From assembly GCF_009687845.1 (NCBI RefSeq), contig NZ_BLAD01000079.1:1-64000 (forward strand): 64,000 nucleotides of DNA. Direction: 5' to 3'. Positions within the stretch are counted from its first letter, which is position 1; every line of letters begins with the position of its first letter. The position numbers and the translations under genes are program-made. Shown piece after piece: positions 1 to 64,000 of the stretch. Origin of the DNA: Acrocarpospora corrugata. Its GTDB lineage: Bacteria; Actinomycetota; Actinomycetes; Streptosporangiales; Streptosporangiaceae. The notes below the pieces were generated by a model. It saw only the letters and a program-made list of their open reading frames with translations. It was not told the origin of the DNA and searched no databases.

Positions 1-1838
1 GTGGTGAGGAGTTCGGTGATGCGGGCTGGGGGGTGGGTGGGGTCGAGGGGGAGGTAGGCGCAGTCGGTGCGGAGGATGCCGATGATGGCGGCGATGGCGT
101 CGGATGAGGTGGGGAGGAGGACGCCGATGACGCTTCCTGGGTGGGGGTCCAGGGTTTGCAGGGCTTGGGATAGGCGGTCGGCTTGGCGTAGTAGGTCGGC
201 GTAGGTGGTGGTTCCGGATTCGGTGATGACGGCGGGGGCGTGCGGGGTGGCTGCGGCCCTGGCTGCGATGAGGTCGGTAACCCGGGGGGCTTGGCTGGTG
301 GGGATGGGGCTGGCGGGGATCGAGTCGGCGGGGATGGTCGTTAGGGGGATGTCCCAGATTCGGGTGTTGGGGGTGGTCGTGAGGGTGGCCAGGACTCGGA
401 GGAGGTGGTGGCCTAGGCGGGTGATTGTGGGCGGGTCGAAGAGGTCGGTGGCGTAGTCGAAGTGCAGGTGGGTGGCTTCGGCGATCACTGTGAGGTCGAA
501 GCGGGCGGGTGGGGCGGTGAGGGCCCAGGATTCGGCGGTCAGGCCGGGGGCTGGGTGTTGGGTGGATCCCGCTTCGCCGGTGACGAGCATGACCTGAAAT
601 ATCGGGTTATAGCTGAGGGCTCTGCGTCTGCCCATCAGGTCCACGACCTCGTCGAAAGGCAGGGCGCGATGGTCGAGCCCGGACATGGTGGTTTCCCGAA
701 CCTGAGCTAGAACCTCACCGATGGCGGGATTGCCTTCCAGCCGGGTACGGAACGCAAGCGTGTTCACATAGAACCCGACCGACTGCTCCAAATCCGGATG
801 ATGCCGATCGCTGACCGGCGAACCGACGACGACATCGTCCACATCGGCCATCCGCGCCAGAACCACCGCAAGCGCGGCCATCACCACCATGAACGGCGTA
901 CCGTCCGCCCGCCGAATACCCTCCCCGATCTCGTCGGGCAATGGCAGCGAAACCCGATCCCCTCGGTAGCTCGCCCGGCTTGGCCGTACCCGATCGGTCG
1001 GCAACGGCAGAAACCCAGGCGCGCCCGCGAGCTCCCCCCGCCAGTACTCAGCCTCCGCAGCGTCCCTCCGCCCCGCGGCCCACACCGCGTAGTCGGGAAA
1101 CTGAATTTTCACCTCGGGAAGACCCTCGCCCCGATAGAGCGCGTAAACCTCCCCGAAGATCACCCCCACCGTCTCGCCATCAGAGATCAAATGGTGCAGG
1201 CACAACACGAACACATGCTCATCCACCCCCGTCTTCACCAGCAAAGCCCTGATCAGCGACCCCGACCCAAGCTCAAAACCCCGCCCAAGAAACTCAACGA
1301 CCCGCCCACCGATCCCAGACCCCGGCTCCGCGCCTTCCGCGATCCCCAAGACAGGATTCACGCCTTCCGCGATGCCTGAACCCGAATCCGCGCCTCCCAC
1401 ATTCCCTGAACCCGGCTTCGAGCTTTTCGGGATTCCTGCGGCCGAGTCGAAGCATTCCGGAACCGAGTTGCCATGAGGATCGATTTCCTGTGATCCCTGG
1501 CCGCTCCCCTCTGTAACGTCCGCGTATTCCAGTACCGAGCCGGCGTGAGAGTGGACCTTCTGGGTTGGGTGGCCGTTTTCTTCGGTGATGGATGTTCGGA
1601 GGGCTTCGTGGCGGTTGACGACTTTGGTGAGGGATTCGGTGAGGAGGGTGGGGTTGAGTGGGCCGGTTAGGCGGTGGGCGGCCCAGCAGAGGTAGGTGTC
1701 GGGGTTCGGGTTGGTTTGGGAGAGGAACCAGAGGCGTTCCTGGGCGGGGGTGAGGGGGATGGGGGCTTGCGGATCGCGAGGCGGGATCGTGGTGCGGGTC
1801 GCTGATACTCGGGCTATTCGCGCGCGTAAGCCGGCCAT
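1..1838 (-). CDS. Nonribosomal peptide synthetase, C-A..., 3' end outside window
   Basis: The visible 612 codons encode a condensation domain (motif HHLISDG near residue 215) and the first ~100 residues of an adenylation domain (from about residue 515, ending near its A2 motif); the rest is beyond the left edge, so substrate and carrier domain are unknown. The start ATG overlaps the TGA of the upstream gene as ATGA, indicating translational coupling in a leftward NRPS operon. Residues ~103-183 of the C domain are a Gly/Ser/Glu-rich insertion with repeated IAEG and SGSG blocks that ordinary C domains lack; codon style changes from C-ending to G-ending at the same place. Domain identity is secure; the pathway role is inferred from neighbours. 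Confidence 0.9.
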   Translation of the reverse strand, partial: MAGLRARIARVSATRTTIPPRDPQAPIPLTPAQERLWFLSQTNPNPDTYLCWAAHRLTGPLNPTLLTESLTKVVNRHEALRTSITEENGHPTQKVHSHAGSVLEYADVTEGSGQGSQEIDPHGNSVPECFDSAAGIPKSSKPGSGNVGGADSGSGIAEGVNPVLGIAEGAEPGSGIGGRVVEFLGRGFELGSGSLIRALLVKTGVDEHVFVLCLHHLISDGETVGVIFGEVYALYRGEGLPEVKIQFPDYAVWAAGRRDAAEAEYWRGELAGAPGFLPLPTDRVRPSRASYRGDRVSLPLPDEIGEGIRRADGTPFMVVMAALAVVLARMADVDDVVVGSPVSDRHHPDLEQSVGFYVNTLAFRTRLEGNPAIGEVLAQVRETTMSGLDHRALPFDEVVDLMGRRRALSYNPIFQVMLVTGEAGSTQHPAPGLTAESWALTAPPARFDLTVIAEATHLHFDYATDLFDPPTITRLGHHLLRVLATLTTTPNTRIWDIPLTTIPADSIPASPIPTSQAPRVTDLIAARAAATPHAPAVITESGTTTYADLLRQADRLSQALQTLDPHPGSVIGVLLPTSSDAIAAIIGILRTDCAYLPLDPTHPPARITELLT

Positions 1839-2452
1839 CAGGTGATCACCACGTCGCGGAGATGGGCGGGGACGTGGTCGCCGAAGATGGCGCGGTATGC
1901 CTGGACGTGTTCGGGGTCGTCTGCCAGGAACGGCAGGTCGGTGGCGACCATGTGGCGGATGACCAGCATCGGCACAGGGCTCGCGAGCGGACGTAAGAGC
2001 GGGTTCCACAGGCCGGCTTTGTCGGGCGGGCCGTCGTGGAATTCCCCGATCATGAGGCCGTCCAGCACGTAACGGTCCTTGAGACGCTTCTGGGCGGCGT
2101 CGATGAGCTCCAACTCGCCGTACGCACCAGGGAAGAGGATCAGGATCGCGGTGTGGAGAGAGTCCGGCTCGTCCCGCGGAGCCAACTCGGTGAACCACGC
2201 TCGGTAGGGTTCGACCGCCTTCACCACCTCATCCACCGTCCCCGGCGCACCAGACCACACAGCCAGATGGAAGCGATTCCGGTCGATCGAGGACTGCGCG
2301 TACGGGCAGACCGGGCCGCGGCGGCCGAGGTCGGGGTGCGGGTTGCAGAGGTATTCGCGGGCCCAGTCGGCCACTGCGCGCAGGTGGCGGTGGTCGCCGA
2401 CCTCGGTCACGTCGTAGAGGCGGAGCGCGGGGTCGCCGGAGTGGATGATCAC
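1838..2452 (-). CDS. DUF6875-like protein in NRPS operon
   Basis: A 204-residue soluble protein without signal peptide or membrane segment. The block NPHPDLGRRGPVCPY near the N-terminus resembles DUF6875 proteins as I remember them; no function is known and no catalytic motif is obvious. I chose the GTG start at 2452 because AGGAGG lies eight bases upstream and the GTG overlaps the KMO stop as GTGA; the ATG at 2476 would add eight residues and has no good ribosome site. Its ATGA overlap with the next NRPS gene ties it to the pathway, possibly as an accessory factor acting on the hydroxykynurenine-derived unit, but that is a guess. Confidence 0.75.
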   Translation of the reverse strand: MIIHSGDPALRLYDVTEVGDHRHLRAVADWAREYLCNPHPDLGRRGPVCPYAQSSIDRNRFHLAVWSGAPGTVDEVVKAVEPYRAWFTELAPRDEPDSLHTAILILFPGAYGELELIDAAQKRLKDRYVLDGLMIGEFHDGPPDKAGLWNPLLRPLASPVPMLVIRHMVATDLPFLADDPEHVQAYRAIFGDHVPAHLRDVVIT

Positions 2453-3738
2453 TGCACGTGCCTCCTGCGTTTCCATGCCGCCAGGACGGCTGCGCCGGCG
2501 AGCAGCCCGGCCAGCGCGGTGCGCAGGACCAGCCGGTCCTGGGCTCGGGCGCGGTCAAGCGCGTCGCCGTACGGCATGGTGGTGTGGCTGATCATGGTGT
2601 AGAGGGGGTGCCAGCGGCCGGGGAAGGCGCGGCTGAGCAGGGTGTCCAGTTGCTTTTTTGCGCGGTGGAGTGGGGAGCGCAGGCGGTCGCGGAGTTCCAC
2701 GAAGTTGTCCTCGGAGAGGTCGGCGAGGACGTCGGTGTGCGGCTTTCTGGCCCGCTGGTAAGCGGCGAAGGCGGCGGCGCGGTCGGCCGGGTGGGCCGCC
2801 AGGCAGGTGTCGAGGACGACGCAGTCCTCGAAGGCGGAGTTCATGCCTTGTCCGTAGAAGGGGTACACGGCGTGGCAGGCGTCGCCGATCAGGACGACGC
2901 GGTCGGCGTGGCGCCAATGGGAGGTGCGTACCGTGACCAGGTGGCCGACCGGGTTGGCGGCGAACTGGTCGGCCAGGTCGGGAATCTCGGCGGACGGGAA
3001 GTTCCTCCGGAAGAAGCCGGGCACGTCGGGAAGTGCGGCCAGTTCGGCGTACGGCATGAAGAGCGTGCAGGTGAGGGAGGCGTCCACGTTGGGGTGGGCG
3101 ACCATGAGGCCGCGTTCGCCGGGCCAGACGTGCAGGGCTTCGAGGTGGTCGGTTTTGGGGAGGTGGAGTTCCTTGTAGCCCCAGTCCAGGAAATCCTGGC
3201 GGAAATCGGCGGGCAGGCCGCGGTGAGTTTCCTGGCGTACGGTCGAGAACGCGCCGTCGGCGCCGACGATGTAGTCGGGGGTGAGCCGGCCGTGGCCGGT
3301 GACGGTGAGGGCGGGGATGTCGCGTTCGATGCCGGTGCAGGGGGCGTTGAAGTGGAATCGCACGTTCGGGGCGGCTTGTTCGACGAGGACGCGGGCCAGG
3401 ACGTCGCGGCGGATCGAGTAGAGGATCTCGGTGGGATCCTGGCCGTACGGCTGGAAGAAGGGTTCGCCGTCGCGGGGGTGCACGTAGCGGCCGCGCATGG
3501 GGACGGTGTGCGGGCGCACGCTCTCCCACAGGCCGGCCAGGCGGAGGGCGCGGATGCCGCGGGCGGACAGGCCGAGGTTGATGGAACGGCCTTCGCTGGC
3601 GCTGCCCTGCCGGGGGTCGGCCCGGCGTTCGAAGACTTCGACGCGGTGGCCGCGGGCGGCGAGGTAGATCGCCAGGAGTGAGCCGGCCAGGCCGGCGCCG
3701 ACGATCGCGACGTGGTCGCCGGTCAGGGGGTCGGGCAC
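2449..3738 (-). CDS. kmo: Kynurenine 3-monooxygenase (FAD-dependent) with C-terminal membrane tail
   Basis: A class A flavoprotein monooxygenase that hydroxylates L-kynurenine to 3-hydroxykynurenine with NADPH and O2. Visible features are the Rossmann motif GAGLAG (residues 14-19), the SINLGLSARG block, RxDL-type RRDVLARVL, and the FAD/ribityl motif GDACHAVYPFYGQGMN. The last ~25 residues form a hydrophobic helix followed by KRRRH, a tail-anchor layout like eukaryotic KMO. GTG at 3738 is preferred: GGAGGAGG sits seven to ten bases upstream and the start overlaps the NRPS stop by 16 bases. No kynureninase is visible, so 3-hydroxykynurenine itself may be the NRPS building block. The alternative, a related aromatic monooxygenase, seems less likely. 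Confidence 0.88.
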   Translation of the reverse strand: MPDPLTGDHVAIVGAGLAGSLLAIYLAARGHRVEVFERRADPRQGSASEGRSINLGLSARGIRALRLAGLWESVRPHTVPMRGRYVHPRDGEPFFQPYGQDPTEILYSIRRDVLARVLVEQAAPNVRFHFNAPCTGIERDIPALTVTGHGRLTPDYIVGADGAFSTVRQETHRGLPADFRQDFLDWGYKELHLPKTDHLEALHVWPGERGLMVAHPNVDASLTCTLFMPYAELAALPDVPGFFRRNFPSAEIPDLADQFAANPVGHLVTVRTSHWRHADRVVLIGDACHAVYPFYGQGMNSAFEDCVVLDTCLAAHPADRAAAFAAYQRARKPHTDVLADLSEDNFVELRDRLRSPLHRAKKQLDTLLSRAFPGRWHPLYTMISHTTMPYGDALDRARAQDRLVLRTALAGLLAGAAVLAAWKRRRHVQ

Positions 3739-6700
3739 CGTTCCGCCTCCTCCAGGATGGCCTCGACGGCCTGGGCGAATTCGGCGACCGTACGCCGGGT
3801 GAAAATGGTGCGGACGGGGATGGTCAGGTCGGCGGCGTGGCGGATGCGGGCGATCACGCGGGTGGCGAGCAGGGAGTGGCCGCCGAGGGTGAAGAAGTCG
3901 TCGCCGGCGCCGACTCGGTCGAGGCCGAGGACGTCGGCCCAGATCTCGGCGACCAGTTCTTCGGCTTCGGAACGTGGGGGAATGTAGGCCGATGGGGAGG
4001 TTGTCGGCGCAGGGAGGGCGTTGCGGTCGAGTTTTCCGTTCGCGGTGAGGGGGAAGCCGTTGACGGTTACCCAATGGGTGGGAAGTAGATGCGGCGGCAA
4101 CGCCTGCTGGGCGTATCGCCGCAGGTCATCGTGGCTGGCACTGCCTGCGATGTACGCGACGAGATCCCCGTCCCGCGTGACGACGACCGCTTGCTCAACT
4201 GCCGGATGGCCAGCCAGGCAGGACTCGATCTCGCCCGGTTCGACCCGATAACCGCGAACCTTGACCTGGTCGTCGAACCGTCCGAGGAACTCCAGCTCGC
4301 CGTTGCGAAGCCACCGAACCCGGTCACCGGTCCGATACACCCGCGAACCCGGCGGCCCGGCGGCGTCGGGGACAAATCGGTCCGCTGTCAGCCGTGCCCG
4401 CCCGAGATATCCCCGCGCGACACCGACACCGCCGATGAGCAGCTCCCCCGCCACCCCGACCGGAACCCGCTCGCCATACTCGTCGACCACCCGAACGGTG
4501 GTCTCCCCGATCGGCCGCCCAATCGGCGGATTCCCCGCCTCCCCGCACAATTCCGCCGCCGTCGCGACGACCGTCGCCTCCGTCGGGCCATACGTGTTGA
4601 CCAGCCGGACCCGATCACCGAACCGCTGCCGCCACCGCGACACAGCCTCGGCCGAAACCTGCTCCCCACCCAGAATGACCAGCCGCAACCCCTCCGGCCA
4701 GGCCACTCCATCAAGATCCCGAACCAGCTCATGCCAGCACGCCGTGGGCAGATCCAGCACCGTGACCCGCCGCCCCCCGGGCGTCCTCAAGAAGTCCGGA
4801 AAACTCCGTCCCCCATCCGGCACCATGACCACCGCGGCCCCCGCCGCCAACGCCGGAAAGATCTCCTCCACATGCGCGTCAAAACTCAACGCCGCAAACT
4901 GCGCAACCCAATCCCCCGGCCCCAGCCCGTACTCCGCCACCATCCACCGCACCCGAGCAGCCACACTCCGCCGCTCAACCACGACACCCTTGGGCACCCC
5001 AGTCGACCCAGACGTATAAATCACATAAGCGGCACCCGACCCCGCGGACGACGTTTCCGGAAATATCAACTCATCCGCTCGCCCACCACCACCCAAACCA
5101 CCCGACTCGACGACCAGCGTCGCCCCGCTGCCACCCGATTCGATGGTCAGCCTCGCCCCGCAGCCACCGGCCAGCCCCGCCTCCCTGCCACCCAAACCAA
5201 CCGACTCGACGGTCAGCCCCGCCTCGCTGTCACCCACGCGACCCGACTCGACGGTCAACCTCGCTTTGCTGTCACGCAGAAGGTAGGCGACTCGATCGTC
5301 GGGATACTCCGGATCAATGGGCAGATAAGCAGCCCCCACCCGCCAGATCCCCAGCAGCGTCGGCACCACCTCAAGCGTCCGACCGAGGCGAACCCCCACC
5401 ACATGCCCCGGTCCAACACCACGCTCGCGCAGCTCTGCGGCAACCTCATCAACACGACGGACGAGATCCCGATAAGTCAGGTGCTGACCATCGCACTCAA
5501 CGGCGACGCAGTCCGGTGCACCGGTCAGCCCAGTGAATTCACCGATGACCCCCGCCCCACTGGTCAGCACGCCCAACTCCGAAGAAATCGTCGGCAAGCC
5601 GGTTTGTTGGTTGTCGAGCTGGATCAGTTCGGGCGTGGGAATGACGGCGAGGCGGCTGATCCTGTTGTGGGGGTGGGTGCTGATTGCGGTCAGGAGGGTG
5701 AGGAAGCGGTCGGTTAGGGCGGTGATGGATTCGGGGGTGAAGAGGTCGGTGTCGTAGGTGAAGGTGAGGCCGGTTTGGGTGGGGCCTTGGTAGATGTCGA
5801 GGGAGATGTCGGTTTTGGCGGTGGCTAGGCCGGAGTCGAAGATTTCTACGGTCAGGTCGGCCAGGCGGGGGCGTTCGGATTGGGTGCGGAGGTACATGAA
5901 CATTGCTTGGAAGGGGGCGCCGAAGGGGAGTTCGCCCTGGTCGTAGGCGCGGAGGGCGGTATTGCGGGTGGTTCGGAGGTGGTCGCGGAAGGGGGTGTGG
6001 CCGGAGATGTCGGCGCGGAGCATGATCAGGCCGGTGAAGTAGCCGATCAGGGGTTCGGTGTCGACGCGGGTGCGGCCGATGATCGGGGTGGCGATGGTGA
6101 TGTCGCGCTGGCCGGAGTGGCGGGCCAGGAGGATCTGGAAGGCCGCGAGGTAGACCATGAAAATGGTGGCGCGTTCCGCCCTGGCCAGGGATTCGAGTGC
6201 GGCGACGAGGTCGGGCGGGATCTCGTGGTGGATCTGGGCGCCTCGGGTGGAGCGGGTAGCCGGGCGAGGGTGGTCGGTGGGGAGCTCCAGGGGCGGGGCG
6301 TCTTTTAGGGCTTCTGTCCAGTACGTCGTGCGACTGGCGGTGGCTTCGTCACGCGAACGGCGTACATGGTCGGCGTAGCGGATGGGGAGGGGTGGGAGGG
6401 GGAACGGGCGTCCGGCGATGAAGGCTTCGTAGCAGTCGGCCAGTTCGCGGAGCAGGATGTCGACCGACCAGCCGTCGGCCACGATGTGGTGCAGGACCAG
6501 GCAGAGCACGTGATCGCCGGGCGCGAGCCGAAACAGGGTGAACCGGGCTACCGGCCCGTCGGCCAGGTCGAAGGGCTGGTTGGCCTGGTCGGCCACCAGA
6601 TCACGGACCGTTTCGATCGTGGCTTCACGCGTGTGGAGCGGGATGTCGTCGAGCACGATGACGCAGGCGGGCGTGCCGTCCTCCTCGGTGAAGCGGCTGC

Positions 6701-6866
6701 GCAGCACGTCATGGCGGGTAACGATCTCGGCCAGCGCGCGCCGCAACTCCGTACAGTCGAGGGCACCGTGGATTCGCAGCGCGATCGGCATGTTGTAGGA
6801 CGCGTCCGCCGGATCGAGACGATGCAGGAACCAAAGGCGTTCCTGGCCGGGAGTGAGCGGGGTCAT
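3723..6866 (-). CDS. Nonribosomal peptide synthetase module C-A-T
   Basis: A 1047-residue single-module NRPS. The C domain has HHIVADG (126-132); the A domain has YTSGSTGVPKG, NTYGPTE and a C-terminal NGK lysine; the carrier serine is ~998 in LGGHSLL. Reading pocket positions by alignment to GrsA gives D-A-E-D-I-G-T-V-V-K; two acidic residues suggest a basic amino acid such as lysine, low confidence. The A domain carries an extra ~60-residue stretch between A2 and A3, several degenerate copies of a LTVES-GxGG unit (DNA about 5050-5270). Codons are C-ending over the C domain, G-ending over most of the A domain, C-ending again at the carrier. ATGA overlap with the gene before it. Confidence 0.93.
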   Translation of the reverse strand: MTPLTPGQERLWFLHRLDPADASYNMPIALRIHGALDCTELRRALAEIVTRHDVLRSRFTEEDGTPACVIVLDDIPLHTREATIETVRDLVADQANQPFDLADGPVARFTLFRLAPGDHVLCLVLHHIVADGWSVDILLRELADCYEAFIAGRPFPLPPLPIRYADHVRRSRDEATASRTTYWTEALKDAPPLELPTDHPRPATRSTRGAQIHHEIPPDLVAALESLARAERATIFMVYLAAFQILLARHSGQRDITIATPIIGRTRVDTEPLIGYFTGLIMLRADISGHTPFRDHLRTTRNTALRAYDQGELPFGAPFQAMFMYLRTQSERPRLADLTVEIFDSGLATAKTDISLDIYQGPTQTGLTFTYDTDLFTPESITALTDRFLTLLTAISTHPHNRISRLAVIPTPELIQLDNQQTGLPTISSELGVLTSGAGVIGEFTGLTGAPDCVAVECDGQHLTYRDLVRRVDEVAAELRERGVGPGHVVGVRLGRTLEVVPTLLGIWRVGAAYLPIDPEYPDDRVAYLLRDSKARLTVESGRVGDSEAGLTVESVGLGGREAGLAGGCGARLTIESGGSGATLVVESGGLGGGGRADELIFPETSSAGSGAAYVIYTSGSTGVPKGVVVERRSVAARVRWMVAEYGLGPGDWVAQFAALSFDAHVEEIFPALAAGAAVVMVPDGGRSFPDFLRTPGGRRVTVLDLPTACWHELVRDLDGVAWPEGLRLVILGGEQVSAEAVSRWRQRFGDRVRLVNTYGPTEATVVATAAELCGEAGNPPIGRPIGETTVRVVDEYGERVPVGVAGELLIGGVGVARGYLGRARLTADRFVPDAAGPPGSRVYRTGDRVRWLRNGELEFLGRFDDQVKVRGYRVEPGEIESCLAGHPAVEQAVVVTRDGDLVAYIAGSASHDDLRRYAQQALPPHLLPTHWVTVNGFPLTANGKLDRNALPAPTTSPSAYIPPRSEAEELVAEIWADVLGLDRVGAGDDFFTLGGHSLLATRVIARIRHAADLTIPVRTIFTRRTVAEFAQAVEAILEEAERCPTP

Positions 6867-9817
6867 GCGTGGCCGCCTCGATCACTGACCACGGCGGCGA
6901 TGCCGGCGATCGTGGGCGTGTCGAAGAAGGCATAGAACGGGACGTCGACGTCAAATCGGTCCCGGATCCTCGCCGCGATCTGGGCGATGGTGAGGGAATG
7001 GCCGCCGAGGTCGAAAAGGCTCTCCTCGGGGTCGATGCCATCCATACCCAACACCTCCGCCCAGATCTCCGCGACAGCGGCTTCCGGCGACACGCCCGTT
7101 GCGGGCGCGGCCGGGGCGGCGGGCTCGTCGTGCCGGGGCAGGGCGGCACGGTCGAGCTTGCCGTTCGGGGTCAGCGGCAGCGCGTCGAGCTCGACGAACG
7201 CGGCGGGCACCATGTACGCGGGCAACTGCCTGGCCAGATGACGCCGCAACTCAGAGCCACCACCGACGGTGTAAGAGACAAGCTTTCCGTCCTGTACGGC
7301 GACCGCCGCCTCCTTCGCGTACGCGAGCAGGCACGCCTCGATCTCGCCGAGTTCGATCCGGTGGCCACGGAGTTTGATCTGATTGTCGGTACGCCCCAGG
7401 AACTCCAGCTCGTCGCCGCGAAGCCGGACGCGGTCGCCGGTCCGGTACATCCGTACCGGTTCCGAGCGGAAACGTTCCGCGGTCAGTTCGGGCCGGTTGA
7501 GATAGCCACGGGCGAGTCCGGCCCCGGCGATGTACAGCTCGCCAGGGACACCGGCGGGGACCGGGGCGAGGTTGTCGTCGAGGATGTGCAGCTGGGTGTT
7601 GGCGAGCGGGCGTCCGATGCTGATCCGTGCGGGATCGGACGGAATGTCGGCGATGGTGGACCAGATGGTGGTCTCGGTCGGGCCATACATGTTGAGTAGC
7701 CGCCCAACCCGGGGCCTGAGCTGCACGGCCAGCGGCAACGGGAGCGCTTCACCCCCGGTCAGAGCGGTTCCGTCGAAGGCGAACCCGGCATCCAGGAGCA
7801 GCCGCCAGGTGGACGGAGTGGCCTGCAGGTGAGTGACCGCGTGCTGCTTTGCGAGTTTCGTCAGAGCCGCGCCATCGGCGGTGTCCGGCTCGGCTGCGAT
7901 GACGACCGAACCTCCCGTGATCAGCGGAAGCCACAGCTCCAACGCGGAGATGTCGAAGGACAGCGAGGTCACAGCCATCCAGACATTTCCCGCTTTGGCG
8001 TCAAGCTCGTCCCGCATCGCCAGCAGCAGGTTGGTCAGCGCACCATGCCCGATCTCAACACCTTTGGGACGACCGGTGGAACCCGACGTGTAGATCACAT
8101 ACGCGAGGTGGTCCGCGGATCCATCAAACGCAGTGGAAGCGAGCTCGCCCAGCCCGGCACCATCGGACGCCGTAGACAGCTCGCCCAACGCGGCAACTTC
8201 CAACGCCGTGAGCGCAGGCTCGTCGAGCCGGACCAGGGTCGCGCCCGTCAGTCGCGTGCCCGGGTCGGCGAGCAGAACCTTCGCGCCCGAGTCGGCCAAG
8301 ATGTAGTCCAACCGCTCGGCTGGGTACGCGGGATCGAGCGGCAGATACGCGGCCCCCGCCTTCCAGCAGGCCAGTACGCCTGCCACCAGCCGCTCCGACC
8401 GTCCGGCGGACAGCGCGACCAGGTCACCGTCCCTGACCCCCGCCGTCCGAAGCCGTTCCGCCAGCTGCCCCGAGAGCAGATCCAACTCGGCATAGCTCAG
8501 CCGGGCATCCCCGCTGACCACCGCGACGGCATCCGGTGCGTCGGCGACCTGCTCCCCAAACAACTCCAGGGCGCTCACCTGCGGGTATGCCGTATCCACC
8601 CCCGCCACGACCGTTCCATCGGCGACATCCAACTCCTGCAACGCCGTGTCCGGATTTTTCGTGACCTGCGCGAGAATTGCCTGCCAATGCGCGGCGATCC
8701 GCTCCACGTCGGCACGAGCGATCGACCTCGGCGGAAACTGGAACATGACGCCGAGCCCATCCGGCCCATCCACCAGGTGAATCCGCAGGGCATTGCGCGC
8801 GGTCTCGTTGAAGACCACCCAATCCACCGCCATCCCCGGCGGCGGCGCGATCCGCCGACGGTAGGTCAGTGACACGGGCGCGAGCGAAACCCCAGGCCGA
8901 AGCCCCGAAACAGCCCGGCCCAGCGGAACTTCGCGAACCCGATATAGCTCCCGCAGATTCGCCCGCACCAACCGGGCGAACTCCGCGAAGCCCATCGCCG
9001 GCGACGGCTCAGAAGCGAACGGCAACTCGTTCACGTACACACCGATATGGCCACGCGCCTCCGCAGGCCGTACCCCAAGATCCAGGGCGGTCACCGGGCG
9101 CTCGTTGCCGTATCTGCGCAGGAGCGCGTGCACGCTCGCGACGACCAGCTCGAACCGCGTCACCCCGAGCCGCTCCGCGGCGTCCCCGAGCACGGATTCG
9201 GGCAGCCGGAACTCGACCGCCTCGCCCTCCTGAACCTCCTGGTCCGGCCGGTCGAACCCGGGCAGAACCACCTCGTCCGGCTCCGCCCACCGCCCCGACC
9301 AGTACGCCCGCGCCGCCGGCACCCCCGCCGCGACCCGCGCCGCCTCCCGATCGGGATCCTCCCCCGGCCCGAACACCGGCAGCTCCGGCGGGAACCCCGC
9401 CACCTCGGCCCGGTAACACTCGGCGAGATCGGCCACGAAGACGTCGGTCGACTGCCCGTCGAAGGCCAGGTGGTGCACCACGACGAGCAGCCGCCCGTCG
9501 TCGAGCAGGCTCAGCCGGGCCAGCGGCCCGCGCTCCAGGTCGAACGGCAGGGCGATCTCCATACCCGGATCCGAACCGAGCTCGACCCGGACCGGTTTCC
9601 CCTCCACCAGGTACGGAACCCCGTCCGACTGCCGGACCGCGGCCCGGAGCATCGGATGCCTGGCCACCACGCGCGCGCACGCGCGGCCGAGCGCCTGAAC
9701 ATCGACCGGACCGGCGAACCGGACCGCGAACGGCATGTGATGCACCGCCCCCAGGTCACTGAGCTGCTCGTTGAACCAGATGCCGCTCTGCGGGACAGAG
9801 ATTCGAACGTGTTCCAT
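6863..9817 (-). CDS. Nonribosomal peptide synthetase module C-A(Gly)-T
   Basis: First gene of the leftward NRPS operon, 984 residues. Domains: C (HHLAFDG, 115-121), A (YTSGSTGRPKG, NMYGPTE), carrier (Ser ~941 in LGGHSLT). Pocket residues read by eye against GrsA are D-I-L-Q-L-G-M-I-W-K, which matches the established glycine code family, so this module most likely adds glycine. There is no MbtH-like gene in the window and no epimerisation or thioesterase domain. The ATG is preceded by a GGGGCGG stretch only; expression probably starts from the AT-richer divergent region just upstream. Its stop overlaps the next start as ATGA. The module assignment is strong; the position in the assembly line is inferred. 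Confidence 0.94.
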   Translation of the reverse strand: MEHVRISVPQSGIWFNEQLSDLGAVHHMPFAVRFAGPVDVQALGRACARVVARHPMLRAAVRQSDGVPYLVEGKPVRVELGSDPGMEIALPFDLERGPLARLSLLDDGRLLVVVHHLAFDGQSTDVFVADLAECYRAEVAGFPPELPVFGPGEDPDREAARVAAGVPAARAYWSGRWAEPDEVVLPGFDRPDQEVQEGEAVEFRLPESVLGDAAERLGVTRFELVVASVHALLRRYGNERPVTALDLGVRPAEARGHIGVYVNELPFASEPSPAMGFAEFARLVRANLRELYRVREVPLGRAVSGLRPGVSLAPVSLTYRRRIAPPPGMAVDWVVFNETARNALRIHLVDGPDGLGVMFQFPPRSIARADVERIAAHWQAILAQVTKNPDTALQELDVADGTVVAGVDTAYPQVSALELFGEQVADAPDAVAVVSGDARLSYAELDLLSGQLAERLRTAGVRDGDLVALSAGRSERLVAGVLACWKAGAAYLPLDPAYPAERLDYILADSGAKVLLADPGTRLTGATLVRLDEPALTALEVAALGELSTASDGAGLGELASTAFDGSADHLAYVIYTSGSTGRPKGVEIGHGALTNLLLAMRDELDAKAGNVWMAVTSLSFDISALELWLPLITGGSVVIAAEPDTADGAALTKLAKQHAVTHLQATPSTWRLLLDAGFAFDGTALTGGEALPLPLAVQLRPRVGRLLNMYGPTETTIWSTIADIPSDPARISIGRPLANTQLHILDDNLAPVPAGVPGELYIAGAGLARGYLNRPELTAERFRSEPVRMYRTGDRVRLRGDELEFLGRTDNQIKLRGHRIELGEIEACLLAYAKEAAVAVQDGKLVSYTVGGGSELRRHLARQLPAYMVPAAFVELDALPLTPNGKLDRAALPRHDEPAAPAAPATGVSPEAAVAEIWAEVLGMDGIDPEESLFDLGGHSLTIAQIAARIRDRFDVDVPFYAFFDTPTIAGIAAVVSDRGGHA

Positions 9818-9947
9818 TGAACCGCCCCAACGATCGCTTATTTCGTGAGTATGACTAGAAATTGCATCTGTTTGCTAGATACTTGTGATGATTCGTTCGG
9901 GATGGTTTACTCCGAGAGATCAATCACGGCTGCGGAAGAGGCAGGCG
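9818..9947. promoter_or_regulatory. Divergent promoter region between NRPS operons
   Basis: This ~130 bp gap is clearly AT-richer than its surroundings and must drive both the leftward NRPS operon and the rightward A-T-C gene. It contains a direct repeat, CTAGAAATTG at 9855-9864 and CTAGATACTTG at 9875-9885, offset by 20 bp, about two helix turns, which suits a dimeric activator. No clear -35/-10 pair was assignable with confidence. Confidence 0.45.
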
Positions 9948-12900
9948 ATGACCGTCACACTCCCCGGGCTGCTCCGGGCAAGAGCCAGGGAGCAACCGTC
10001 AAGACCGGCTCTGAGCTGCGACGACAGCGCGCCTCTGAGCTTCGGGGAATGGGACGAACGGGCTGACGCCACCGCGTCCGCCCTCCTCGGACGCGGTCTC
10101 ACCACCGGAGACCGGGTCGGCCTGCTGTTCGAGAACGAGCGCTGGACGGACTACGCGGTCACCTTCCTGGGCGTCCTCCGCGCGGGCGGCGTGGCGGTCC
10201 CCCTCCCGGCCCGCCAATCCCCGGCCACCCTCCAGCTGATGATCGACGACTGCCAGGCCCGCTGGATCCTGGACCAACCTCTCGACCCCAAAGCACCCGA
10301 ACACCCGAACGTCGTTCCGGTAGGGACCAACCTTGGGATCACCCAACTCGACCTCGGACCGAACCACCCGCCAGGCCTCGTCCCGGCAAGCAAGGGCATA
10401 CAGCCCGTCCTCAGGGGCGCCCTGTGGGGAAGCCGTGAGGAGCCGTTGGTCGAGCCGGGTGATTTGGCGCAGATTCTCTACACGTCAGGGACGACGGGGC
10501 GGCCCAAAGGGGTGGCGGCCAGTCATGCCAATTTGGCGTTCGGGCATCGGCCGCATCCGGCTTATCGGATGTTGTCGCATTCGGAGCATTTTCTGCATGC
10601 GTTTCCGATTGGTACGAACGCGGGGCAGATGATGCTCGTCAACACGCTCGTCGCGCATCCGGCGGCGGTCGTCGCGTCGGTGTTCGAGGCGGAGCGGTTC
10701 TGCGCGTTGATCGCGGAACGTCGGGTCGGGACGGTGTTCCTGGTTCCGTCGATGGCCGTTGACCTGCTGAATTCGGGAGCGTGGCAGCGACATGATCTGT
10801 CTTCTGTGCTTCTGCTCAGTTCATCGGCGGACGCCCTTCCTCCGCATGTGGCGGTCGCGCTTCCCGAGGCTTTCCCGAAGGCCACGATCGTGAACTTCTA
10901 CACCTCGACCGAGGCGGTGCCGGCCCAGACGACGATGATCGTTGATCCGGGGCGGCCGCATTCGGTGGGGCGGGCGACCGAGTCGGGAGATCTCAGGATC
11001 ACCGGCGAGGACGGGGGGACGGCCGGGGTCAGGGAAGTCGGGGAGGTGTGGTTGCGGGCGCCCGCCGCGCAGCGGTCGTACTACGGGGATCCGCAGGCGA
11101 GTGAGCGGGTGTTCCAGCGGGGCTGGACGCGGATGGGGGATCTTGGATACCTCGACAAGGACGGCTATCTGTATCTGATCGGGCGCGAGTCCGACGTGAT
11201 CAAGTCGGGTGGGTTGAAGATCTCGACGTTGCAGGTCGAGGCGGCGGTGCGGGAGCATCCGGCGGTGTCCGATGTGGCGGTGCTGGGGGTACCGCATCCG
11301 GTGATGGGGGCGATGGTGGCCGCGGCCGTGGTGTCGCAAAGCCCGATCGGGGCCGACGAGCTCCGGACGTTTCTGCATCAGCGACTGGCTCGCAATGAGA
11401 TTCCCACGCGGTACGCCTTCGTCGACGTGTTGCCCCGGAACGAGCTGGGCAAGGTCGTCAAGGGTGAACTGCGGGAGTTGTTCACGGTCACGCGAAGTGC
11501 CGGGGGACGGCCGTTGGAGACCCCCGGGCAGCAGGCGCTTGCCCGGCTGTGGAGTGGAGTGCTCGGCCTACCGGTCACCAGTCCCGATGACGACTTCTTC
11601 GCGCTCGGCGGCGATTCACTCAAAGCGAGTCAGCTCGCCACCCGGACGGCTGCGGAGTTCGGTGTCGAAGTCCCTGGCACCCTCGCCTTCGACCATCCGA
11701 CCCTGGCAAGCCAAGCCGAGCAACTCCTCATACACACGCCCACCCAGGACACGACATATCCAGAAATGTCGCCCGAGCTGGGCGGGCTGTCCGGGGTTCA
11801 GGAGCACTGGTGGCACTGGATGCACGCCACCCCCGAAACCCGGCACATGCCGCCCGTCCACGTCGCCGTCCAGATCGACGGCACGCTCGATCCAACACTC
11901 CTCAACCTCTGCCTGGCCGAACTCACCCGAAGACACGAAGCCCTGCGAACCGTCTTCAGAGCCGGCCAAGCCATCACAGCCCCAGACTCCGACATCCGCG
12001 TCACCCTCCACGAAGCACGTGATCTCCCCGAAGCCGGCCGACTCGCCGCCGACCTCGTGCGCGCCCCCTTCGACATCGGCCGGGGCCCTCTACTCCGCGC
12101 CGCCCTAATCCGCCTCCCCGGCGGACCCAAGAGCGACGCGGCAGAACCCGCCGCCGGTGGCGGCCTTTACCGGGATTGCGGCCCCACCGGCGGCACGGGT
12201 TCAACCACCAACACCAACCCCACCGAACCAAGCAACAGCGCCGGACCCACCAACGGCAGAGGACCAGCCAACGGCAGAGGACTAGCCAACGGCAGAGGAC
12301 CCGCCAACCGCGACGGTGGCGTACGGCCCACCAGCGGCGCGGAATCGGCCGTCCTCGTCCTGGCCGCCCACCACATGATCTTCGATGGTTGGTCGGCGGG
12401 GGTCCTCTTACGCGAACTGGGCGTCCTTTACTCGGCTTTCAGCCACGGAGCCCCTTCGCCCCTCCCGCCGCCTACCCAGTACGCCGAATTCGTCGCCTTC
12501 GAGCACCGCGAATGGCACCGAACCCGCCCTCACTGGACGAGCACCCTGGCGGGAGCCCCCAGCACTCTCCCCCACCTCCCCGGCCGCTCCCCCACGGTGA
12601 CCCTCTGCGCCGCGATTTCCCACGATTTCACTATTCCTCCCGTGCGTGACCTGGCCACCCGCCACAACGCCACCCCCGCCATGGTCCTGGCCGCCGCCTG
12701 GGCCACGACCCTGAGCGCCTGGTCCGGCTCCCCCGAAATCGTCCTCGCCACCCCAGTGACCGGCCGCTCCCGCCCCGAATTCCAAGCCACCATCGGCTGC
12801 CTGTTCCGCTGGAACCTCCTCCGCGTCCGCCTCGACGACGACACCACCGATCGAGCGCCCAACGGCGAAGACCCCACCAGGCGAGATACCGCCAGCGAAG

Positions 12901-13427
12901 CCAGCCACGAAAGCAACGACGAACGCGTCCGTGAAGGTATCCACGAAGGCGTCCCTCAAAGCATTCGCGAAGACGGCGCTGGAGACATCCACGAACGCGT
13001 CCCTGAAGACGTCCCTCAGGGCGTCCGTGCGGGCGTACCTGAAGGCGCCCGTGATGACGTCCCTCGGGGCGTCCGTGCGGGTGTCATCGCGCAGGTGCGG
13101 CAGGCCGCGCTTGTCGCCAACGACCACCAGTTCCACAGTTTCGCGCGGCTGCACGACCTGGTCCCCTACCCGGCGTACTTCCGCTTCGAAAGCTGGGGCC
13201 GTCCGGCGCACCTTCCCGGACTGCCGTCTCAGGAGTTCGTCATTCCCGCCGGGCCGGTTATGGAATGGCGTCTCGCCGACGACGATCCGGATACCCACCC
13301 GCCCGAGCTCCTCGTCACCGAGCGCCCGGACGGCTCGCTCACCGGGTCGATGATCTTCAATAAGCACGCCTACCGGCAGCAGGACATGGCCGAGTTGGCG
13401 GAAGCATTCGTCGGCGTGCTCAGCTAG
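9948..13427 (+). CDS. NRPS-like protein: acyl-CoA-synthetase-type A domain, carrier, C domain
   Basis: 1159 residues from the ATG at 9948, chosen for the GAGGCAGG just upstream and the natural domain start. The adenylation domain (1-~510) has LYTSGTTGRPKG and ends with GRESDVIKSGGLKIS, a pattern of acyl-CoA synthetases rather than amino-acid A domains, so it probably activates a carboxylic or aryl acid. Carrier serine 557 (LGGDSLK) and a C domain with HHMIFDG (808-814) follow. Two low-complexity insertions interrupt the C domain: an Asn-Gly-Arg repeat (DNA 12120-12340) and a Val/Arg/Gly/Glu repeat (about 12860-13085). A loading unit is likely, yet the Gly module already has its own C domain, so this C domain's partner is unclear. 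The 3' end overlaps the convergent permease gene by eight bases. Confidence 0.88.
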   Translation: MTVTLPGLLRARAREQPSRPALSCDDSAPLSFGEWDERADATASALLGRGLTTGDRVGLLFENERWTDYAVTFLGVLRAGGVAVPLPARQSPATLQLMIDDCQARWILDQPLDPKAPEHPNVVPVGTNLGITQLDLGPNHPPGLVPASKGIQPVLRGALWGSREEPLVEPGDLAQILYTSGTTGRPKGVAASHANLAFGHRPHPAYRMLSHSEHFLHAFPIGTNAGQMMLVNTLVAHPAAVVASVFEAERFCALIAERRVGTVFLVPSMAVDLLNSGAWQRHDLSSVLLLSSSADALPPHVAVALPEAFPKATIVNFYTSTEAVPAQTTMIVDPGRPHSVGRATESGDLRITGEDGGTAGVREVGEVWLRAPAAQRSYYGDPQASERVFQRGWTRMGDLGYLDKDGYLYLIGRESDVIKSGGLKISTLQVEAAVREHPAVSDVAVLGVPHPVMGAMVAAAVVSQSPIGADELRTFLHQRLARNEIPTRYAFVDVLPRNELGKVVKGELRELFTVTRSAGGRPLETPGQQALARLWSGVLGLPVTSPDDDFFALGGDSLKASQLATRTAAEFGVEVPGTLAFDHPTLASQAEQLLIHTPTQDTTYPEMSPELGGLSGVQEHWWHWMHATPETRHMPPVHVAVQIDGTLDPTLLNLCLAELTRRHEALRTVFRAGQAITAPDSDIRVTLHEARDLPEAGRLAADLVRAPFDIGRGPLLRAALIRLPGGPKSDAAEPAAGGGLYRDCGPTGGTGSTTNTNPTEPSNSAGPTNGRGPANGRGLANGRGPANRDGGVRPTSGAESAVLVLAAHHMIFDGWSAGVLLRELGVLYSAFSHGAPSPLPPPTQYAEFVAFEHREWHRTRPHWTSTLAGAPSTLPHLPGRSPTVTLCAAISHDFTIPPVRDLATRHNATPAMVLAAAWATTLSAWSGSPEIVLATPVTGRSRPEFQATIGCLFRWNLLRVRLDDDTTDRAPNGEDPTRRDTASEASHESNDERVREGIHEGVPQSIREDGAGDIHERVPEDVPQGVRAGVPEGARDDVPRGVRAGVIAQVRQAALVANDHQFHSFARLHDLVPYPAYFRFESWGRPAHLPGLPSQEFVIPAGPVMEWRLADDDPDTHPPELLVTERPDGSLTGSMIFNKHAYRQQDMAELAEAFVGVLS

Positions 13428-14199
13428 TCAGCAATCGTCCCCACCGGCGGCGTGCCCAGGTCAGGAAGAGCGTGCCGAACACGATCAGGTATGCCGCGTT
13501 CAGTAGCAGGCTGGGGCCGAGGCGGCCGAGGGCGAGGCCGCGGACGAGTTCGATGGCGTGGTAGAGCGGGAGGGCTTCGACCAGGAGTTGGACTGGCTCG
13601 GGGTAGACCGTTACCGGGTAGAAGGTGGTGGCGAAGAGGAACATCGGCAGCATTATCAGCTGCATGTACTGGTAATCGTGCCAGCCTCGGACGTACCCGG
13701 TGAAGGTCAGGGAGGCGGCGCCGAAGGCGAAGCCGATGAGGAGGCCGGCGGGGACGGCGAGGAGGATCCAGGGGGATTGCACCAGGCCGAAGGCGGCGAT
13801 GACGGCGAGGAAGCCGGTGCCGGTGATCAGGGCGCGGAGCATGCCCCAGAGGACCTCGCCGGTGACCGCGCCCGTGACGGTGACGGGGGTGACGATCAGC
13901 GAGTGGTAGAAGCGGTCGAAGGCCAGCTTGGCGTAGGCGGACTGGCCGGTTTCTTCCAGGGCGCTGTTCATCATGGCTGTGGCGAGCAGGGCGGGGGCGA
14001 CGTACACGGCGTAGGGAACCTCGACGCCGGGGACATCACCGACCAGGCCGCCGATGCCGACGCCGATGGCCAGCAGGTAGAGGATGGGTTCGAAGATGGA
14101 GAAGAGCGCCATCGTCCACGGGCTGCCGCCCTTGTGCACCCAGAGGTTCCGCAGCACCACCAGGTGCGCGCCCCCGGCGCGGGGCAGGGTAGGGATCAT
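13420..14199 (-). CDS. ABC-2 type transporter permease
   Basis: A 259-residue integral membrane protein with about six hydrophobic segments and the DrrB/NodJ-like ABC-2 pattern (IFEPILYLLAIGVGIG; FATTFYPVTVYPEP before the last helices). It would form the membrane half of an exporter with the permease encoded just upstream (ATGA overlap) and the ATPase at 15133-16071. ATG 14199 was chosen because it overlaps the upstream stop. The substrate is unknown: lying next to the NRPS cluster, export of its product is plausible, and heterodimeric ABC-2 exporters of this kind commonly give self-resistance. Confidence 0.9.
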   Translation of the reverse strand: MIPTLPRAGGAHLVVLRNLWVHKGGSPWTMALFSIFEPILYLLAIGVGIGGLVGDVPGVEVPYAVYVAPALLATAMMNSALEETGQSAYAKLAFDRFYHSLIVTPVTVTGAVTGEVLWGMLRALITGTGFLAVIAAFGLVQSPWILLAVPAGLLIGFAFGAASLTFTGYVRGWHDYQYMQLIMLPMFLFATTFYPVTVYPEPVQLLVEALPLYHAIELVRGLALGRLGPSLLLNAAYLIVFGTLFLTWARRRWGRLLTS

Positions 14200-14972
14200 G
14201 CGTGCAGGCTCCTCCGGAAGGTGACCCGGCCGATCAGCGCCCCGGCGATCGCCAGCCCGGCCAGATATCCGGCGTGCACCAGGCTCGGGCCGAGCGACGC
14301 GGTCCCGAGGGCGAGCGTCCGGCACAGGTCGACCCCGTGCCAGAGCGGCGTGATCCGCGCCAGGGTCTCCAGCGGCTCGGGCAACTGGGCGATGGAGAAG
14401 AAAGTGCCGGAGAACAGATAGAGCGGCATCACGACGAATCGGAACACGGTGTTGATCTGCGAGATGTCGCGCGCGGTGACCGCCCACGCGGCCAGCGGCG
14501 TGGCGAAGGCGAGGCCGGTCAGCGTGGCGGCGAGCGTGATCACCACCCCCACCGCGACGCTCTCGATCAGCCCGAACAGCGCCATCGCCACGACGAACGC
14601 GCCCGCGCTGATGAAGAGCCGCAGCGTGATGAAGATCAGATGCCCGGCGAAGATCTCCCCGGGTTCGAGCGGCGTCGCCGCGGCGGTCGGATAGATCCGC
14701 TCCCGCCGCAGCGCGCTGTTGACCACGAACCCGCCCTCCACGAACGCGTTCTGCAGCGCGGCCGCCGCCAGCAGCCCCGGCGCGAAGAACGCCAGATAGG
14801 ACGCACCCTCCACCGGCTCCTGAACGAGCGTCCCAAGCCCGGCCCCGATCGCCAGCAGAAACAGGATCGGATTGGCGACACTCACCACGATGGTGCCCTG
14901 CCACGTCCGCCGATACCTCATCAGCCAGTACGCCAAGGCCCGAAAGGCCATAACCTGCCCGCCGCCCGTCAT
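14196..14972 (-). CDS. ABC-2 type transporter permease
   Basis: A 258-residue permease, paralogous to its downstream neighbour: about six membrane segments, NPILFLLAIGAGLG near the N-terminus and LFSGTFFSIAQLPEP near the middle-end, the usual ABC-2 signature region. ATG 14972 is preferred since AAGGG lies about eight bases upstream; a second ATG at 14951 and an upstream GTG/ATG set are possible because the leader consists of imperfect repeats. It pairs with the other permease as a heterodimeric exporter powered by the upstream ATPase. Confidence 0.88.
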   Translation of the reverse strand: MTGGGQVMAFRALAYWLMRYRRTWQGTIVVSVANPILFLLAIGAGLGTLVQEPVEGASYLAFFAPGLLAAAALQNAFVEGGFVVNSALRRERIYPTAAATPLEPGEIFAGHLIFITLRLFISAGAFVVAMALFGLIESVAVGVVITLAATLTGLAFATPLAAWAVTARDISQINTVFRFVVMPLYLFSGTFFSIAQLPEPLETLARITPLWHGVDLCRTLALGTASLGPSLVHAGYLAGLAIAGALIGRVTFRRSLHA

Positions 14973-15125
14973 ACCGCGCACCCTTCGGGCACAGACAAGG
15001 ACCACCTGACTCCGCCGCGCGTCATAGCGTGCGCCCCTCGGGCATGAAGTACGACCGGCTGGCCCTGCCGCCCGCCCCTTCGGGGCATACAGAAGGACCC
15101 TCTGCCATCGGCCATACGCCGATAA
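14950..15125 (-). repeat. Imperfect triplicated ~50 bp translation-initiation leader
   Basis: Read on the minus strand, the leader of the exporter permease contains three imperfect copies of a unit of the form CCCGAAGGG-TGCGC-x-TATGACG, each with a CCGAAGGG or CCGAGGGG purine block, two of them followed by an ATG. Only the last copy fits the permease reading frame. The first two look like duplicated ribosome-binding/start segments and may act as decoy or booster initiation sites, or be neutral slippage products. Confidence 0.5.
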
Positions 15126-15132
15126 ATCATCA

Positions 15133-16071
15133 TCAGTCTGTGAGAGATCGGCCGGTCAGGCGGAGGAACACGTCCTCCAGGCCGGCCCGGCGGACGAGGG
15201 CGGTCAGGGGGCGTATGCCCAGTTCGGTCGCGCGGGCCAGGGCCTGTTCGCCGTCGTCGGCGTACCAGAGCAGGCGGTCCGGCAGTACTTCGACCTGTTC
15301 GCCAAGCTCGCGGCCGATCTTCTCGTGTTCGCCCGGTGGGAACCGCAGTTCCAGCACCTCCCGGGTGACATGCCGCTCGATCAGCTCGCGCGGTGACCCT
15401 CCGTCCGCGATGAGCCCCTTGTCCATCACCACCAGCCGATCGCAGAGCTGCTCCGCCTCGTCCATGTAGTGCGTGGTGAGGATCAGCGTCACCCCGTCCT
15501 GCTTCAGCCGGAACAACCGTTCCCACAGCACGTGCCTGGCCTGTGGGTCCAGCCCGGTCGTCGGCTCGTCCAGCAGCAGGATCTCGGGGTCGTTGATCAG
15601 CGCCCTGGCGATGGTGAGCCGCCGCCGCATCCCGCCGGACAGGTTCTCCACCCGTTCCCCGGCCTTGTCCTCCAGCCGGGCGAACGCCAGCAGCTCGCCG
15701 GCCTTCGTTCGGACCGCCCGCCGGGACAGGCCGAAGTACAGCCCGTACACCAGCAGGTTCTCCTCGACGGTGAGCTGGGTGTCGAGGGAGTCGTCCTGGG
15801 GGACGACGCCGAGCCTGGCCCGGACCCGGCGGCCGTCGGCGACCGGGTCCAGGCCGAGGATGCGCAGCGTGCCGGCGGTGGGTGCGGAGACCCCGGCGAG
15901 CATGCGCATGGTGGAGGATTTCCCGGCGCCGTTCGGGCCGAGAAAGCCGAACGCCTCGCCCCGGTGCACCCGGAAGGCCACCCCGGCCACGGCGCGGAAC
16001 GGCGTCCCCTGCCGGTTCCGCGCCGGGTATGTCTTCTCCAGGCCGGTCGCCTCGATGAGCGCCTCAGACAA
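15133..16071 (-). CDS. ABC transporter ATP-binding protein (DrrA/NodI family)
   Basis: 312 residues with Walker A GPNGAGKS, signature LSGGMRRRL, Walker B LLLDEPTTGLDP and the downstream TTHYMDEAEQLCDRL block, typical of the DrrA/NodI ATPases that energise ABC-2 exporters. It should couple ATP hydrolysis to efflux by the two permeases that follow on the same strand. The only in-frame start is TTG at 16071, inside the last codons of the GH13 gene (8-base overlap), so expression appears coupled to a sugar-utilisation operon, unusual for an exporter. No clear ribosome site precedes the TTG. Confidence 0.9.
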   Translation of the reverse strand: MSEALIEATGLEKTYPARNRQGTPFRAVAGVAFRVHRGEAFGFLGPNGAGKSSTMRMLAGVSAPTAGTLRILGLDPVADGRRVRARLGVVPQDDSLDTQLTVEENLLVYGLYFGLSRRAVRTKAGELLAFARLEDKAGERVENLSGGMRRRLTIARALINDPEILLLDEPTTGLDPQARHVLWERLFRLKQDGVTLILTTHYMDEAEQLCDRLVVMDKGLIADGGSPRELIERHVTREVLELRFPPGEHEKIGRELGEQVEVLPDRLLWYADDGEQALARATELGIRPLTALVRRAGLEDVFLRLTGRSLTD

Positions 16072-17596
16072 GCCACACTGCCGTGTCGGTGGGCAGTTCT
16101 TCGCCTTCCAGCGGGCCGCTGGCCAGGAGAACGGAGGTGTGCGGCGGGAGCCGTACCGGCTCGGGACCGAGGTTCACCACGCAGGTGAGGCCGGATTCGC
16201 GGCTGAAGGCGAGGACCTCGGGAGCGGTGTCGAGCCAGGTCAGGGTGCCGTCGCCGAGCTGGTCGCGGCGGATGGCCAGGGCGCTCCGGTAGAGGGTGAG
16301 CATCGAGCCGAGGTCCTGGGTCTGGGCTTCGGCGGTGAGCTTGTTCCACGCCTCGGGCTGGGGCAGCCACGGTTCACCGGCGCCGAAGCCGAACGGCCGT
16401 TCGCCGCCGGACCAGGGCAGCGGAACGCGGCAGCCGTCGCGGCCGGGGATGGTGAAGCCGGAGCGCGACCAGATCGGGTCCTGGCGGAGTTCGCCGGGGA
16501 TGTCGTCGACCTCGGGCAGGCCGAGTTCCTCGCCCTGGTAGATGTAGACGCTGCCGGGCAGCGCCATGGCCAGCAGCGCGGCCGCGCGGGAGCGCCGGTA
16601 GCCGAGCTCCAGGTCGGCGGGGACGCCGTCGCGGCGGGCGCCGTGGTCCCAGGAGGTGTCCTCGCGGCCGTAGCGGGTGACCACCCTGGCCACGTCGTGG
16701 TTGGAGAGCACCCAGGTGGGCGGCGCGCCGAGCGGGATGTGGGTGGTCATCGTCTCCTGGATGGAGCGGCGCAGCGCGGCCGGGTTCCACGGGCAGGCCA
16801 GGAAGTCGAAGTTGAAGGCGGTGTGCAGCTCGTCGGGGCGCAGGTAGCGGGCGAACCGCTCCTGGTCGGGGAACCAGACTTCGCCGATGAAGATGCGCCC
16901 GTCGTACTCCTCGGCCAGGCTGCGCCAGCTCCGGTAGACGTCGTGCACTTCGAGCTGGTCGGTGTATCCGTCGGGGTCGCCGCCGGCGAAGTCCTTGACG
17001 AGTACGGCGGCCGAGTCGATCCGGATGCCGTCCACGCCCCGGTCGAACCAGAAGCGCAGCACGTCGTGGAACTCCTGGTGGACTTCCGGGTTGGTCCAGT
17101 TGAAGTCCGGCTGTTCCGGCGCGAACAGGTGCAGGTACCACTGGCCGTCGGCGACCTGGCTCCAGGCGGGGCCGCCGAAGATGGACTTCCAGTCGCCGGG
17201 TTCGTCCTGGAACCAGAACCGGTTCCTGGCCGCGGAGCCGGGGCCGGCGGCGAGCGCCTCCTGGAACCATTGGCTCTGGTCGGAGCTGTGGTTCGGGACG
17301 ACGTCGATGATGACCTTGATGCCGAGCTCGTGGGCTTCCTGGATGAACTTCTCGGCCTCCTCCAGGGTGCCGAAGGACGGTTCGATGTCGCGGTAGTCCG
17401 CGACGTCGTAGCCGCCGTCCGCCATGGGGGACGGGTACCAGGGGTTGAGCCACACGGCGTTGACACCGAGGTCGGCGAGATACGGCAGGCGACTCCGCAG
17501 GCCGGCGAGATCGCCGATTCCGTCGCCGTTGCCGTCGGCGAAGCTGCGCAGGTAGACCTGGTAAATCGCGGCCCCCCGCCACCACGTTTCGGGCAT
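16064..17596 (-). CDS. GH13 alpha-glucosidase / oligo-1,6-glucosidase type
   Basis: A 510-residue cytoplasmic glycoside hydrolase of family 13. Catalytic residues are readable: nucleophile D194 in GVDGIRIDSA, acid/base E239 in IFIGEVW, and D301 in VLSNHD; DVVPNHSS is conserved region I. No signal peptide, so it acts on imported alpha-glucosides. AAAGGAG lies eleven bases before the ATG. It is the last catabolic gene of the MalR-like operon, 47 bases after the second permease, fitting intracellular cleavage of transported malto-, isomalto- or nigero-oligosaccharides; the exact linkage cannot be told from sequence alone. Confidence 0.93.
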   Translation of the reverse strand: MPETWWRGAAIYQVYLRSFADGNGDGIGDLAGLRSRLPYLADLGVNAVWLNPWYPSPMADGGYDVADYRDIEPSFGTLEEAEKFIQEAHELGIKVIIDVVPNHSSDQSQWFQEALAAGPGSAARNRFWFQDEPGDWKSIFGGPAWSQVADGQWYLHLFAPEQPDFNWTNPEVHQEFHDVLRFWFDRGVDGIRIDSAAVLVKDFAGGDPDGYTDQLEVHDVYRSWRSLAEEYDGRIFIGEVWFPDQERFARYLRPDELHTAFNFDFLACPWNPAALRRSIQETMTTHIPLGAPPTWVLSNHDVARVVTRYGREDTSWDHGARRDGVPADLELGYRRSRAAALLAMALPGSVYIYQGEELGLPEVDDIPGELRQDPIWSRSGFTIPGRDGCRVPLPWSGGERPFGFGAGEPWLPQPEAWNKLTAEAQTQDLGSMLTLYRSALAIRRDQLGDGTLTWLDTAPEVLAFSRESGLTCVVNLGPEPVRLPPHTSVLLASGPLEGEELPTDTAVWLV

Positions 17597-17643
17597 GCTG
17601 GAAACAACTCCTTTAGAGGTTGGGATTGCGGTCAGGTGGTTGT

Positions 17644-18618
17644 TCAGCCCTTGAGGCTGCCCGCCGTGAGACCGGCCATGATGCTGCGCTGGAAGATGAG
17701 GAAGACCACGATCGCCGGGATGCTCGCGATGAAGAGCGCGGCAATCAGGACATTCTGCGGCATCTGTGCAGAAAGCGACGAGATGCCGACACTGATTGAC
17801 ATCTTGTCGCTATCCGGCAGCACCAGAAGTGGCCACACGAAGTCCTTCCAGACGTTGACCACGGCGAGGATGGAGACCACGCCGATGATCGGCCGGGACA
17901 CCGGCAGGACGACCGACCACAGGATCCGCAGCGGCGAGGCCCCGTCGATCTGGGCCGCCTCCAGCAGTTCACGTGGGATCGAGTCGAAGAAACGTTTGAG
18001 CAGGAAGATGAAGAACCCGTTGGCCGCCGCCGGGAGCCAGATGGCCCACGGGGTGTTCAGCAGGTTCCACCCCAGGATGGGGAGGTCTTTGACGGTCAGG
18101 TAGGCCGGCAGCAGGATCACCATCGGCGGGATCATCAGCGTGGACAGCATCAGCGCGAGCACGAGCCTGCCCAGCACCGGCCGCAGCTTGGACAGCGCGT
18201 AGGCGGCGGCCACGTCGAAGCCGAGCGTGAACAGCCAGGCGCCGCCCGCGTAGAGCAGGGTGTTCTTCATGAACAGCCCCAGGTCCAGCAGATCCCACGC
18301 CTCCGCCCAGACCCCCCAGTTCAGCGACTGCGGGAAGAACGTGGGCGGCACCTGGACGAGTTCCTCGGGCGACTTCATCGCGCCGGTGAACATCCAGTAC
18401 AGCGGGAACACGAACGCGGCGGTGAAGGTGACGAGCACGAAGCCCATCACGGTCCAGTAGATGATCTTTCCACGGGTGGTGGTCAGCGTGTGCGGCGAGA
18501 CCAGGCCGCGGAACTGCGGCCCCTCCCGCTTCCGCCCCGGCTTCCTGGCCCGCCTCGGGCGCGGCGCGGGCGCCTCCGGCCGCGACGCGGCCCGCTCCTG
18601 CACGGTGCTGTACGACAT
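17644..18618 (-). CDS. Carbohydrate ABC transporter permease (MalG type)
   Basis: 324 residues; an Arg/Pro-rich cytoplasmic N-terminal tail precedes six predicted membrane helices, with the EAA loop EAAQIDGASPLRILWSVVLP contacting the ATPase. ATG 18618 is favoured because GGAGGGGCGC directly precedes it; 13 bases separate it from the upstream permease stop. It is the MalG-like half of an oligosaccharide importer. No dedicated ATPase lies in the operon, so a shared MsiK-type ATPase elsewhere in the genome probably drives it, as in streptomycete sugar importers. Confidence 0.93.
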   Translation of the reverse strand: MSYSTVQERAASRPEAPAPRPRRARKPGRKREGPQFRGLVSPHTLTTTRGKIIYWTVMGFVLVTFTAAFVFPLYWMFTGAMKSPEELVQVPPTFFPQSLNWGVWAEAWDLLDLGLFMKNTLLYAGGAWLFTLGFDVAAAYALSKLRPVLGRLVLALMLSTLMIPPMVILLPAYLTVKDLPILGWNLLNTPWAIWLPAAANGFFIFLLKRFFDSIPRELLEAAQIDGASPLRILWSVVLPVSRPIIGVVSILAVVNVWKDFVWPLLVLPDSDKMSISVGISSLSAQMPQNVLIAALFIASIPAIVVFLIFQRSIMAGLTAGSLKG

Positions 18619-18631
18619 GCGCCCCTCCTCT

Positions 18632-19546
18632 CTAGGTCCGGTCCCGCGAAACACGCAGGTAGACGGCGGAGAACACGATGAGTACGAGCATCAGCATGAG
18701 GCCGAGCGCGCCACCCCCACCCCAGTTCCCGAAACTGAACGCGTACTGGTACATGAGGTACGCCACGGTGAGCGTGCCGTTCTCCGGACCGCCTCCGGTC
18801 AGCAGATACGGCTCGATGAACACCTGCATGGTGGCCACGATCTGCAGCAGCAGCATCACCAGCAGGATGAGCTTGGTCTGCGGGATCGTCACGTGCCAGA
18901 TCCGCTTGAACAGGCCGGCGCCGTCCAGCTCCGCGGCTTCGTAGAGCTCGCTCGGAATGCTCTGCAGCGCGGCCAGGTAGATCAGCGTGCCGGTGCCCAG
19001 GTTCATCCAGGTGGAGACGATCACCAGCGAGAGCAGCGCGGTGTCGGTGGAGTCCAGCCAGGCCAGCGGGCCCAGGCCGAAGACGTCCAGCGCCTGGTTG
19101 AACAGGCCGGCGCCCGGGTCGTAGAACCACTTGAACAGCAGCACGGCCACCGCGGGCGGGAGCATCACCGGGAGGTAGACGATCAGGCGCAGGTAGGCGC
19201 GGGCGTGCCGCAGCTCGTTCAGGACGAGCGCGAACACGAACGGCACCACGTAACCGAAGACGAGCGCGAGCAGGGTGAACGTCGCGGTGTTCAGCCAGGC
19301 GGAGGCGAACGCCGAGTCGTCGATCACCGTCGCGAAGTTCTCGAAGCCGACCCACTCTGGCGGGTCGACGAAGTTCGTCTTCTGGAAACTGAGAATGAAC
19401 TCCCGGACCATTGGATACCAGGAGAAGAAGGCGAAGCAGATCAGTGCCCCGCTGAGGAACCCGTAGGCCGTCAGGTTCCGGCTCACCGAGCGACGTGTCG
19501 CCCCAGGGGATCGTCGCCGCGATCCCTTCGCGGTGATTGTGCTCAT
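18632..19546 (-). CDS. Carbohydrate ABC transporter permease (MalF type)
   Basis: 304 residues with six predicted helices and the EAA motif EAAELDGAGLFKRIWHVTIP. It is the MalF-like partner of the next permease, with which it forms the transmembrane channel for the sugar delivered by the lipoprotein encoded upstream. Order binding protein, MalF-like, MalG-like, glucosidase is the classical alpha-glucoside operon order in actinomycetes. Confidence 0.93.
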   Translation of the reverse strand: MSTITAKGSRRRSPGATRRSVSRNLTAYGFLSGALICFAFFSWYPMVREFILSFQKTNFVDPPEWVGFENFATVIDDSAFASAWLNTATFTLLALVFGYVVPFVFALVLNELRHARAYLRLIVYLPVMLPPAVAVLLFKWFYDPGAGLFNQALDVFGLGPLAWLDSTDTALLSLVIVSTWMNLGTGTLIYLAALQSIPSELYEAAELDGAGLFKRIWHVTIPQTKLILLVMLLLQIVATMQVFIEPYLLTGGGPENGTLTVAYLMYQYAFSFGNWGGGGALGLMLMLVLIVFSAVYLRVSRDRT

Positions 19547-19614
19547 CGGATGGCTCCCGATCTCGACGTGAGTGTCGGGGGCCGGCCACTCGCGGCCAGC
19601 CCCCGGAGGTCAGG

Positions 19615-20997
19615 TCAGCCCGCTGCCAGCAGCTTGTTGACCTTCGACTCGGCATCGGCGAGGAGCTCGTCGACGTTGGCGTCCTCGCGGGTCAGGACCG
19701 CCGACATCGCGGTGTCGAGGATGGCGTAGATCTCCTGTGCCTTCGGCGGCTCCAGCTTGAACTGGACCGTCTTGGCGCCCTCGACGTACGGGGCGAAGTG
19801 GGCGACCGGCACGTTCGCGAACTGCTCGCGCTGGGCGTTGATCTCCGTTCCCGGGGCGGCGGGGCCGTACAGGTCGGTGGTGGGCAGGCCCACCGGGGTG
19901 CCGTCCTTGGCCGCCCGCTCGTAGTTGAACTGGCCCTGGCCAGGGGTGAGGAAGCGGAAGTCCAGCCAGAGCAGGCCGGCCTTGATCTGCTCGGGGGTGG
20001 CCTTCGGGTTGAACATGTAGCCGTCGCCGCCGCTCAGGGAGGCGGTGGACTCGGGCAGCGCGGTCACGCCGTAGTCCTCGAACTTGCCCTTGAAGTCGTT
20101 GTTGACGGCCTGCACCACGTCCGGGGCGCCGATCATCATGCCGAGCTTGCCGCCGCCCATCATCCGCATCAGGTCTTCCCAGCGGTGCAGCTGCTTGGTG
20201 CCCATGCTGTTGTTGGCCCAGCGCATGGTCTTGAGGTTCTCCAGCACGGCCTTGCCCTGCGGGCTGTTGAACGCCGCGGTCTTGCCGTCGGGGCTCACCA
20301 CGTCGCCGCCGCGACCGTAGATGGAGGAGGTGAAGTGCCAGCCGCCGGTGTTGCCGGCGCTGTACTCGCCGTAGCCGACGTAGCCGGCGCCGAGGGCGCT
20401 GATCTTCTTGGCGGCATCCTGGACTTCGGCCCAGGTCTTGGGCGGCATGTCCGGGTTGAGGCCGGCCTGGGTGAAGAGCTTGCGGTTGTAGACGAGGCCG
20501 GTGCCGTAGTTGGTGCGCGGCAGGCCGTACACCTTCTCGCCGTCCTTGAAGATGCTCATCACGTCCTGGCGGAGCTCGGCGGCCTTGGGCACCTCGCTCA
20601 GGTACGGACTGATGTCAGCGGCCTGACCGGCCTGGATGATCTTCCGCACGTCCGTGTAGTAGACGTAGAACAGGTCCTCCATCTCGCCACCGGCGAGTTT
20701 GGCCTGGAACGTCTCAGGAACGATGCAAGGGAACGCGTCCTTGCTCTCGATCGTGATGTGCGGGTACTTCGCCTGGAACGCCGTGACATCGGCGTCCCAC
20801 TGCGCGCGCTCCTTGGGGTTCGTCTTCGGCGGCTGACAGCCGACGCTGATCGTCACCGGGGCGGCGGCCGCCGGAGCGGCGGCCGAGCCGGAGGCGGCCT
20901 GGGTCGGGGTAGCAGCGGGCTCCTCGGTGCCACACGCCGCGGCGGCCAGCACGAGCCCGGCCACTGCGAATACTGTCGCGATCTTTCGGGATTGCAT
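19615..20997 (-). CDS. Sugar-binding lipoprotein of ABC importer
   Basis: 460 residues beginning MQSRKIATVFAVAGLVLAAA and then a lipobox cysteine (AAAC-G), so it is a membrane-anchored extracellular solute-binding protein of family 1. An Ala/Pro/Thr linker of about 25 residues follows the lipid cysteine. AGGAGGG nine bases upstream supports ATG 20997 (a TTG directly before it is an alternative). It would capture alpha-gluco-oligosaccharides for the MalFG-like permeases. Tryptophan/aromatic-rich segments such as GGWHFTSSIY fit sugar binding. Ligand not determinable by eye. Confidence 0.93.
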   Translation of the reverse strand: MQSRKIATVFAVAGLVLAAAACGTEEPAATPTQAASGSAAAPAAAAPVTISVGCQPPKTNPKERAQWDADVTAFQAKYPHITIESKDAFPCIVPETFQAKLAGGEMEDLFYVYYTDVRKIIQAGQAADISPYLSEVPKAAELRQDVMSIFKDGEKVYGLPRTNYGTGLVYNRKLFTQAGLNPDMPPKTWAEVQDAAKKISALGAGYVGYGEYSAGNTGGWHFTSSIYGRGGDVVSPDGKTAAFNSPQGKAVLENLKTMRWANNSMGTKQLHRWEDLMRMMGGGKLGMMIGAPDVVQAVNNDFKGKFEDYGVTALPESTASLSGGDGYMFNPKATPEQIKAGLLWLDFRFLTPGQGQFNYERAAKDGTPVGLPTTDLYGPAAPGTEINAQREQFANVPVAHFAPYVEGAKTVQFKLEPPKAQEIYAILDTAMSAVLTREDANVDELLADAESKVNKLLAAG

Positions 20998-21128
20998 CAA
21001 TGTTTCCCTCCTGCCGTGGGTCATCCACGACATCGTGAGAACACCAGTTCTGGTGGTGGTGCCGTGTGAACGAGCCCCCGAGGTCCCGCTCGATTTAGGT
21101 GGCGTTACGAGATTGATTCGTTTACCAG

Positions 21129-21165
21129 TTGCGAGAAACATACAGAGACGGACAATGCCTAGCAA
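21129..21165 (-). promoter_or_regulatory. Promoter of the alpha-glucoside transport operon with candidate LacI-family half-site
   Basis: On the minus strand TTGCTA (21165-21160) and TATGTT (21142-21137) are separated by 17 bp, a reasonable -35/-10 pair. Immediately downstream, TCTCGCAAC contains CGCAA, the arm also found in the palindrome in front of the regulator gene, so repressor could block initiation. The rest of the gap to the regulator holds only the terminator described separately. Confidence 0.45.
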
Positions 21166-21242
21166 GAGGCCGTCACTGGTGATGCAAAAAAGTGACAGGT
21201 ATCTGGACGTCCCGGAGAACCCCCAGGTCGGGGGCGCGCGCG

Positions 21243-21275
21243 AAAAAGCCCGCGTCGCGGGATGCGACGCGGGCT
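21243..21275 (-). terminator. Intrinsic terminator of the LacI-family gene
   Basis: A perfect 12-bp stem (21247-21258 with 21264-21275), 5-nt loop, followed on the minus strand by a five-U run. It lies 22 bases past the regulator stop codon and separates it from the transporter operon. Confidence 0.9.
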
Positions 21276-21297
21276 CAGGGGCGGGAAGGGCCGGGCG

Positions 21298-22311
21298 TTA
21301 GACCAGGGCGCGCACCTTCGCGGGCGCGGTGGAGCCGCGGACCACGAGCTCGGGCTCGTAGAGCAGTTCCTCGGCGGTGACCACGGCGCCGTCGATCTGG
21401 TTGACCAGCAGGGTCACGGCGGCCCGGCCGATCGCCTCGATCGGCTGGCGCACGGTGGTCAGCGGCGGGTTGGTGCAGTTCATGAAGTTGGAGTCGTCGA
21501 AGCCGACCACCGAGATGTCCTCGGGCACCGACATGCCCAGCCGCCGGACCGCTCGGATCGCTCCAAGGGCGAGTGGGTCGCTGGCGCAGATGATGCCGGT
21601 GACCCCGCTGCGGATCAGCCGGTTGGTCACCGCCTGACCGCCTTCGAGGGAGAACATCGCGTGCTCGACCGAGATCTGGTCGACCCCGGCGGCCTCGGCG
21701 GCCAGCCGGAGGGCGGCCAGCTTGCGCCGGGACGGTATGTGGTCCTCGGGCCCGAGCACCAGGCCGAGGTGCTCGTGGCCGAGCGAGACCAGGTGGCCGA
21801 AGGCCTGCTCGACGGCGACCGCGTCGTCGGTGGAGACGCGCGGGAACTCCAGGTTGTCGCTGGCCGCGTTGACCAGCACCACCGGCAGGCCCAGCGCGAG
21901 CAGCCGGAAGTAGTGCTCGTGCGGGGCGTCCGCCTCGGCGAAGTGCCCGCCCGCGAAGACCACACCGGAGACCTGCTGCTCCAGCAGCATCTCCACGTAG
22001 TCGGCCTCGGACAGGCCGCCGGCGGTTCGCGTGCACAGCACCGGCGTGAAGCCGCGCTGCGCGAGCGCGCCACCGACGATCTCGGCGAGCGCGGGAAATA
22101 TCGGGTTGCCCAGTTCGGGCAGCACCAAGCCGACCAGGCGGGCGCGCTCGCCCCGCAGCTGGGTCGGGCGCTCGTAGCCGAGAACGTCCAGGGCGGTCAG
22201 CACCGCGGCCCGGGTCGCATCGGAGACCCCGGGTTTGCCGTTGAGAACCCGGCTCACGGTGGCCTCACTGACCCCGACTTTCTTCGCCACTTCAGCAAGT
22301 CGACGTGTCAC
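21298..22311 (-). CDS. LacI-family transcriptional repressor, MalR-like
   Basis: 337 residues from the GTG at 22311, which gives the N-terminus MTRRLAEVAKKVGVSEATVS seen in streptomycete MalR; an ATG four codons earlier is the alternative. The helix-turn-helix (residues ~5-25, then SRVLNGKPGVS hinge region) precedes a periplasmic-binding-protein-like sensor domain with GFDDSNFMNCTNPPLTTVRQ near the end. It probably represses the alpha-glucoside operon downstream and the divergent glucanase, with an oligosaccharide as inducer. An inverted repeat 24 bases upstream suggests autoregulation. Confidence 0.92.
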   Translation of the reverse strand: MTRRLAEVAKKVGVSEATVSRVLNGKPGVSDATRAAVLTALDVLGYERPTQLRGERARLVGLVLPELGNPIFPALAEIVGGALAQRGFTPVLCTRTAGGLSEADYVEMLLEQQVSGVVFAGGHFAEADAPHEHYFRLLALGLPVVLVNAASDNLEFPRVSTDDAVAVEQAFGHLVSLGHEHLGLVLGPEDHIPSRRKLAALRLAAEAAGVDQISVEHAMFSLEGGQAVTNRLIRSGVTGIICASDPLALGAIRAVRRLGMSVPEDISVVGFDDSNFMNCTNPPLTTVRQPIEAIGRAAVTLLVNQIDGAVVTAEELLYEPELVVRGSTAPAKVRALV

Positions 22312-22334
22312 AACGCAAACCATACGCCAGATTC

Positions 22335-22351
22335 ACGCAATCCGCTTGCGT
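22335..22351. promoter_or_regulatory. Candidate MalR-like operator (ACGCAA-N5-TTGCGT)
   Basis: A perfect inverted repeat with 6-bp arms and a 5-bp spacer, 24 bp before the regulator GTG. CG-containing dyads are typical of LacI-family operators, and the CGCAA/TTGCG arm recurs at the transporter promoter and near the glucanase promoter. Confidence 0.5.
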
Positions 22352-22866
22352 TCCTGCGACGGAATCTCCCGAGGAGAGCGTTTTCCACTGCACGCTCGGG
22401 AATCCCGGTGAGTGAAGACCGTCCAGCTAGTCCCGATTATTCGCTGATTTGCACAGAAATTCACGGACTTGCGCGGCGGGTGCGCCGGTCGAGGCGTGGG
22501 AGAGCTCCCACGGCGCGGGCTCGGCGGTCGTTGCTCCGCAAACGGGCCGCAACAAGCCGCATCCGCCGGTGTTTTCCCAGCTCAGCACCCTGACAACAGG
22601 GCAATCCAGGAGCAAGGTGGGGCGTGAAGGGTGGATGGGGTCCGCGACCGGCAAGAACGTACTGGTTACCTAACGCAGCCGACATGTTCTTTTGCGAAAC
22701 CAAGTTGAAATATTGCGGACTTCTGTTCGCCATCCTATGGTGTGCACAACTCGATGCCTCCGATCGCGGCCGACCGGTGGCGTCAAAACACCCCCCGCCG
22801 GTTCGCGTCATCAGAAGCGTCCCTGGTCACGTGGCAAGCCCGGCTCTGCTGAGGAAGGGTCCACCG
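22352..22866 (+). promoter_or_regulatory. Long 5' region of the glucanase gene; promoter at 22713-22741
   Basis: No convincing gene is present in these 515 bases. TTGCGG (22713-22718) and TATGGT (22736-22741) are 17 bp apart and would start a ~120-base leader before the glucanase. TTGCGAAAC at 22692-22700 repeats the regulator half-site just upstream. The GC-rich part at 22450-22620 shows only chance open frames. Confidence 0.4.
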
Positions 22867-25824
22867 ATGATGACATCGGGCCATCCCCCCACCGACGGCG
22901 CCTTACGCGCCCGGACGACCCGCAAGATGTCCGCCATCGTGGCCTCCGTGGCGCTGACCGTGGCCGGAGGTGCGGTCGCAGTCCCGCTCCTGTCCACCAG
23001 CGCGAGCGCGGCCACCTCCACCATCGGACCGTTCGACGTGCCAGGACGCGGCGCGACCGTCCCGTTCACCGAATTCGAAGCCGAAGCCGCCGTCACCAAC
23101 GGCTCGATCATCGGCCCCAACCGCATCTACGGCACGCTCCCCTCCGAAGCGTCCGGACGCCGCGCGGTCACCCTCGACTCCGCCGGCGAGTACGTCGAGT
23201 TCACTCTCACCAAGCCCGCCAACGCGATGACCGTGCGCTACAGCATCCCGGACGCGAACGGCGGCACCGGCCAGACCATCAACGCCGACATCAGGGTGAA
23301 CGGCACCAAACTCAAGGACCTCTCGCTGACCAGCAAGTACGGCTGGTACTACGGCGGCTACCCGTTCAACAACAACCCGAGCGACACCAACCCGCACCAC
23401 TTCTACGACGAGACCCACACCCTGCTCGGCAGCACCTACCCGATCGGCACCAAGATCCGGGTGCAGACCGCCTCCGGCATCCCGGTCACGGTCGACGTCG
23501 CCGACTTCGAGGAAGCTCCGGGCGCGATCGGCCGCCCCGCCAACTCGCTCTCCGTGGTGGACTTCGGCGCGGTGGTCAACAGCGCCGGCACCGACAACAC
23601 CGCCGCCTTCCAGGCCGCGGTCAACGCGGGCCGGACCCAGGGCCGCGAGGTGTACGTCCCCGCCGGAACCTGGACGCTCTGGGACCACGTGGTCGTGGAC
23701 GGCGTCACTTTGCGCGGCGCGGGCCCATGGCACACGGTGCTGACCGGCCGCCACCCCAGCGATCGCAGCCGCGCGGTCGGCATCTACGGCAAGTACGTGG
23801 CCGGCGGCGGCTACCAGGGCGGAATCCGGCCGCACGAGGCCGGCGGCCCGAGCCGGAACGTGACCGTACGGGACCTGGCGATCCACGGCGAGATGCAGGA
23901 ACGCGAGGACAACGACCAGGTCAACGCCTTCGGCGGCGCGATGAGCAACTCGGTCATCGACAACGTCTTCATGGAGAACGCCAAGGTCGGGGCCTGGATG
24001 GACGGCCCGATGGACAACTTCGTGATCCGCAACAGCAGGATCGTGGACCAGATCGCCGACGGCGTGAACTTCCACACCGGCGTGACGAACTCCACGGTGA
24101 CCAACACCTTCGTCCGCAACACCGGTGACGACGGCCTGGCCATGTGGCCGGACCGGATGGCGAACGTCAACAACTCCTTCACCTTCAACACGGTGATCTC
24201 GCCGATCCTGGCCAACAACATCGTCACCTACGGCGGCCGGGACATAAAGATCACCGACAACGTGGTCACCGACACGGTCACCAACGGCGGCGGCATCCAC
24301 ATCGCCAACCGCTACCCCGGCGTCAACTCCGGCCAGGGCACCGCGGTCGCGGGCGTGCACACGGTGGCGCGCAACACCCTGATCAGGGCCGGCAACAATG
24401 ACTACAACTGGCGCTTCGGCGTCGGCGCGATCTGGTTCTCCGGCCTGAACGAGCCGGTCAACGCCACCATCAACGTCACCGACTCCGACATCCTGGACAG
24501 CTCGTACGCGGCGATCCACTTCATCGAGGGTTCGACGAGCACGGTCAACTTCCGGAACGTCAACATCGTCGGCGTCGGCACGTACGTGATGCAGGCCCAG
24601 TCCGCCGCCAACACCACGTTCCAGAACGTGGCCGCCTCCTTCATCGGCGCGGGCACCCCGATCCACAACTGCGTAGGCGCCTCGTTCACCCCGCAGGACC
24701 TGGGCGGCAACTCGGGGTGGAACATCCCGAACAACACCACCTGTGGCGGGGTCTGGCCGGAGCCGAACTACATCTACCCCGGTGGCGGCAACCCGACCCA
24801 GTCGCCCCCGCCGAACTCCCCGTCCCCGTCGCCGTCCCCGCCGACCTCGCCTTCTCCGTCGCCTTCTCCGTCGCCGTCGCCGCCGCAGTGCAACGTCGGC
24901 ACCGGTGACCTGGCGCGCGGCAAGACGGCCACCGCGAGCAGCCAGAACCAGAACTTCACCCCGGCCAACGCGGTCGACGCCAGCGCCGACACCTACTGGG
25001 AGAGCGTCAACAACGCCTTCCCGCAGAACCTCACGGTGGATCTGTGCGGGAACGCGAACGTGTCGCGGGTGGTCCTGAAGCTGCCGCCCCCGGCGGCCTG
25101 GAACACCAGAACCCAGACCCTCTCGGTCCAGGGCTCGACCAACGGCTCGACCTGGAGCACCCTGTCAGCCTCGGCCGGCCAGGTCTTCAACCCGGCCACC
25201 GGCAACACCGTGACGATCAACTTCACCACGGCGAACGTCCGGTATGTCCGGATCAACGTGACCGGCAACACCGGCTGGCCGGCCGCCCAGCTGTCCGCCC
25301 TTGAGGTGTACGGCACCGCCGCGAGCCCCAGCCCGTCACCTTCGCCCAGCCCCAGCCCCAGCCCGAGTCCAAGCCCGAGTCCCAGCCCCTCGCCGTCTCC
25401 GCCGACGGGCAACCTCAACCTGGGCCGCCCGATGACGGCGAGCAGCTTCACCGACGTCTACCCGGGCTCCAACACCAACGACGGCAACGCCGGCACCTAC
25501 TGGGAGAGCGCCAACAACGCCTTCCCGCAGACGCTGACGGTCGACTTCGGCCAGAACCGCACGGTCAGCCGGGTCGTGCTGAAGCTGCCGCCGCCGGCCG
25601 CCTGGGCCACCAGGACCCAGACGATCGCCGTCCAGTGCTCCACCAACAACACCAGCTACAGCGTGGTCTCCGCGGCGCAGGGGCGGGTCTTCAACCCCGC
25701 CACCGGCAACACGGTGTCGATCACGTTCCCGTCGGCCAGCTGCCGCTACCTGCGGCTGAGCATCACCGGTAACACCGGCTGGCCGGCCGCTCAGCTGTCG
25801 GAATTCGAGGCGTACGCCTCGTGA
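22867..25824 (+). CDS. Secreted GH87-like alpha-1,3-glucanase (mycodextranase type) with two C-terminal F5/8C-like carbohydrate-binding domains
   Basis: 985 residues. A signal peptide (cut near ASA-A48) is followed by a CBM35/CBM6-like domain (VPFTEFEAEAAVTNG), then a right-handed beta-helix domain (~200-640) with RNTGDDGLAMW (Asp 421-422), matching the paired aspartates of GH87 enzymes. Two Ser-Pro repeat linkers lead to two discoidin/F5-8C modules that share WESxNNAFPQ and GNTGWPAAQLS. ATG 22867 is chosen because GAAGGG lies seven bases upstream and the signal peptide begins there. It lies divergent to the MalR-like gene and likely degrades alpha-1,3-glucan or mutan outside the cell. The family call is by motif resemblance; a dextranase-type specificity is possible. 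Confidence 0.82.
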   Translation: MMTSGHPPTDGALRARTTRKMSAIVASVALTVAGGAVAVPLLSTSASAATSTIGPFDVPGRGATVPFTEFEAEAAVTNGSIIGPNRIYGTLPSEASGRRAVTLDSAGEYVEFTLTKPANAMTVRYSIPDANGGTGQTINADIRVNGTKLKDLSLTSKYGWYYGGYPFNNNPSDTNPHHFYDETHTLLGSTYPIGTKIRVQTASGIPVTVDVADFEEAPGAIGRPANSLSVVDFGAVVNSAGTDNTAAFQAAVNAGRTQGREVYVPAGTWTLWDHVVVDGVTLRGAGPWHTVLTGRHPSDRSRAVGIYGKYVAGGGYQGGIRPHEAGGPSRNVTVRDLAIHGEMQEREDNDQVNAFGGAMSNSVIDNVFMENAKVGAWMDGPMDNFVIRNSRIVDQIADGVNFHTGVTNSTVTNTFVRNTGDDGLAMWPDRMANVNNSFTFNTVISPILANNIVTYGGRDIKITDNVVTDTVTNGGGIHIANRYPGVNSGQGTAVAGVHTVARNTLIRAGNNDYNWRFGVGAIWFSGLNEPVNATINVTDSDILDSSYAAIHFIEGSTSTVNFRNVNIVGVGTYVMQAQSAANTTFQNVAASFIGAGTPIHNCVGASFTPQDLGGNSGWNIPNNTTCGGVWPEPNYIYPGGGNPTQSPPPNSPSPSPSPPTSPSPSPSPSPSPPQCNVGTGDLARGKTATASSQNQNFTPANAVDASADTYWESVNNAFPQNLTVDLCGNANVSRVVLKLPPPAAWNTRTQTLSVQGSTNGSTWSTLSASAGQVFNPATGNTVTINFTTANVRYVRINVTGNTGWPAAQLSALEVYGTAASPSPSPSPSPSPSPSPSPSPSPSPSPPTGNLNLGRPMTASSFTDVYPGSNTNDGNAGTYWESANNAFPQTLTVDFGQNRTVSRVVLKLPPPAAWATRTQTIAVQCSTNNTSYSVVSAAQGRVFNPATGNTVSITFPSASCRYLRLSITGNTGWPAAQLSEFEAYAS

Positions 25825-25833
25825 CAGACCGGT

Positions 25834-25868
25834 GCCCGGGAGGAGGGAGGACGCCCCGCCTCCCGGGC
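25834..25868. terminator. Bidirectional hairpin between convergent genes
   Basis: A 10-bp perfect inverted repeat (25834-25843 and 25859-25868) with a 15-nt loop sits between the glucanase stop and the thioesterase stop. There is no U-run, so termination is likely but not certain. Confidence 0.65.
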
Positions 25869-25875
25869 GCCGCAC

Positions 25876-26307
25876 CTATTTGAGCAGTACCGTGCAGGCC
25901 TCGCGCACATCGGGGCCGATCGGGGCGGGCCGCAGGGTGGCCGGGTCGATCTTGACCTGGACCCGGCGGCCTTCCGCGTGCACCACGCTCCGGTCGGCGG
26001 ACAGGACGCGGAAGCCGTACACCAGGCTGCTGGTGCCGACGCGGTCCAGCCAGAAATGCACGCCGACGACGCCGACGGTGTTGACCGGGATGTGGTAGGT
26101 GATGCTGAACTCGCGGACGACGAAGAAGATGTCGGCGAAATGCGGCAGGGTCGGGTCGAAGGCCCAGCCGCGTTCCGACCAGTACGCGGCCAGCGCGCGT
26201 TCTAGGAGTAGTACGTAGCGGCCGTTGTGCAGGACGCCCATCGCGTCCAGGTCGTCGAAGTGGATCTGGACGTTCTCGATGGTGCCGGGCTCGACTGCGG
26301 TGGTCAT
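25876..26307 (-). CDS. Acyl-CoA thioesterase, hot-dog fold (4HBT family)
   Basis: 143 residues with the hot-dog helix motif FDDLDAMGVLHNGRYVLLLERAL, where the aspartate and the HNGRY block are the usual catalytic/CoA-binding positions of YbgC/4-hydroxybenzoyl-CoA thioesterases. It would hydrolyse a fatty or aryl acyl-CoA in the cytoplasm. ATGA overlap with the TetR gene upstream indicates a two-gene operon, so the regulator probably senses an acyl ligand. Substrate unknown. Confidence 0.88.
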   Translation of the reverse strand: MTTAVEPGTIENVQIHFDDLDAMGVLHNGRYVLLLERALAAYWSERGWAFDPTLPHFADIFFVVREFSITYHIPVNTVGVVGVHFWLDRVGTSSLVYGFRVLSADRSVVHAEGRRVQVKIDPATLRPAPIGPDVREACTVLLK

Positions 26308-26939
26308 GGAGAGGCCTCCGGGATGACGCGGGGGTCGGTGGCGAGGGAACGCAGCCGGTCCAGCACTGCGCGGCGCGCGAAGCGGATGCTGGGATCCTGG
26401 CGGAGCACCAGGGTGTGGGTGATCACGGCCGCGCCGAGCGCCTGGATCTCGAAGGCGAGCTGGGCAGCGTCGGTTTCCGGCGGGAGCTCGCCGATCTCGG
26501 CGGCCTGCGCGATCAGAGTCGTGATAAGAACCTCAAAGTCGTGTTTGGCGGCCGCGATGGCGTCCCGCACCGGCCCGGGGTGGTCGTCCACCTCCGGCTC
26601 GACAGCCGCGAAGAAGCAGCCGCCGGGGAGGACGCGTTTCTCGTAGAAGTCCATCCGGTAGGCGTGCAGGGCCCAGAGCCGCCGGACTCCGCGTGGCTCG
26701 CGCAGGGCGGGGCGAACGATCTCCTCGATCCACTGCCGCCGGGCGTGCTCGATCACGGCGAGCTGGAGGTGCAGTTTGTCGGGCCAGTGGCTGAACAGCG
26801 CGGATTTGCTGACGTCCAGGCCCTGCGCGAGCCTGGCCAGGGACATGCCCTTCAGGCCCTCCACCGAGGCCAGCGCCACCGCGCGGCCGAGCACCGCCTG
26901 CCGGGTCCGCTCGCCGCGCACCAACCGTCCGTCGATCAC
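26304..26939 (-). CDS. TetR-family transcriptional regulator
   Basis: 211 residues. The N-terminal helix-turn-helix reads LARLAQGLDVSKSALFSHWPDKLHLQ, the standard TetR pattern. The C-terminal domain resembles the group with FxAAxxExDDHPGPVRDA (TetR_C_16/YvdT-like), often regulating fatty-acyl or efflux genes. It starts 17 bases after the candidate operator at 26956-26981, consistent with autorepression, and is co-translated with the thioesterase. Confidence 0.92.
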   Translation of the reverse strand: MIDGRLVRGERTRQAVLGRAVALASVEGLKGMSLARLAQGLDVSKSALFSHWPDKLHLQLAVIEHARRQWIEEIVRPALREPRGVRRLWALHAYRMDFYEKRVLPGGCFFAAVEPEVDDHPGPVRDAIAAAKHDFEVLITTLIAQAAEIGELPPETDAAQLAFEIQALGAAVITHTLVLRQDPSIRFARRAVLDRLRSLATDPRVIPEASP

Positions 26940-26955
26940 GCGATCAGCCTACAAC

Positions 26956-26981
26956 AATAAGACCGACCGGTCGCTTTTATT
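26956..26981. promoter_or_regulatory. TetR operator in front of the TetR-thioesterase operon
   Basis: A 26-bp near-palindrome: AATAA and TTATT flank a perfect core CGACCGGTCG, all concentric, with only two mismatched pairs (22 of 26 bases paired). The ACCGACCGGT-type core is common for TetR regulators. It also abuts the 3' end of the LanC-like gene. Confidence 0.75.
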
Positions 26982-26983
26982 TT

Positions 26984-28270
26984 TTAGAGCTGGGACATCG
27001 GCACCGGGATCGCCGGGAACGGGTTGTCCGGCAGCAGAATGACCCGGCGGCACGAGCCGCCCTCCCGGGCCGCGCCCAGGTGCAGCAGCGCCGCCCCGAT
27101 CCCCGCCGCGCCGACCAGGTAGCCCGTGTCGGCGGTGACCTCACCCGGCCGCAGCCGCCGGTATGCCTGATACCAGCGGTATCCGCCGTTCTGAGTGGAC
27201 CGCTCGATCAGGTCGTCCGCGATCGCCCCCGCCATCTCCAGGTGCGCGTCGTTCCCCGTCGCCGCCCAGAGCCCGACGAACAACTCCAGCAGGCCGGCCG
27301 CGCCGCAGCACTGACAGGCCACGTCCCAGTAGCCCTCGGTCCGCCGCCACGGGACGCCGCTGTTGACGATCCCGCGCGCCAGCCGCTCCACCCAGTCCAG
27401 ATCACCGGGGTCCCCGGTCACCCGGTACAGCTCGTAGAACATCCGCGCCACCCCGGCCGAACCCGAACAGAACCCCAGATAATGCAACGCCCTGGCCTGC
27501 GGCACATGATGCGGCACGAGCGCGCACTTATCGCTGACCGCGCTGATGGTACGGACGAAGTCCGCCCCTCTTCTCGCGGCCGCCAGGAAACGATCGTCGC
27601 GCGTCACCCCGTACAGACGGGCCAGCAAAAATCCGGTGCCGGAAGTGCCCGACAGGAACCCCGGCGTGACCGCGTCCATCGGCAGGTCAGGCGTCTCCAC
27701 CCCGAACCGGTGCCCAGGAACCACGAGCTGCGCGATCCGCTCCCCCGCCTCGACCGCCACCTCCTCATACTCCGACACCCCGAGAATCCCGGCCGCGTGC
27801 AACAGCCCCAGGATGACCCCGCCATCCCCCCGCTGCGCCGGATCCCCGGTCCACCCGATCCCGTCGTCGAACTTGCGCACGCTCCGGACGACCTGGTCGG
27901 CGACCTCCCGCGCCGCCGCCGAGAAACGCTCCTGACCGGTCGCCCACCCGGCCTCGGCCAGCGCGAAGGCGATGCCCGTCAGGCCGTGGTACAGCGACGG
28001 GTCGCGGATCTCCCGCCAGCTGGCAGCCAGGTAGTCCGCGCCCGCGGTGGCGTCCTCCAGATAGGACTCATGGCCGGTCGCGGCGGCCAGTTCCAGGAAG
28101 AACAGCACGATGCCGGCCGCGCCGGAGTAGAGCGAGCTCTCCTGGCCGGGGGCGGCGGAGCGGCCGTCCGGATCCGGGTTCGCCCGCCAGTGCCGCCCGC
28201 GCGCGTCGTCCACGGCCGCGCCGCGAATCCAGCGGGCGGCCCCGATCGCGACCGCCTCGGCACGCTGCAT
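26984..28270 (-). CDS. Orphan LanC-like lanthionine cyclase with Cys-Cys-Cys zinc site
   Basis: 428 residues of alpha/alpha-toroid LanC family, built from repeated GxxG-type helical pairs (SLYHGLTG, HYLGFCSGSAG, CQCCGAAG, TGYLVGAAG). Zinc ligands of LanC are one Cys and a Cys-His pair; here C268 (FCSG) and C321-C322 (CCG) are present, so histidine is replaced by cysteine. A similar three-Cys site occurs in ProcM-type lanthipeptide synthetases. No dehydratase or precursor peptide is adjacent, so the partner is unknown; a role in glutathione-like or mycothiol-adduct chemistry, as proposed for eukaryotic LANCL, is possible. GGGAGGCGAG precedes the ATG. Confidence 0.85.
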   Translation of the reverse strand: MQRAEAVAIGAARWIRGAAVDDARGRHWRANPDPDGRSAAPGQESSLYSGAAGIVLFFLELAAATGHESYLEDATAGADYLAASWREIRDPSLYHGLTGIAFALAEAGWATGQERFSAAAREVADQVVRSVRKFDDGIGWTGDPAQRGDGGVILGLLHAAGILGVSEYEEVAVEAGERIAQLVVPGHRFGVETPDLPMDAVTPGFLSGTSGTGFLLARLYGVTRDDRFLAAARRGADFVRTISAVSDKCALVPHHVPQARALHYLGFCSGSAGVARMFYELYRVTGDPGDLDWVERLARGIVNSGVPWRRTEGYWDVACQCCGAAGLLELFVGLWAATGNDAHLEMAGAIADDLIERSTQNGGYRWYQAYRRLRPGEVTADTGYLVGAAGIGAALLHLGAAREGGSCRRVILLPDNPFPAIPVPMSQL

Positions 28271-28292
28271 CTCGCCTCCCGGTATTTCCTAC

Positions 28293-28305
28293 TAGGATAG
28301 TCCTA
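28293..28305. promoter_or_regulatory. Inverted repeat TAGGA-TAG-TCCTA before the LanC-like gene
   Basis: A 13-bp dyad in the 36-bp gap between the helR stop and the LanC-like start. On the minus strand it reads TTAGGACTATCCTAG, loosely like DtxR-type iron boxes (TTAGG...CCTAA), though that resemblance is weak. Position fits an operator for the LanC-like gene. Confidence 0.35.
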
Positions 28306-28306
28306 A

Positions 28307-30472
28307 TTAGACTCCCCGAGTAGCCCCGCGCAGCGTCGCCGGCAACTCCCCCTGGTGGAGCACCGTCAGCCGCCGGGTCGCTCTGGTGATCGCGACATAC
28401 AGCTCACGACCCGCCATCTCCTCCGGTGCCACGACGACGACCTCGTCGAACTCCAGCCCTTTGGAGCGCGTCACCGTGAGCAGAGCCACCGGAGAATCCA
28501 GCGGATCGAGCCTAACTGCTTTCGGTAGTAGCGCGGCTACTTCCGCGTAGCGTTCAGCTGTCGTGATCACGGCGATTCTGCCGTCGGCGGGGGTGTCCAC
28601 CAGGCCGGCGAGGACGTTGGGGAGGGTTTGGGGGGTGACCTGAATGAAGTGGGGTGGTTCGCCGTGCCGTACCGACCGGGGTGGTTCCTGGTCGGGGGCG
28701 ACCTCGTGGAGCACGGCGGCGGCCACGTCCATGATCTCTTTGGGGCTGCGATAGTTGACCGTCAGGCGTTCCTCCCGCCAGCGGACATAGCCGTCGAGCA
28801 TCTCGCCCCAGCTGCGGGCGCCCGCCGGGGAGCCGGTCTGGCCGAGGTCGCCGACGATGGTCATCGAGCGGGTCGGCACCCGGCGCATCACCATCCGCCA
28901 GGCCATCGCGGAGAGCTCCTGGGCCTCGTCCACGATGACGTGGCCGTAGATCCAGGCGCGGTCGGCGACGGCGCGGCTCGCGGTGCTGCGGTCCGGGCCC
29001 TGGTCGTGGTGCCAGTCCGCGAACGCGGCGGCGTCGATGTCCTCCTGGCCGGTGATGGTCAGGACTTCCCGGGCATACAGCTCCTCCTCCGCGCGGGCCC
29101 GCTCGGCGGCGCGCCGCTCGGCCTGCGTCCGAGGCTCCTCGCCGAGCAGCTCCGCGGCCTCGTCCAGCAGCGGCACGTCGTCCACCGTCCAGGGCGCGTC
29201 CAGCGGACGCAGCAGAGCCTGGCTCAGTTTCGCCGCCGCCAGCCGCTCCCCGTCCGCGAACAGCTCCGCCACCAGCCGGTACGGCGTGAGGGCCGGCCAC
29301 AACCCGTCAACGGCGGCCTTGACCTGCGGTTCCTGCCAGAGCAGTTTGCGCGCGTACTCCAGGTCTTCGGGGTCGTCGGGCGCGTCGAGTTGCCGGGCTT
29401 CGTCGCGGGCCAGGGCGCGCAGCAGGTCGAGGGTGAACAGTTTGCGGCCGACGTTGTGCGGGTGGCGGGACGCGCGTTTCCTGGCCTGGACGCAGACGGC
29501 GTGCGGGACCACCAGGGTCAGCGCGCCAAGTTCGATCTCCAGGTCCTTCTTGGGGACGCGCTGGCGGTCGGCGACCGCGCGGGCCATCGCCTCGGCCATG
29601 GCGAGGTCGCCCTTGATCACGGCGATCTCGGGTGGGTCCACGTGGGTGGCGGCGAGGCCGGGGAAGAGTTCGCCGACGCTGGAGAGCACGACATCGGTCT
29701 CGCCCAGGGCGGGCAGCACCTGCTCGATATAGCGGGAAAAAATGGCATTTGGTCCTACGACGAGTACGCCTCGGCGTTCCAGTGCGTCCCGGTAGGTGTA
29801 GAGGAGATACGCCGCGCGGTGCAGTGCCGCGACCGTCTTCCCGGTGCCGGGGCCGCCCTGGACGACGAGCGTGCCGTGCAGGCCGGAACGGATCACCCGG
29901 TCCTGTTCTGTCTGGATGGTCGCCACCACGTCGCCCATCCGGCCGGTGCGCCCACGCTCCAGCGCGGCCAGCAGCGCGGCCTCGCCGACCAGGGCGTTCC
30001 GGTCGCCGTCGCTTATCTTGGCCAGGTCGAAGATCTCGTCGTCGACGCCGACCACGGTTCTGCCCTTGGTCCGCAGGTGCCTGCGCCGGACGAGGCCCGC
30101 AGGGGCGGACGGGGTCGCCGCGTAGAACGGCCGGGCGGCCGGTGCGCGCCAGTCCACCAGGACGGTTTCGTGGTCGTCGTTGCGCAGGCCGATTCTGCCG
30201 ATGTAGAGCGCCTCGCCCGACTCGTCGAGCCGGCCGAGGTCGATGCGCCCGAAGCACAGGCCCCGTTCCACGGCGTTCAGGTGGGCCAGGCGCCGGGCGT
30301 ACTCGCCGGCGGCGATCTCGCGCTCCACTCGTGCCTGCCGGGTGCCGCCGGGCTCGCCGCGCGCGTGCTCGGCTGCCAGGGCCTGTTCCGTTCGTTCGCG
30401 TACGGTGTCGAGGCGGTGGTAGAGGACTGATACTCGATCTTGCTCTAGTTGAATATCTTGACGCGGGTTCAC
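28307..30472 (-). CDS. helR: HelR/HelD-type RNA polymerase recycling ATPase
   Basis: 721 residues, superfamily-1 helicase fold. Walker A is VVQGGPGTGKTVAALHRAAY, Walker B is VIVDEAQELSAMAWR, then GDLGQTGSPAGARSW and VTRSKGLEFDEVVVV. The ~200-residue N-terminal coiled-coil segment with RIGLRNDDHETVLVDWRAPAARP is typical of HelD/HelR. HelR proteins displace rifamycins from RNA polymerase in actinomycetes, so intrinsic rifampicin tolerance is a reasonable inference. GTG 30472 was chosen for the GGAAGGA ten bases upstream and the match to the usual ~720-residue length. I did not find a full rifampicin-associated element upstream. Confidence 0.9.
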   Translation of the reverse strand: MNPRQDIQLEQDRVSVLYHRLDTVRERTEQALAAEHARGEPGGTRQARVEREIAAGEYARRLAHLNAVERGLCFGRIDLGRLDESGEALYIGRIGLRNDDHETVLVDWRAPAARPFYAATPSAPAGLVRRRHLRTKGRTVVGVDDEIFDLAKISDGDRNALVGEAALLAALERGRTGRMGDVVATIQTEQDRVIRSGLHGTLVVQGGPGTGKTVAALHRAAYLLYTYRDALERRGVLVVGPNAIFSRYIEQVLPALGETDVVLSSVGELFPGLAATHVDPPEIAVIKGDLAMAEAMARAVADRQRVPKKDLEIELGALTLVVPHAVCVQARKRASRHPHNVGRKLFTLDLLRALARDEARQLDAPDDPEDLEYARKLLWQEPQVKAAVDGLWPALTPYRLVAELFADGERLAAAKLSQALLRPLDAPWTVDDVPLLDEAAELLGEEPRTQAERRAAERARAEEELYAREVLTITGQEDIDAAAFADWHHDQGPDRSTASRAVADRAWIYGHVIVDEAQELSAMAWRMVMRRVPTRSMTIVGDLGQTGSPAGARSWGEMLDGYVRWREERLTVNYRSPKEIMDVAAAVLHEVAPDQEPPRSVRHGEPPHFIQVTPQTLPNVLAGLVDTPADGRIAVITTAERYAEVAALLPKAVRLDPLDSPVALLTVTRSKGLEFDEVVVVAPEEMAGRELYVAITRATRRLTVLHQGELPATLRGATRGV

Positions 30473-30548
30473 GTGTGTGATATCCTTCCAGCGGAACGTA
30501 TTGTAGGTGCCACATCTTAGACGGCAATTACTCAGGTTAGCGTTCCCG

Positions 30549-30580
30549 GCCGCGCCCTTCAAGCGCGGCTTTTGTGTTTT
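30549..30580 (+). terminator. Plus-strand intrinsic terminator in the helR upstream region
   Basis: A 7-bp GC stem (30549-30555 with 30563-30569), loop CCTTCAA, then TTTTGTGTTTT. It points rightward although no rightward gene precedes it, so it would end a short transcript that starts within or antisense to the helR leader. Confidence 0.6.
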
Positions 30581-30602
30581 GCGGCCCCCACTTCTTGCGG
30601 CC

Positions 30603-30663
30603 CATCGGTGAGACCACCGGTCTGCGGTACCCGGCGCCGACAGGACGGGTGATCTCACCGATG
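30603..30663 (+). promoter_or_regulatory. Structured leader of the polyester hydrolase gene
   Basis: Arms CATCGGTGAGA (30603-30613) and TCTCACCGATG (30653-30663) form a perfect 11-bp inverted repeat around a 39-nt spacer that itself contains GC-rich pairing. It lies about 120 bases before the hydrolase start. I recognise no riboswitch class; a long-range operator pair or stem in the mRNA leader is possible. Confidence 0.4.
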
Positions 30664-30779
30664 CGTACCGGCGTGTCGCTCTTCACGATGACGGCAGTCA
30701 GCAATTCCGACGGAGCCGTGGTGCGGAGCCGGAAACCCGCCGGCAACAAAGCGGCTCCCTGGACCGGGAGAAGACCGCC

Positions 30780-31658
30780 GTGCAGCCCACCCCCCTTTCG
30801 CGCCTCACCAAGCTCGCCCTCGCCCTCGCGCTCACCGCCGGCAGCGTCGCCGTCGCGTCCCCCGCGCAGGCGGCCGGCCCGTACGAGCGCGGCCCGAACC
30901 CCACCAACGCCGCCCTGACCGCCTCCCGCGGCCCGTTCGCGACCGCGTCCACCTCGGTCTCGTCGTTCAGCGTCAGCGGCTTCGGCGGCGGCACCATCTA
31001 CTACCCCACCGACACCAGCCAGGGCGCCTTCGGCGCCGTCGCCATCTCCCCCGGCTACACCGCCACCTGGTCCAGCCTCTCCTGGCTCGGCCCGCGCCTC
31101 GCCTCGCACGGCTTCGTCGTGATCGGCATCGAGACCAACAGCATCTACGACCAGCCCGCCAGCCGGGGCAACCAGCTCCTGGCCGCCCTCGACTACCTCG
31201 TCGAAGACAGCTCCCTCACCATCCGCAACCGCATCGACCCCAACCGCCTGGCGGTCGCCGGCCACTCCATGGGCGGCGGCGGCACCCTCGAAGCCGCCTC
31301 CGACCGCCCGTCCCTCCAGGCCGCCGTCCCCATCGCCCCCTGGAACCTCGACAAGTCCTGGTCCGAACTCCGCGTCCCCACCCTGATCGTCGGCGGCGAG
31401 AGCGACAGCATCGCCCCCGTCTCCTCCCACTCAGAGCCCTTCTACAACAGCATCTCGCTGACCGAGAAGTCCTACCTCGAACTCAACAACGCCAGCCACT
31501 TCTTCCCCCAGAGCACCAACACCCCCCTGGCCCGCCAGATGGTCGCCTGGCTCAAGCGCTTCGTCGACGACGACACCCGCTACGACCAGTTCATCTGCCC
31601 CGGCCCTTCCCGCGGCGGCGACATCGAGGAATACCGCAACACCTGCCCCCTCTCCTGA
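30780..31658 (+). CDS. Secreted cutinase / polyester (PET-type) hydrolase
   Basis: 292 residues with a Sec signal peptide (cut after AQA-A, ~31). It closely resembles actinomycete cutinases such as those of Thermobifida and the LCC enzyme: nucleophile S163 in AGHSMGGGGTL, D209 in GGESDSIAPV, H240 in NNASHFF, oxyanion residues Y93 and M164, W188 in the APWN strand, and a C-terminal disulfide pair C273-C289. It would cleave cutin, suberin or short-chain polyesters outside the cell. The GTG start follows GGGAGAAG. A strong hairpin 27 bases past the stop likely ends the transcript. Confidence 0.94.
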   Translation: MQPTPLSRLTKLALALALTAGSVAVASPAQAAGPYERGPNPTNAALTASRGPFATASTSVSSFSVSGFGGGTIYYPTDTSQGAFGAVAISPGYTATWSSLSWLGPRLASHGFVVIGIETNSIYDQPASRGNQLLAALDYLVEDSSLTIRNRIDPNRLAVAGHSMGGGGTLEAASDRPSLQAAVPIAPWNLDKSWSELRVPTLIVGGESDSIAPVSSHSEPFYNSISLTEKSYLELNNASHFFPQSTNTPLARQMVAWLKRFVDDDTRYDQFICPGPSRGGDIEEYRNTCPLS

Positions 31659-31685
31659 CCTGACACAGCCCCCCAGTCCAATCTC

Positions 31686-31725
31686 AGAGGCTTGCGCCTC
31701 AGGATCTCCCTGAGCGCAAGCCTCT
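31686..31725 (+). terminator. Hairpin after the polyester hydrolase gene
   Basis: Arms 31686-31702 and 31710-31725 pair over 16 bp with a single bulged C and a 7-nt loop. The following bases are not U-rich, so it may be a terminator or an mRNA-stabilising stem. Confidence 0.65.
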
Positions 31726-31850
31726 AGATCTGTCCCAGCCGCGAGATCTATTGGATTCTCGCTGGCGACCCCTTTAAGAAGCAGCGGGTATCACCTGGCC
31801 ACGGTCGGCAAGTCCGGCCCTTTCCTCGTCGAGAAAGGCGACCACCAGTC

Positions 31851-31949
31851 ATGATCGTTTCAAACGCGCCCGAGCATGCCGACGCGGTGACGGCGATCAC
31901 GGTTGTCCGGGTCGCTCTCACGGGCGGGCGGAAGACCCCGGGTTCGTGA
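31851..31949 (+). CDS. Possible 32-codon upstream ORF
   Basis: An ATG preceded by GAGAAAGG opens a 32-residue frame that ends with TGA one base before the GTG proposed for the ferredoxin reductase. Such spacing would couple the two by re-initiation. The peptide has no recognised motif and may not be conserved; it could be a leader or chance. Confidence 0.3.
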   Translation: MIVSNAPEHADAVTAITVVRVALTGGRKTPGS

Positions 31950-31950
31950 C

Positions 31951-33030
31951 GTGCTCGGGAAGTTGAACCACGCCGCCCAGTGGCTGTCGACACCGTTGCT
32001 GCCGGAAGACTACCTGGGGTTGCTGGACCCGCTCTGGTCGGCTGAGGAACTGCGCGGCCGGGTCGAGGGCGTCTGCCCAGAAACCGCCGACGCGGCCACC
32101 CTGGTGATCCGCCCCAGCCGTGGCTGGCGCGCGCACCGCCCCGGCCAATGGGTCCGGATCGGTGTCGATATCCAGGGCAGACGCCACTGGCGGACCTATT
32201 CGCTGTCGTCACCGCCGGAACGGCCCGACGGCTGCTTCACGATCACGGTCAAAGCGATCCCGGACGGGCTCGTCTCGACTCACCTCGCACGGCGTACGGC
32301 GCCAGGGACGATTGTCAGGCTGGCCGGGCCGGAGGGTGAGTTCGTCGTCCCGGAGCCGCCACCGCCGCGCCCGCTGTTCCTGACCGCCGGCAGCGGCATC
32401 ACACCGGTGATGGCGATACTGAGCGGTTTGCTCCCCGGCGACACCGCCCACCCGACGTGGCCACCTGGACAGGAGCCGCCCGACGTGGTGCTGGTGCACT
32501 CGGCGCCGACACCCCAGGACGTCATCTTCGGCGCACGGCTCCGGCACCTCGCCGCGCGCTCCCCGTACCTGCGGCTGCATGAGCGGCACACCCGGAGCGC
32601 GGGACGGCTCAGCCCGGCGGACCTGGCCGGCCTCTGCCCGGACTGGGCTCAGCGTTCCGTCTGGGCCTGCGGCCCGGCCGCGATGCTCGACGAGGTCGCG
32701 GCGCACTGGACCGGGCCCGCGGATCGGCTGTGCGTCGAGCGCTTCCGCCCGGCGGTCCTGGCTTCCGGCGAAGCGGGCGGACGGGTGCGTTTCACCAGGA
32801 GCGGCCGGGAGGCGGATGCCGGCGGCGCGACGCCGTTGCTGACGGTCGGCGAGGACGCGGGGGTTCTCATGCCGAGCGGCTGCCGCATGGGCATCTGCCA
32901 CAGCTGCGTCGGGCGCCTCCGCTCCGGCCGAGTACGGGACCTGCGCACCGGCCAGGTCCACGGCGAAGCGGGGGACCTGATCCAGACCTGTGTGTCGGCC
33001 GCCGCCGGTCCCATCGAGATCGAGCTTTGA
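31951..33030 (+). CDS. Ferredoxin reductase with C-terminal 2Fe-2S domain (desaturase partner)
   Basis: About 360 residues. The FAD-binding segment has RTYSLSSPPE, the NAD(P)H segment starts FLTAGSGITPVMAIL and contains WACGPAAML, and the plant-type ferredoxin domain has C-x4-C-x2-C in SGCRMGICHSC plus a later cysteine (QTC). It matches the Rv3230c-type reductase that feeds electrons to the acyl-CoA desaturase DesA3 in mycobacteria, and a desaturase follows 11 bases downstream. GTG 31951 is used; TTG 31903 in the same frame would add 16 residues, and neither start has a strong ribosome site. Confidence 0.9.
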   Translation: MLGKLNHAAQWLSTPLLPEDYLGLLDPLWSAEELRGRVEGVCPETADAATLVIRPSRGWRAHRPGQWVRIGVDIQGRRHWRTYSLSSPPERPDGCFTITVKAIPDGLVSTHLARRTAPGTIVRLAGPEGEFVVPEPPPPRPLFLTAGSGITPVMAILSGLLPGDTAHPTWPPGQEPPDVVLVHSAPTPQDVIFGARLRHLAARSPYLRLHERHTRSAGRLSPADLAGLCPDWAQRSVWACGPAAMLDEVAAHWTGPADRLCVERFRPAVLASGEAGGRVRFTRSGREADAGGATPLLTVGEDAGVLMPSGCRMGICHSCVGRLRSGRVRDLRTGQVHGEAGDLIQTCVSAAAGPIEIEL

Positions 33031-33041
33031 GAGGTACGTAC

Positions 33042-34154
33042 ATGCCTGCCCCATCGCATCTCACCCGGGCCGAGGTCGAAGAGTTCGGCCGGGAACTGGA
33101 CAGAATCCGCGACGAGGTGCTCGCCGGCCTCGGCGAGCAGGACGCGCGCTACATCCGCGGCGTCATCGCCACCCAGCGCAAGCTGGAAATGAGCGGCCGG
33201 GTGCTGCTCTTCGCCTCCTGGCTGCCGCCCGCCTGGGCCGCCGGAACCGCGGCGCTGGCCACCGCGAAGATCCTCGAGAACATGGAGATCGGCCACAACG
33301 TCCTGCACGGGCAGTGGGACTGGATGCGCGACCCGAAGATCCACTCGACCACCTGGGAGTGGGACAGCGCCTGTCCGGCCGACCTGTGGAAGCACTCGCA
33401 CAACTTCGTCCACCACACCTGGACGAACGTGCTCGGCAAGGATCGCGACATCGGCTATTCGGCGTTGCGGATCAGCCCGGAGCAGCAGTGGCACCCGGTC
33501 TACCTCGCCCAGCCGCTCTACAACATCCTGCTGGCCCTGTTCTTCGAGTACGGCATCGCGATCTACGACCTGGAGCTTGAGCGCATCCCGTCTGGGCAGA
33601 AGAGCCTGAAGGAGGCCCTGGCCCAGCTGCGCGCCATCGCAGGCAAGGTACAACGGCAGATAGTCAAGGATTACGTCGCCTTTCCGCTGCTCGCCGGTCC
33701 GGCCTTCCTGCCCGTCCTGCTCGGCAACCTGACCGCGAACCTGGCCCGCAACGTGTGGGCGCACACCATCATCTTCTGCGGCCACTTTCCCGAAGGCGCC
33801 GAATTCTTCACCGAGGACCGGCTCCAGGATGAGACCCGCGGCGAGTGGTACCTCCGTCAGCTTCTCGGCTCGTGCAACATCGACGGCAGCCGCCTGTTCC
33901 ACATCATGAGCGGCAACCTGAGCCACCAGATCGAACACCATCTGTTCCCCGACCTGCCCAGCAACCGGTACGCCGAGATCGCGCCCCGGGTCCGTGCCCT
34001 GTGCGAGCGGTTCGGCCTCGCCTACACATCCGATTCACTGGCCCGTCAGGCAGGCTCGGTCTGGAAGCGCGTCCTGCGGCTGGCCCTGCCGGGACCCGGA
34101 CCCCAGCCGACGGCGGCCACTTCGCCGGCCAGGAAGCTCAAAGCCGTGGCCTGA
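33042..34154 (+). CDS. Membrane fatty-acid desaturase (acyl-CoA/DesA3 type)
   Basis: 370 residues, integral membrane di-iron desaturase. All three histidine boxes are visible: GHNVLHG, HSHNFVHHTW and HQIEHHLFP. Hydrophobic pairs flank them (residues ~48-75 and ~145-235). It inserts a double bond in a fatty acyl chain using electrons from the reductase encoded directly before it, so the two genes form an operon. GAGAGG precedes the ATG. Regiospecificity (delta-9 likely by analogy) cannot be read from sequence. Confidence 0.93.
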   Translation: MPAPSHLTRAEVEEFGRELDRIRDEVLAGLGEQDARYIRGVIATQRKLEMSGRVLLFASWLPPAWAAGTAALATAKILENMEIGHNVLHGQWDWMRDPKIHSTTWEWDSACPADLWKHSHNFVHHTWTNVLGKDRDIGYSALRISPEQQWHPVYLAQPLYNILLALFFEYGIAIYDLELERIPSGQKSLKEALAQLRAIAGKVQRQIVKDYVAFPLLAGPAFLPVLLGNLTANLARNVWAHTIIFCGHFPEGAEFFTEDRLQDETRGEWYLRQLLGSCNIDGSRLFHIMSGNLSHQIEHHLFPDLPSNRYAEIAPRVRALCERFGLAYTSDSLARQAGSVWKRVLRLALPGPGPQPTAATSPARKLKAVA

Positions 34155-34243
34155 CTGCGGAAGTCGGCCAGGAGTGCGATGGTGGGGGCGACAGCGACAT
34201 GGCGCGCGACGAGGCCCTCGGGTGGTGAGGCGGTGATCGCCGG

Positions 34244-35014
34244 ATGGCGGTCAACGGCGGCAACCGGACGGCGCGGGCGGCGAAGGCGTGGGCGCTGATC
34301 ATCGGGTGCGCGGGCGGGGCGCCGGTGGCGGCCGAGCACGTGTGCCGGGCGGTGCGTGCCGCGGTGGGCGTGGACGGGGCGGCGTTGTCGCTGTCGACGG
34401 GCATGGACAGCCAGAGCTTGGTGTATGCCACCGACGAGGTGGCCCGGCGGGTGGCGGAGCTGCACTTCTCCCTGGGCGAGGGCCCGGCGGTGGAGGCGTG
34501 GACGTTCGGCGGCGCGTCGCTGGCCCCTGATCTGGATTCGGCGACGGCCTCGGCCCGCTGGCCGTGGTTCGCCCCGGCGGCGGTGCAGGCCGGGGCGTGC
34601 GCGGTCTTCGCCTTCCCGTTGCAGGCCGGGGCGATCCGGCTGGGCACCTTGGATCTGTACCAGGCCAAACCCGGACCATTGTCGGCCGAACAACTGGCCG
34701 ACGCTCTGACCTTCGCCGCGGCCTCGCTCGGCGTGATGCTGCACGCCGCCCATCCCGCGGCGGGCCCTCCCGAGGACGTGCGGCCCTTCGACGCGATGGA
34801 AGAGCCGCGGGCGGAGGTCTACCAGGCCATCGGGATGATCGCGGTGCAGCTGGGCGTGGGCCTGGCGGAGGCGTTCGTACGGCTGCGCGCCCACGCCTTC
34901 GCCGAAGGCGTGGGGGTCGACCAGATCGCCCGCCTGGTCGTGGGCCGGAACCTGCGCTTCGACCCCGACGACCCGGCGGGGACACCCGGCGCACACGCAG
35001 AGCCTGATCTTTGA
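34244..35014 (+). CDS. GAF-ANTAR regulatory protein
   Basis: 256 residues: a GAF-like sensor domain (~20-165) with LGEGPAVEAW and a C-terminal ANTAR RNA-binding domain (~195-245, EVYQAIGMIAVQLGVGLAEAF). ANTAR proteins bind paired hairpins in nascent RNA and prevent termination. A second GAF-ANTAR gene follows after 16 bases, so the two may respond to related signals. The ANTAR helices here are less canonical than in its neighbour. Confidence 0.85.
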   Translation: MAVNGGNRTARAAKAWALIIGCAGGAPVAAEHVCRAVRAAVGVDGAALSLSTGMDSQSLVYATDEVARRVAELHFSLGEGPAVEAWTFGGASLAPDLDSATASARWPWFAPAAVQAGACAVFAFPLQAGAIRLGTLDLYQAKPGPLSAEQLADALTFAAASLGVMLHAAHPAAGPPEDVRPFDAMEEPRAEVYQAIGMIAVQLGVGLAEAFVRLRAHAFAEGVGVDQIARLVVGRNLRFDPDDPAGTPGAHAEPDL

Positions 35015-35030
35015 GAAGGGGAGTGAAACC

Positions 35031-35780
35031 ATGGCGCGTGAACAACTTCTGGCCCGGGTGTTCGTTGAGCTGGCCGACACCCTGGTCGCCGACTTCGATG
35101 TGATCGAGTTCCTGCACCTGCTCACCGAGCGATGCGTGCAGGTGCTCCAGGTGGACGCGGCCGGGCTGCTGCTCACCGATCAGGCCGATCGTCTGCAGTT
35201 GGTGGCCGCCTCCAGTGAGCAGTCCCGCCTGCTGGAGTTGTTGCAACTGCAGGCCGATCAGGGCCCGTGCCTGGACTGCTACGCCACCGGAACTCAGGTC
35301 GCCGTCGCCGACTTGGCCGCCGAAGCCGTACGGTGGCCGGTGTTCGCCGAAGCCGCCCACGAGCGGGGGTTCGCCGCGGTGCACGCGATGCCGATGCGGT
35401 TACGCGACCAGGTCATCGGCGCGCTGAACCTGTTCAGCGCCGCCCCCGGCGGCCTGGATGCCGACAGCGCGGCGCTGGGGCAGGCCTTCGCCGACGTGGC
35501 CACGATCGGGCTGCTCGGCGAGCGGGCGGCCCGGGAGCAGGCGCTGCTGTCGCAGCAGTTGCAGATCGCCCTGAACACCCGGGTCCTGATCGAGCAGGCC
35601 AAGGGCATGCTCGCCGAGCGCGGCAGCGAGTCGGTCGACGAGGCGTTCACCGCGATGCGCGCCAATGCCCGCGCCACCAACCGCAAGCTCACCGACGTCG
35701 CCCACGCCGTCATCAACGGCGAGGTCCTGCTGCCCCACCTCGCCCGTACGGGCAGGGGTGCCCGCCGCCCACCGGATTGA
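35031..35780 (+). CDS. GAF-ANTAR antitermination regulator
   Basis: 249 residues: GAF domain (~15-170, with QADQGPCLDCYATG and HAMPMRLRDQVIGALNLF) and a canonical ANTAR domain (~180-235: LNTRVLIEQAKGMLAERGS, then AFTAMRANARATNRKLTDVA). The Cys-x2-Cys in PCLDC is typical of this group and could sense redox state or metal, which is inference. A strong site, GAGAAGGGGAG, precedes the ATG. Likely co-transcribed with the GAF-ANTAR gene before it; target RNAs are unknown. Confidence 0.93.
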   Translation: MAREQLLARVFVELADTLVADFDVIEFLHLLTERCVQVLQVDAAGLLLTDQADRLQLVAASSEQSRLLELLQLQADQGPCLDCYATGTQVAVADLAAEAVRWPVFAEAAHERGFAAVHAMPMRLRDQVIGALNLFSAAPGGLDADSAALGQAFADVATIGLLGERAAREQALLSQQLQIALNTRVLIEQAKGMLAERGSESVDEAFTAMRANARATNRKLTDVAHAVINGEVLLPHLARTGRGARRPPD

Positions 35781-36025
35781 CCGTCTCCCCGCAGGCGGGA
35801 ATGACGCGGTGGCAGGCTAAGCTGCGAAGCCGATAGCAATCCATCACATCCCAGACAATTCGCACCATCTGAAGTTTGCGAACATCGTGATCTTCTGGGA
35901 GCCGCCCAGACCCCGCGGCGTCGCCGCGATGCGACCACAAGGCCTTTGAGCCCAAGCGTGCGCTTGGCGAAGATCTTGGGTCGACGCCCGCACCTTCATG
36001 TGATGCCCCGCAAGGAGTGGGCATT

Positions 36026-36373
36026 ATGACCGAGTTAACCGTCGCCAAGACCCGCCATCGCGATCACTGGGTGCTGGCGCTCACCGGTGAACTGGACGTG
36101 CTGTCCTGCCCCCAGGTACGGCGTGCGCTGGATGAATTGCTGGCCGAGGAAGAACCGCACGCCATCATCGACATCACCGGCTTGAAGTTCTGCGACGTGG
36201 CCGGCCTGCGCCTGTTCGTGACGGGCACCGGACGCTTCTTCGAAGCCGGCGGCTGGCTCCGCCTCCAGGGGGTGTGCGGCACCCTGCTGCGCCTGGCCGA
36301 ACTCCTGGCCTCCCGCAGCGTCCTGTCCTTCGCCGACGACCACACGCCGACCGCTCTGCCCGACGCGCACTGA
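36026..36373 (+). CDS. STAS-domain anti-sigma-factor antagonist-like protein without phospho-serine
   Basis: 115 residues of SpoIIAA/RsbV fold. The motif that normally reads DSSG reads DVAG here (GLKFCDVAGLRLF), so the usual phosphorylated serine is missing. It may therefore be a constitutively active antagonist or a structural STAS module. ATG 36026 is supported by AAGGAG eight bases upstream; a GTG nine bases earlier is less likely. Confidence 0.85.
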   Translation: MTELTVAKTRHRDHWVLALTGELDVLSCPQVRRALDELLAEEEPHAIIDITGLKFCDVAGLRLFVTGTGRFFEAGGWLRLQGVCGTLLRLAELLASRSVLSFADDHTPTALPDAH

Positions 36374-36683
36374 GCCGTCGTGCTCAGCCAGTTATTGGTA
36401 TGGACGGAAGGCCCTCGCCCGTGACCGGCACGGTACGAACTCCGCACGAGTTGCGGCGCTCGCCCGGCGTGACGCCCACTCGGAGCGTATGATGCTCTAC
36501 GTGTACAACTGATCGCAGATTGTGGCGATTCGCTGTGGTCTGCCACGTTCATCGTGGTGGACCGTGCCGTCCAGACCTCGCGACACACGCATCGACGCGG
36601 AGCCGACGAGAGCGCGCAGGGCCGGGATAGGGGCCTTGGCGGCCGCCCCCGCCCGGCCTGCCTGGCGCTGGTCTGGAGCGGCG
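36374..36683. other. 310-bp gap without recognisable gene
   Basis: Between the two plus-strand STAS genes. Both strands carry only short open frames with unlikely residue composition. I see no clear terminator or promoter beyond a modest AT-rich patch near 36485-36520. Confidence 0.5.
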
Positions 36684-37007
36684 ATGAACGCCTTGGTGGT
36701 CTCAACCACGCGGCTTAACGGATTCGTCGTTGTGACGCCCGCGGGGGAGGTGGACCTCGTGGGCAAACCGCTGCTGTACGGGTGCGTCCGGGCGGCATTG
36801 CGCACCCATCACGAGGGGCTGCTGGTCATCGAACTGTCGGCGGTGACGTTCATGGACGCGCAAGGGCTGTCCGCGCTGGTGCTCAGCAGACGGCACGCGG
36901 TCAGACACCAGCGGGCGCTGGCGCTGGCCGGGGTGCCTGACGCCGTGCGGCGGCTTCTGCAGATCACCGCACTGAGCAGCAGCTTCACTCTGATGGCATG
37001 GCCGTAG
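36684..37007 (+). CDS. STAS-domain protein without phospho-serine
   Basis: 107 residues with RsbV-like fold: GFVVVTPAGEVDLVGKPLL, then VTFMDAQGLSALVLSRR. The DSSG serine position is occupied by Gln/Ala (DAQG), as in other non-phosphorylatable STAS proteins. GGAG lies five bases before the ATG. Its 3' end overlaps the convergent small gene by 23 bases. Confidence 0.85.
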   Translation: MNALVVSTTRLNGFVVVTPAGEVDLVGKPLLYGCVRAALRTHHEGLLVIELSAVTFMDAQGLSALVLSRRHAVRHQRALALAGVPDAVRRLLQITALSSSFTLMAWP

Positions 37008-37287
37008 ACCCGGTGATCGGGGAGACCTGGATGGCCGCGTCGAGTTGGGTGATCGCGTCGATCTGGGTGACCGAGAGCAGTGGGAGGCCGATGTCGCGCA
37101 GTGTGCGCAGTAGTCCGTGGAGGGCCGCCTGGTCGATGACGGGGCCTTCGATGACGGTGGTGCCGTCGGCCTGGGTGGTGAGGGTCATTCCGTCGAACCG
37201 CGCCGCCCAGCGTGCGGCGAGGTGGCCTTTGAGACGGATTTCGTACCGACTGGGGTGGTGCGCGTGGTCGGCTGCCGTGTCGGTCAT
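36985..37287 (-). CDS. Conserved small actinobacterial protein, unknown function
   Basis: 100 residues. The pattern SRYEIRLKGHLAARWAARF, then DGTTVIEGPVIDQAALHGLL and RDIGLPLLSVTQID is one I know from many uncharacterised actinobacterial proteins that lie near signalling genes. No signal peptide or membrane helix. The gene is antisense to the end of the STAS gene. Function unknown. Confidence 0.82.
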   Translation of the reverse strand: MTDTAADHAHHPSRYEIRLKGHLAARWAARFDGMTLTTQADGTTVIEGPVIDQAALHGLLRTLRDIGLPLLSVTQIDAITQLDAAIQVSPITGSTAMPSE

Positions 37288-37465
37288 GGGGTTCCTCTCG
37301 CCTTGCTTGCCGGAGGGTTCCCGCTGGGCTTCTTCGGGATGACCGCAAGGTAGGAGCTGATGTGGTGAGTCGGCATCACCACATGTGGTGAGTGGCGTGG
37401 TGATTTCGGAGGGCGCGCCGGGCGGTCGCCACGACGACTCCCCTCAGTCACTCCGGGCTGCCAGA

Positions 37466-37852
37466 TTAGTTCAGGGCGTCTTCGACGGAGTCGTACAAGT
37501 GGAGGCGGTTGAGGATGCCCAGTTGGGTGAGGAGGCGGAGGAGGCGGGGGGTGGGGGCGCAGAAGGCTGTTTCTGTGCGGCGGTGGGCGTCCAGCAGGAT
37601 TTGCAGGCCGGAGCTGTCGATGAAGGTGAGGCCGGAGAGGTCGAACAGGATGTGGCGGGTGAGGTGTTTCTCGACGAGGTCGCGGAAGGCGGGCTCGGCC
37701 AAGGCGTCAATTTCGCCTTCGACGGTGATCAGTGTGTACTGATCCCGCGTGCGGCTGACCAGCCGGAAGTGTTTGGCGGAGAAGGCGGAATCTTCCGCCC
37801 ATGGGCCTAGCGGCGACATGTCGCCTTCGTGACGATTCTCCGCAGCGGCCAC
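37466..37852 (-). CDS. STAS-domain anti-sigma-factor antagonist
   Basis: 128 residues; LFDLSGLTFIDSSGLQILLD holds the canonical serine phosphorylation site of RsbV/SpoIIAA antagonists, so it can take part in a partner-switching cascade with an anti-sigma kinase encoded elsewhere. GTG 37852 is preferred because AGGAG lies six bases upstream; ATG 37819 would remove eleven residues. It is divergent from the histidine kinase gene and shares the operator-like region between them. Confidence 0.88.
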   Translation of the reverse strand: MAAAENRHEGDMSPLGPWAEDSAFSAKHFRLVSRTRDQYTLITVEGEIDALAEPAFRDLVEKHLTRHILFDLSGLTFIDSSGLQILLDAHRRTETAFCAPTPRLLRLLTQLGILNRLHLYDSVEDALN

Positions 37853-37888
37853 ATGATTCTCCTGAGCTGACGATTCAACCAGGATGAG

Positions 37889-37929
37889 TATCCCCGAAGG
37901 TGGGGCCAGCACTACCCCACACTGGGATA
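37889..37929. promoter_or_regulatory. Nested palindrome in the STAS / histidine-kinase divergent region
   Basis: Outer arms TATCCC (37889-37894) and GGGATA (37924-37929) and inner arms GTGGGG (37900-37905) and CCCCAC (37915-37920) share nearly the same centre. This layout suits binding of a response-regulator dimer, probably the NarL-type regulator encoded downstream. Confidence 0.5.
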
Positions 37930-37973
37930 CCTCCGTCATGTCGCGTCGTCGTGGCGGTCCCTACCGTAGGAGC

Positions 37974-39221
37974 ATGGCAACCTCGATCGAGATGACCAGT
38001 CCATGGGAGCGGGTGCGCGGGCACTGGGCGGGGCCGGTCTGGCTGCGAACCGCGCACGTGGTGACGGGGCTTCCGATCGCGCTGGCGGCGGCTGCCGTGA
38101 TCGTCGGGCTGACGGTGGCGTCGGTGGTGCTGATCTGGACGATCGTGGTGCCGGTGGTCTCGTTGATGCTTTTGTTCTGGTCGGTGCCGATTTTCACCCG
38201 GGTGCAGCGGAACCGGTTCAACGCCTTTCTCGGGATGGAGATCCCGCAGGTGCCGCGCCGGGTCGCGGTCAGCTGGAATCCGTTCAAGATGCTGTATCAG
38301 GAGGCCCGGGTGCTGAGCACCTGGCGGCAGCTCGGGTACCATCTGCTGGCTCCGCTGATCGCTGGGATCGGGTCGTTTCTGGTGGTTCTGGCCTGGTCGG
38401 GGGCGCTGGTGGCGATCGCGATCGCCGTACAGATCTGGGTTGAGGACGGGACCACCTGGAGGGGCACGCTGGCCATGCTGGTGGCGATGGGGTTGCTGGT
38501 CACCGGGCCGTGGGTGGCGCGGGGGGTGACGGCGCTGGATGAGTACGCGGCGGCGACGTTGCTGGGGCCGAGCCTCAAGGAGAAGCTGGCGCAGCGGGTG
38601 GAGACGCTCAGAGAGAGCCGGGCGGAAGTGATCGACGCGGCCGACACCGAGCGGCGCAGGATCGAGCGGGACCTGCATGACGGGACGCAGCAGCGGCTGG
38701 TGTGGCTGGCGATGAACCTCGGGATGGCGCGGGCCACGCTGAGCGATCTGCCGGATCCGGCGGCCAAGTTGATCGCGCAGGCGCATGAGGAGGCCAAACT
38801 GGCGCTCAAGGAGTTGCGCGATCTGGTGCAGGGGTTGCATCCGGCGGTTCTGAACGATCAGGGGCTGGACGCGGCGTTGTCGGGTATCGCGGCTCGCGCG
38901 CCGGTGCCGGTGCGGTTGCAGGTGGCCGTGGACGAGCGGGTCAGTCCGACGATCGAGGCGGTGGCGTTCTTCGTGGTTTCCGAAGCGTTGACCAATATCG
39001 CCAAGCACGCGAAGGCGTCCGGCGCGCAGGTGATCGTGTGGCGGGAGGGCGAGCGGCTGAACCTGGTGGTGCACGACGACGGCGCGGGCGGCGCGGATCC
39101 GGCCAAGGGCAGCGGGTTGCGCGGGCTGGCCCAGCGGGTCGGGTCCGTCGACGGGGAGCTGCGCATCGACAGCCCGGCGGGCGGGCCGACCACGATCCGG
39201 GTGGAGTTGCCATGCGCGTAG
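37974..39221 (+). CDS. NarL-type sensor histidine kinase
   Basis: 415 residues: membrane segments (~35-75 and ~120-180) then a HisKA_3 domain with phospho-acceptor H235 in ERDLHDGTQQRLVWLAMNLG, and a HATPase domain ending LRGLAQRVGSVDGELRIDSP. It has an N-terminal sensor-like domain often found beside PspC/LiaS-type systems. The start is uncertain: ATG 37974 sits very close to AGGAG, ATG 37992 is an alternative. It overlaps its response regulator by ten bases. Confidence 0.92.
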   Translation: MATSIEMTSPWERVRGHWAGPVWLRTAHVVTGLPIALAAAAVIVGLTVASVVLIWTIVVPVVSLMLLFWSVPIFTRVQRNRFNAFLGMEIPQVPRRVAVSWNPFKMLYQEARVLSTWRQLGYHLLAPLIAGIGSFLVVLAWSGALVAIAIAVQIWVEDGTTWRGTLAMLVAMGLLVTGPWVARGVTALDEYAAATLLGPSLKEKLAQRVETLRESRAEVIDAADTERRRIERDLHDGTQQRLVWLAMNLGMARATLSDLPDPAAKLIAQAHEEAKLALKELRDLVQGLHPAVLNDQGLDAALSGIAARAPVPVRLQVAVDERVSPTIEAVAFFVVSEALTNIAKHAKASGAQVIVWREGERLNLVVHDDGAGGADPAKGSGLRGLAQRVGSVDGELRIDSPAGGPTTIRVELPCA

Positions 39222-39856
39222 TCCTCGCGGAGGACTCGGTGCTGCTCCGGGAGGGGCTCGTCTGGTTGCTCAGGTCGGCCGGGATCGACGTGGTGGCGGC
39301 CGTCGCCGACGCGGAAGGGCTGCTCCGCGCGGTCGACGCCGACCTCCCCGACCTGGTCGTCACCGATGTACGGATGCCGCCCTCACACACCGACGAAGGT
39401 CTGCGCGCCGCCCTGGTGCTCCGCCGCCAGCACCCTGACCTGGCCATTCTGGTGCTCTCCCAGTACGTCGAGGAGCGGTACGCGACGCAGCTGCTCTCCT
39501 CGGCCACCAGTGGCATCGGCTACCTGCTCAAGGACCGGGTGGCCGACGTGCCGGAGTTCCTGGACGCGCTTCGCCGGGTCGCGGCCGGTGGCACCGCGCT
39601 CGATCCTGAGGTGGTGGCCCAGCTGCTGCTGCGCCGGCACAGCGACCCACTGGACCGGCTGACCCGGCGTGAGCGCGAGGTGCTCGCGCTGATCGCGGAG
39701 GGCAGGTCCAACACGGCGATCGCCGAGACGCTGGTGGTGTCGGAGAGCGCGGTCGGCAAGCACATCAACAACATTTTCACCAAGCTGGAGCTGCCGGGGG
39801 CCGAGAAGGACCATCGGCGGGTGCTGGCCGTGCTCCGCTTCCTGAAGGTGAGCTGA
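39212..39856 (+). CDS. NarL/FixJ-family response regulator
   Basis: 214 residues: receiver domain with phosphorylation site D52 (LVVTDVRMP) and a LuxR-type helix-turn-helix (LTRREREVLALIAEGRSNTA, then VSESAVGKHINNIF). It is the partner of the overlapping kinase gene. GGAGTTGCC precedes the ATG. Candidate binding site: the nested palindrome at 37889-37929. Confidence 0.94.
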   Translation: MRVVLAEDSVLLREGLVWLLRSAGIDVVAAVADAEGLLRAVDADLPDLVVTDVRMPPSHTDEGLRAALVLRRQHPDLAILVLSQYVEERYATQLLSSATSGIGYLLKDRVADVPEFLDALRRVAAGGTALDPEVVAQLLLRRHSDPLDRLTRREREVLALIAEGRSNTAIAETLVVSESAVGKHINNIFTKLELPGAEKDHRRVLAVLRFLKVS

Positions 39857-39857
39857 G

Positions 39858-40262
39858 ATGCGGGTCCGGGTCTGGCGGATCGTGGGCGGCCTGTTCACCG
39901 CGATCGTGGTGATCTCCGTGGCTATGGCGGTCCGGGGGGAGATCCTCTGGCAGGGGGGTCTGGACGGTTCCGCGTACTCGCCGCTGCGTTCCTCGCAGCG
40001 CACCGAGATCGTCACCGATGTGTACGACTTCGCCGAGCGGACCCTCATCGTGCGGGCCGGTGGGAACGTGAAGGTGAACGTGGTGCCCGGCCCGGACGGG
40101 CGGCTCACCATCCGGCGCGAGCTCTCCTGGACCGATATGCCGCCGAACGCCCGGCAGTTCTGGAACGGCCGGACCCTGCGGATCGAGGTCTCCTGCCGCG
40201 TCGGTTGCTCCGCCGTGTACACGCTGAGCGTGCCCGCCGCCGTCGAGGTCGAACGGCTCTGA
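39858..40262 (+). CDS. Small membrane-anchored protein, possible truncated DUF4097-type protein
   Basis: 134 residues with one N-terminal membrane helix (~8-25) and an extracytoplasmic beta-rich part (RTLIVRAGGNVKVNVVPGPD, SCRVGCSAVYTLSVPAAVEV). It begins one base after the response regulator stop, so it belongs to that operon. Homologous adhesin-like proteins that I recall continue well past VPAAVEV; here a stop follows at once, suggesting C-terminal truncation or a short natural variant. Function unknown. Confidence 0.75.
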   Translation: MRVRVWRIVGGLFTAIVVISVAMAVRGEILWQGGLDGSAYSPLRSSQRTEIVTDVYDFAERTLIVRAGGNVKVNVVPGPDGRLTIRRELSWTDMPPNARQFWNGRTLRIEVSCRVGCSAVYTLSVPAAVEVERL

Positions 40263-40274
40263 GCGGGCCCCGGC

Positions 40275-40305
40275 TTGCCTGAGGAATACCATAGGGGGGT
40301 ATGGT
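40275..40305 (+). promoter_or_regulatory. Copper operon promoter with CsoR operator
   Basis: ATACC-N7-GGTAT with a central run of G (40286-40302) closely resembles known CsoR operators, e.g. ATACCCTACGGGGGTAT of Bacillus copZA. It lies between TTGCCT (40275-40280) and TATGGT (40300-40305), which are 19 bp apart. Confidence 0.85.
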
Positions 40306-40329
40306 GTTCCTTGAGTTGGAGGCGATGAC

Positions 40330-40611
40330 ATGCACGGTTACACCGGCAACAAGCAGGATCACCTGAAGCGACTGCGCCGGATCGAAGGGCAGATCCGGGG
40401 GCTGCAGCGCATGGTCGAGGCGGACGACTACTGCATCGACGTCCTGACCCAGGTGTCGGCCGCGAACCGGGCGCTGCAGTCGTTCGCGCTCGCCCTGCTC
40501 GACGAGCATCTCGCGCACTGCGTCGCCGAAGCCACCGCCAAGGGCGGCCCGGAGGCCGACGCCAAGGTGAAGGAAGCCTCGGCGGCCATCGCGCGGCTCG
40601 TCCGTTCGTGA
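40330..40611 (+). CDS. csoR: CsoR copper-sensing repressor
   Basis: 93 residues, all-helical CsoR/RcnR family. The Cu(I) ligands are present as C35, H60 and C64 (YC, EHLAHC), the Cys-His-Cys signature of copper sensors. It binds the operator immediately upstream and releases it on Cu(I) binding, controlling the four genes of this operon. Motif HLKRLRRIEGQIRGLQRMVE is the classic N-terminal helix. Confidence 0.95.
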   Translation: MHGYTGNKQDHLKRLRRIEGQIRGLQRMVEADDYCIDVLTQVSAANRALQSFALALLDEHLAHCVAEATAKGGPEADAKVKEASAAIARLVRS

Positions 40612-40643
40612 TCCATTCCATTCGAGATCTTCAAGGACTTCAT

Positions 40644-40853
40644 ATGACCACCAGCACGTTCACCGTCACCGGCATGACCTGCGGCCACTGCGCCTCGTCC
40701 GTCCGCGAGGAGGTCGGCGGCATCCCGGGCGTCACCGCCGTCAACGTGGACCTGCCCACCGGCCTGCTCACCGTCACCGCCGACTCCCCCGTCGACTCCG
40801 AGGCCGTCACCCGGGCCGTCGCGGAGGCGGGGTACTCGGTCACGACACCATGA
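40644..40853 (+). CDS. copZ: CopZ-type copper chaperone
   Basis: 69 residues comprising one heavy-metal-associated domain with the Cu(I)-binding motif MTCGHC and the ferredoxin-like fold pattern ending AVAEAGYSV. It passes Cu(I) to CopA and can load CsoR. AAGGA precedes the ATG. Its stop overlaps the next start as ATGA. Confidence 0.95.
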   Translation: MTTSTFTVTGMTCGHCASSVREEVGGIPGVTAVNVDLPTGLLTVTADSPVDSEAVTRAVAEAGYSVTTP

Positions 40854-41959
40854 AGCCCGGAGCGAAGCCGGACGCCGGGGGCGGTTCGAAGCCCGGCGTG
40901 ACGCCTGCGACGGAGCCCGTGGTGGCGGCGACGCGGTCCGCCGCGAAGCCGGGCGTGAAGACTTCGGTCAAGCTGGGCGCTTATGTTGTCGGGTTGGCCG
41001 TGGTGTTCGGCGGAGCGCTGGGTGTCGGCGCTCTGGTCGGACCCGTGGCCTCGGAACCAACCTCAAGTCACGAAATTTCGGGACAAAGTGGGGGGCACAC
41101 GGACGCCGGCTCGCAAGGTCAGGCGGATTCCGCCGCGCACGGCGTCGGGGACTCGGGCTCACCGGGCAATGGCGGCTCGGGCTCGCATGGTCACGGAGAC
41201 TCCGGCGACGGCGACTCTGCGGCGCAGGGTCATGGGCAGGCGGGGGCCGTGCAGCAGGTTCCCCGGGGGTTGCAGGTGTCGGAGCGAGGGTTCGCGCTGG
41301 TGCCTGAGAGCTCGACGATCGTTCCTGGTGAGAAGACTGATTTCCGGTTCAGTGTGGCCGGGGTGGATGGGCGACCGCTCACCGCGTACAAGACGGAGCA
41401 TGAGAAGAAGCTGCACTTCATCGTGGTTTCTCGGGATCTGGGGCGGTTTCAGCATCTGCATCCGGAGTTGGGTGGCGATGGGGTGTGGTCGGTGCCGTTG
41501 GAGCTTCCGGCCGCTGGGACCTATCGGGCGTTCGCTGATTTCGTCCCCGAGCAGGGGGAGAATCTGACCCTGGGTGTCGATCTGTTCGCGCCCGGCGAGT
41601 TCCGGCCGGAGCCGGCTCCCGGAAGTACTCGTATGGCCGTCGTCGACGGTTACGAGGTGACTCTCATCGGTGATCTCGCTCCCGGTGCGGCGAGCAAGCT
41701 CACCGTTTCCGTCGCCAAGGACGGCAAGCCCGTCACCGATCTTCAGCCGTACCTGGGCGCGTACGGGCATCTGGTGGCGCTGCGCTCGGGTGACCTGGCC
41801 TACCTGCACGTCCATCCGGAACCCTCGCCCACCCCCGGCCCGGAGATCACCTTCCATACCGAGGTGCCGAGTCAGGGCGGTTACCGGCTGTTTCTTGATT
41901 TCCAGCATGGCGGCAAGGTCCGTACCGCGGACTTCACCGTCCAGGCGCATCAGCACTGA
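40850..41959 (+). CDS. Exported His-rich protein of copper operon
   Basis: 369 residues. An N-terminal cytoplasmic tail and one membrane helix (~40-66) are followed by a ~60-residue Gly/Ser/His/Asp-rich segment ([20 protein letters not shown] region) and a beta-rich extracytoplasmic domain with [10 protein letters not shown] and YLHVHPEPS, two HxHPE motifs likely to bind metal. Position between copZ and copA with an ATGA overlap argues for periplasmic-side copper binding or delivery. The low-complexity linker resembles other expansions in this genome. I know similar proteins only as uncharacterised. Confidence 0.8.
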
Positions 41960-41973
41960 GGGAGGAGCAGACG

Positions 41974-44487
41974 ATGACGATCATCACCGACGACCGGGCC
42001 AGGCACGCGATCGAACTCTCGATCACGGGCATGACCTGCGCGTCCTGCGCCAACCGGATCGAACGCAAACTCAACAGAATGGACGGCGTCTCGGCCACGG
42101 TGAACTACGCCACCGAGAAGGCCACCGTCAGCTTCGCCCCCGAAGTCACGCCGGACGCGCTGATCAGCGAGGTACGCAAAGCCGGATACGACGCCGCCCT
42201 CCCCTCAACCGCAGCGGAACCCGAAGAGATCGACGACCTGAAGCCGCTCCGCGACCGCCTGATCATCTCGGTCGTCTTGGCGGTTCCGGTGATCGCGATG
42301 GCGATGGTCCCCGCGCTCCAGTTCACCAACTGGCAGTGGCTCTCCCTCACCCTCGCCGCGCCCGTCGTCGCGTACGGCGGCCTGCCGTTCCACCGGGCCG
42401 CCTGGACCAACCTCCGGCACGGCGCGGCCACCATGGACACGCTGATCTCCCTCGGCACCCTGGCCGCCCTCGGCTGGTCGCTGTGGGCGCTGTTCTTCGG
42501 CACGGCCGGCACCCCCGGCATGACCCACCCGTTCACCTTCACCGTGGCCAGAACCGACGGCTCGGCCAACATCTACCTGGAGGCCGCCGCCGGGGTGACC
42601 GCGTTCGTCCTGGCCGGCCGCTACTTCGAGGCCCGCGCCAAACGCCGCGCGGGTTCGGCCCTGCGCGCCCTGCTCGACCTGGGCGCCAAGGACGTGGCCG
42701 TCCTCCGCGACGGCCACGAGACCCGCGTCCCCACCGACCAACTCGCCGTCGGCGACCTCTTCGTGGTACGCCCCGGCGAGAAGATCGCCACTGACGGCGT
42801 GGTCGAGGAGGGCGGCTCCGCCGTCGACGTCTCCATGCTCACCGGCGAACCCGTTCCGGTGGAGGTAACCCCCGGCGACCCGGTCACCGGAGCCACCCTC
42901 AACACCTCCGGCCGGCTGGTCGTCCGCGCCACCCGCATCGGCGCCGACACCCAGTTGGCGCAGATGGCCATCCTGGTCGAGGCCGCCCAAGCCGGGAAAG
43001 CCCAGGTCCAACGCCTGGCCGACCGCATCTCCGGAGTCTTCGTCCCGATCGTGATCGCCCTCGCGGCGGCCACGCTGGGCTTCTGGCTCGGCACCGGTGG
43101 CGGCGCATCGGCGGCGTTCACCGCAGCCGTCGCTGTACTGATCATCGCCTGCCCCTGCGCCCTCGGCCTCGCCACCCCCACCGCCCTCCTGGTCGGCACC
43201 GGCCGCGGCGCCCAACTGGGCATCCTCATCAAGGGCCCCGAAGTCCTGGAATCCACCCGAACCGTCGACACCATCGTCCTGGACAAAACCGGCACGGTCA
43301 CCGAGGGCCGAATGGCCCTGATCGACGTAATCCCCGCCCCCGGCGAAACCCGCGACGAGGTCCTACGCCTCGCCGCATCCCTCGAACACGCCTCCGAACA
43401 CCCCATCGCCAAGGCCATCACCAACTCCTGGCGCGACTCACCCGCCCGACACACCGTCCTCGTGGGACGACCAGAGCTGATCGGCGACCTACCTCTCCCC
43501 CGAGACTTCGCCAACTTCAACGGTTTCGAAGCGACCAACACCCGAACCGACCTCGGGAAACAACCGAAGCCGGTCGACGACCTCGCCGACTTCGAAGAGT
43601 TCGATGATCGAACCGACCTCGGAAAGCAACCGAAGCCAGTCAGCGACCTGCCCGTCCCGCAACACGTCGACGACCTCGCCAACCTCGAAGAGTTCGATGA
43701 TCGAACCGACCTCGGAAAGCAACCGAAGCCAGTCAGCGATCTGCCCGTCCCGCAACACTTCGCCAACCTCGAAGGGCTTGGGGTTCGGGGAGTGGTTGAG
43801 GGTCGGACCGTCCTCGTGGGACGGCCGAAGTTGGTGGGTGAGTTGCCGCCGGAGCTTGTGGTCGTGTGGGACCAGGCGCAGGCCGTTGGGCGGACCGCGG
43901 TGGCGGTGGGCTGGGATGGGGAGGCGCGTGGGGTCATCACTGTGGCCGACACCGTCAAGGCGACGTCGGCCGAGGCGATTCGGAGTCTGCGAGGGCTCGG
44001 GCTGACGCCGATCCTGCTGACCGGGGATCATCAGGCCGCCGCGGAAGCCGTGGCCGCGGAGGTTGGTATCGCGGTCGAGCACGTCATCGCGGGTGTGCTG
44101 CCCGCCGACAAGGTGGACGTCGTGAAGCGGCTCCAGGCCGAGGGCAGGACCGTCGCGATGGTCGGTGACGGGGTCAACGACGCGGCGGCGCTGGCGCAGG
44201 CCGATCTGGGGCTGGCCATGGGTACCGGGACGGACGCGGCCATCCAGGCCGCCGATCTCACCCTGGTCCGGGGCGACCTGCGGGTGACCGCGACAGCCAT
44301 CCGACTGGCCAGACGCACCCTCCGGGTGATCAAGGGCAACCTGTTCTGGGCGTTCGCCTACAACGTGGCCGCCCTGCCGCTGGCAGCTCTCGGCCTGCTC
44401 AACCCGATGATCGCCGGCGCGACCATGGCACTGTCGTCGGCGTTCGTGGTGGCCAACAGCCTGCGCCTGCGGGCATTCAAGGCGTGA
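41974..44487 (+). CDS. copA: CopA-type Cu(I)-exporting P1B ATPase with internal repeat expansion
   Basis: 837 residues: HMA domain (C22, C25 in MTCASC), CPC transport motif (393-395), phosphorylation site D437 (DKTGTVTEG), HP motif (476-477), GDGVNDAAA (731-738). It pumps Cu(I) out of the cytoplasm. The nucleotide-binding domain is interrupted at residues ~495-612. There [13 protein letters not shown] and [13 protein letters not shown] are two versions of one motif exactly 118 codons apart, with a partly tandem 31-residue unit between them. Without this the length would be ~719, normal for the family. Before the repeat, codons end mostly in C (19 of 20 at 43141-43200); after it mostly in G (13 of 20 at 43801-43860). 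Confidence 0.95.
43537..43770 (+). repeat. In-frame tandem repeat inside copA
   Basis: A 93-bp unit at 43594-43686 is repeated nearly perfectly at 43687-43770 (minus nine bases); a diverged partial copy precedes them from about 43537. The unit encodes [19 protein letters not shown] and flanking residues. All copies keep the reading frame. Confidence 0.9.
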
Positions 44488-44625
44488 GACGAATCCTTCG
44501 CGGTGACCGACCTTCACTTTCGTTGGAGGTTGAGCGCATGCCCTGTCACGCGCCTGGACGAGGGAGCGCCAAACGCGGCTGTTTAGCAACGGTTTAGTGC
44601 GGTGAAGCCCGTCCGGTGCCAATGG

Positions 44626-44819
44626 CCTGCAGGCCAGGGACCTGCGGGCCGGGGGCCTGCGGGCCGGGGGCCTGCGGGCCGGGGGCCTGCGGGCCGGGGG
44701 CCTGCGGGCCGGGGATCAACCGGCCGGGGGCCTGCGGGCCGAGGTCAACCGGCCGGGGGCCTGCGGGCCGAGGTCAACCGGCCGGGGGCCTGCGGGCCGA
44801 GGTCAACGGGCTGGGGGTC
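44626..44819. repeat. G-rich minisatellite, 15-bp unit with higher-order 29-bp unit
   Basis: One degenerate and four perfect copies of CCTGCGGGCCGGGGG (44626-44700), then three or four copies of a 29-30 bp derivative that adds AGGTCAACCGGCC (44701-44819). The array fills most of the gap after copA and ends at the stop codon of the leftward GNAT gene. Open frames through it are artefacts of the period being a multiple of three. The rest of the gap (44488-44625) shows no gene. Confidence 0.92.
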
Positions 44820-45330
44820 AGCGTTCGAGTTCCTCGGCCAATAGGTCCATGAGCAGGCCGTCGTGCCAGGTGCCGTCGGCGCCGCGCTCGTACTGGCGGA
44901 GGACGCCGACCGGGCGGAAGCCGACCTTCGTGTAGCAGCGGATGGCTCCGGTGTTGTCGGCGGCGGGGTCGATGACCAGGCGGTGGAAGCCTTTGTCGTC
45001 TATGAGGTGGCGGGCCAGGGTGCGAGCCGCGTCCGTGCCCAGGCCGCGGCCGTGGACAGCTGGGTCGAGGTAGAGGTCGACGCTGGCGTGCCGGTATTCC
45101 GGGTCGGTTTCCTCGCCCCACTGGATGGCGCCGACGACCCGGCCGTCGTACTCGACGGCGAAGACCTCCACATCGGGGTCGGTCAGGGATTCGGCGACGG
45201 CGGCGGCCAGGTCGTCGCCGCCACGCCAGCGGCGATAGACATCAGGCGTGGAGCGGATGGCGACGAGAGCGGGGCGGTCGGCGTCGATGGCGGGTCGCAG
45301 GCGCACCAGCGCACCCTGCAAGATCAGCAT
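44818..45330 (-). CDS. GNAT acetyltransferase, AAC(6')-like
   Basis: 170 residues with GNAT motif A (VHGRGLGTDAARTLARHLID) and motif B (NTGAIRCYTKVGFRPVGVL). The ending YERGADGTWHDGLLMDLLAEEL is typical of actinobacterial proteins related to aminoglycoside 6'-N-acetyltransferases. It may acetylate an amine on an antibiotic or metabolite using acetyl-CoA; resistance is only a possibility. Its upstream ribosome site is weak. The stop codon lies in the edge of the minisatellite. Confidence 0.85.
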   Translation of the reverse strand: MLILQGALVRLRPAIDADRPALVAIRSTPDVYRRWRGGDDLAAAVAESLTDPDVEVFAVEYDGRVVGAIQWGEETDPEYRHASVDLYLDPAVHGRGLGTDAARTLARHLIDDKGFHRLVIDPAADNTGAIRCYTKVGFRPVGVLRQYERGADGTWHDGLLMDLLAEELER

Positions 45331-45441
45331 GTTTCCGGACTTTACCGACCGCGATGGCGTCGGCGCGCGTGGATATTCCGGGGGCACCGGGCCAGCAGGC
45401 GTATCCACAACCAAGTTTCCCCACCAGCCCCAGCCGTGTAA

Positions 45442-45564
45442 TTGGGGCGAATCAGCAAGCTGGCCGACAGGTCCGGGCAGTCCACCGCCGACGGCGCGGC
45501 CGTCAACCAGTACACCGCCAACGGCGGCGCCAACCAACGGTGGCGGCTGGCCCAGGTGGCATGA
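45442..45564 (+). pseudogene. 3' relic of a ricin-type beta-trefoil lectin (CBM13) gene
   Basis: Translated in one plus-strand frame, this stretch reads KLADRSGQSTADGAAVNQYT followed by ANGGANQRWRL, the last repeat of a ricin-B/CBM13 lectin domain (usual LDxxGxSTADGxxV.Y..NGGxNQxW). An in-frame TAA lies just upstream and no start or further domain remains, while a perfect hairpin follows the TGA at 45575-45606. It looks like the tail of a deleted secreted enzyme, left with its terminator. The preceding 45331-45441 shows nothing recognisable. Confidence 0.7.
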
Positions 45565-45574
45565 CGCCGTGGGG

Positions 45575-45606
45575 ATGAGCGGGCGGTTCGAGGGCCGCCC
45601 GCTCAT
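45575..45606. terminator. Hairpin at the convergent lectin relic / DHFR-like gene boundary
   Basis: Perfect 12-bp stem (45575-45586 with 45595-45606) and 8-nt loop. It overlaps the last codons of the DHFR-like gene and lies 11 bases after the lectin-relic stop, so it probably served both directions. Confidence 0.7.
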
Positions 45607-46163
45607 TCTCCTGGTTTGCTGTCGTCCGGCGCGTACCGGACGAAGAGCACGCCGGTTTCGAAGGTCTCGGCGGCGACGACCTTGAGGGGGATCTGGTCGA
45701 GGCCCTCGTAGAGGCGTTCGCCGGAGCCGACGATGATCGGGTGGATGAGCAGCTGGAGTTCGTCCACGAGTCCGTGGCCGAGCAGGGAGCGGACCAGGGT
45801 GGGGCTGCCGCTGATGTAGATGTCCTTGCCGGGGCGGGACTTGAGTTCGGTGATCCGCTCGACCAGGTCGTCGCCGGGAATGACTGTGGTGTTGCCCCAG
45901 CCGGCCTCGGTCAGGGTGGTGGAGACCACGTATTTGTCGACGTTGTTGATGAACTGGCCGAACTCGTCGTCCTCGGGGGCGTTCGGCCAGTATTCGGCCC
46001 ATTCCTGGTAGACGTTGCGGCCCATCAGCATGGCGTCGGACGCATTGGTGGCACCGACGATGGCAGCACCCATCTGGTCGCTGAACCACGGGAAATGCCA
46101 CTCGTGGGGGGCCTCGACGACACCGTCGAGCGAGATGAAAAACCCTGAAACGATCTTCCGCAT
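45603..46163 (-). CDS. Dihydrofolate-reductase-like (RibD C-terminal) family protein
   Basis: 186 residues with MRKIVSGFFISLDGVVEAPH, MLMGRNVYQEWAEYWP and DIYISGSPTLVRSLLGHGLV, the pattern of the widespread RibD-C/DHFR-like small reductases (YyaP/YwjB type). These likely bind NADPH and a pterin- or flavin-like substrate; true function is mostly unknown. AGGAGGCAGTA just before the ATG makes 46163 the clear start. It is divergent from lpqY. Confidence 0.9.
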   Translation of the reverse strand: MRKIVSGFFISLDGVVEAPHEWHFPWFSDQMGAAIVGATNASDAMLMGRNVYQEWAEYWPNAPEDDEFGQFINNVDKYVVSTTLTEAGWGNTTVIPGDDLVERITELKSRPGKDIYISGSPTLVRSLLGHGLVDELQLLIHPIIVGSGERLYEGLDQIPLKVVAAETFETGVLFVRYAPDDSKPGE

Positions 46164-46196
46164 TACTGCCTCCTTGGTTGCCCGAAGCCTCTCACC

Positions 46197-46212
46197 GACA
46201 AGATTTATTGTC
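46197..46212. promoter_or_regulatory. Inverted repeat GACAA-N6-TTGTC in the DHFR-like / lpqY divergent region
   Basis: A 16-bp AT-rich dyad in the 130-bp promoter gap; a further ATTGTCGG occurs 13 bases downstream. It could be the operator of the trehalose importer or of the DHFR-like gene. Neither promoter is clear by eye. Confidence 0.35.
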
Positions 46213-46293
46213 AAGGGGATTTTGATTGTCGGCGAAGAGTCTCTTTAGGGTTTGCGGGCGTCCGGGAGATCCCGATCTGGGTACGCCTCCCGC

Positions 46294-47523
46294 ATGATCA
46301 GGACTGTCGCGGTCGCGGTGCTGGCCGCCGCCGCGGCGGGCTGCGGGCCGGCGACGGGCGGGATCCCGGAGATCAACCTGTACAACGCGCCGCAGCAGAA
46401 CATCCGGGCCATCGCGGAGCGGTGCAATGACAGGGCCGGGGGGCGGTATCGGATCATCGTGAACGTGCTGCCGAGGGACGCGGACGGGCAGCGGGAGCAG
46501 CTGGTACGGCGGCTGGCGGCCGGGGATCCGGGGCTGGATGTGCTCGGGCTGGATGTCACGTGGACGGCGGAATTGGCCGAGGCCGGGTGGATTCGGGAGT
46601 GGACGGGGACTCACGCGGAGCGAGTTCGGGCGGGGACGCTGGCGAAGCCACTGGATACGGCGGTGTGGCGAGGGAAGCTGTACGCGGCGCCCTATACGAC
46701 GAATGTGCAGTTGCTCTGGTATCGGTCGGATCTGGTGGCGGACGCGCCGACGACCTGGCAGGGGATCATGGAGGCCGCCGGGCGGCTGGCGGCGGCGGGG
46801 AAGCCCGCGTATGGGGAGGTGGCCGCAGCCCAGTACGAAGGGCTGGTCGTGTGGTTCAACAGCGTGGTGGCGTCGGCGGGGGGTGCGATTCTGACCCCCG
46901 GGGGGAACGCGGTCGCGCTTGGCGAGCCCGCGTTGCGGGCGCTGCGGGTCATGCGGGCCTACGCGAACTCGAAGGCGGCCGATCCCTCGTTGCCCAATAC
47001 GCACGAGGACGAGGCGCGCCTGGCCGTTGAGGGCGGACGGGCGGCTTTCGAGGTCAACTGGCCTTATGTGTACGCATCGATGGCGGCGAATCGGCCGGAA
47101 ATGTTGCCATATTTCAAGTGGGCGGCGTATCCGGGGGTCGACGGACCCGGACGGTCCCCCCTGGGCGGAGCCAATTTCGCGATAAGTCGGTATTCGGGGC
47201 ATTCGCAGGAGGCGTTCGAGGCGGCCCTGTGCCTGCGGGACGCCGAGAGCCAGAAGATCGCCGCGACGAAGGACGGGCTGCCGCCGACGATCGAGGCCGT
47301 GTACTCCGATCCGGAGATGGCCCGGGTGTATCCGATGCGGCAGGCCATCCTGGACGCGCTCGAAACGGCGGCGCCGCGGCCGAAGACGCCGGTTTACCAG
47401 AACGTGTCGACGGTGATCTCGGCCGTGCTGTCGCCACCGGCGGAGATCGATCCCCCGGTGACACTGGCGGAGCTGCGGCGGCAGGTGGGCGACGCGCTGC
47501 AGAGCAAGGGCGTCCTGCCATGA
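46294..47523 (+). CDS. lpqY: LpqY-type trehalose-binding lipoprotein
   Basis: 409 residues with a lipobox (AAAAAGC, Cys ~17). It matches mycobacterial LpqY along its length by pattern: ERCNDRAGGRYRI, LGLDVTWTAELAEAGW, KLYAAPYTTNVQLLWYR, EGLVVWFNSVVASAGG, TPVYQNVSTVISAVLSP and a final LP. LpqY captures trehalose for recycling by SugABC, whose homologues follow. ATG 46294 is chosen because the signal peptide begins there; its ribosome site is weak. Confidence 0.93.
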   Translation: MIRTVAVAVLAAAAAGCGPATGGIPEINLYNAPQQNIRAIAERCNDRAGGRYRIIVNVLPRDADGQREQLVRRLAAGDPGLDVLGLDVTWTAELAEAGWIREWTGTHAERVRAGTLAKPLDTAVWRGKLYAAPYTTNVQLLWYRSDLVADAPTTWQGIMEAAGRLAAAGKPAYGEVAAAQYEGLVVWFNSVVASAGGAILTPGGNAVALGEPALRALRVMRAYANSKAADPSLPNTHEDEARLAVEGGRAAFEVNWPYVYASMAANRPEMLPYFKWAAYPGVDGPGRSPLGGANFAISRYSGHSQEAFEAALCLRDAESQKIAATKDGLPPTIEAVYSDPEMARVYPMRQAILDALETAAPRPKTPVYQNVSTVISAVLSPPAEIDPPVTLAELRRQVGDALQSKGVLP

Positions 47524-47618
47524 AACCCGAAGAACGCCAGGCCGGCAGGGTCGCCATGAAACGCGAAGACCGGCAACCCCGACCTGCTATAACGACGGCC
47601 GAAGGTATGCGGATATGA
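47520..47618 (+). CDS. Possible 32-codon bridging ORF in the trehalose operon
   Basis: An ATG overlapping the lpqY stop (ATGA) opens a 32-residue, highly charged frame whose TGA overlaps the sugA ATG. It contains a tandem duplication: AMKREDRQPR repeats MKPEERQAGR, from a ~36-bp unit. It may be a real micropeptide, a coupling device, or a slippage insertion kept in frame with translation. Confidence 0.35.
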   Translation: MKPEERQAGRVAMKREDRQPRPAITTAEGMRI

Positions 47619-48481
47619 CCGCAGAAAGGGACCTGGGCGAGCGGCGGCTGGCGCTCTGGTTGTGCGCGCCGGCGACGCTGATCATGATCGCGGTCACCGG
47701 GTGGCCGATCCTGTACTCGTTCCTGCTGTCGTTGCGGCGGGCCGATCTGCGGTTTCCCGCCGATCAGGAGTGGATCGGGCTGGCGAACTACGCGACCGTG
47801 CTGGGCAACCCGTACTGGTGGACGGCGTTCGGCGTGACGGCGCTGGTCACCGTCGTGAGTGTGGCGATCGAGCTGGTGCTGGGGATGCTCGTGGCGCTGG
47901 TCACGTTCCGGACGATCGTCGGGCGGGGGGTGGTGCGGACGGTGGTGCTGGTGCCGTACGGGATCGTGACCGTCGCGGCGGCATATGGCTGGAAATATGC
48001 GTGGACGCCGGGCACGGGATGGCTGGCCGGGCTGCTGCCGGCAGGGAGCGCGCCGCTGACCGAGCAGGCGCCCGCCATCGCGATCATCATCCTGGCCGAG
48101 GTGTGGAAGACGACGCCGTTCATGGCGCTGCTGCTGATGACAGGGCTGGCGCTGGTCCCGGAGGAGCTGCTGCGGGCGGCCTCGATGGACGGCGCGAATC
48201 GATGGCAGCGGTTCACGAAGATCGTCCTGCCGCTGATGAAGCCGGCGATTCTGGTGGCCCTGCTGTTCCGCACCCTCGACGCGTTCCGGATATTTGACAA
48301 CATCTACGTGCTGACGAATGGCGCACAGCACACGAGTTCGGTGTCGATCATCGCGTACCACAATCTGATCGGCGGGCTCAATCTGGGCATCGGTTCGACC
48401 ATGTCGGTGCTGATCCTGATCAGTGTGGCCGTCATCGCGTTCGTCTTCATCCGGGTCTTCGGCGCGGCGGCCCCCGGATGA
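47615..48481 (+). CDS. sugA: Trehalose ABC importer permease SugA
   Basis: 288 residues, MalF-like permease with about six helices (start [20 protein letters not shown]) and the EAA-type loop [20 protein letters not shown]. Together with SugB it forms the channel for trehalose delivered by LpqY. Codon style is G-rich here and turns C-rich in sugB. Start and stop overlap the neighbours as ATGA. Confidence 0.92.
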
Positions 48482-49290
48482 AACTCAGATGGGGATTTAT
48501 CGACGTATTGGTAATTCTGTATGCGCTGATTCCAGTGCTGTGGATCGTGTCGTTGTCGTTCAAGGACCCGAGCACGATCACCGACGGCTCCCTGCTGCCG
48601 ACCAAATGGACGCTCAGCAACTACGCCGGCATCTTCCGCAACGACGACTTCCTCCGCGGACTGGTCAACTCCATCGGAATCGGGCTCATCTCCACCTTCG
48701 TCGCGATGGTGTTCGGCACCATGGCCGCGTACGCGATCGCCCGGCTCGCCTTCCCCGGCAAGCGCCTGCTGATCGGCTTCTCGCTGCTGATCGCGATGTT
48801 CCCGCAGATCTCCCTGGTCACCCCGCTGTTCCAGATCGAGCGCTCACTCGGCCTCTTCGACACCTGGCCGGGGCTGATCCTCCCGTACATCACCTTCGCC
48901 CTGCCACTGACCATCTACACGCTGTCCGCGTTCTTCAAGGAGATCCCGGCCGAACTGGAACGCGCCGCCAAAATGGACGGCGCCACCCCCTTCCAGGCGT
49001 TCTGGAAGGTCATTGTGCCGCTGGCCGTGCCCGGCATGGTCACCACGGCGATCCTGGCGTTCATCTTCTGCTGGAACGACTTCCTGTTCGCGATCTCGCT
49101 CACCTCCACCTCCGCGGCCCGCACCGCGCCGGCGACGATCTCGTTCTTCACCGGCAGCTCCCAGTTCGAGGACCCGACCGGCTCGATCGCGGCCGCGGCG
49201 GTGGTCATCACCATCCCGATCGTGATCTTCGTGCTGTTCTTCCAGCGCCGGATCGTGGCCGGGCTGACCGCCGGCGCGGTGAAAGGATGA
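48478..49290 (+). CDS. sugB: Trehalose ABC importer permease SugB
   Basis: 270 residues, MalG-like permease; EAA loop [20 protein letters not shown] and C-terminal [17 protein letters not shown] are diagnostic. The first ~20 codons are AT-richer than the rest, consistent with relaxed structure at the start. ATGA overlap with sugA. Confidence 0.93.
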
Positions 49291-49304
49291 CCAAGGAATG
49301 ACCA

Positions 49305-50408
49305 ATGGCTGAGATCGTGCTCGACGGCGTCAGCAAGCGCTATCCGGACGGCACCACCGCGGTGCACGACATCAACCTCACCATCGCCGACCGCGAGTTC
49401 GTCATCCTGGTCGGCCCGTCCGGCTGCGGCAAGTCGACCACCCTGAACATGATCGCCGGACTGGAGGAGATCAGCTCCGGCGAACTCCGCATCGACGGCG
49501 AGCGCGTCAACGAACGCGCCCCCCGCGACCGGGACATCGCGATGGTGTTCCAGTCCTACGCCCTCTATCCGCACATGACGGTACGGGAGAACATGGCCTT
49601 CCCCCTGACCCTCGCCAAGCTGCCGAAACCCGAGGTCGCGGCCAAGGTCGGACACGCCGCCCAACTACTCGACCTGACCGCGCTGCTGGACCGCAAACCG
49701 GCCAACCTCTCCGGCGGCCAGCGCCAGCGGGTCGCGATGGGCCGGGCCATCGTCCGCGACCCGAAGGCGTTCCTGATGGACGAACCGCTGTCCAACCTGG
49801 ACGCCAAACTGCGGGTCCAGATGCGCACCTCCATCGCCCGCCTGCAGAAACGGCTCGGCACCACCACCGTCTACGTCACCCACGACCAGACCGAGGCGAT
49901 GACCCTCGGCGACCGCATCGTGATCATGTACTCCGGCGTCGTCCAGCAGGTCGGCCCGCCCGAGGAGCTCTACGACCGCCCCGCCAACCTGTTCGTGGCG
50001 GGTTTCATCGGCTCACCGTCGATGAACCTGCTCCCCGCCCAGGTACGCGACGACGGCCTGCATACGATCATCGGCGTCATCCCGCACCGATCCCGCGGAC
50101 TCCCGCCCGAGGTCGTCGCCGGCATCCGCCCAGAAGCCTTCCAGGACACCCGGATCCGCGGCGGCGCCTCGTTCACCGACACCGTCGACATCCTGGAGTC
50201 GATGGGCGCGGAGAAGATCGCCTACTTCACGTTCGAAACCGGCGAAACCGGCGAGTCCGGCGGCACCGCCTTCGGCGACGGCGCCCAGGTGGTCGCCCGC
50301 CTCGACCCGAAATCCCGGGCCCGCGAAGGCGAACCCGCCACACTCTGGTACGACCCGGCGGCCGTCCACATCTTCGACCCCGACTCCGGCGTCAACCTGA
50401 CCGCGTGA
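49305..50408 (+). CDS. sugC: Trehalose ABC importer ATPase SugC
   Basis: 367 residues of MalK/UgpC type: Walker A GPSGCGKS (37-44), Q-loop [13 protein letters not shown], signature [15 protein letters not shown], Walker [15 protein letters not shown], then a C-terminal OB-fold domain (MOI/TOBE, from ~235). It energises SugAB. A ~15-residue Glu/Thr/Gly-rich stretch ([10 protein letters not shown]) in the OB fold is slightly unusual. Confidence 0.94.
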
Positions 50409-50410
50409 CC

Positions 50411-50965
50411 TCACACCACGGGTTCGCCGCTCCGCCCCGCCCGCGGGGTGACGGTGAGCCGGCGGCGGACGCCCGGGGTCGCGAACTCGGGACGCACCGT
50501 GGCACGTTCCCGGCTGGGCGTGATCACCGGCACCACGTCCGGGTGAAAGATCTCCCGCGTGTACCGGGCGGCGACGCCGTCGCTGGTGGTGAGGATCTCG
50601 CGCCACGCGGAGATCCGGTGGATTCCGCCGGGTTCGCCCCAGTACCAGCGGCGGGTGCCGACCCGGAGGACCTCGTGCTGGTCGCGGTGCGAACCGGCTT
50701 CGCCGTTCAGGTCGACGAAGGCGACGACGACGGCCGCGGAGCCGTCCGCGCGTTCCAGCCGGGACTGCCGGGCGGTCAGAAGTTCGCCTTCGGGGATACC
50801 GAGGCGTTCGCGAAGGTCGCGGGGAATGAGCACGGCAGCGGGTTGTTTGCCGTGTTTCGTGGTGCGGGGGCGTAATGGTTCGGTGACCAGTGCCTGGAGG
50901 AGCCGCACCGCGGAGCCGTCATACTGGAGCACCATTCGGGTGACAGGAGTGTCGAGAGGATTCAC
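50411..50965 (-). CDS. Hypothetical protein
   Basis: 184 residues, no signal peptide or membrane helix, not recognised. The N-terminal half contains PAAVLIPRDLRERLGIPEGE, loosely like an AbrB/SpoVT-type swapped-hairpin fold, but this is weak. The C-terminal half is basic (RRRLTVTPRAGRS). GTG 50965 is supported by AGAGG nine bases upstream. Its stop lies only two bases from that of sugC, so the genes are tightly convergent. Confidence 0.65.
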   Translation of the reverse strand: MNPLDTPVTRMVLQYDGSAVRLLQALVTEPLRPRTTKHGKQPAAVLIPRDLRERLGIPEGELLTARQSRLERADGSAAVVVAFVDLNGEAGSHRDQHEVLRVGTRRWYWGEPGGIHRISAWREILTTSDGVAARYTREIFHPDVVPVITPSRERATVRPEFATPGVRRRLTVTPRAGRSGEPVV

Positions 50966-51154
50966 GTACCACGACCTCTGGTCGATTCCGCTGGTAATTC
51001 CAGAGTATAAACGGAATTATTGACAGAATCTGTAAACGTCGCTGACAGCATGGGTACGCCCCGAATTAACTATCCCAGCAGGCCCACCCATTGCGCCACA
51101 CCCGCCCAACCGGCAGGATCTCCGCATACACCGCCCCCGATGGGATGAGGCGAC

Positions 51155-51427
51155 ATGCCCACCAAATCCAGCAGCGCCGCCCGCATCGCCAGCTGGCTGG
51201 GCCTGATCGCCCAACTCTGCACCCTCCCCTTCTACGGTGCCAGCGGCCTGCTGGCCCCCCTCTGGGCCATCGTCGCCCTCCTCCTCGCCTGGCTGGCCCT
51301 CCTCGCCGTCTCCGTCTGGGCCGTCCGGGAATCCTCCTTCTGGGGCCTGCTCGTCCCGTTCCTCTCCATCGGCCTCTGGTTCGCCGCCATCTCCGCCGGC
51401 GAAGCCTTCCTGGGTTGGAAGGCATAA
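51155..51427 (+). CDS. Small membrane protein
   Basis: 90 residues made of three hydrophobic segments (~10-27, 33-57, 63-85) with a short polar N-terminus (MPTKSSSAAR). Gene-like codon use and a TGAGG ribosome site support it. No family recognised. It lies before the GTPase operon, 85 bases upstream, but has its own apparent leader. Confidence 0.7.
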   Translation: MPTKSSSAARIASWLGLIAQLCTLPFYGASGLLAPLWAIVALLLAWLALLAVSVWAVRESSFWGLLVPFLSIGLWFAAISAGEAFLGWKA

Positions 51428-51512
51428 CCCAAAGCCGTCAATTGACGATATCTGCACATGGCTCCGGAGCTAGAAGGGTCCAAGACCTTTCAGAACTCTT
51501 GCGGAGGGGGCC

Positions 51513-53675
51513 ATGGACAGAGCAGAGAAGATTGCGGCAATCCGGGCGCGACGGGCGGAGAACGCCACCAGAACCGAGGCCATCGGCACGCATCTGGCCG
51601 ACGTCGAGACCGCGCTGCTCACCCTGGAACGGGTACGCGCGGACCTGCTGGACCGCGTGGGCGAGGAACCCAGAGAACGGCTCTCCGCCCTCGGACCCGG
51701 CCTCCGGGACCTGGCGGACAAGATCGCCCTGGAACGCGCGGCGGTAGACCGGGCACTGGCCCGGCTGCGGCGCGGCACGCTCAACATCGGCGTGGTCGGC
51801 CGGGCCCGGCAGGGCAAGAGCCGCCTCCTGCAGAGCCTGACCGGACTGACCAACCGTGAGATCCCCGACGGTTCCGGCCGGTTCTGCACCGGAGTGCCCA
51901 GCACGATCCGCCACTTCGACGGGCAGACCTACGCCGACGTGTACTACCACTCGGAGCGCTCGTTCGTGGACGAGGTCGTCGGCCTCTACTACGACAGATA
52001 CGGCCTGGGCGCCCGCCCGGTCTCCCCCCGCGCGTTCGGCGCGAGCCCACTGCCGTCCCTCCCCCCGGACCGCGCCAGCAACCCGCAGGCCGAGAGCGCC
52101 TACGGCCACCTGCGCGCCTACCACGACGCCTTTCCCGAGTACGGCCCGCTGATCGGCCGCGCCTCCCCCGAACGGGTCGGCGACGACCGGATCCGCTCCT
52201 TCGTGGCCCAGGACGACCCGGACGGAAACCCGCTGCACGCCTTCCGGGCCGTACGCCGGGTGGAGATCTCCACGAAGTTCCACCAGAGCGACCTGACCGG
52301 AATCGCGGTCATCGACCTGCCGGGCCTCGGCGACACCAACCTCGGCGACTCCCGGGTGCTGCTGGCCGCACTGGAGGACGACGTCGATCTCGTCCTGTTC
52401 GTCCGCCGCCCGAACCCCGAAGGCGACGGCATCCACGAGGTCGACGTCGACCTGTACGGCATCGCCCAGAGCGCCCTGCCCGAGATCGCGATGGAGCGCC
52501 GCTCCTTCATGATCCTCAACCACCGCGCCAGCGTCGACCAGGACAACCTGGCCAACGCCAAGTCCTTTGCCGCCGACCTGGAGAAGTCGCCGATCAGAGT
52601 GGCCGGCGTGCACATCACCGACTGCTCCAAACCCGAGCAGGTAATCGCCGCGTTCGACCCCATCGTCGACTACCTCCTCACCACGATCGACTCCCTGGAC
52701 GAGACGATCATCAGCGAGCGGGTCCGCCGGCGCGGCGAGATCGACCAGGAGGTCCGGCTGCTGATCGAGCAGTCGTCCTTCGTGCACCAGTTCGCCCAGC
52801 CCGGCGACATGTCCAAGCTGGTCTTCCAGGAGCTGTTCCGGCAGACGTACGAGAACCTGGCCGGGGCGCTGGAGGACCTGGTGGGCGAGTTCCGCGCCGA
52901 GCGGGACGCGCCGGAGACCAAGCTCGGCGAAGCCGTGGCCGCGGTCCTCGCGCGGGCCAGGATCGACGACGGGATCCCCGCCGCCGACCAGATCGCCCGC
53001 CGGCGCAACGTGGAGGGCTCCAACATCAAGGCGTTCAGCGGCCTGATGGACGAGGCCCGATCGCATCTGTCCCGCCAGTTCCTGGAGCTGGACGAGTCGC
53101 TCAACGAGACCGTCACCCACATGTGGGCCAGGCTCGCCACGGCGCTCCGCGACCCCGGCGAACTCGGGCACCTGTCGGCCCAGGAGGGACGCGCGTTCCT
53201 GGCCGACCTGTCGGGGCAGATCGGCCAGGTCCGCCTGCACGGCCCCAGCGAGATCCGGTACGCGCTGGACATCGTGCTCAACTTCGGCCTGTCCTACCGC
53301 GGCTTCTTCCAGCACCGCATCCGCCCCTGCCTGGACGGAATGTCCGCCGACAACCCCGAGACGGTACGCCCGGACGGCGACTCCTCCCCCAAGGACGTGC
53401 GCGAATACCTCGACATCGCCTACCAGGAAGCCCTCTACCGCTGCGAGGAGGCCCTGTCCGGGCTGCTGTCGGAACCCAACAGCGCGGTCTTCGCGATCGT
53501 CGAGGAGTTCCGCGACCGGGTGCTGCGCTCGCGCCGTACGGCCGAGGAATGGGACGCCCTCTACTGGCGGCACCGATCCGATGTCTGGTCGGGCGAGTTC
53601 GACGCGCTGGCCGCCGAGACCGTGCACCTGCAGATGTGGAACGAGGCCATCGAGCGATTGAACACGATGCTATGA
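51513..53675 (+). CDS. Large GTPase of a three-gene double-GTPase operon (dynamin-like)
   Basis: 720 residues. After an ~85-residue helical N-terminus comes a P-loop GVVGRARQGKS (93-103), a probable switch I threonine, G3 motif DLPG (268-271) and LVLFVRR, i.e. a TRAFAC/dynamin-like G domain; the C-terminal ~400 residues are helical without membrane segments. The NKxD-type motif is not canonical (ILNHRAS). It is followed by a second GTPase and a membrane protein, each joined by ATGA. This matches the idea of paired GTPases (DO-GTPase) in conflict or stress systems; action is unproven. Confidence 0.85.
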   Translation: MDRAEKIAAIRARRAENATRTEAIGTHLADVETALLTLERVRADLLDRVGEEPRERLSALGPGLRDLADKIALERAAVDRALARLRRGTLNIGVVGRARQGKSRLLQSLTGLTNREIPDGSGRFCTGVPSTIRHFDGQTYADVYYHSERSFVDEVVGLYYDRYGLGARPVSPRAFGASPLPSLPPDRASNPQAESAYGHLRAYHDAFPEYGPLIGRASPERVGDDRIRSFVAQDDPDGNPLHAFRAVRRVEISTKFHQSDLTGIAVIDLPGLGDTNLGDSRVLLAALEDDVDLVLFVRRPNPEGDGIHEVDVDLYGIAQSALPEIAMERRSFMILNHRASVDQDNLANAKSFAADLEKSPIRVAGVHITDCSKPEQVIAAFDPIVDYLLTTIDSLDETIISERVRRRGEIDQEVRLLIEQSSFVHQFAQPGDMSKLVFQELFRQTYENLAGALEDLVGEFRAERDAPETKLGEAVAAVLARARIDDGIPAADQIARRRNVEGSNIKAFSGLMDEARSHLSRQFLELDESLNETVTHMWARLATALRDPGELGHLSAQEGRAFLADLSGQIGQVRLHGPSEIRYALDIVLNFGLSYRGFFQHRIRPCLDGMSADNPETVRPDGDSSPKDVREYLDIAYQEALYRCEEALSGLLSEPNSAVFAIVEEFRDRVLRSRRTAEEWDALYWRHRSDVWSGEFDALAAETVHLQMWNEAIERLNTML

Positions 53676-54694
53676 ACAAGAACACGAGTCTCCGGGACAC
53701 GCTCTTCGGCCCGCGCGGCGAGGACGCGATCATCGACGTGACCATGCTGGGCGCGGTGGGTGTCGGCAAGACGACCCTGCTCGCCTCCATGTACGAACGC
53801 TTCGGGTCGGTGATCGGCGGCACCGACCTGGCCGTCGGGCCCGCCGACCGCGGCACCACCGTGGTCCTGGCGGGATACATCAACGATCTGCGCCGGGTGA
53901 CCAGCACGGTGCGCGCCCAGGACGGCCTGGCCGGCACCGGCGACGTGCGCGAGTACCTCTTCAAGGTGGGGCGGAAGGGACGAGAGCCCCTCTTCGACCT
54001 GCGCTTCACCGACTATCCCGGGAAATATCTCATCAACCCGAACGCGGACGGCGGCGACAAGCTCGGCCGCGCTCTCAACCGCGCGGATGTGGTGGTCGTC
54101 GCCATCGACACGCCCTCGCTGATGGAGCGGCAGCGCAGGTTCCACGATCTCATCAACACGCCGATGCTGGTCAACGACATGATCATGCGGATGACCGAGC
54201 GGGACACGCCGCGTCTGATCATCCTCGCGCCGCTCAAGTGCGAACGCTGGGTGGCCTCTCCGGAGGGCGCGCAGCAACTCGCCGACCGGGTCCACGAGGC
54301 GTACCGCCCGCTGCTGGACCAGCTCGGCAGCCAGACGCTCCGGGCCCGGACCGCCTGCGTGCTGGCCCCCGTCCAGACCGTCGGGTCGGTGGTGTTCAGC
54401 CGGTTGGAGGAGGACAGCTCCGGACATCCGATCTTCCATTTCCGGCTGAAGAAGGCCGGGCTGGCGTACGCGCCGATGGACACCGACCAGTTGCTGCGGT
54501 ACTCGCTGCGGTTCATCGTCAACAAGTACCGCTCCAGCGAGCGGGGACTGGTCCGAGCCGTCTGGGAGCGGGTGATCGGCACGGACGAGGCGCTCGTCCG
54601 GGCCGTCGAGGAGTTCTCGAACGGCTGCAAGACCACCGGTGGCTTCGCCGTCCTGCAAGATCACCCGCTGCTGGTGCCGGGACGCCAGCCATGA
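53672..54694 (+). CDS. Second GTPase of the double-GTPase operon
   Basis: 340 residues with P-loop GAVGVGKT (27-34), a G3-like DYPG (114-117), and VVVVAIDTPS; the NKxD position is replaced by LAPLKCE, as in several atypical GTPases. It resembles the DO-GTPase2 type as I recall it. Its start is inside the stop of the first GTPase (ATGA), implying stoichiometric synthesis. The two G domains are unrelated in detail, so they probably work as sensor and partner rather than as duplicates. Confidence 0.82.
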   Translation: MNKNTSLRDTLFGPRGEDAIIDVTMLGAVGVGKTTLLASMYERFGSVIGGTDLAVGPADRGTTVVLAGYINDLRRVTSTVRAQDGLAGTGDVREYLFKVGRKGREPLFDLRFTDYPGKYLINPNADGGDKLGRALNRADVVVVAIDTPSLMERQRRFHDLINTPMLVNDMIMRMTERDTPRLIILAPLKCERWVASPEGAQQLADRVHEAYRPLLDQLGSQTLRARTACVLAPVQTVGSVVFSRLEEDSSGHPIFHFRLKKAGLAYAPMDTDQLLRYSLRFIVNKYRSSERGLVRAVWERVIGTDEALVRAVEEFSNGCKTTGGFAVLQDHPLLVPGRQP

Positions 54695-55950
54695 CCGTGT
54701 CCTGGTATCTGAGCTCGCGGGGGCGCCGCACGACCGAGGACTACGAATGGAAGACGCTGGGCGGGCCGCCGGTCTCGGCGCTGCGGATCATCGACGACGG
54801 GTTCGACGGCATCCCGCTGAACAAGCTCGTCGACGAGGAGAAGCCGGGGCTCGTTCTGCTGACCGACGGGAGCGGGCGGACCGTCCTGCTGGTGACGGGG
54901 CTGATGGCGGCGGCCCGCCCCGCCGACTTCCGCGGCCGGGCGATCCGCACCCTGCTGCTCGGCGTCGCCCGCCCGGAGGACGACCTCGGCCCGCTGGTCA
55001 AAGTGGCCGCGCGGGCCCTGCGCGGCACGCTGGAGGATGATCTGCCGATCTCGTACGGATCGGTCGCCACGGGCGGCTTCACCCTGGATCCGGCGGCCTG
55101 GACGGCGTTCCTGGCCGGAGCCGAGCAGCCGGCCGACACCACCTCGCCCGAGAATCGCCCGCGCCTGGACCCCGACACCGCCGAGTGGCGCGACCGAGTC
55201 GCCGACGAACTGCTCCAACGGCACGCCGAGGGCGGGATCACCCGCTCCAGGAACCAGGTCGTCCTGCTGCGGACGAGGCTGCCCAGCCGCCCGGTGATCT
55301 ACCGGCTGAAGATCTGGCGCTGCCTCTCCGACGTGGCCGAAACCTCGCTGTCCCGCGACGAGCCGACCGTCAATCCGATCAACGGCCTGGTCCGGGACGC
55401 CGCGGGGAGCGCGGTGCGGGCGCTGGACGGGCTCCGGCGTCACGTCTTCTTCACCGGCTCCTTCGTCGCCGTCCTGGCCGCCGCCATCCTGATCATCGTG
55501 AACGCGGGCCAGGACCCGGACCCCAAGCCCCCGGACGCGACGCCCGCCACCCCGAAGCCGAGTCCCACCACCGCGTTCGCCTGGGCGAGCCCCGGCACCT
55601 GGGCTTTCACCGCCCCCGCCGTGGAGCCGGCGGATCCCGCGCCCGGCACCGAATTCGAGGCCACCTGGCTGGTCGTCAACACCGGAACCACCGAATGGCG
55701 TAATCACCAGCTGGTCATGTCCGCCCAGACCAAGCCCAACTCGCCGGCCCCTTGCGCGACCGAACCCAGCGTGGCGATCCCGCCGCTCAGGCCCGGCGCC
55801 GTCCACCTGGTCAGCGTCAAAGGAAGGGCTCCCAAGGCCGCCGGCGAGAAATGCACATCCGTCTGGCGACTCGAAGACAACGAGCACAGGAGTCTGCCGA
55901 CATTCGCCTCCCAGCCGCGGCTCCTGATGTCGATAACCGCAGCGGGCTAG
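54691..55950 (+). CDS. Membrane protein with C-terminal NBR1-Ig-like domain, partner of the GTPases
   Basis: 419 residues. The ~250-residue cytoplasmic part has no clear family; one membrane helix (~250-272, FFTGSFVAVLAAAILIIVNAG) is followed by a Pro/Thr linker and an extracytoplasmic domain (~290-415) with PGTEFEATWLVVNTGTTEW, the pattern of NBR1/FW Ig-like domains, and two cysteines that could pair. It could anchor the GTPases to the membrane and sense an outside ligand. Last gene of the operon. Confidence 0.8.
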   Translation: MTVSWYLSSRGRRTTEDYEWKTLGGPPVSALRIIDDGFDGIPLNKLVDEEKPGLVLLTDGSGRTVLLVTGLMAAARPADFRGRAIRTLLLGVARPEDDLGPLVKVAARALRGTLEDDLPISYGSVATGGFTLDPAAWTAFLAGAEQPADTTSPENRPRLDPDTAEWRDRVADELLQRHAEGGITRSRNQVVLLRTRLPSRPVIYRLKIWRCLSDVAETSLSRDEPTVNPINGLVRDAAGSAVRALDGLRRHVFFTGSFVAVLAAAILIIVNAGQDPDPKPPDATPATPKPSPTTAFAWASPGTWAFTAPAVEPADPAPGTEFEATWLVVNTGTTEWRNHQLVMSAQTKPNSPAPCATEPSVAIPPLRPGAVHLVSVKGRAPKAAGEKCTSVWRLEDNEHRSLPTFASQPRLLMSITAAG

Positions 55951-56159
55951 CCCCCTTCGTTGCGAAACCCCGCAACGACTCATCTCATCGGGCGCAAGAA
56001 TCTGCGTGACCATCCGCAGGTCGGTTGCAAAGGCGCGAAACTATCTCGCAGAGACCTTGTGGAACGGGGCACAACCGGCCTACTGTCACCTCACCCTCAT
56101 GGTGTTCACCGCCGCGAGCGCCGTCAGGGTGCTCACCCCCCGAGAGAAACGAGCAGACG

Positions 56160-58211
56160 ATGGCACGCAGCAGCACCGGCGCTTTAACGAGGTCCAGCAG
56201 ACCGCCGCGACGGGCCGCGGGGGCGGTCGTGGCAGCGGCAGTCCTGGGACTCGGCGTCGTCCTCAGCGGGCCGGGGGTGGCGACCGCCAGCGCCGCCGGT
56301 CCGGTCGTGACGCGGGCCGCCCTCGACCCGGCGCTGGTCGCGGGCCGGGGCGCGAACGTCGCCTTCGCCGAGCAGGAGGCGGAGAACGCCACCACCAACG
56401 GCACGGTCATCGGTCCCGACCGCGCCGCCTACACCCTCCCGTCGGAGGCGTCCGGGCGGAAGGCGGTCCGGCTGACGCCGGGGCAGCACGTGGAGTTCGT
56501 CCTGCCCGCCGCGGCCAACGCGATCAACGTGCGGTACAGCATTCCGGACGCGCCGGACGGCGGCGGCATCACCGCGCCGCTGCAGGTCACTGTGAACGGC
56601 AAAGACCGCAAGACGATGACCCTGACCTCGCAGTACGCGTGGCTGTACAACCAGTATCCGTTCTCCAACGACCCGAACGGCGACCTGCTCCACCCCGACT
56701 GGTGGATCACCGAGTGCGCCTGCGTGCCGAGCGCCACCACCCCGGCCCCGGTGATCACCAAGCCGTTCCGGCCGAGCCACTTCTACGACGAGCAGCGCCT
56801 GCTGCTGGGCAAGAAGTACCGCGCGGGCGACAAGGTGCGGCTGACCGTGCCGGCCGGCAGCAACGCCGCCTGGACGGTCGTCGACCTGCTCGACTCCGAG
56901 CTCGTGGGCGCGCCGCACGTGCGGCTGGTCGCCGCCAACGTGCTGCTGTTCGGCGCCGACCCGCTGGGCCGCCGCGACTCGGCGGACGCCTTCGACAAGG
57001 CGATCGCGTTCGCGAAGAAGAGCCACCTCAAGGTGTACGTGCCGCCGGGCGTCTACCAGGTGAACCGCCACATCATCGTCGACAACGTGACGATCGAGGG
57101 GGCCGGCAACTGGTACACGATCATCAAGGGCAAGGAAGTCGCGCTCAACCCGCCGGCTCCGGATGGATCCGTGCACACCGGGGTCGGCTTCTACGGCAAG
57201 GACGCGTCGGCCGGCGGCAGCGGCAACGTGCACCTGTCCGGGTTCACCATCGAGGGTGACGTGCGCGAGCGCGTCGACACCGACCAGGTGAACGGCATCG
57301 GCGGCGCGATGAGCAACTCGACCATCGACGGCCTCTACATCCGGCACACCAAGGTCGGCCTCTGGTTCGACGGCCCGATGAACAACGTCAAGGTCACCAA
57401 CAACATCGTCGTCGACCAGATCGCGGACGCGCTCAACTTCCACATCGGCGTCACCAACTCGCTGGTGTCGAACAACTTCGTCCGCAACACCGGCGACGAC
57501 GGCCTGGCGATGTGGGCGGAGAAGACCACCAACGCCAACAACACCTTCGACCACAACACGGTCCAGACCCCGGTCCTCGCCAACGGCATAGCCATCTACG
57601 GCGGCAAGGACAACACGATCTCCAACAACCTGGTCGCGGACCCGATCCGCGAGGGCAGCGGCATCCAGGTCGGCTCCCGGTTCGGCGCCGAGCCTTTCAC
57701 CGGCAGCATGTGGATCACCAACAACACCACGGTCCGGGCCGGCACGTACGAGCTGAACTGGAACATCGGCCTCGGCGCGATCTGGTTCTACGCCCTGGAG
57801 AAGAACATCGACGCCAACATCCAGGTGGTCGGCAACCACTTCCTGGACAACGGCTACAACGCGATCATGCTGGTCAGCGAGTGGTCCGTGAAGGACCTCT
57901 ACTCGATCACCAACGTGCACTTCAAGAACATCCGGGTCGACGGCACCGGCACCTCCGTGGTGAGCGCCCGGGTCAAGGGCTCGGCCACCTTCGAGAACGT
58001 GGACGCCCGCAACGTCGGCGCGGTCGGCGTCAACAACTGCGGCTCGTTCAACTTCCCGCCGACCGGTTCGGAGTTCTCCCTGACCGACCTGGGCGGCAAC
58101 GACGGCGGCGGCACCACCGGCCCGTGGCTCGCGCCCTGGGAGCTCCCGAACACCATCACCTGCGACGACCGTCCCCCCGTGGTGACGCCCCCGGCGCCCT
58201 CTCCCTGGTAA
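56160..58211 (+). CDS. Secreted GH87-like glucanase, single catalytic domain
   Basis: 683 residues with a signal peptide (~1-45, ending ASA-A), a CBM-like N-terminal domain (VAFAEQEAENATTNG) and a right-handed beta-helix with RNTGDDGLAMW (Asp 446-447). It is a paralogue of the enzyme at 22867-25824: VxFxExEAExAxTNG, RYSIPDA, GGAMSNS, VDQIADxxNFHxGVTNS and others are shared. It lacks the Ser-Pro linkers and F5/8C domains. Probable role: alpha-1,3-glucan cleavage outside the cell, perhaps on soluble or cell-wall glucan given the missing binding modules. Confidence 0.82.
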   Translation: MARSSTGALTRSSRPPRRAAGAVVAAAVLGLGVVLSGPGVATASAAGPVVTRAALDPALVAGRGANVAFAEQEAENATTNGTVIGPDRAAYTLPSEASGRKAVRLTPGQHVEFVLPAAANAINVRYSIPDAPDGGGITAPLQVTVNGKDRKTMTLTSQYAWLYNQYPFSNDPNGDLLHPDWWITECACVPSATTPAPVITKPFRPSHFYDEQRLLLGKKYRAGDKVRLTVPAGSNAAWTVVDLLDSELVGAPHVRLVAANVLLFGADPLGRRDSADAFDKAIAFAKKSHLKVYVPPGVYQVNRHIIVDNVTIEGAGNWYTIIKGKEVALNPPAPDGSVHTGVGFYGKDASAGGSGNVHLSGFTIEGDVRERVDTDQVNGIGGAMSNSTIDGLYIRHTKVGLWFDGPMNNVKVTNNIVVDQIADALNFHIGVTNSLVSNNFVRNTGDDGLAMWAEKTTNANNTFDHNTVQTPVLANGIAIYGGKDNTISNNLVADPIREGSGIQVGSRFGAEPFTGSMWITNNTTVRAGTYELNWNIGLGAIWFYALEKNIDANIQVVGNHFLDNGYNAIMLVSEWSVKDLYSITNVHFKNIRVDGTGTSVVSARVKGSATFENVDARNVGAVGVNNCGSFNFPPTGSEFSLTDLGGNDGGGTTGPWLAPWELPNTITCDDRPPVVTPPAPSPW

Positions 58212-58223
58212 CTCCCGGCTGAC

Positions 58224-58265
58224 TCGTGCCGCCCGGCGATCCGCCGGGCGGCACGATTCGTTTTT
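58224..58265 (+). terminator. Intrinsic terminator of the second glucanase
   Basis: Perfect 15-bp stem (58224-58238 with 58242-58256), ATC loop, then TTCGTTTTT. Confidence 0.95.
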
Positions 58266-58346
58266 CCCGGCTACGGAGGAATCCGTGGGTTCGTCATGGT
58301 GTTCGATTCCTGTTAGGGGACAACCAGACGACTACGGAGTGACTTC

Positions 58347-59168
58347 ATGGATCGACAGCTCACGGTCATGGCCGTGCACGCGCATCCGGACGACGAGGTG
58401 ATGGGCACCGGCGGGATGCTGGCGCGATACGCGGAGGAGGGGATTCGCACCGTTCTGGTGACCTGTACCAACGGGGAGCAGGGCGACGGGCCCGGCGGGG
58501 TGAAGCCGGGGCAGCCGGGTCATGACGACGCCGAGGTGGCCCGGGTGCGCCTCGGCGAGCTGCGGCTGTCGGCCGAGCACCTCGGCATCGCGCACGTCGA
58601 AACCCTCGGCTACCGGGACTCCGGGATGGACGGCTGGGACGGGAACGGGCATGACGCCGCCTTCGCCAACATTCCGCTGGCCGTGTCCGCCGCCAAGCTG
58701 GGCGATCTGATCCGCCACTACCGGCCGCAGGTGGTCGTCGCGTACGACGAGAAGGGCGGCTACGGCCACCCGGACCACGTGCAGGCCCACCGGATCGCGG
58801 TCGCCGCGGTCGAAGCCACCGGCATTCCGGACAAGCTCTACTACACGGCCACGCCGCTCAGCTGGATGGTCGACATGATGGCGTACATGGCCGAGTCCGG
58901 CATGGACACCGAGGGCTGGGACGACCCGGCCGAGTTCACCGTGCCCGACGAGGCGATCACCAGCATCCTGGACGTCGCCCAGTACGGCGACCGGAAGATC
59001 AAGGCGATGAGCGCGCACGCGAGCCAGGGCGACAGCGAATTCTTCCTGAGCATGCCCGCCGAGCTCCAGCACCGCATGTTCGCAGCTGAGGCGTACATCC
59101 GGCAGTGGTCGAAGGTGCCCGCCCCCGACCACGAGGACGACCTTTTCGCCGGACTTCGCGGGCTCTGA
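58347..59168 (+). CDS. PIG-L family deacetylase, mycothiol conjugate amidase-like
   Basis: 273 residues; zinc-binding AHPDDE motif (HAHPDDEVMG) near the N-terminus and GHPDHVQAHRI in the middle define the LmbE/PIG-L fold. Overall similarity is to Mca/MshB amidases that hydrolyse GlcNAc-Ins amides; WMVDMMAYMAESGMD and an acidic C-terminus suggest an Mca-type enzyme for detoxified mycothiol conjugates. It might instead deacetylate another GlcNAc derivative. Single gene with its own promoter gap. Confidence 0.88.
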   Translation: MDRQLTVMAVHAHPDDEVMGTGGMLARYAEEGIRTVLVTCTNGEQGDGPGGVKPGQPGHDDAEVARVRLGELRLSAEHLGIAHVETLGYRDSGMDGWDGNGHDAAFANIPLAVSAAKLGDLIRHYRPQVVVAYDEKGGYGHPDHVQAHRIAVAAVEATGIPDKLYYTATPLSWMVDMMAYMAESGMDTEGWDDPAEFTVPDEAITSILDVAQYGDRKIKAMSAHASQGDSEFFLSMPAELQHRMFAAEAYIRQWSKVPAPDHEDDLFAGLRGL

Positions 59169-59222
59169 GGTTTCGTCCCTTCGTGCCGGGTAGCCGAAGA
59201 CCCAACGAAGGGAGAGGAAACC

Positions 59223-59582
59223 ATGACACCGGATCTTTGGTCGTACCGTTCCGACGTGTACGGCACCGGACAGACCCTTGACGTCATCGGTTACGACGTC
59301 GAGGCCACGGACGGCAAGATCGGGTCCGTGGACGAGGCTACCTACGAGGTCGGCCAGAGCTACCTCATCGTCGACACCGGGCCGTGGATCTTCGGCAAGA
59401 AGGTCATGCTCCCCGCTTCGGTCGCCACCCAGATCGACCCGCAGCAGCGGAAGGTCTTCGTGAGCCGGACGAAGCAGGAGATCAAGAACGCTCCGGAGTT
59501 CGACGAGACGGCGTTCAAGGAGACGGCCTACCAGAACAGCCTCGGGGAGTACTACGGACGCTTCCCCTACGGAACCCCGTAA
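59223..59582 (+). CDS. PRC-barrel domain protein
   Basis: 119 residues. The PRC-barrel segment runs from DVIGYDVEATDGKIGSVDEA to DTGPWIFGKKVMLPA. Such proteins are abundant, stress-related cytoplasmic factors of unclear function. GGGAGAGG precedes the ATG. A 9-bp inverted repeat (59176-59184 with 59205-59213) ends within the ribosome site, so the mRNA could form a stem that limits translation. Confidence 0.88.
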   Translation: MTPDLWSYRSDVYGTGQTLDVIGYDVEATDGKIGSVDEATYEVGQSYLIVDTGPWIFGKKVMLPASVATQIDPQQRKVFVSRTKQEIKNAPEFDETAFKETAYQNSLGEYYGRFPYGTP

Positions 59583-59605
59583 GAAACAGTTCAATCCCCT
59601 AGTTG

Positions 59606-59638
59606 GGAGGGCCGCGCCGCCGGGCGCGGCCCTTCCCG
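59606..59638. terminator. Bidirectional hairpin between convergent genes
   Basis: A 10-bp perfect stem (59609-59618 with 59625-59634), 6-nt loop, extended by GGG/CCC on the outside. It lies between the PRC-barrel stop and the stop of the leftward nucleotidyltransferase gene. Confidence 0.75.
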
Positions 59639-59643
59639 GCGTT

Positions 59644-60261
59644 TCAGGGCCAGTTCGTGTCCGCCGACGGGCTGGGTGCGGAGATCACGTCCAGCCGCTC
59701 CAGCAGGATCAGGAACGTCGAAGCGTACGGCGAGTGCCCCACCACCCCCGCCACCCTGTCCCAGTCCACCTGCTCCCGCAGCGCCCGCACGGTCGGCAGC
59801 AGCCCGCCGTAGTCGCAGCTGTGCTCCGACAGCGGCAGCAACCACGAGATCACCAGGTCGGTGGCCTCCAGCACCGGCAGGCTCAGCGCGGCCGTGCTCA
59901 GCGGCTCGGCCCGCGCGATCATCGCCTCGGTCACCGGATGATCGGCCAGCGAGAAGATCAGATCGACCAGCACCCCCTCCGTGTCGTACGCCTTGACCAG
60001 CCAGTCCTCCGGCGGACGTTCGGTCCGGAAGCCCAGCCCCTCCAGCGTCTTGAGCGCGAGCGGAACATCCTCTTCCAGCAGCGCGAAATCCACGTCGTGC
60101 AGGGACGGCGCGGCTCCGCGCGCGTACCCGGCGCAACCGCCGGCGAGCGCGAACCGCACGCCCACCTCTTTGAGGCCGGAACCGGCCCGCTTCAGCGTGT
60201 CCAGGATGGCGTCGGTGACGGCGTGACTGTGACTACCCACCTGCACCGATTGCCCCGACAC
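59644..60261 (-). CDS. Nucleotidyltransferase-fold protein (MNT-like)
   Basis: 205 residues. FALAGGCAGYARG and SLHDVDFALLEEDVPLALKT form the GG...DxD signature of the nucleotidyltransferase superfamily; a helical C-terminal part follows. Substrate unknown; it could be a stand-alone nucleotidyltransferase modifying a small molecule. GTG 60261 is used since GGGG lies about six bases upstream; TTG 60276 and GTG 60267 are alternatives. Confidence 0.82.
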   Translation of the reverse strand: MSGQSVQVGSHSHAVTDAILDTLKRAGSGLKEVGVRFALAGGCAGYARGAAPSLHDVDFALLEEDVPLALKTLEGLGFRTERPPEDWLVKAYDTEGVLVDLIFSLADHPVTEAMIARAEPLSTAALSLPVLEATDLVISWLLPLSEHSCDYGGLLPTVRALREQVDWDRVAGVVGHSPYASTFLILLERLDVISAPSPSADTNWP

Positions 60262-60327
60262 GTTCACCCCAAACAATCATGGGTAGTCCCCGCCCATGAC
60301 CAAGGTCCCACCGACGCGGAGGCGCGC

Positions 60328-60816
60328 ATGGCTGTTGAACAGGGACCGCTGCTGGAGAATCCCGAGGAGAACCCCAAGGAGCGGGTCGACCGGGAGCTCG
60401 GCGAGCTGCTCCAGGGGTTACGGGTGGCGGCGACCGGCGTGCAGGTGCTGTTCGCGTTCCTGCTGACGCTGCCGTTCTCCAGCGGCTTCGGCAAGATCGA
60501 CTCCGCCGGGAAGTGGCTGTACTACGTGGCGCTGGTGGCGGCGGCGACCGCGTCGATCTGCCTGATCGCGCCCACCACGCAGCACCGCATCATGTTCCGG
60601 TCGGGCCTGAAGGAGATCGTGCTGCACCGGGCCAACGAGCTGGCGCTGGCCGGGGGGATCGCCATCGCCGTCTCGATGACCTGCTCGACCGCGCTGGCCG
60701 TGGAGGTCTTCCTCGGCACCTGGCCGGCCGCGTTCCTGGCGGGCGGGATCGCGCTGCTGAGCAGCTGGCTCTGGTTCCTGCTGCCGCTGATCACCCTGCG
60801 CCGCCACCAGGGCTAG
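60328..60816 (+). CDS. DUF6328 family membrane protein
   Basis: 162 residues: a charged N-terminal helix (ENPKERVDRELGELLQGLRVA) and four predicted membrane segments, the layout I associate with DUF6328. GGAGG five bases before the ATG fixes the start. Function unknown. Its end overlaps the convergent F420 oxidoreductase gene by four bases. Confidence 0.82.
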   Translation: MAVEQGPLLENPEENPKERVDRELGELLQGLRVAATGVQVLFAFLLTLPFSSGFGKIDSAGKWLYYVALVAAATASICLIAPTTQHRIMFRSGLKEIVLHRANELALAGGIAIAVSMTCSTALAVEVFLGTWPAAFLAGGIALLSSWLWFLLPLITLRRHQG

Positions 60817-61760
60817 CGCAGCTGCGGCAGCACGACCGTGGAGTAGAACTCGAAGAACTCGTCCTGCTCTGGCCCGATCTGGGCGATGTAGATCTCGTCG
60901 TACCCGGCGTCGATGTACTCCTGGATGCCCCGCAGGTGATCCTCCGGGTCGGGGCCGCACGGGATGGTGAGCGACTCCGGGGTGACCAGCTGGGCGAGCT
61001 GCTCGAAGTGCCGGGGCAGCGGGAGCAGCTGGGACGCCTCGCCGTGCAGGCCGCTGGTCGGCCAGAGCCGGTGGGCGGTGTTGCGGGCCTCCTCCTCGTC
61101 GGTGCCCCAGCAGACCTTGAGCCCGCCCGCGGCGGGCTTGCCGGCGCCGCCCGACTTGTGGAAGGCGTCCACCAGCTCCTGGTCGGGCTTGGTGGAGATG
61201 TATCCGTCGCCGATCCGCCCGGCCAGCTCGACGCTTCTCGGGCCGAGCCCGGAGATGTAGATCGGCGGCGGCTGCTCGGGGAGGCTGTAGAGGCGGGCGG
61301 TCTCCACGTCGTAGTACTCGCCGTCATAGGTCACCAGCCGCCCGGACCACAGCTCGCGGATGATCTCGACGGCCTCTTCGAGCATGTGCTGCCGCTCCTG
61401 GGCGGGCGGCCAGGCGTCGCCGAGGATGTGCTCGTTGAGCGCCTCGCCGGTGCCGACGCCGAACCTGAACCGGCCGTCGAGCAGGATCTGGGCGGTGGCG
61501 GCGGCCTGGGCGATGATCGCCGGGTGGATGCGCATCAGTGGGCAGGTGACCGCGGTCGTGACGGGCAGCGACACGACCTCCGACAGCGCCCCGAGCATCG
61601 ACCAGACGAAGGAGCTCTGCCCCTGCGCGTCGATCCACGGGTGGTAGTGGTCGGAAATCCAGAGCGCCGCGAATCCCGCCCGTTCGGCCGCTTTGGCCTG
61701 CCGGAGCAGTTCCTTGGGCGAGTGCTCCTCGCTGGACAGGAAATAGCCGAAAGTCGTCAT
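60813..61760 (-). CDS. LLM-class F420-dependent oxidoreductase (TIGR03557 type)
   Basis: 315 residues, luciferase-like TIM barrel. MTTFGYFLSSEEHSPKEL, WISDHYHPW and FGVGTGEALNEHILG are characteristic of F420-dependent glucose-6-phosphate-dehydrogenase-like enzymes. It uses F420 for hydride transfer on an unknown substrate. Single-gene transcription unit likely. Confidence 0.92.
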   Translation of the reverse strand: MTTFGYFLSSEEHSPKELLRQAKAAERAGFAALWISDHYHPWIDAQGQSSFVWSMLGALSEVVSLPVTTAVTCPLMRIHPAIIAQAAATAQILLDGRFRFGVGTGEALNEHILGDAWPPAQERQHMLEEAVEIIRELWSGRLVTYDGEYYDVETARLYSLPEQPPPIYISGLGPRSVELAGRIGDGYISTKPDQELVDAFHKSGGAGKPAAGGLKVCWGTDEEEARNTAHRLWPTSGLHGEASQLLPLPRHFEQLAQLVTPESLTIPCGPDPEDHLRGIQEYIDAGYDEIYIAQIGPEQDEFFEFYSTVVLPQLR

Positions 61761-61821
61761 GAAAGACTCCTGCCCAGAGGAATCGCGTTAATGACCCTTT
61801 CGGCAGGGCAGTGGGTGTTCC

Positions 61822-61971
61822 ATGGCTACTCTGCTTTGGCTCATCGCCGTGGTACTGGTGATCGCTGGGATCTACGTCATCCTGGCCCGTCGGGACATCC
61901 TCTGGGGGATCGTCCTCATCGTTCTCGGGTTCCTCGTGGGCCCGGGCGGCGTCAGCATCTTCAACGTCTAG
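61822..61971 (+). CDS. GPGG-motif small membrane protein
   Basis: A 49-residue protein: MATLLWLIAVVLVIAGIYVI opens the first helix, a short RRD turn follows, then a second helix ending LVGPGGVSIFNV. It matches the GPGG-motif family of tiny actinobacterial membrane proteins. Function unknown. It was found by reading the 300-bp gap between two minus-strand genes. Confidence 0.8.
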   Translation: MATLLWLIAVVLVIAGIYVILARRDILWGIVLIVLGFLVGPGGVSIFNV

Positions 61972-62061
61972 GTAAGCAAAAGACTAACCAAAAAATGAGC
62001 GAATAGGACGGTGGTGGACGAGTGCCCGAGGCATTCGCTCACCGCCGCCCTGTTCGCTCCG

Positions 62062-62775
62062 CTAATCCTCACCCAGGCCGTAGATCGCGTACGCACGGCC
62101 GAGCACCGGCAATGCCACATTGCGCACCCGGATTCCGCCGGACGTGGCGCCTTTCTCCGTGCCCGCGTGCGCGTGCCCGTGAATGATCAGATCCGCGCCT
62201 TCGGCGTCCACGGCCTCCGCCAGCAGATAACTCCCGAGAAATGGGTAAATCTCCGGCGGCTCTCCGGCCAAGGTGTCTTTGACCGGCGAATAATGGCTGA
62301 GCACGACGCGATGCTCGGTGTCGAGCCCTTTCAGCGCGACCCGCCAGCGATCGGCGATCTCCCGGGTGTGCCGGACGAACGCCTTGGTCTCCGGCTCGCC
62401 GAACTCGCTCGCGCACTTGCCCGCGAACCCGCCGCCGAACCCTTTGCCGCCGGCCACCCCGAGCCGCCCGTCCAGCAGCACCTGGGCAGAATCGTCCAGC
62501 ACGAACATCCCGGCCGCGCGCAGCAGGGCCTGGATCTCCCGCTCCTGGTCGGAGTGGTAGTCGTGGTTCCCCAGCACGAAAACCACCGGAATGGGCAGCC
62601 CGCGAAACTCGTCCGCGACCACCTGTCCCTCCGCGACCGTGCCATGCCGGGTGAGATCCCCGCCGACGAGCAGCACATCCGCCCGCTCCTCGATCCCCTC
62701 CAGTCGCGGGCGATAACTCCCCCGCGCGTGTTCACTCAGATGGACATCGGCCACGGCCGCGACACGAATGGTCAC
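62062..62775 (-). CDS. Calcineurin-like metallophosphoesterase
   Basis: 237 residues with the full metal-site pattern: ADVHLSE (D-x-H), VGGDLTRHG (GD), LGNHDYH (GNHD), LSHYSP (H) and HGHAHAGTE (GHxH). A di-metal phosphoesterase of unknown substrate. It is co-translated with the BON-domain protein upstream (ATGA overlap). Confidence 0.93.
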   Translation of the reverse strand: MTIRVAAVADVHLSEHARGSYRPRLEGIEERADVLLVGGDLTRHGTVAEGQVVADEFRGLPIPVVFVLGNHDYHSDQEREIQALLRAAGMFVLDDSAQVLLDGRLGVAGGKGFGGGFAGKCASEFGEPETKAFVRHTREIADRWRVALKGLDTEHRVVLSHYSPVKDTLAGEPPEIYPFLGSYLLAEAVDAEGADLIIHGHAHAGTEKGATSGGIRVRNVALPVLGRAYAIYGLGED

Positions 62776-63026
62776 AGGACCTCCTGTTCACCGGGTTCAC
62801 CGACCTCCACACAGGTCACCTCGTTATGCACGACCAGTCCCGGCGCCGTCTCCGCGGCCACTTCCGCGACCCGGTCCCGCTGATCGTCCTCACACACCTG
62901 CCCCCGAAGAAACAGCTGGTCTCCCCTTATATCGACCTTTATGCCGAGTTCGTTGGTGCGCTCGTCCTCGGCGATGGCCCGCTGAATGCGAGCGGCGACA
63001 TACTGCGGCGGATCCCAAATCTCCAT
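62772..63026 (-). CDS. Single BON-domain protein
   Basis: 84 residues covering one BON domain (AARIQRAIAEDERTNELGIK, then GDQLFLRGQVCEDDQRDRVA and VHNEVTC), without signal peptide when started at ATG 63026. BON domains bind lipids or act in stress responses; here it is cytoplasmic, upstream of and overlapping the phosphoesterase gene. Confidence 0.82.
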   Translation of the reverse strand: MEIWDPPQYVAARIQRAIAEDERTNELGIKVDIRGDQLFLRGQVCEDDQRDRVAEVAAETAPGLVVHNEVTCVEVGEPGEQEVL

Positions 63027-63165
63027 GCCGCAGGGGCTGCCCCGGACCGTCGATGCAAAACCCAAATGTTTGGTACGGAGCAGTATGGATAGATCTATAC
63101 GGAATCTTGTGCCTAGGACGCAGGCACCTCCATCGCTGACGCACGCCGCCATGGAGGCGCCCCCC

Positions 63166-63681
63166 ATGAAGATCGCAATGATTTCCGAGCACGCCAGTCC
63201 CCTGGCCGGAATCGGCACGCCCGACGCCGGCGGCCAGAACGTCCACGTTGCCGCGCTGTCCACGGCAATCGCCGAGTTAGGCCACGAGGTGACCGTCTAT
63301 ACCCGCAGAGCCGACCGCGAACTTCCCGAACGCGTGCCATTCGCGCCGGGGGTCACCGTGGCGCACGTCCTGGCCGGACCCGCGGCCGAGATCCCCAAGG
63401 ACGACATCCTGCCGTGGATCCCGCAGTTCGCGACCTGGCTGCGCGACCAGTGGCGGTTCGACCGGCCCATGATCCGGCCGCCGGCCCCGGTGGCCCGCCC
63501 GCGCCTGCTCTCCATCGGGCGGCTGGTCCCCCGCAAGGGCGTGGGCACGATCATCGAGGCTCTCCGCCACATCCCCGGCGCCGACCGGGCCCGTGCCCGC
63601 TACGGCTGGAACCGGATCGCCCGCGAGACCGTATCCGCCTATGAGTACGCCCGCGCACGGCCTGAGAGGAATGTGTCATGA
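63166..63681 (+). pseudogene. Collapsed GT4 glycosyltransferase gene (two large in-frame deletions)
   Basis: The frame reads MKIAMISEHASPLAGIGTPD and continues as a GT-B N-terminus to about residue 100 (DQWRFDRP), then jumps to RPRLLSIGRLVPRKGVGTII, normally ~200 residues in, then after ~20 residues jumps to RYGWNRIARETVSAYEYA, the extreme C-terminus. Only ~170 of an expected ~400 residues remain; UDP-sugar-binding and catalytic parts are gone. GGAGG precedes the ATG and the frame is open, so a stable short protein might still be made, but it cannot be a working glycosyltransferase. Confidence 0.8.
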
Positions 63682-63697
63682 GCTCCGGGAGCGCCCG

Positions 63698-64000
63698 TTG
63701 ACCACTGCCCTGGTGTTACGCGCGCGCGGCCTCGGCGACCTGCTGACGGCCGTGCCGGCCCTGCGCGCGATACGCCGGAGCGGCCTGCGGATCGCGCTCG
63801 CCTGCCCGCCGGAACTCAGCGAGGCCGCCGCCCTCACCGGCGCGGTCGACCGCCTGATCCCCACCTACGACCGGGAGCCGATCATCTGGCCCGGCTTCGC
63901 CGACCGCGACTCCGACCTGCCTTTCACCCCCGAACTCGCCATCAACCTGCACGGACCCGGCCCGCGCAGCCACCAGATCCTGCGCGACCTGCGGCCCCGC
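63698..64000 (+). CDS. Glycosyltransferase family 9 (heptosyltransferase-like), 3' end outside window
   Basis: The visible 101 codons start ALVLRARGLGDLLTAVPALR and include LACPPELSEAAALTGAVDRL, the N-terminal pattern of GT9/ADP-heptose transferase-like enzymes. TTG 63698 is chosen for the GGGAG six bases upstream; its TTGA overlaps the stop of a seven-codon frame (63678-63701) that itself overlaps the preceding relic's stop. Such genes occur in actinobacteria within sugar-modification clusters containing a GT4 gene like the collapsed one upstream. Confidence 0.85.
   Translation, partial: MTTALVLRARGLGDLLTAVPALRAIRRSGLRIALACPPELSEAAALTGAVDRLIPTYDREPIIWPGFADRDSDLPFTPELAINLHGPGPRSHQILRDLRPR

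Follow-up and report, generated by a model that had tools for sequence, protein, structure and literature searches.

How far three overlapping genes of Acrocarpospora corrugata (contig NZ_BLAD01000079.1, assembly GCF_009687845.1) make up a single molecular system, and what such a system might do at the membrane, is the question raised by the window analysed here, by which the whole stretch of 64,000 nucleotides is meant. A preliminary description had proposed that two ATGA start-stop junctions couple a dynamin-like GTPase (gene A), an atypical GTPase (gene B) and a single-pass protein with an NBR1-type immunoglobulin (Ig) domain (gene C); the reading frames and overlaps were recovered at the same positions on the + strand, the named motifs are present, and Pfam assigns Dynamin_N, DO-GTPase2 and N_BRCA1_IG to the three products, respectively (Table 1). 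As judged from sequence, A-B-C is a real, conserved and apparently undescribed three-gene unit; the arrangement is not due to chance, since the same order recurs in many unrelated genomes, and the earlier remark that no study of this exact trio was known holds for open-access full texts, in which no description of it was found (most subscription papers lie outside this set). A scan of the locus for sigma-70 promoters, which is uninformative for an actinobacterium, returned none.

Table 1. Features of the A-B-C locus in window coordinates.
Feature	Position	Strand	Basis
Cassette extent	51430..55991	n/a	breakpoints of homology to trio-less congener slots
Gene A, dynamin-like GTPase, 720 aa	51513..53675	+	Dynamin_N
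A P-loop GRARQGKS	51798-51821	+	sequence motif
A DLPG (G3)	52314-52325	+	sequence motif
ATGA start-stop overlap A/B	53672..53675	+	
Gene B, DO-GTPase2-family GTPase, 340 aa	53672..54694	+	PF19993
B P-loop GAVGVGKT	53750-53773	+	sequence motif
B DYPG (DxxG)	54011-54022	+	sequence motif
B KCE of PLKCE, at place of NKxD	54236-54244	+	alignment
ATGA start-stop overlap B/C	54691..54694	+	
Gene C, single-pass membrane protein, 419 aa, predicted N-in/C-out	54691..55950	+	
C conserved N-terminal domain, predicted cytosolic, ~140 aa (RGR..DY, D.EKP, GR.IR)	54691..55110	+	alignments
C TM helix, residues 252-270	55444..55500	+	hydropathy scan
C NBR1-type Ig (FW) domain, residues 317-399	55639..55887	+	PF16158, PDB 4ole

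The two GTPases belong to different families. A barely exceeds the Dynamin_N cut-off (E 2.9e-6, 27.8 bits; cut-off 27), and the defining elements of a dynamin GTPase domain (G1, G2 Thr and G3 DxPG) are found in it, with the G1, G2 and G3 residues, including the G2 Thr and G3 DLPG, invariant in an alignment of 11 homologues; it has no transmembrane (TM) helix (maximum hydropathy window 1.27). B passes the curated cut-off of 27 for DO-GTPase2 (E 7.5e-8, 32.8 bits), as does Nostoc B (35.9 bits); the B protein of a more distant trio member, L013, scores 17.9 bits, below that cut-off. The link previously drawn to the DO-GTPase literature is sound in that B matches DO-GTPase2, for which a role in conflict systems has been proposed (PMC7159879), although the accompanying notion of paired DO-GTPases fails, as only B falls in that family and A is dynamin-like, and the trio is therefore not a DO-GTPase pair. 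The canonical NKxD motif is absent from both proteins, as had been observed: at the expected G4 position A keeps only an invariant N336, and B has a PLKCE-type motif (KCE in nine of 11 aligned rows, RCE in one and KGE in one). This absence alone is, however, no proof of the unusual nucleotide use that had been read into it.

Gene C encodes a single TM window by hydropathy scan, at a position kept in all homologues, and an Arg pair ahead of the helix suggests an N-in topology. A common N-terminal domain, followed by a TM helix lying towards the C-terminal end, is shared by 10 aligned C proteins; it has no Pfam match in the window's C or its homologues, and the region amounts to a conserved domain that Pfam lacks. 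The outer domain matches N_BRCA1_IG (E 1.3e-10, 42.2 bits; curated cut-off of 28 passed) and human NBR1 (E 1.4e-4). That this Ig domain is the core or defining sensor of the system, as first suggested, now seems very improbable: the window's C has it, Pfam recognises it in L012, and L010 and L011 have an ectodomain that can be aligned, but the C proteins of Nonomuraea, G087, and Streptomyces-like and Nostoc relatives lack it. Among 18 sequences, the tail beyond the helix measures 0-4 residues in ten, 10 in one, 30-60 in three and 137-155 in four, these last being the Acrocarpospora sequences, to which the Ig-type ectodomain is confined. Because the tails outside Acrocarpospora lack an Ig ectodomain, and most are 0-4 residues long, the domain is accessory; on the aligned sequences, the core of C is the N-terminal domain plus the C-terminal TM helix, with the Ig domain an Acrocarpospora add-on.

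Conservation of the gene order was sought in other genomes. Of the four other Acrocarpospora genomes, three have B at ~70% identity, in each case preceded by A and followed by C, so that the trio is present in four of five genomes of the genus; G087, from another genus of the family, has A at 27% identity, B at 23% and a C-like gene that ends shortly past the TM helix. A profile search with A across 395 genomes of the class gave five strong matches besides the window's own (6/395 with it): three genomes (G394, G268 and G332) have A-B-C; in G371, A-B lies at a contig end and C at the start of another contig; and in G317, two DO-GTPase-like genes are opposite to A and nothing matches C. The same search of 247 g87 genomes gave seven further matches (E <= 1e-187), all with A-B-C, a strong A match being present in 8/247. 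In these two unbiased searches, 11 of 12 strong non-own matches are followed by B and then C, collinear and on one strand (with one of the 11 divided between contig ends), so that neither of the two objections foreseen earlier, rare adjacency elsewhere or a housekeeping role for one of the GTPases, was borne out. Two single-locus observations may be recorded here: in G317 (L046 4185-10224), the two DO-GTPase-like genes that the A-type dynamin faces are consecutive, and downstream lie a protein of unknown family and a WD40-looking repeat protein; and A and B of G532 (L101 about 6430-7807) are separated by an opposite-strand ORF judged by eye to be an IS110-type transposase, B and C keeping intact frames.

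The trio also occurs in Nonomuraea gerenzanensis, on a Streptomyces aurantiacus plasmid, and on plasmids of Nostoc carneum and Aulosira laxa, whose loci are near-identical. Other cyanobacterial A genes keep different company: on a Stanieria plasmid the next gene is DO-GTPase1/2-like, below both cut-offs, and there is no C; on a Nostoc sp. ATCC 53789 plasmid two DO-GTPase-like genes stand beside A on the opposite strand; on a Pseudanabaena plasmid A lies in two matching pieces with internal stops; and neither B nor C was seen at the A matches of two Calothrix plasmids and an Anabaena plasmid. A C-profile search of a phylum-wide sample of 396 genomes added no further member. In the 394 class genomes other than the window's, four have a C match (E <= 1e-20), every one of them belonging to the five that have an A match (E <= 1e-70; hypergeometric P 5e-9), and pairwise distances over 18 loci correlate at 0.98 for A-B, 0.95 for A-C and 0.94 for B-C, which is the joint-inheritance expectation for any co-inherited operon and does not by itself imply physical contact. 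By these comparisons, the three genes share their inheritance, with a scattered occurrence in soil actinobacteria and on some plasmids of cyanobacteria.

Comparison with congeners delimits the cassette. Homology by blast to A. pleiomorpha (G001) extends up to 51429 and resumes from 55992, and to the trio-less G003 up to 51422 and again from 55993; the cassette is therefore barely larger than the three genes. Its slot lies between the gene for a conserved 90-aa membrane protein and one for a beta-helix protein, and holds in G001 (L120 2796-4015) about 1.2 kb with a RelE-like/XRE-like, toxin-antitoxin-like pair, and in G003 (L121 2234-4322) about 2.1 kb encoding an HExxH protein of 627 aa, both identities being read from sequence. 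The trio of G001 itself lies on a contig other than that of the slot, trio flanks differ from congener to congener, and no direct repeats of at least 8 bases were reported to bound the cassette. No relatives of A were found in viral contigs and phage records.

This distribution bears on whether the trio might be a dynamin module that serves filamentous bacteria in cell division or sporulation. Dynamins act in sporulation septation in Streptomyces, and the trio is hosted by actinobacteria that are filamentous or form spores and by filamentous cyanobacteria; most of their relatives, however, do without the trio, it occurs on plasmids, and no division genes recur as conserved neighbours at the loci examined, which leaves this explanation a slight chance at best.

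The search for nearby effector domains, as had been advised, gave a divided answer. CHAT-domain proteins adjoin the trio at four Nonomuraea/Streptomyces-type loci (Nonomuraea, G559, G644 and G652), and in Nonomuraea (L048 106-6923) two TPR-CHAT genes lie directly upstream, the nearer overlapping A by ATGA, but no CHAT neighbour was seen at 11 of the 15 actinobacterial loci checked, and none of the many CHAT genes of Acrocarpospora lies beside the trio. A CHAT gene lies <10 kb from A in three of nine g87 genomes with one to six CHAT genes each (P 2e-5 under a uniform-placement model, in a post hoc test made after the neighbours had been seen, real gene placement being non-uniform). A TIR/SEFIR protein lies downstream in G691, and in G559 PycTM and CATRA genes lie upstream besides CHAT; the remaining trio loci have ordinary neighbours. 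Past C, two Streptomyces-type loci (L043 11268-11728 and L054 13098-13517) have a possible fourth gene, whose two products resemble each other on inspection.

The sequences themselves show that the genes belong to three families and are coupled, that their order is kept and they are inherited together, that C has a single TM helix, that the cassette sits in a variable slot, that the trio occurs patchily and that some loci have CHAT neighbours; complex formation, the order of action, membrane remodelling and an immune purpose are what we infer from them. We give an even chance to the reading that A, B and C form one unit at the inner membrane face, a horizontally mobile accessory system for conflict or membrane damage. 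C would be anchored by its C-terminal TM helix and present its conserved N-terminal domain to the cytosol, where B, a putative DO-GTPase2-type switch, would dock on it; the nucleotide state of B would then govern recruitment or assembly of A, which may remodel, seal or disrupt the membrane. In some genomes the unit may be wired to CHAT caspase-like proteases, and in Acrocarpospora C would carry its additional outer NBR1-type Ig domain. The case for interaction is one of linkage; the AF2 models from two-row alignments (pLDDT 38 for C; 37 for A, mostly helical outside the GTPase core) are unusable.

An immune function is the leading reading of the trio, at about even chances. It has to be weighed against membrane maintenance, in which C and B would sense envelope damage from antibiotics or pore formers and A would seal or stabilise the membrane. 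A is dynamin-like and C membrane-anchored, the outer Ig domain of Acrocarpospora could touch the wall, membrane surveillance against antibiotics is described for the Bacillus subtilis dynamin DynA (PMC8844932), and in Gammaproteobacteria psp envelope-stress operons can include DO-GTPase genes (PMC11237479). Maintenance is nonetheless rather unlikely given the rare and patchy occurrence of the trio, its presence on plasmids, the toxin-antitoxin-like pair in the slot of a congener and the CHAT genes near some loci. The specific proposal of an undescribed immune or membrane-damage system conserved between multicellular actinobacteria and cyanobacteria, in which a dynamin-like GTPase is licensed by a DO-GTPase2 switch tethered at the membrane, with CHAT coupling in some cases and an interchangeable outer domain, falls a little short of an even chance. 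If it is true, a dynamin and a DO-GTPase of signalling type, two separate classes of GTPase, would be brought together in a single minimal membrane system, and the DO-GTPase family would gain a plausible membrane effector; the trio is small enough for direct testing in laboratory Streptomyces.

Among known systems, operons with a dynamin-like GTPase are found in the Leo/Eleos systems (PADLOC LeoA, LeoBC), to which the trio gave weak matches in PADLOC 2.0.0 (E 0.0021 for LeoBC, the best, and 0.057); it matches no anti-phage system catalogued there. To our knowledge, Leo/Eleos systems have no DO-GTPase2 or C-type protein. DynA of B. subtilis resembles A as a dynamin-like GTPase with a possible membrane or anti-phage role, a delay of phage lysis being described for it (PMC8844932), and paired dynamin-like protein operons (PMC6104087) differ from the trio in that the partner there is a second dynamin, whereas those of A are a DO-GTPase2 and a membrane anchor. 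A recurrent Streptosporangiaceae pair (L014 9403-11704, L015 about 15195-17426, L016 7899-10077) also sets a DO-GTPase2-like gene beside a single-pass protein, termed 'WPFLVARGRR', which has an RGR..Y N-terminus and no Pfam match; unlike the trio, the pair has no dynamin and its GTPase itself has a hydrophobic N-terminus. Kinship between this partner and the N-terminal domain of C is only suggestive (hhalign pairwise E 0.017, probability 2.6%), and the other hhalign profiles compared gave nothing significant.

The closest comparison is with the DO-GTPase/GAP1 systems (Kaur et al. 2020, PMC7159879), a family defined by a Walker-B Glu and a GAP1 partner and proposed to act in membrane-proximal conflict systems, in a paper whose main text mentions neither dynamin nor NBR1. 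The trio shares with them a DO-GTPase2 homologue, membrane-proximal parts, multicellular hosts and a conserved core with a variable outer domain; it differs in having no GAP1, a dynamin in the core, one DO-GTPase and an N-terminal domain of C that is outside Pfam. Could it be a divergent but true GAP1-type system, with the N-terminal domain of C a GAP1-N relative? A DO-GTPase2 does stand beside a conserved downstream partner, and GAP1-N2 proteins may have C-terminal TM helices (PMC7159879), but C has no GAP1 Pfam match, its comparison with GAP1-N2 is not significant (hhalign E 0.62), and the residue after the DxxG of B, Glu in Nostoc (DPSGE), is K, G, A or R in actinobacterial B, which thus appears to lack the Walker-B Glu, equating this position with that of PMC7159879 being our own reading; the idea is accordingly given scant probability. 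The GAP1-N2 genes of the genome lie not at the trio but on contigs C42 and C73, where they are close to DO-GTPase2 genes. Since GAP1 is missing and actinobacterial B appears to be without the Walker-B Glu, the trio is, on present sequence comparisons, not a canonical DO-GTPase/GAP1 system but a presumed functional variant of DO-GTPase-centred systems.
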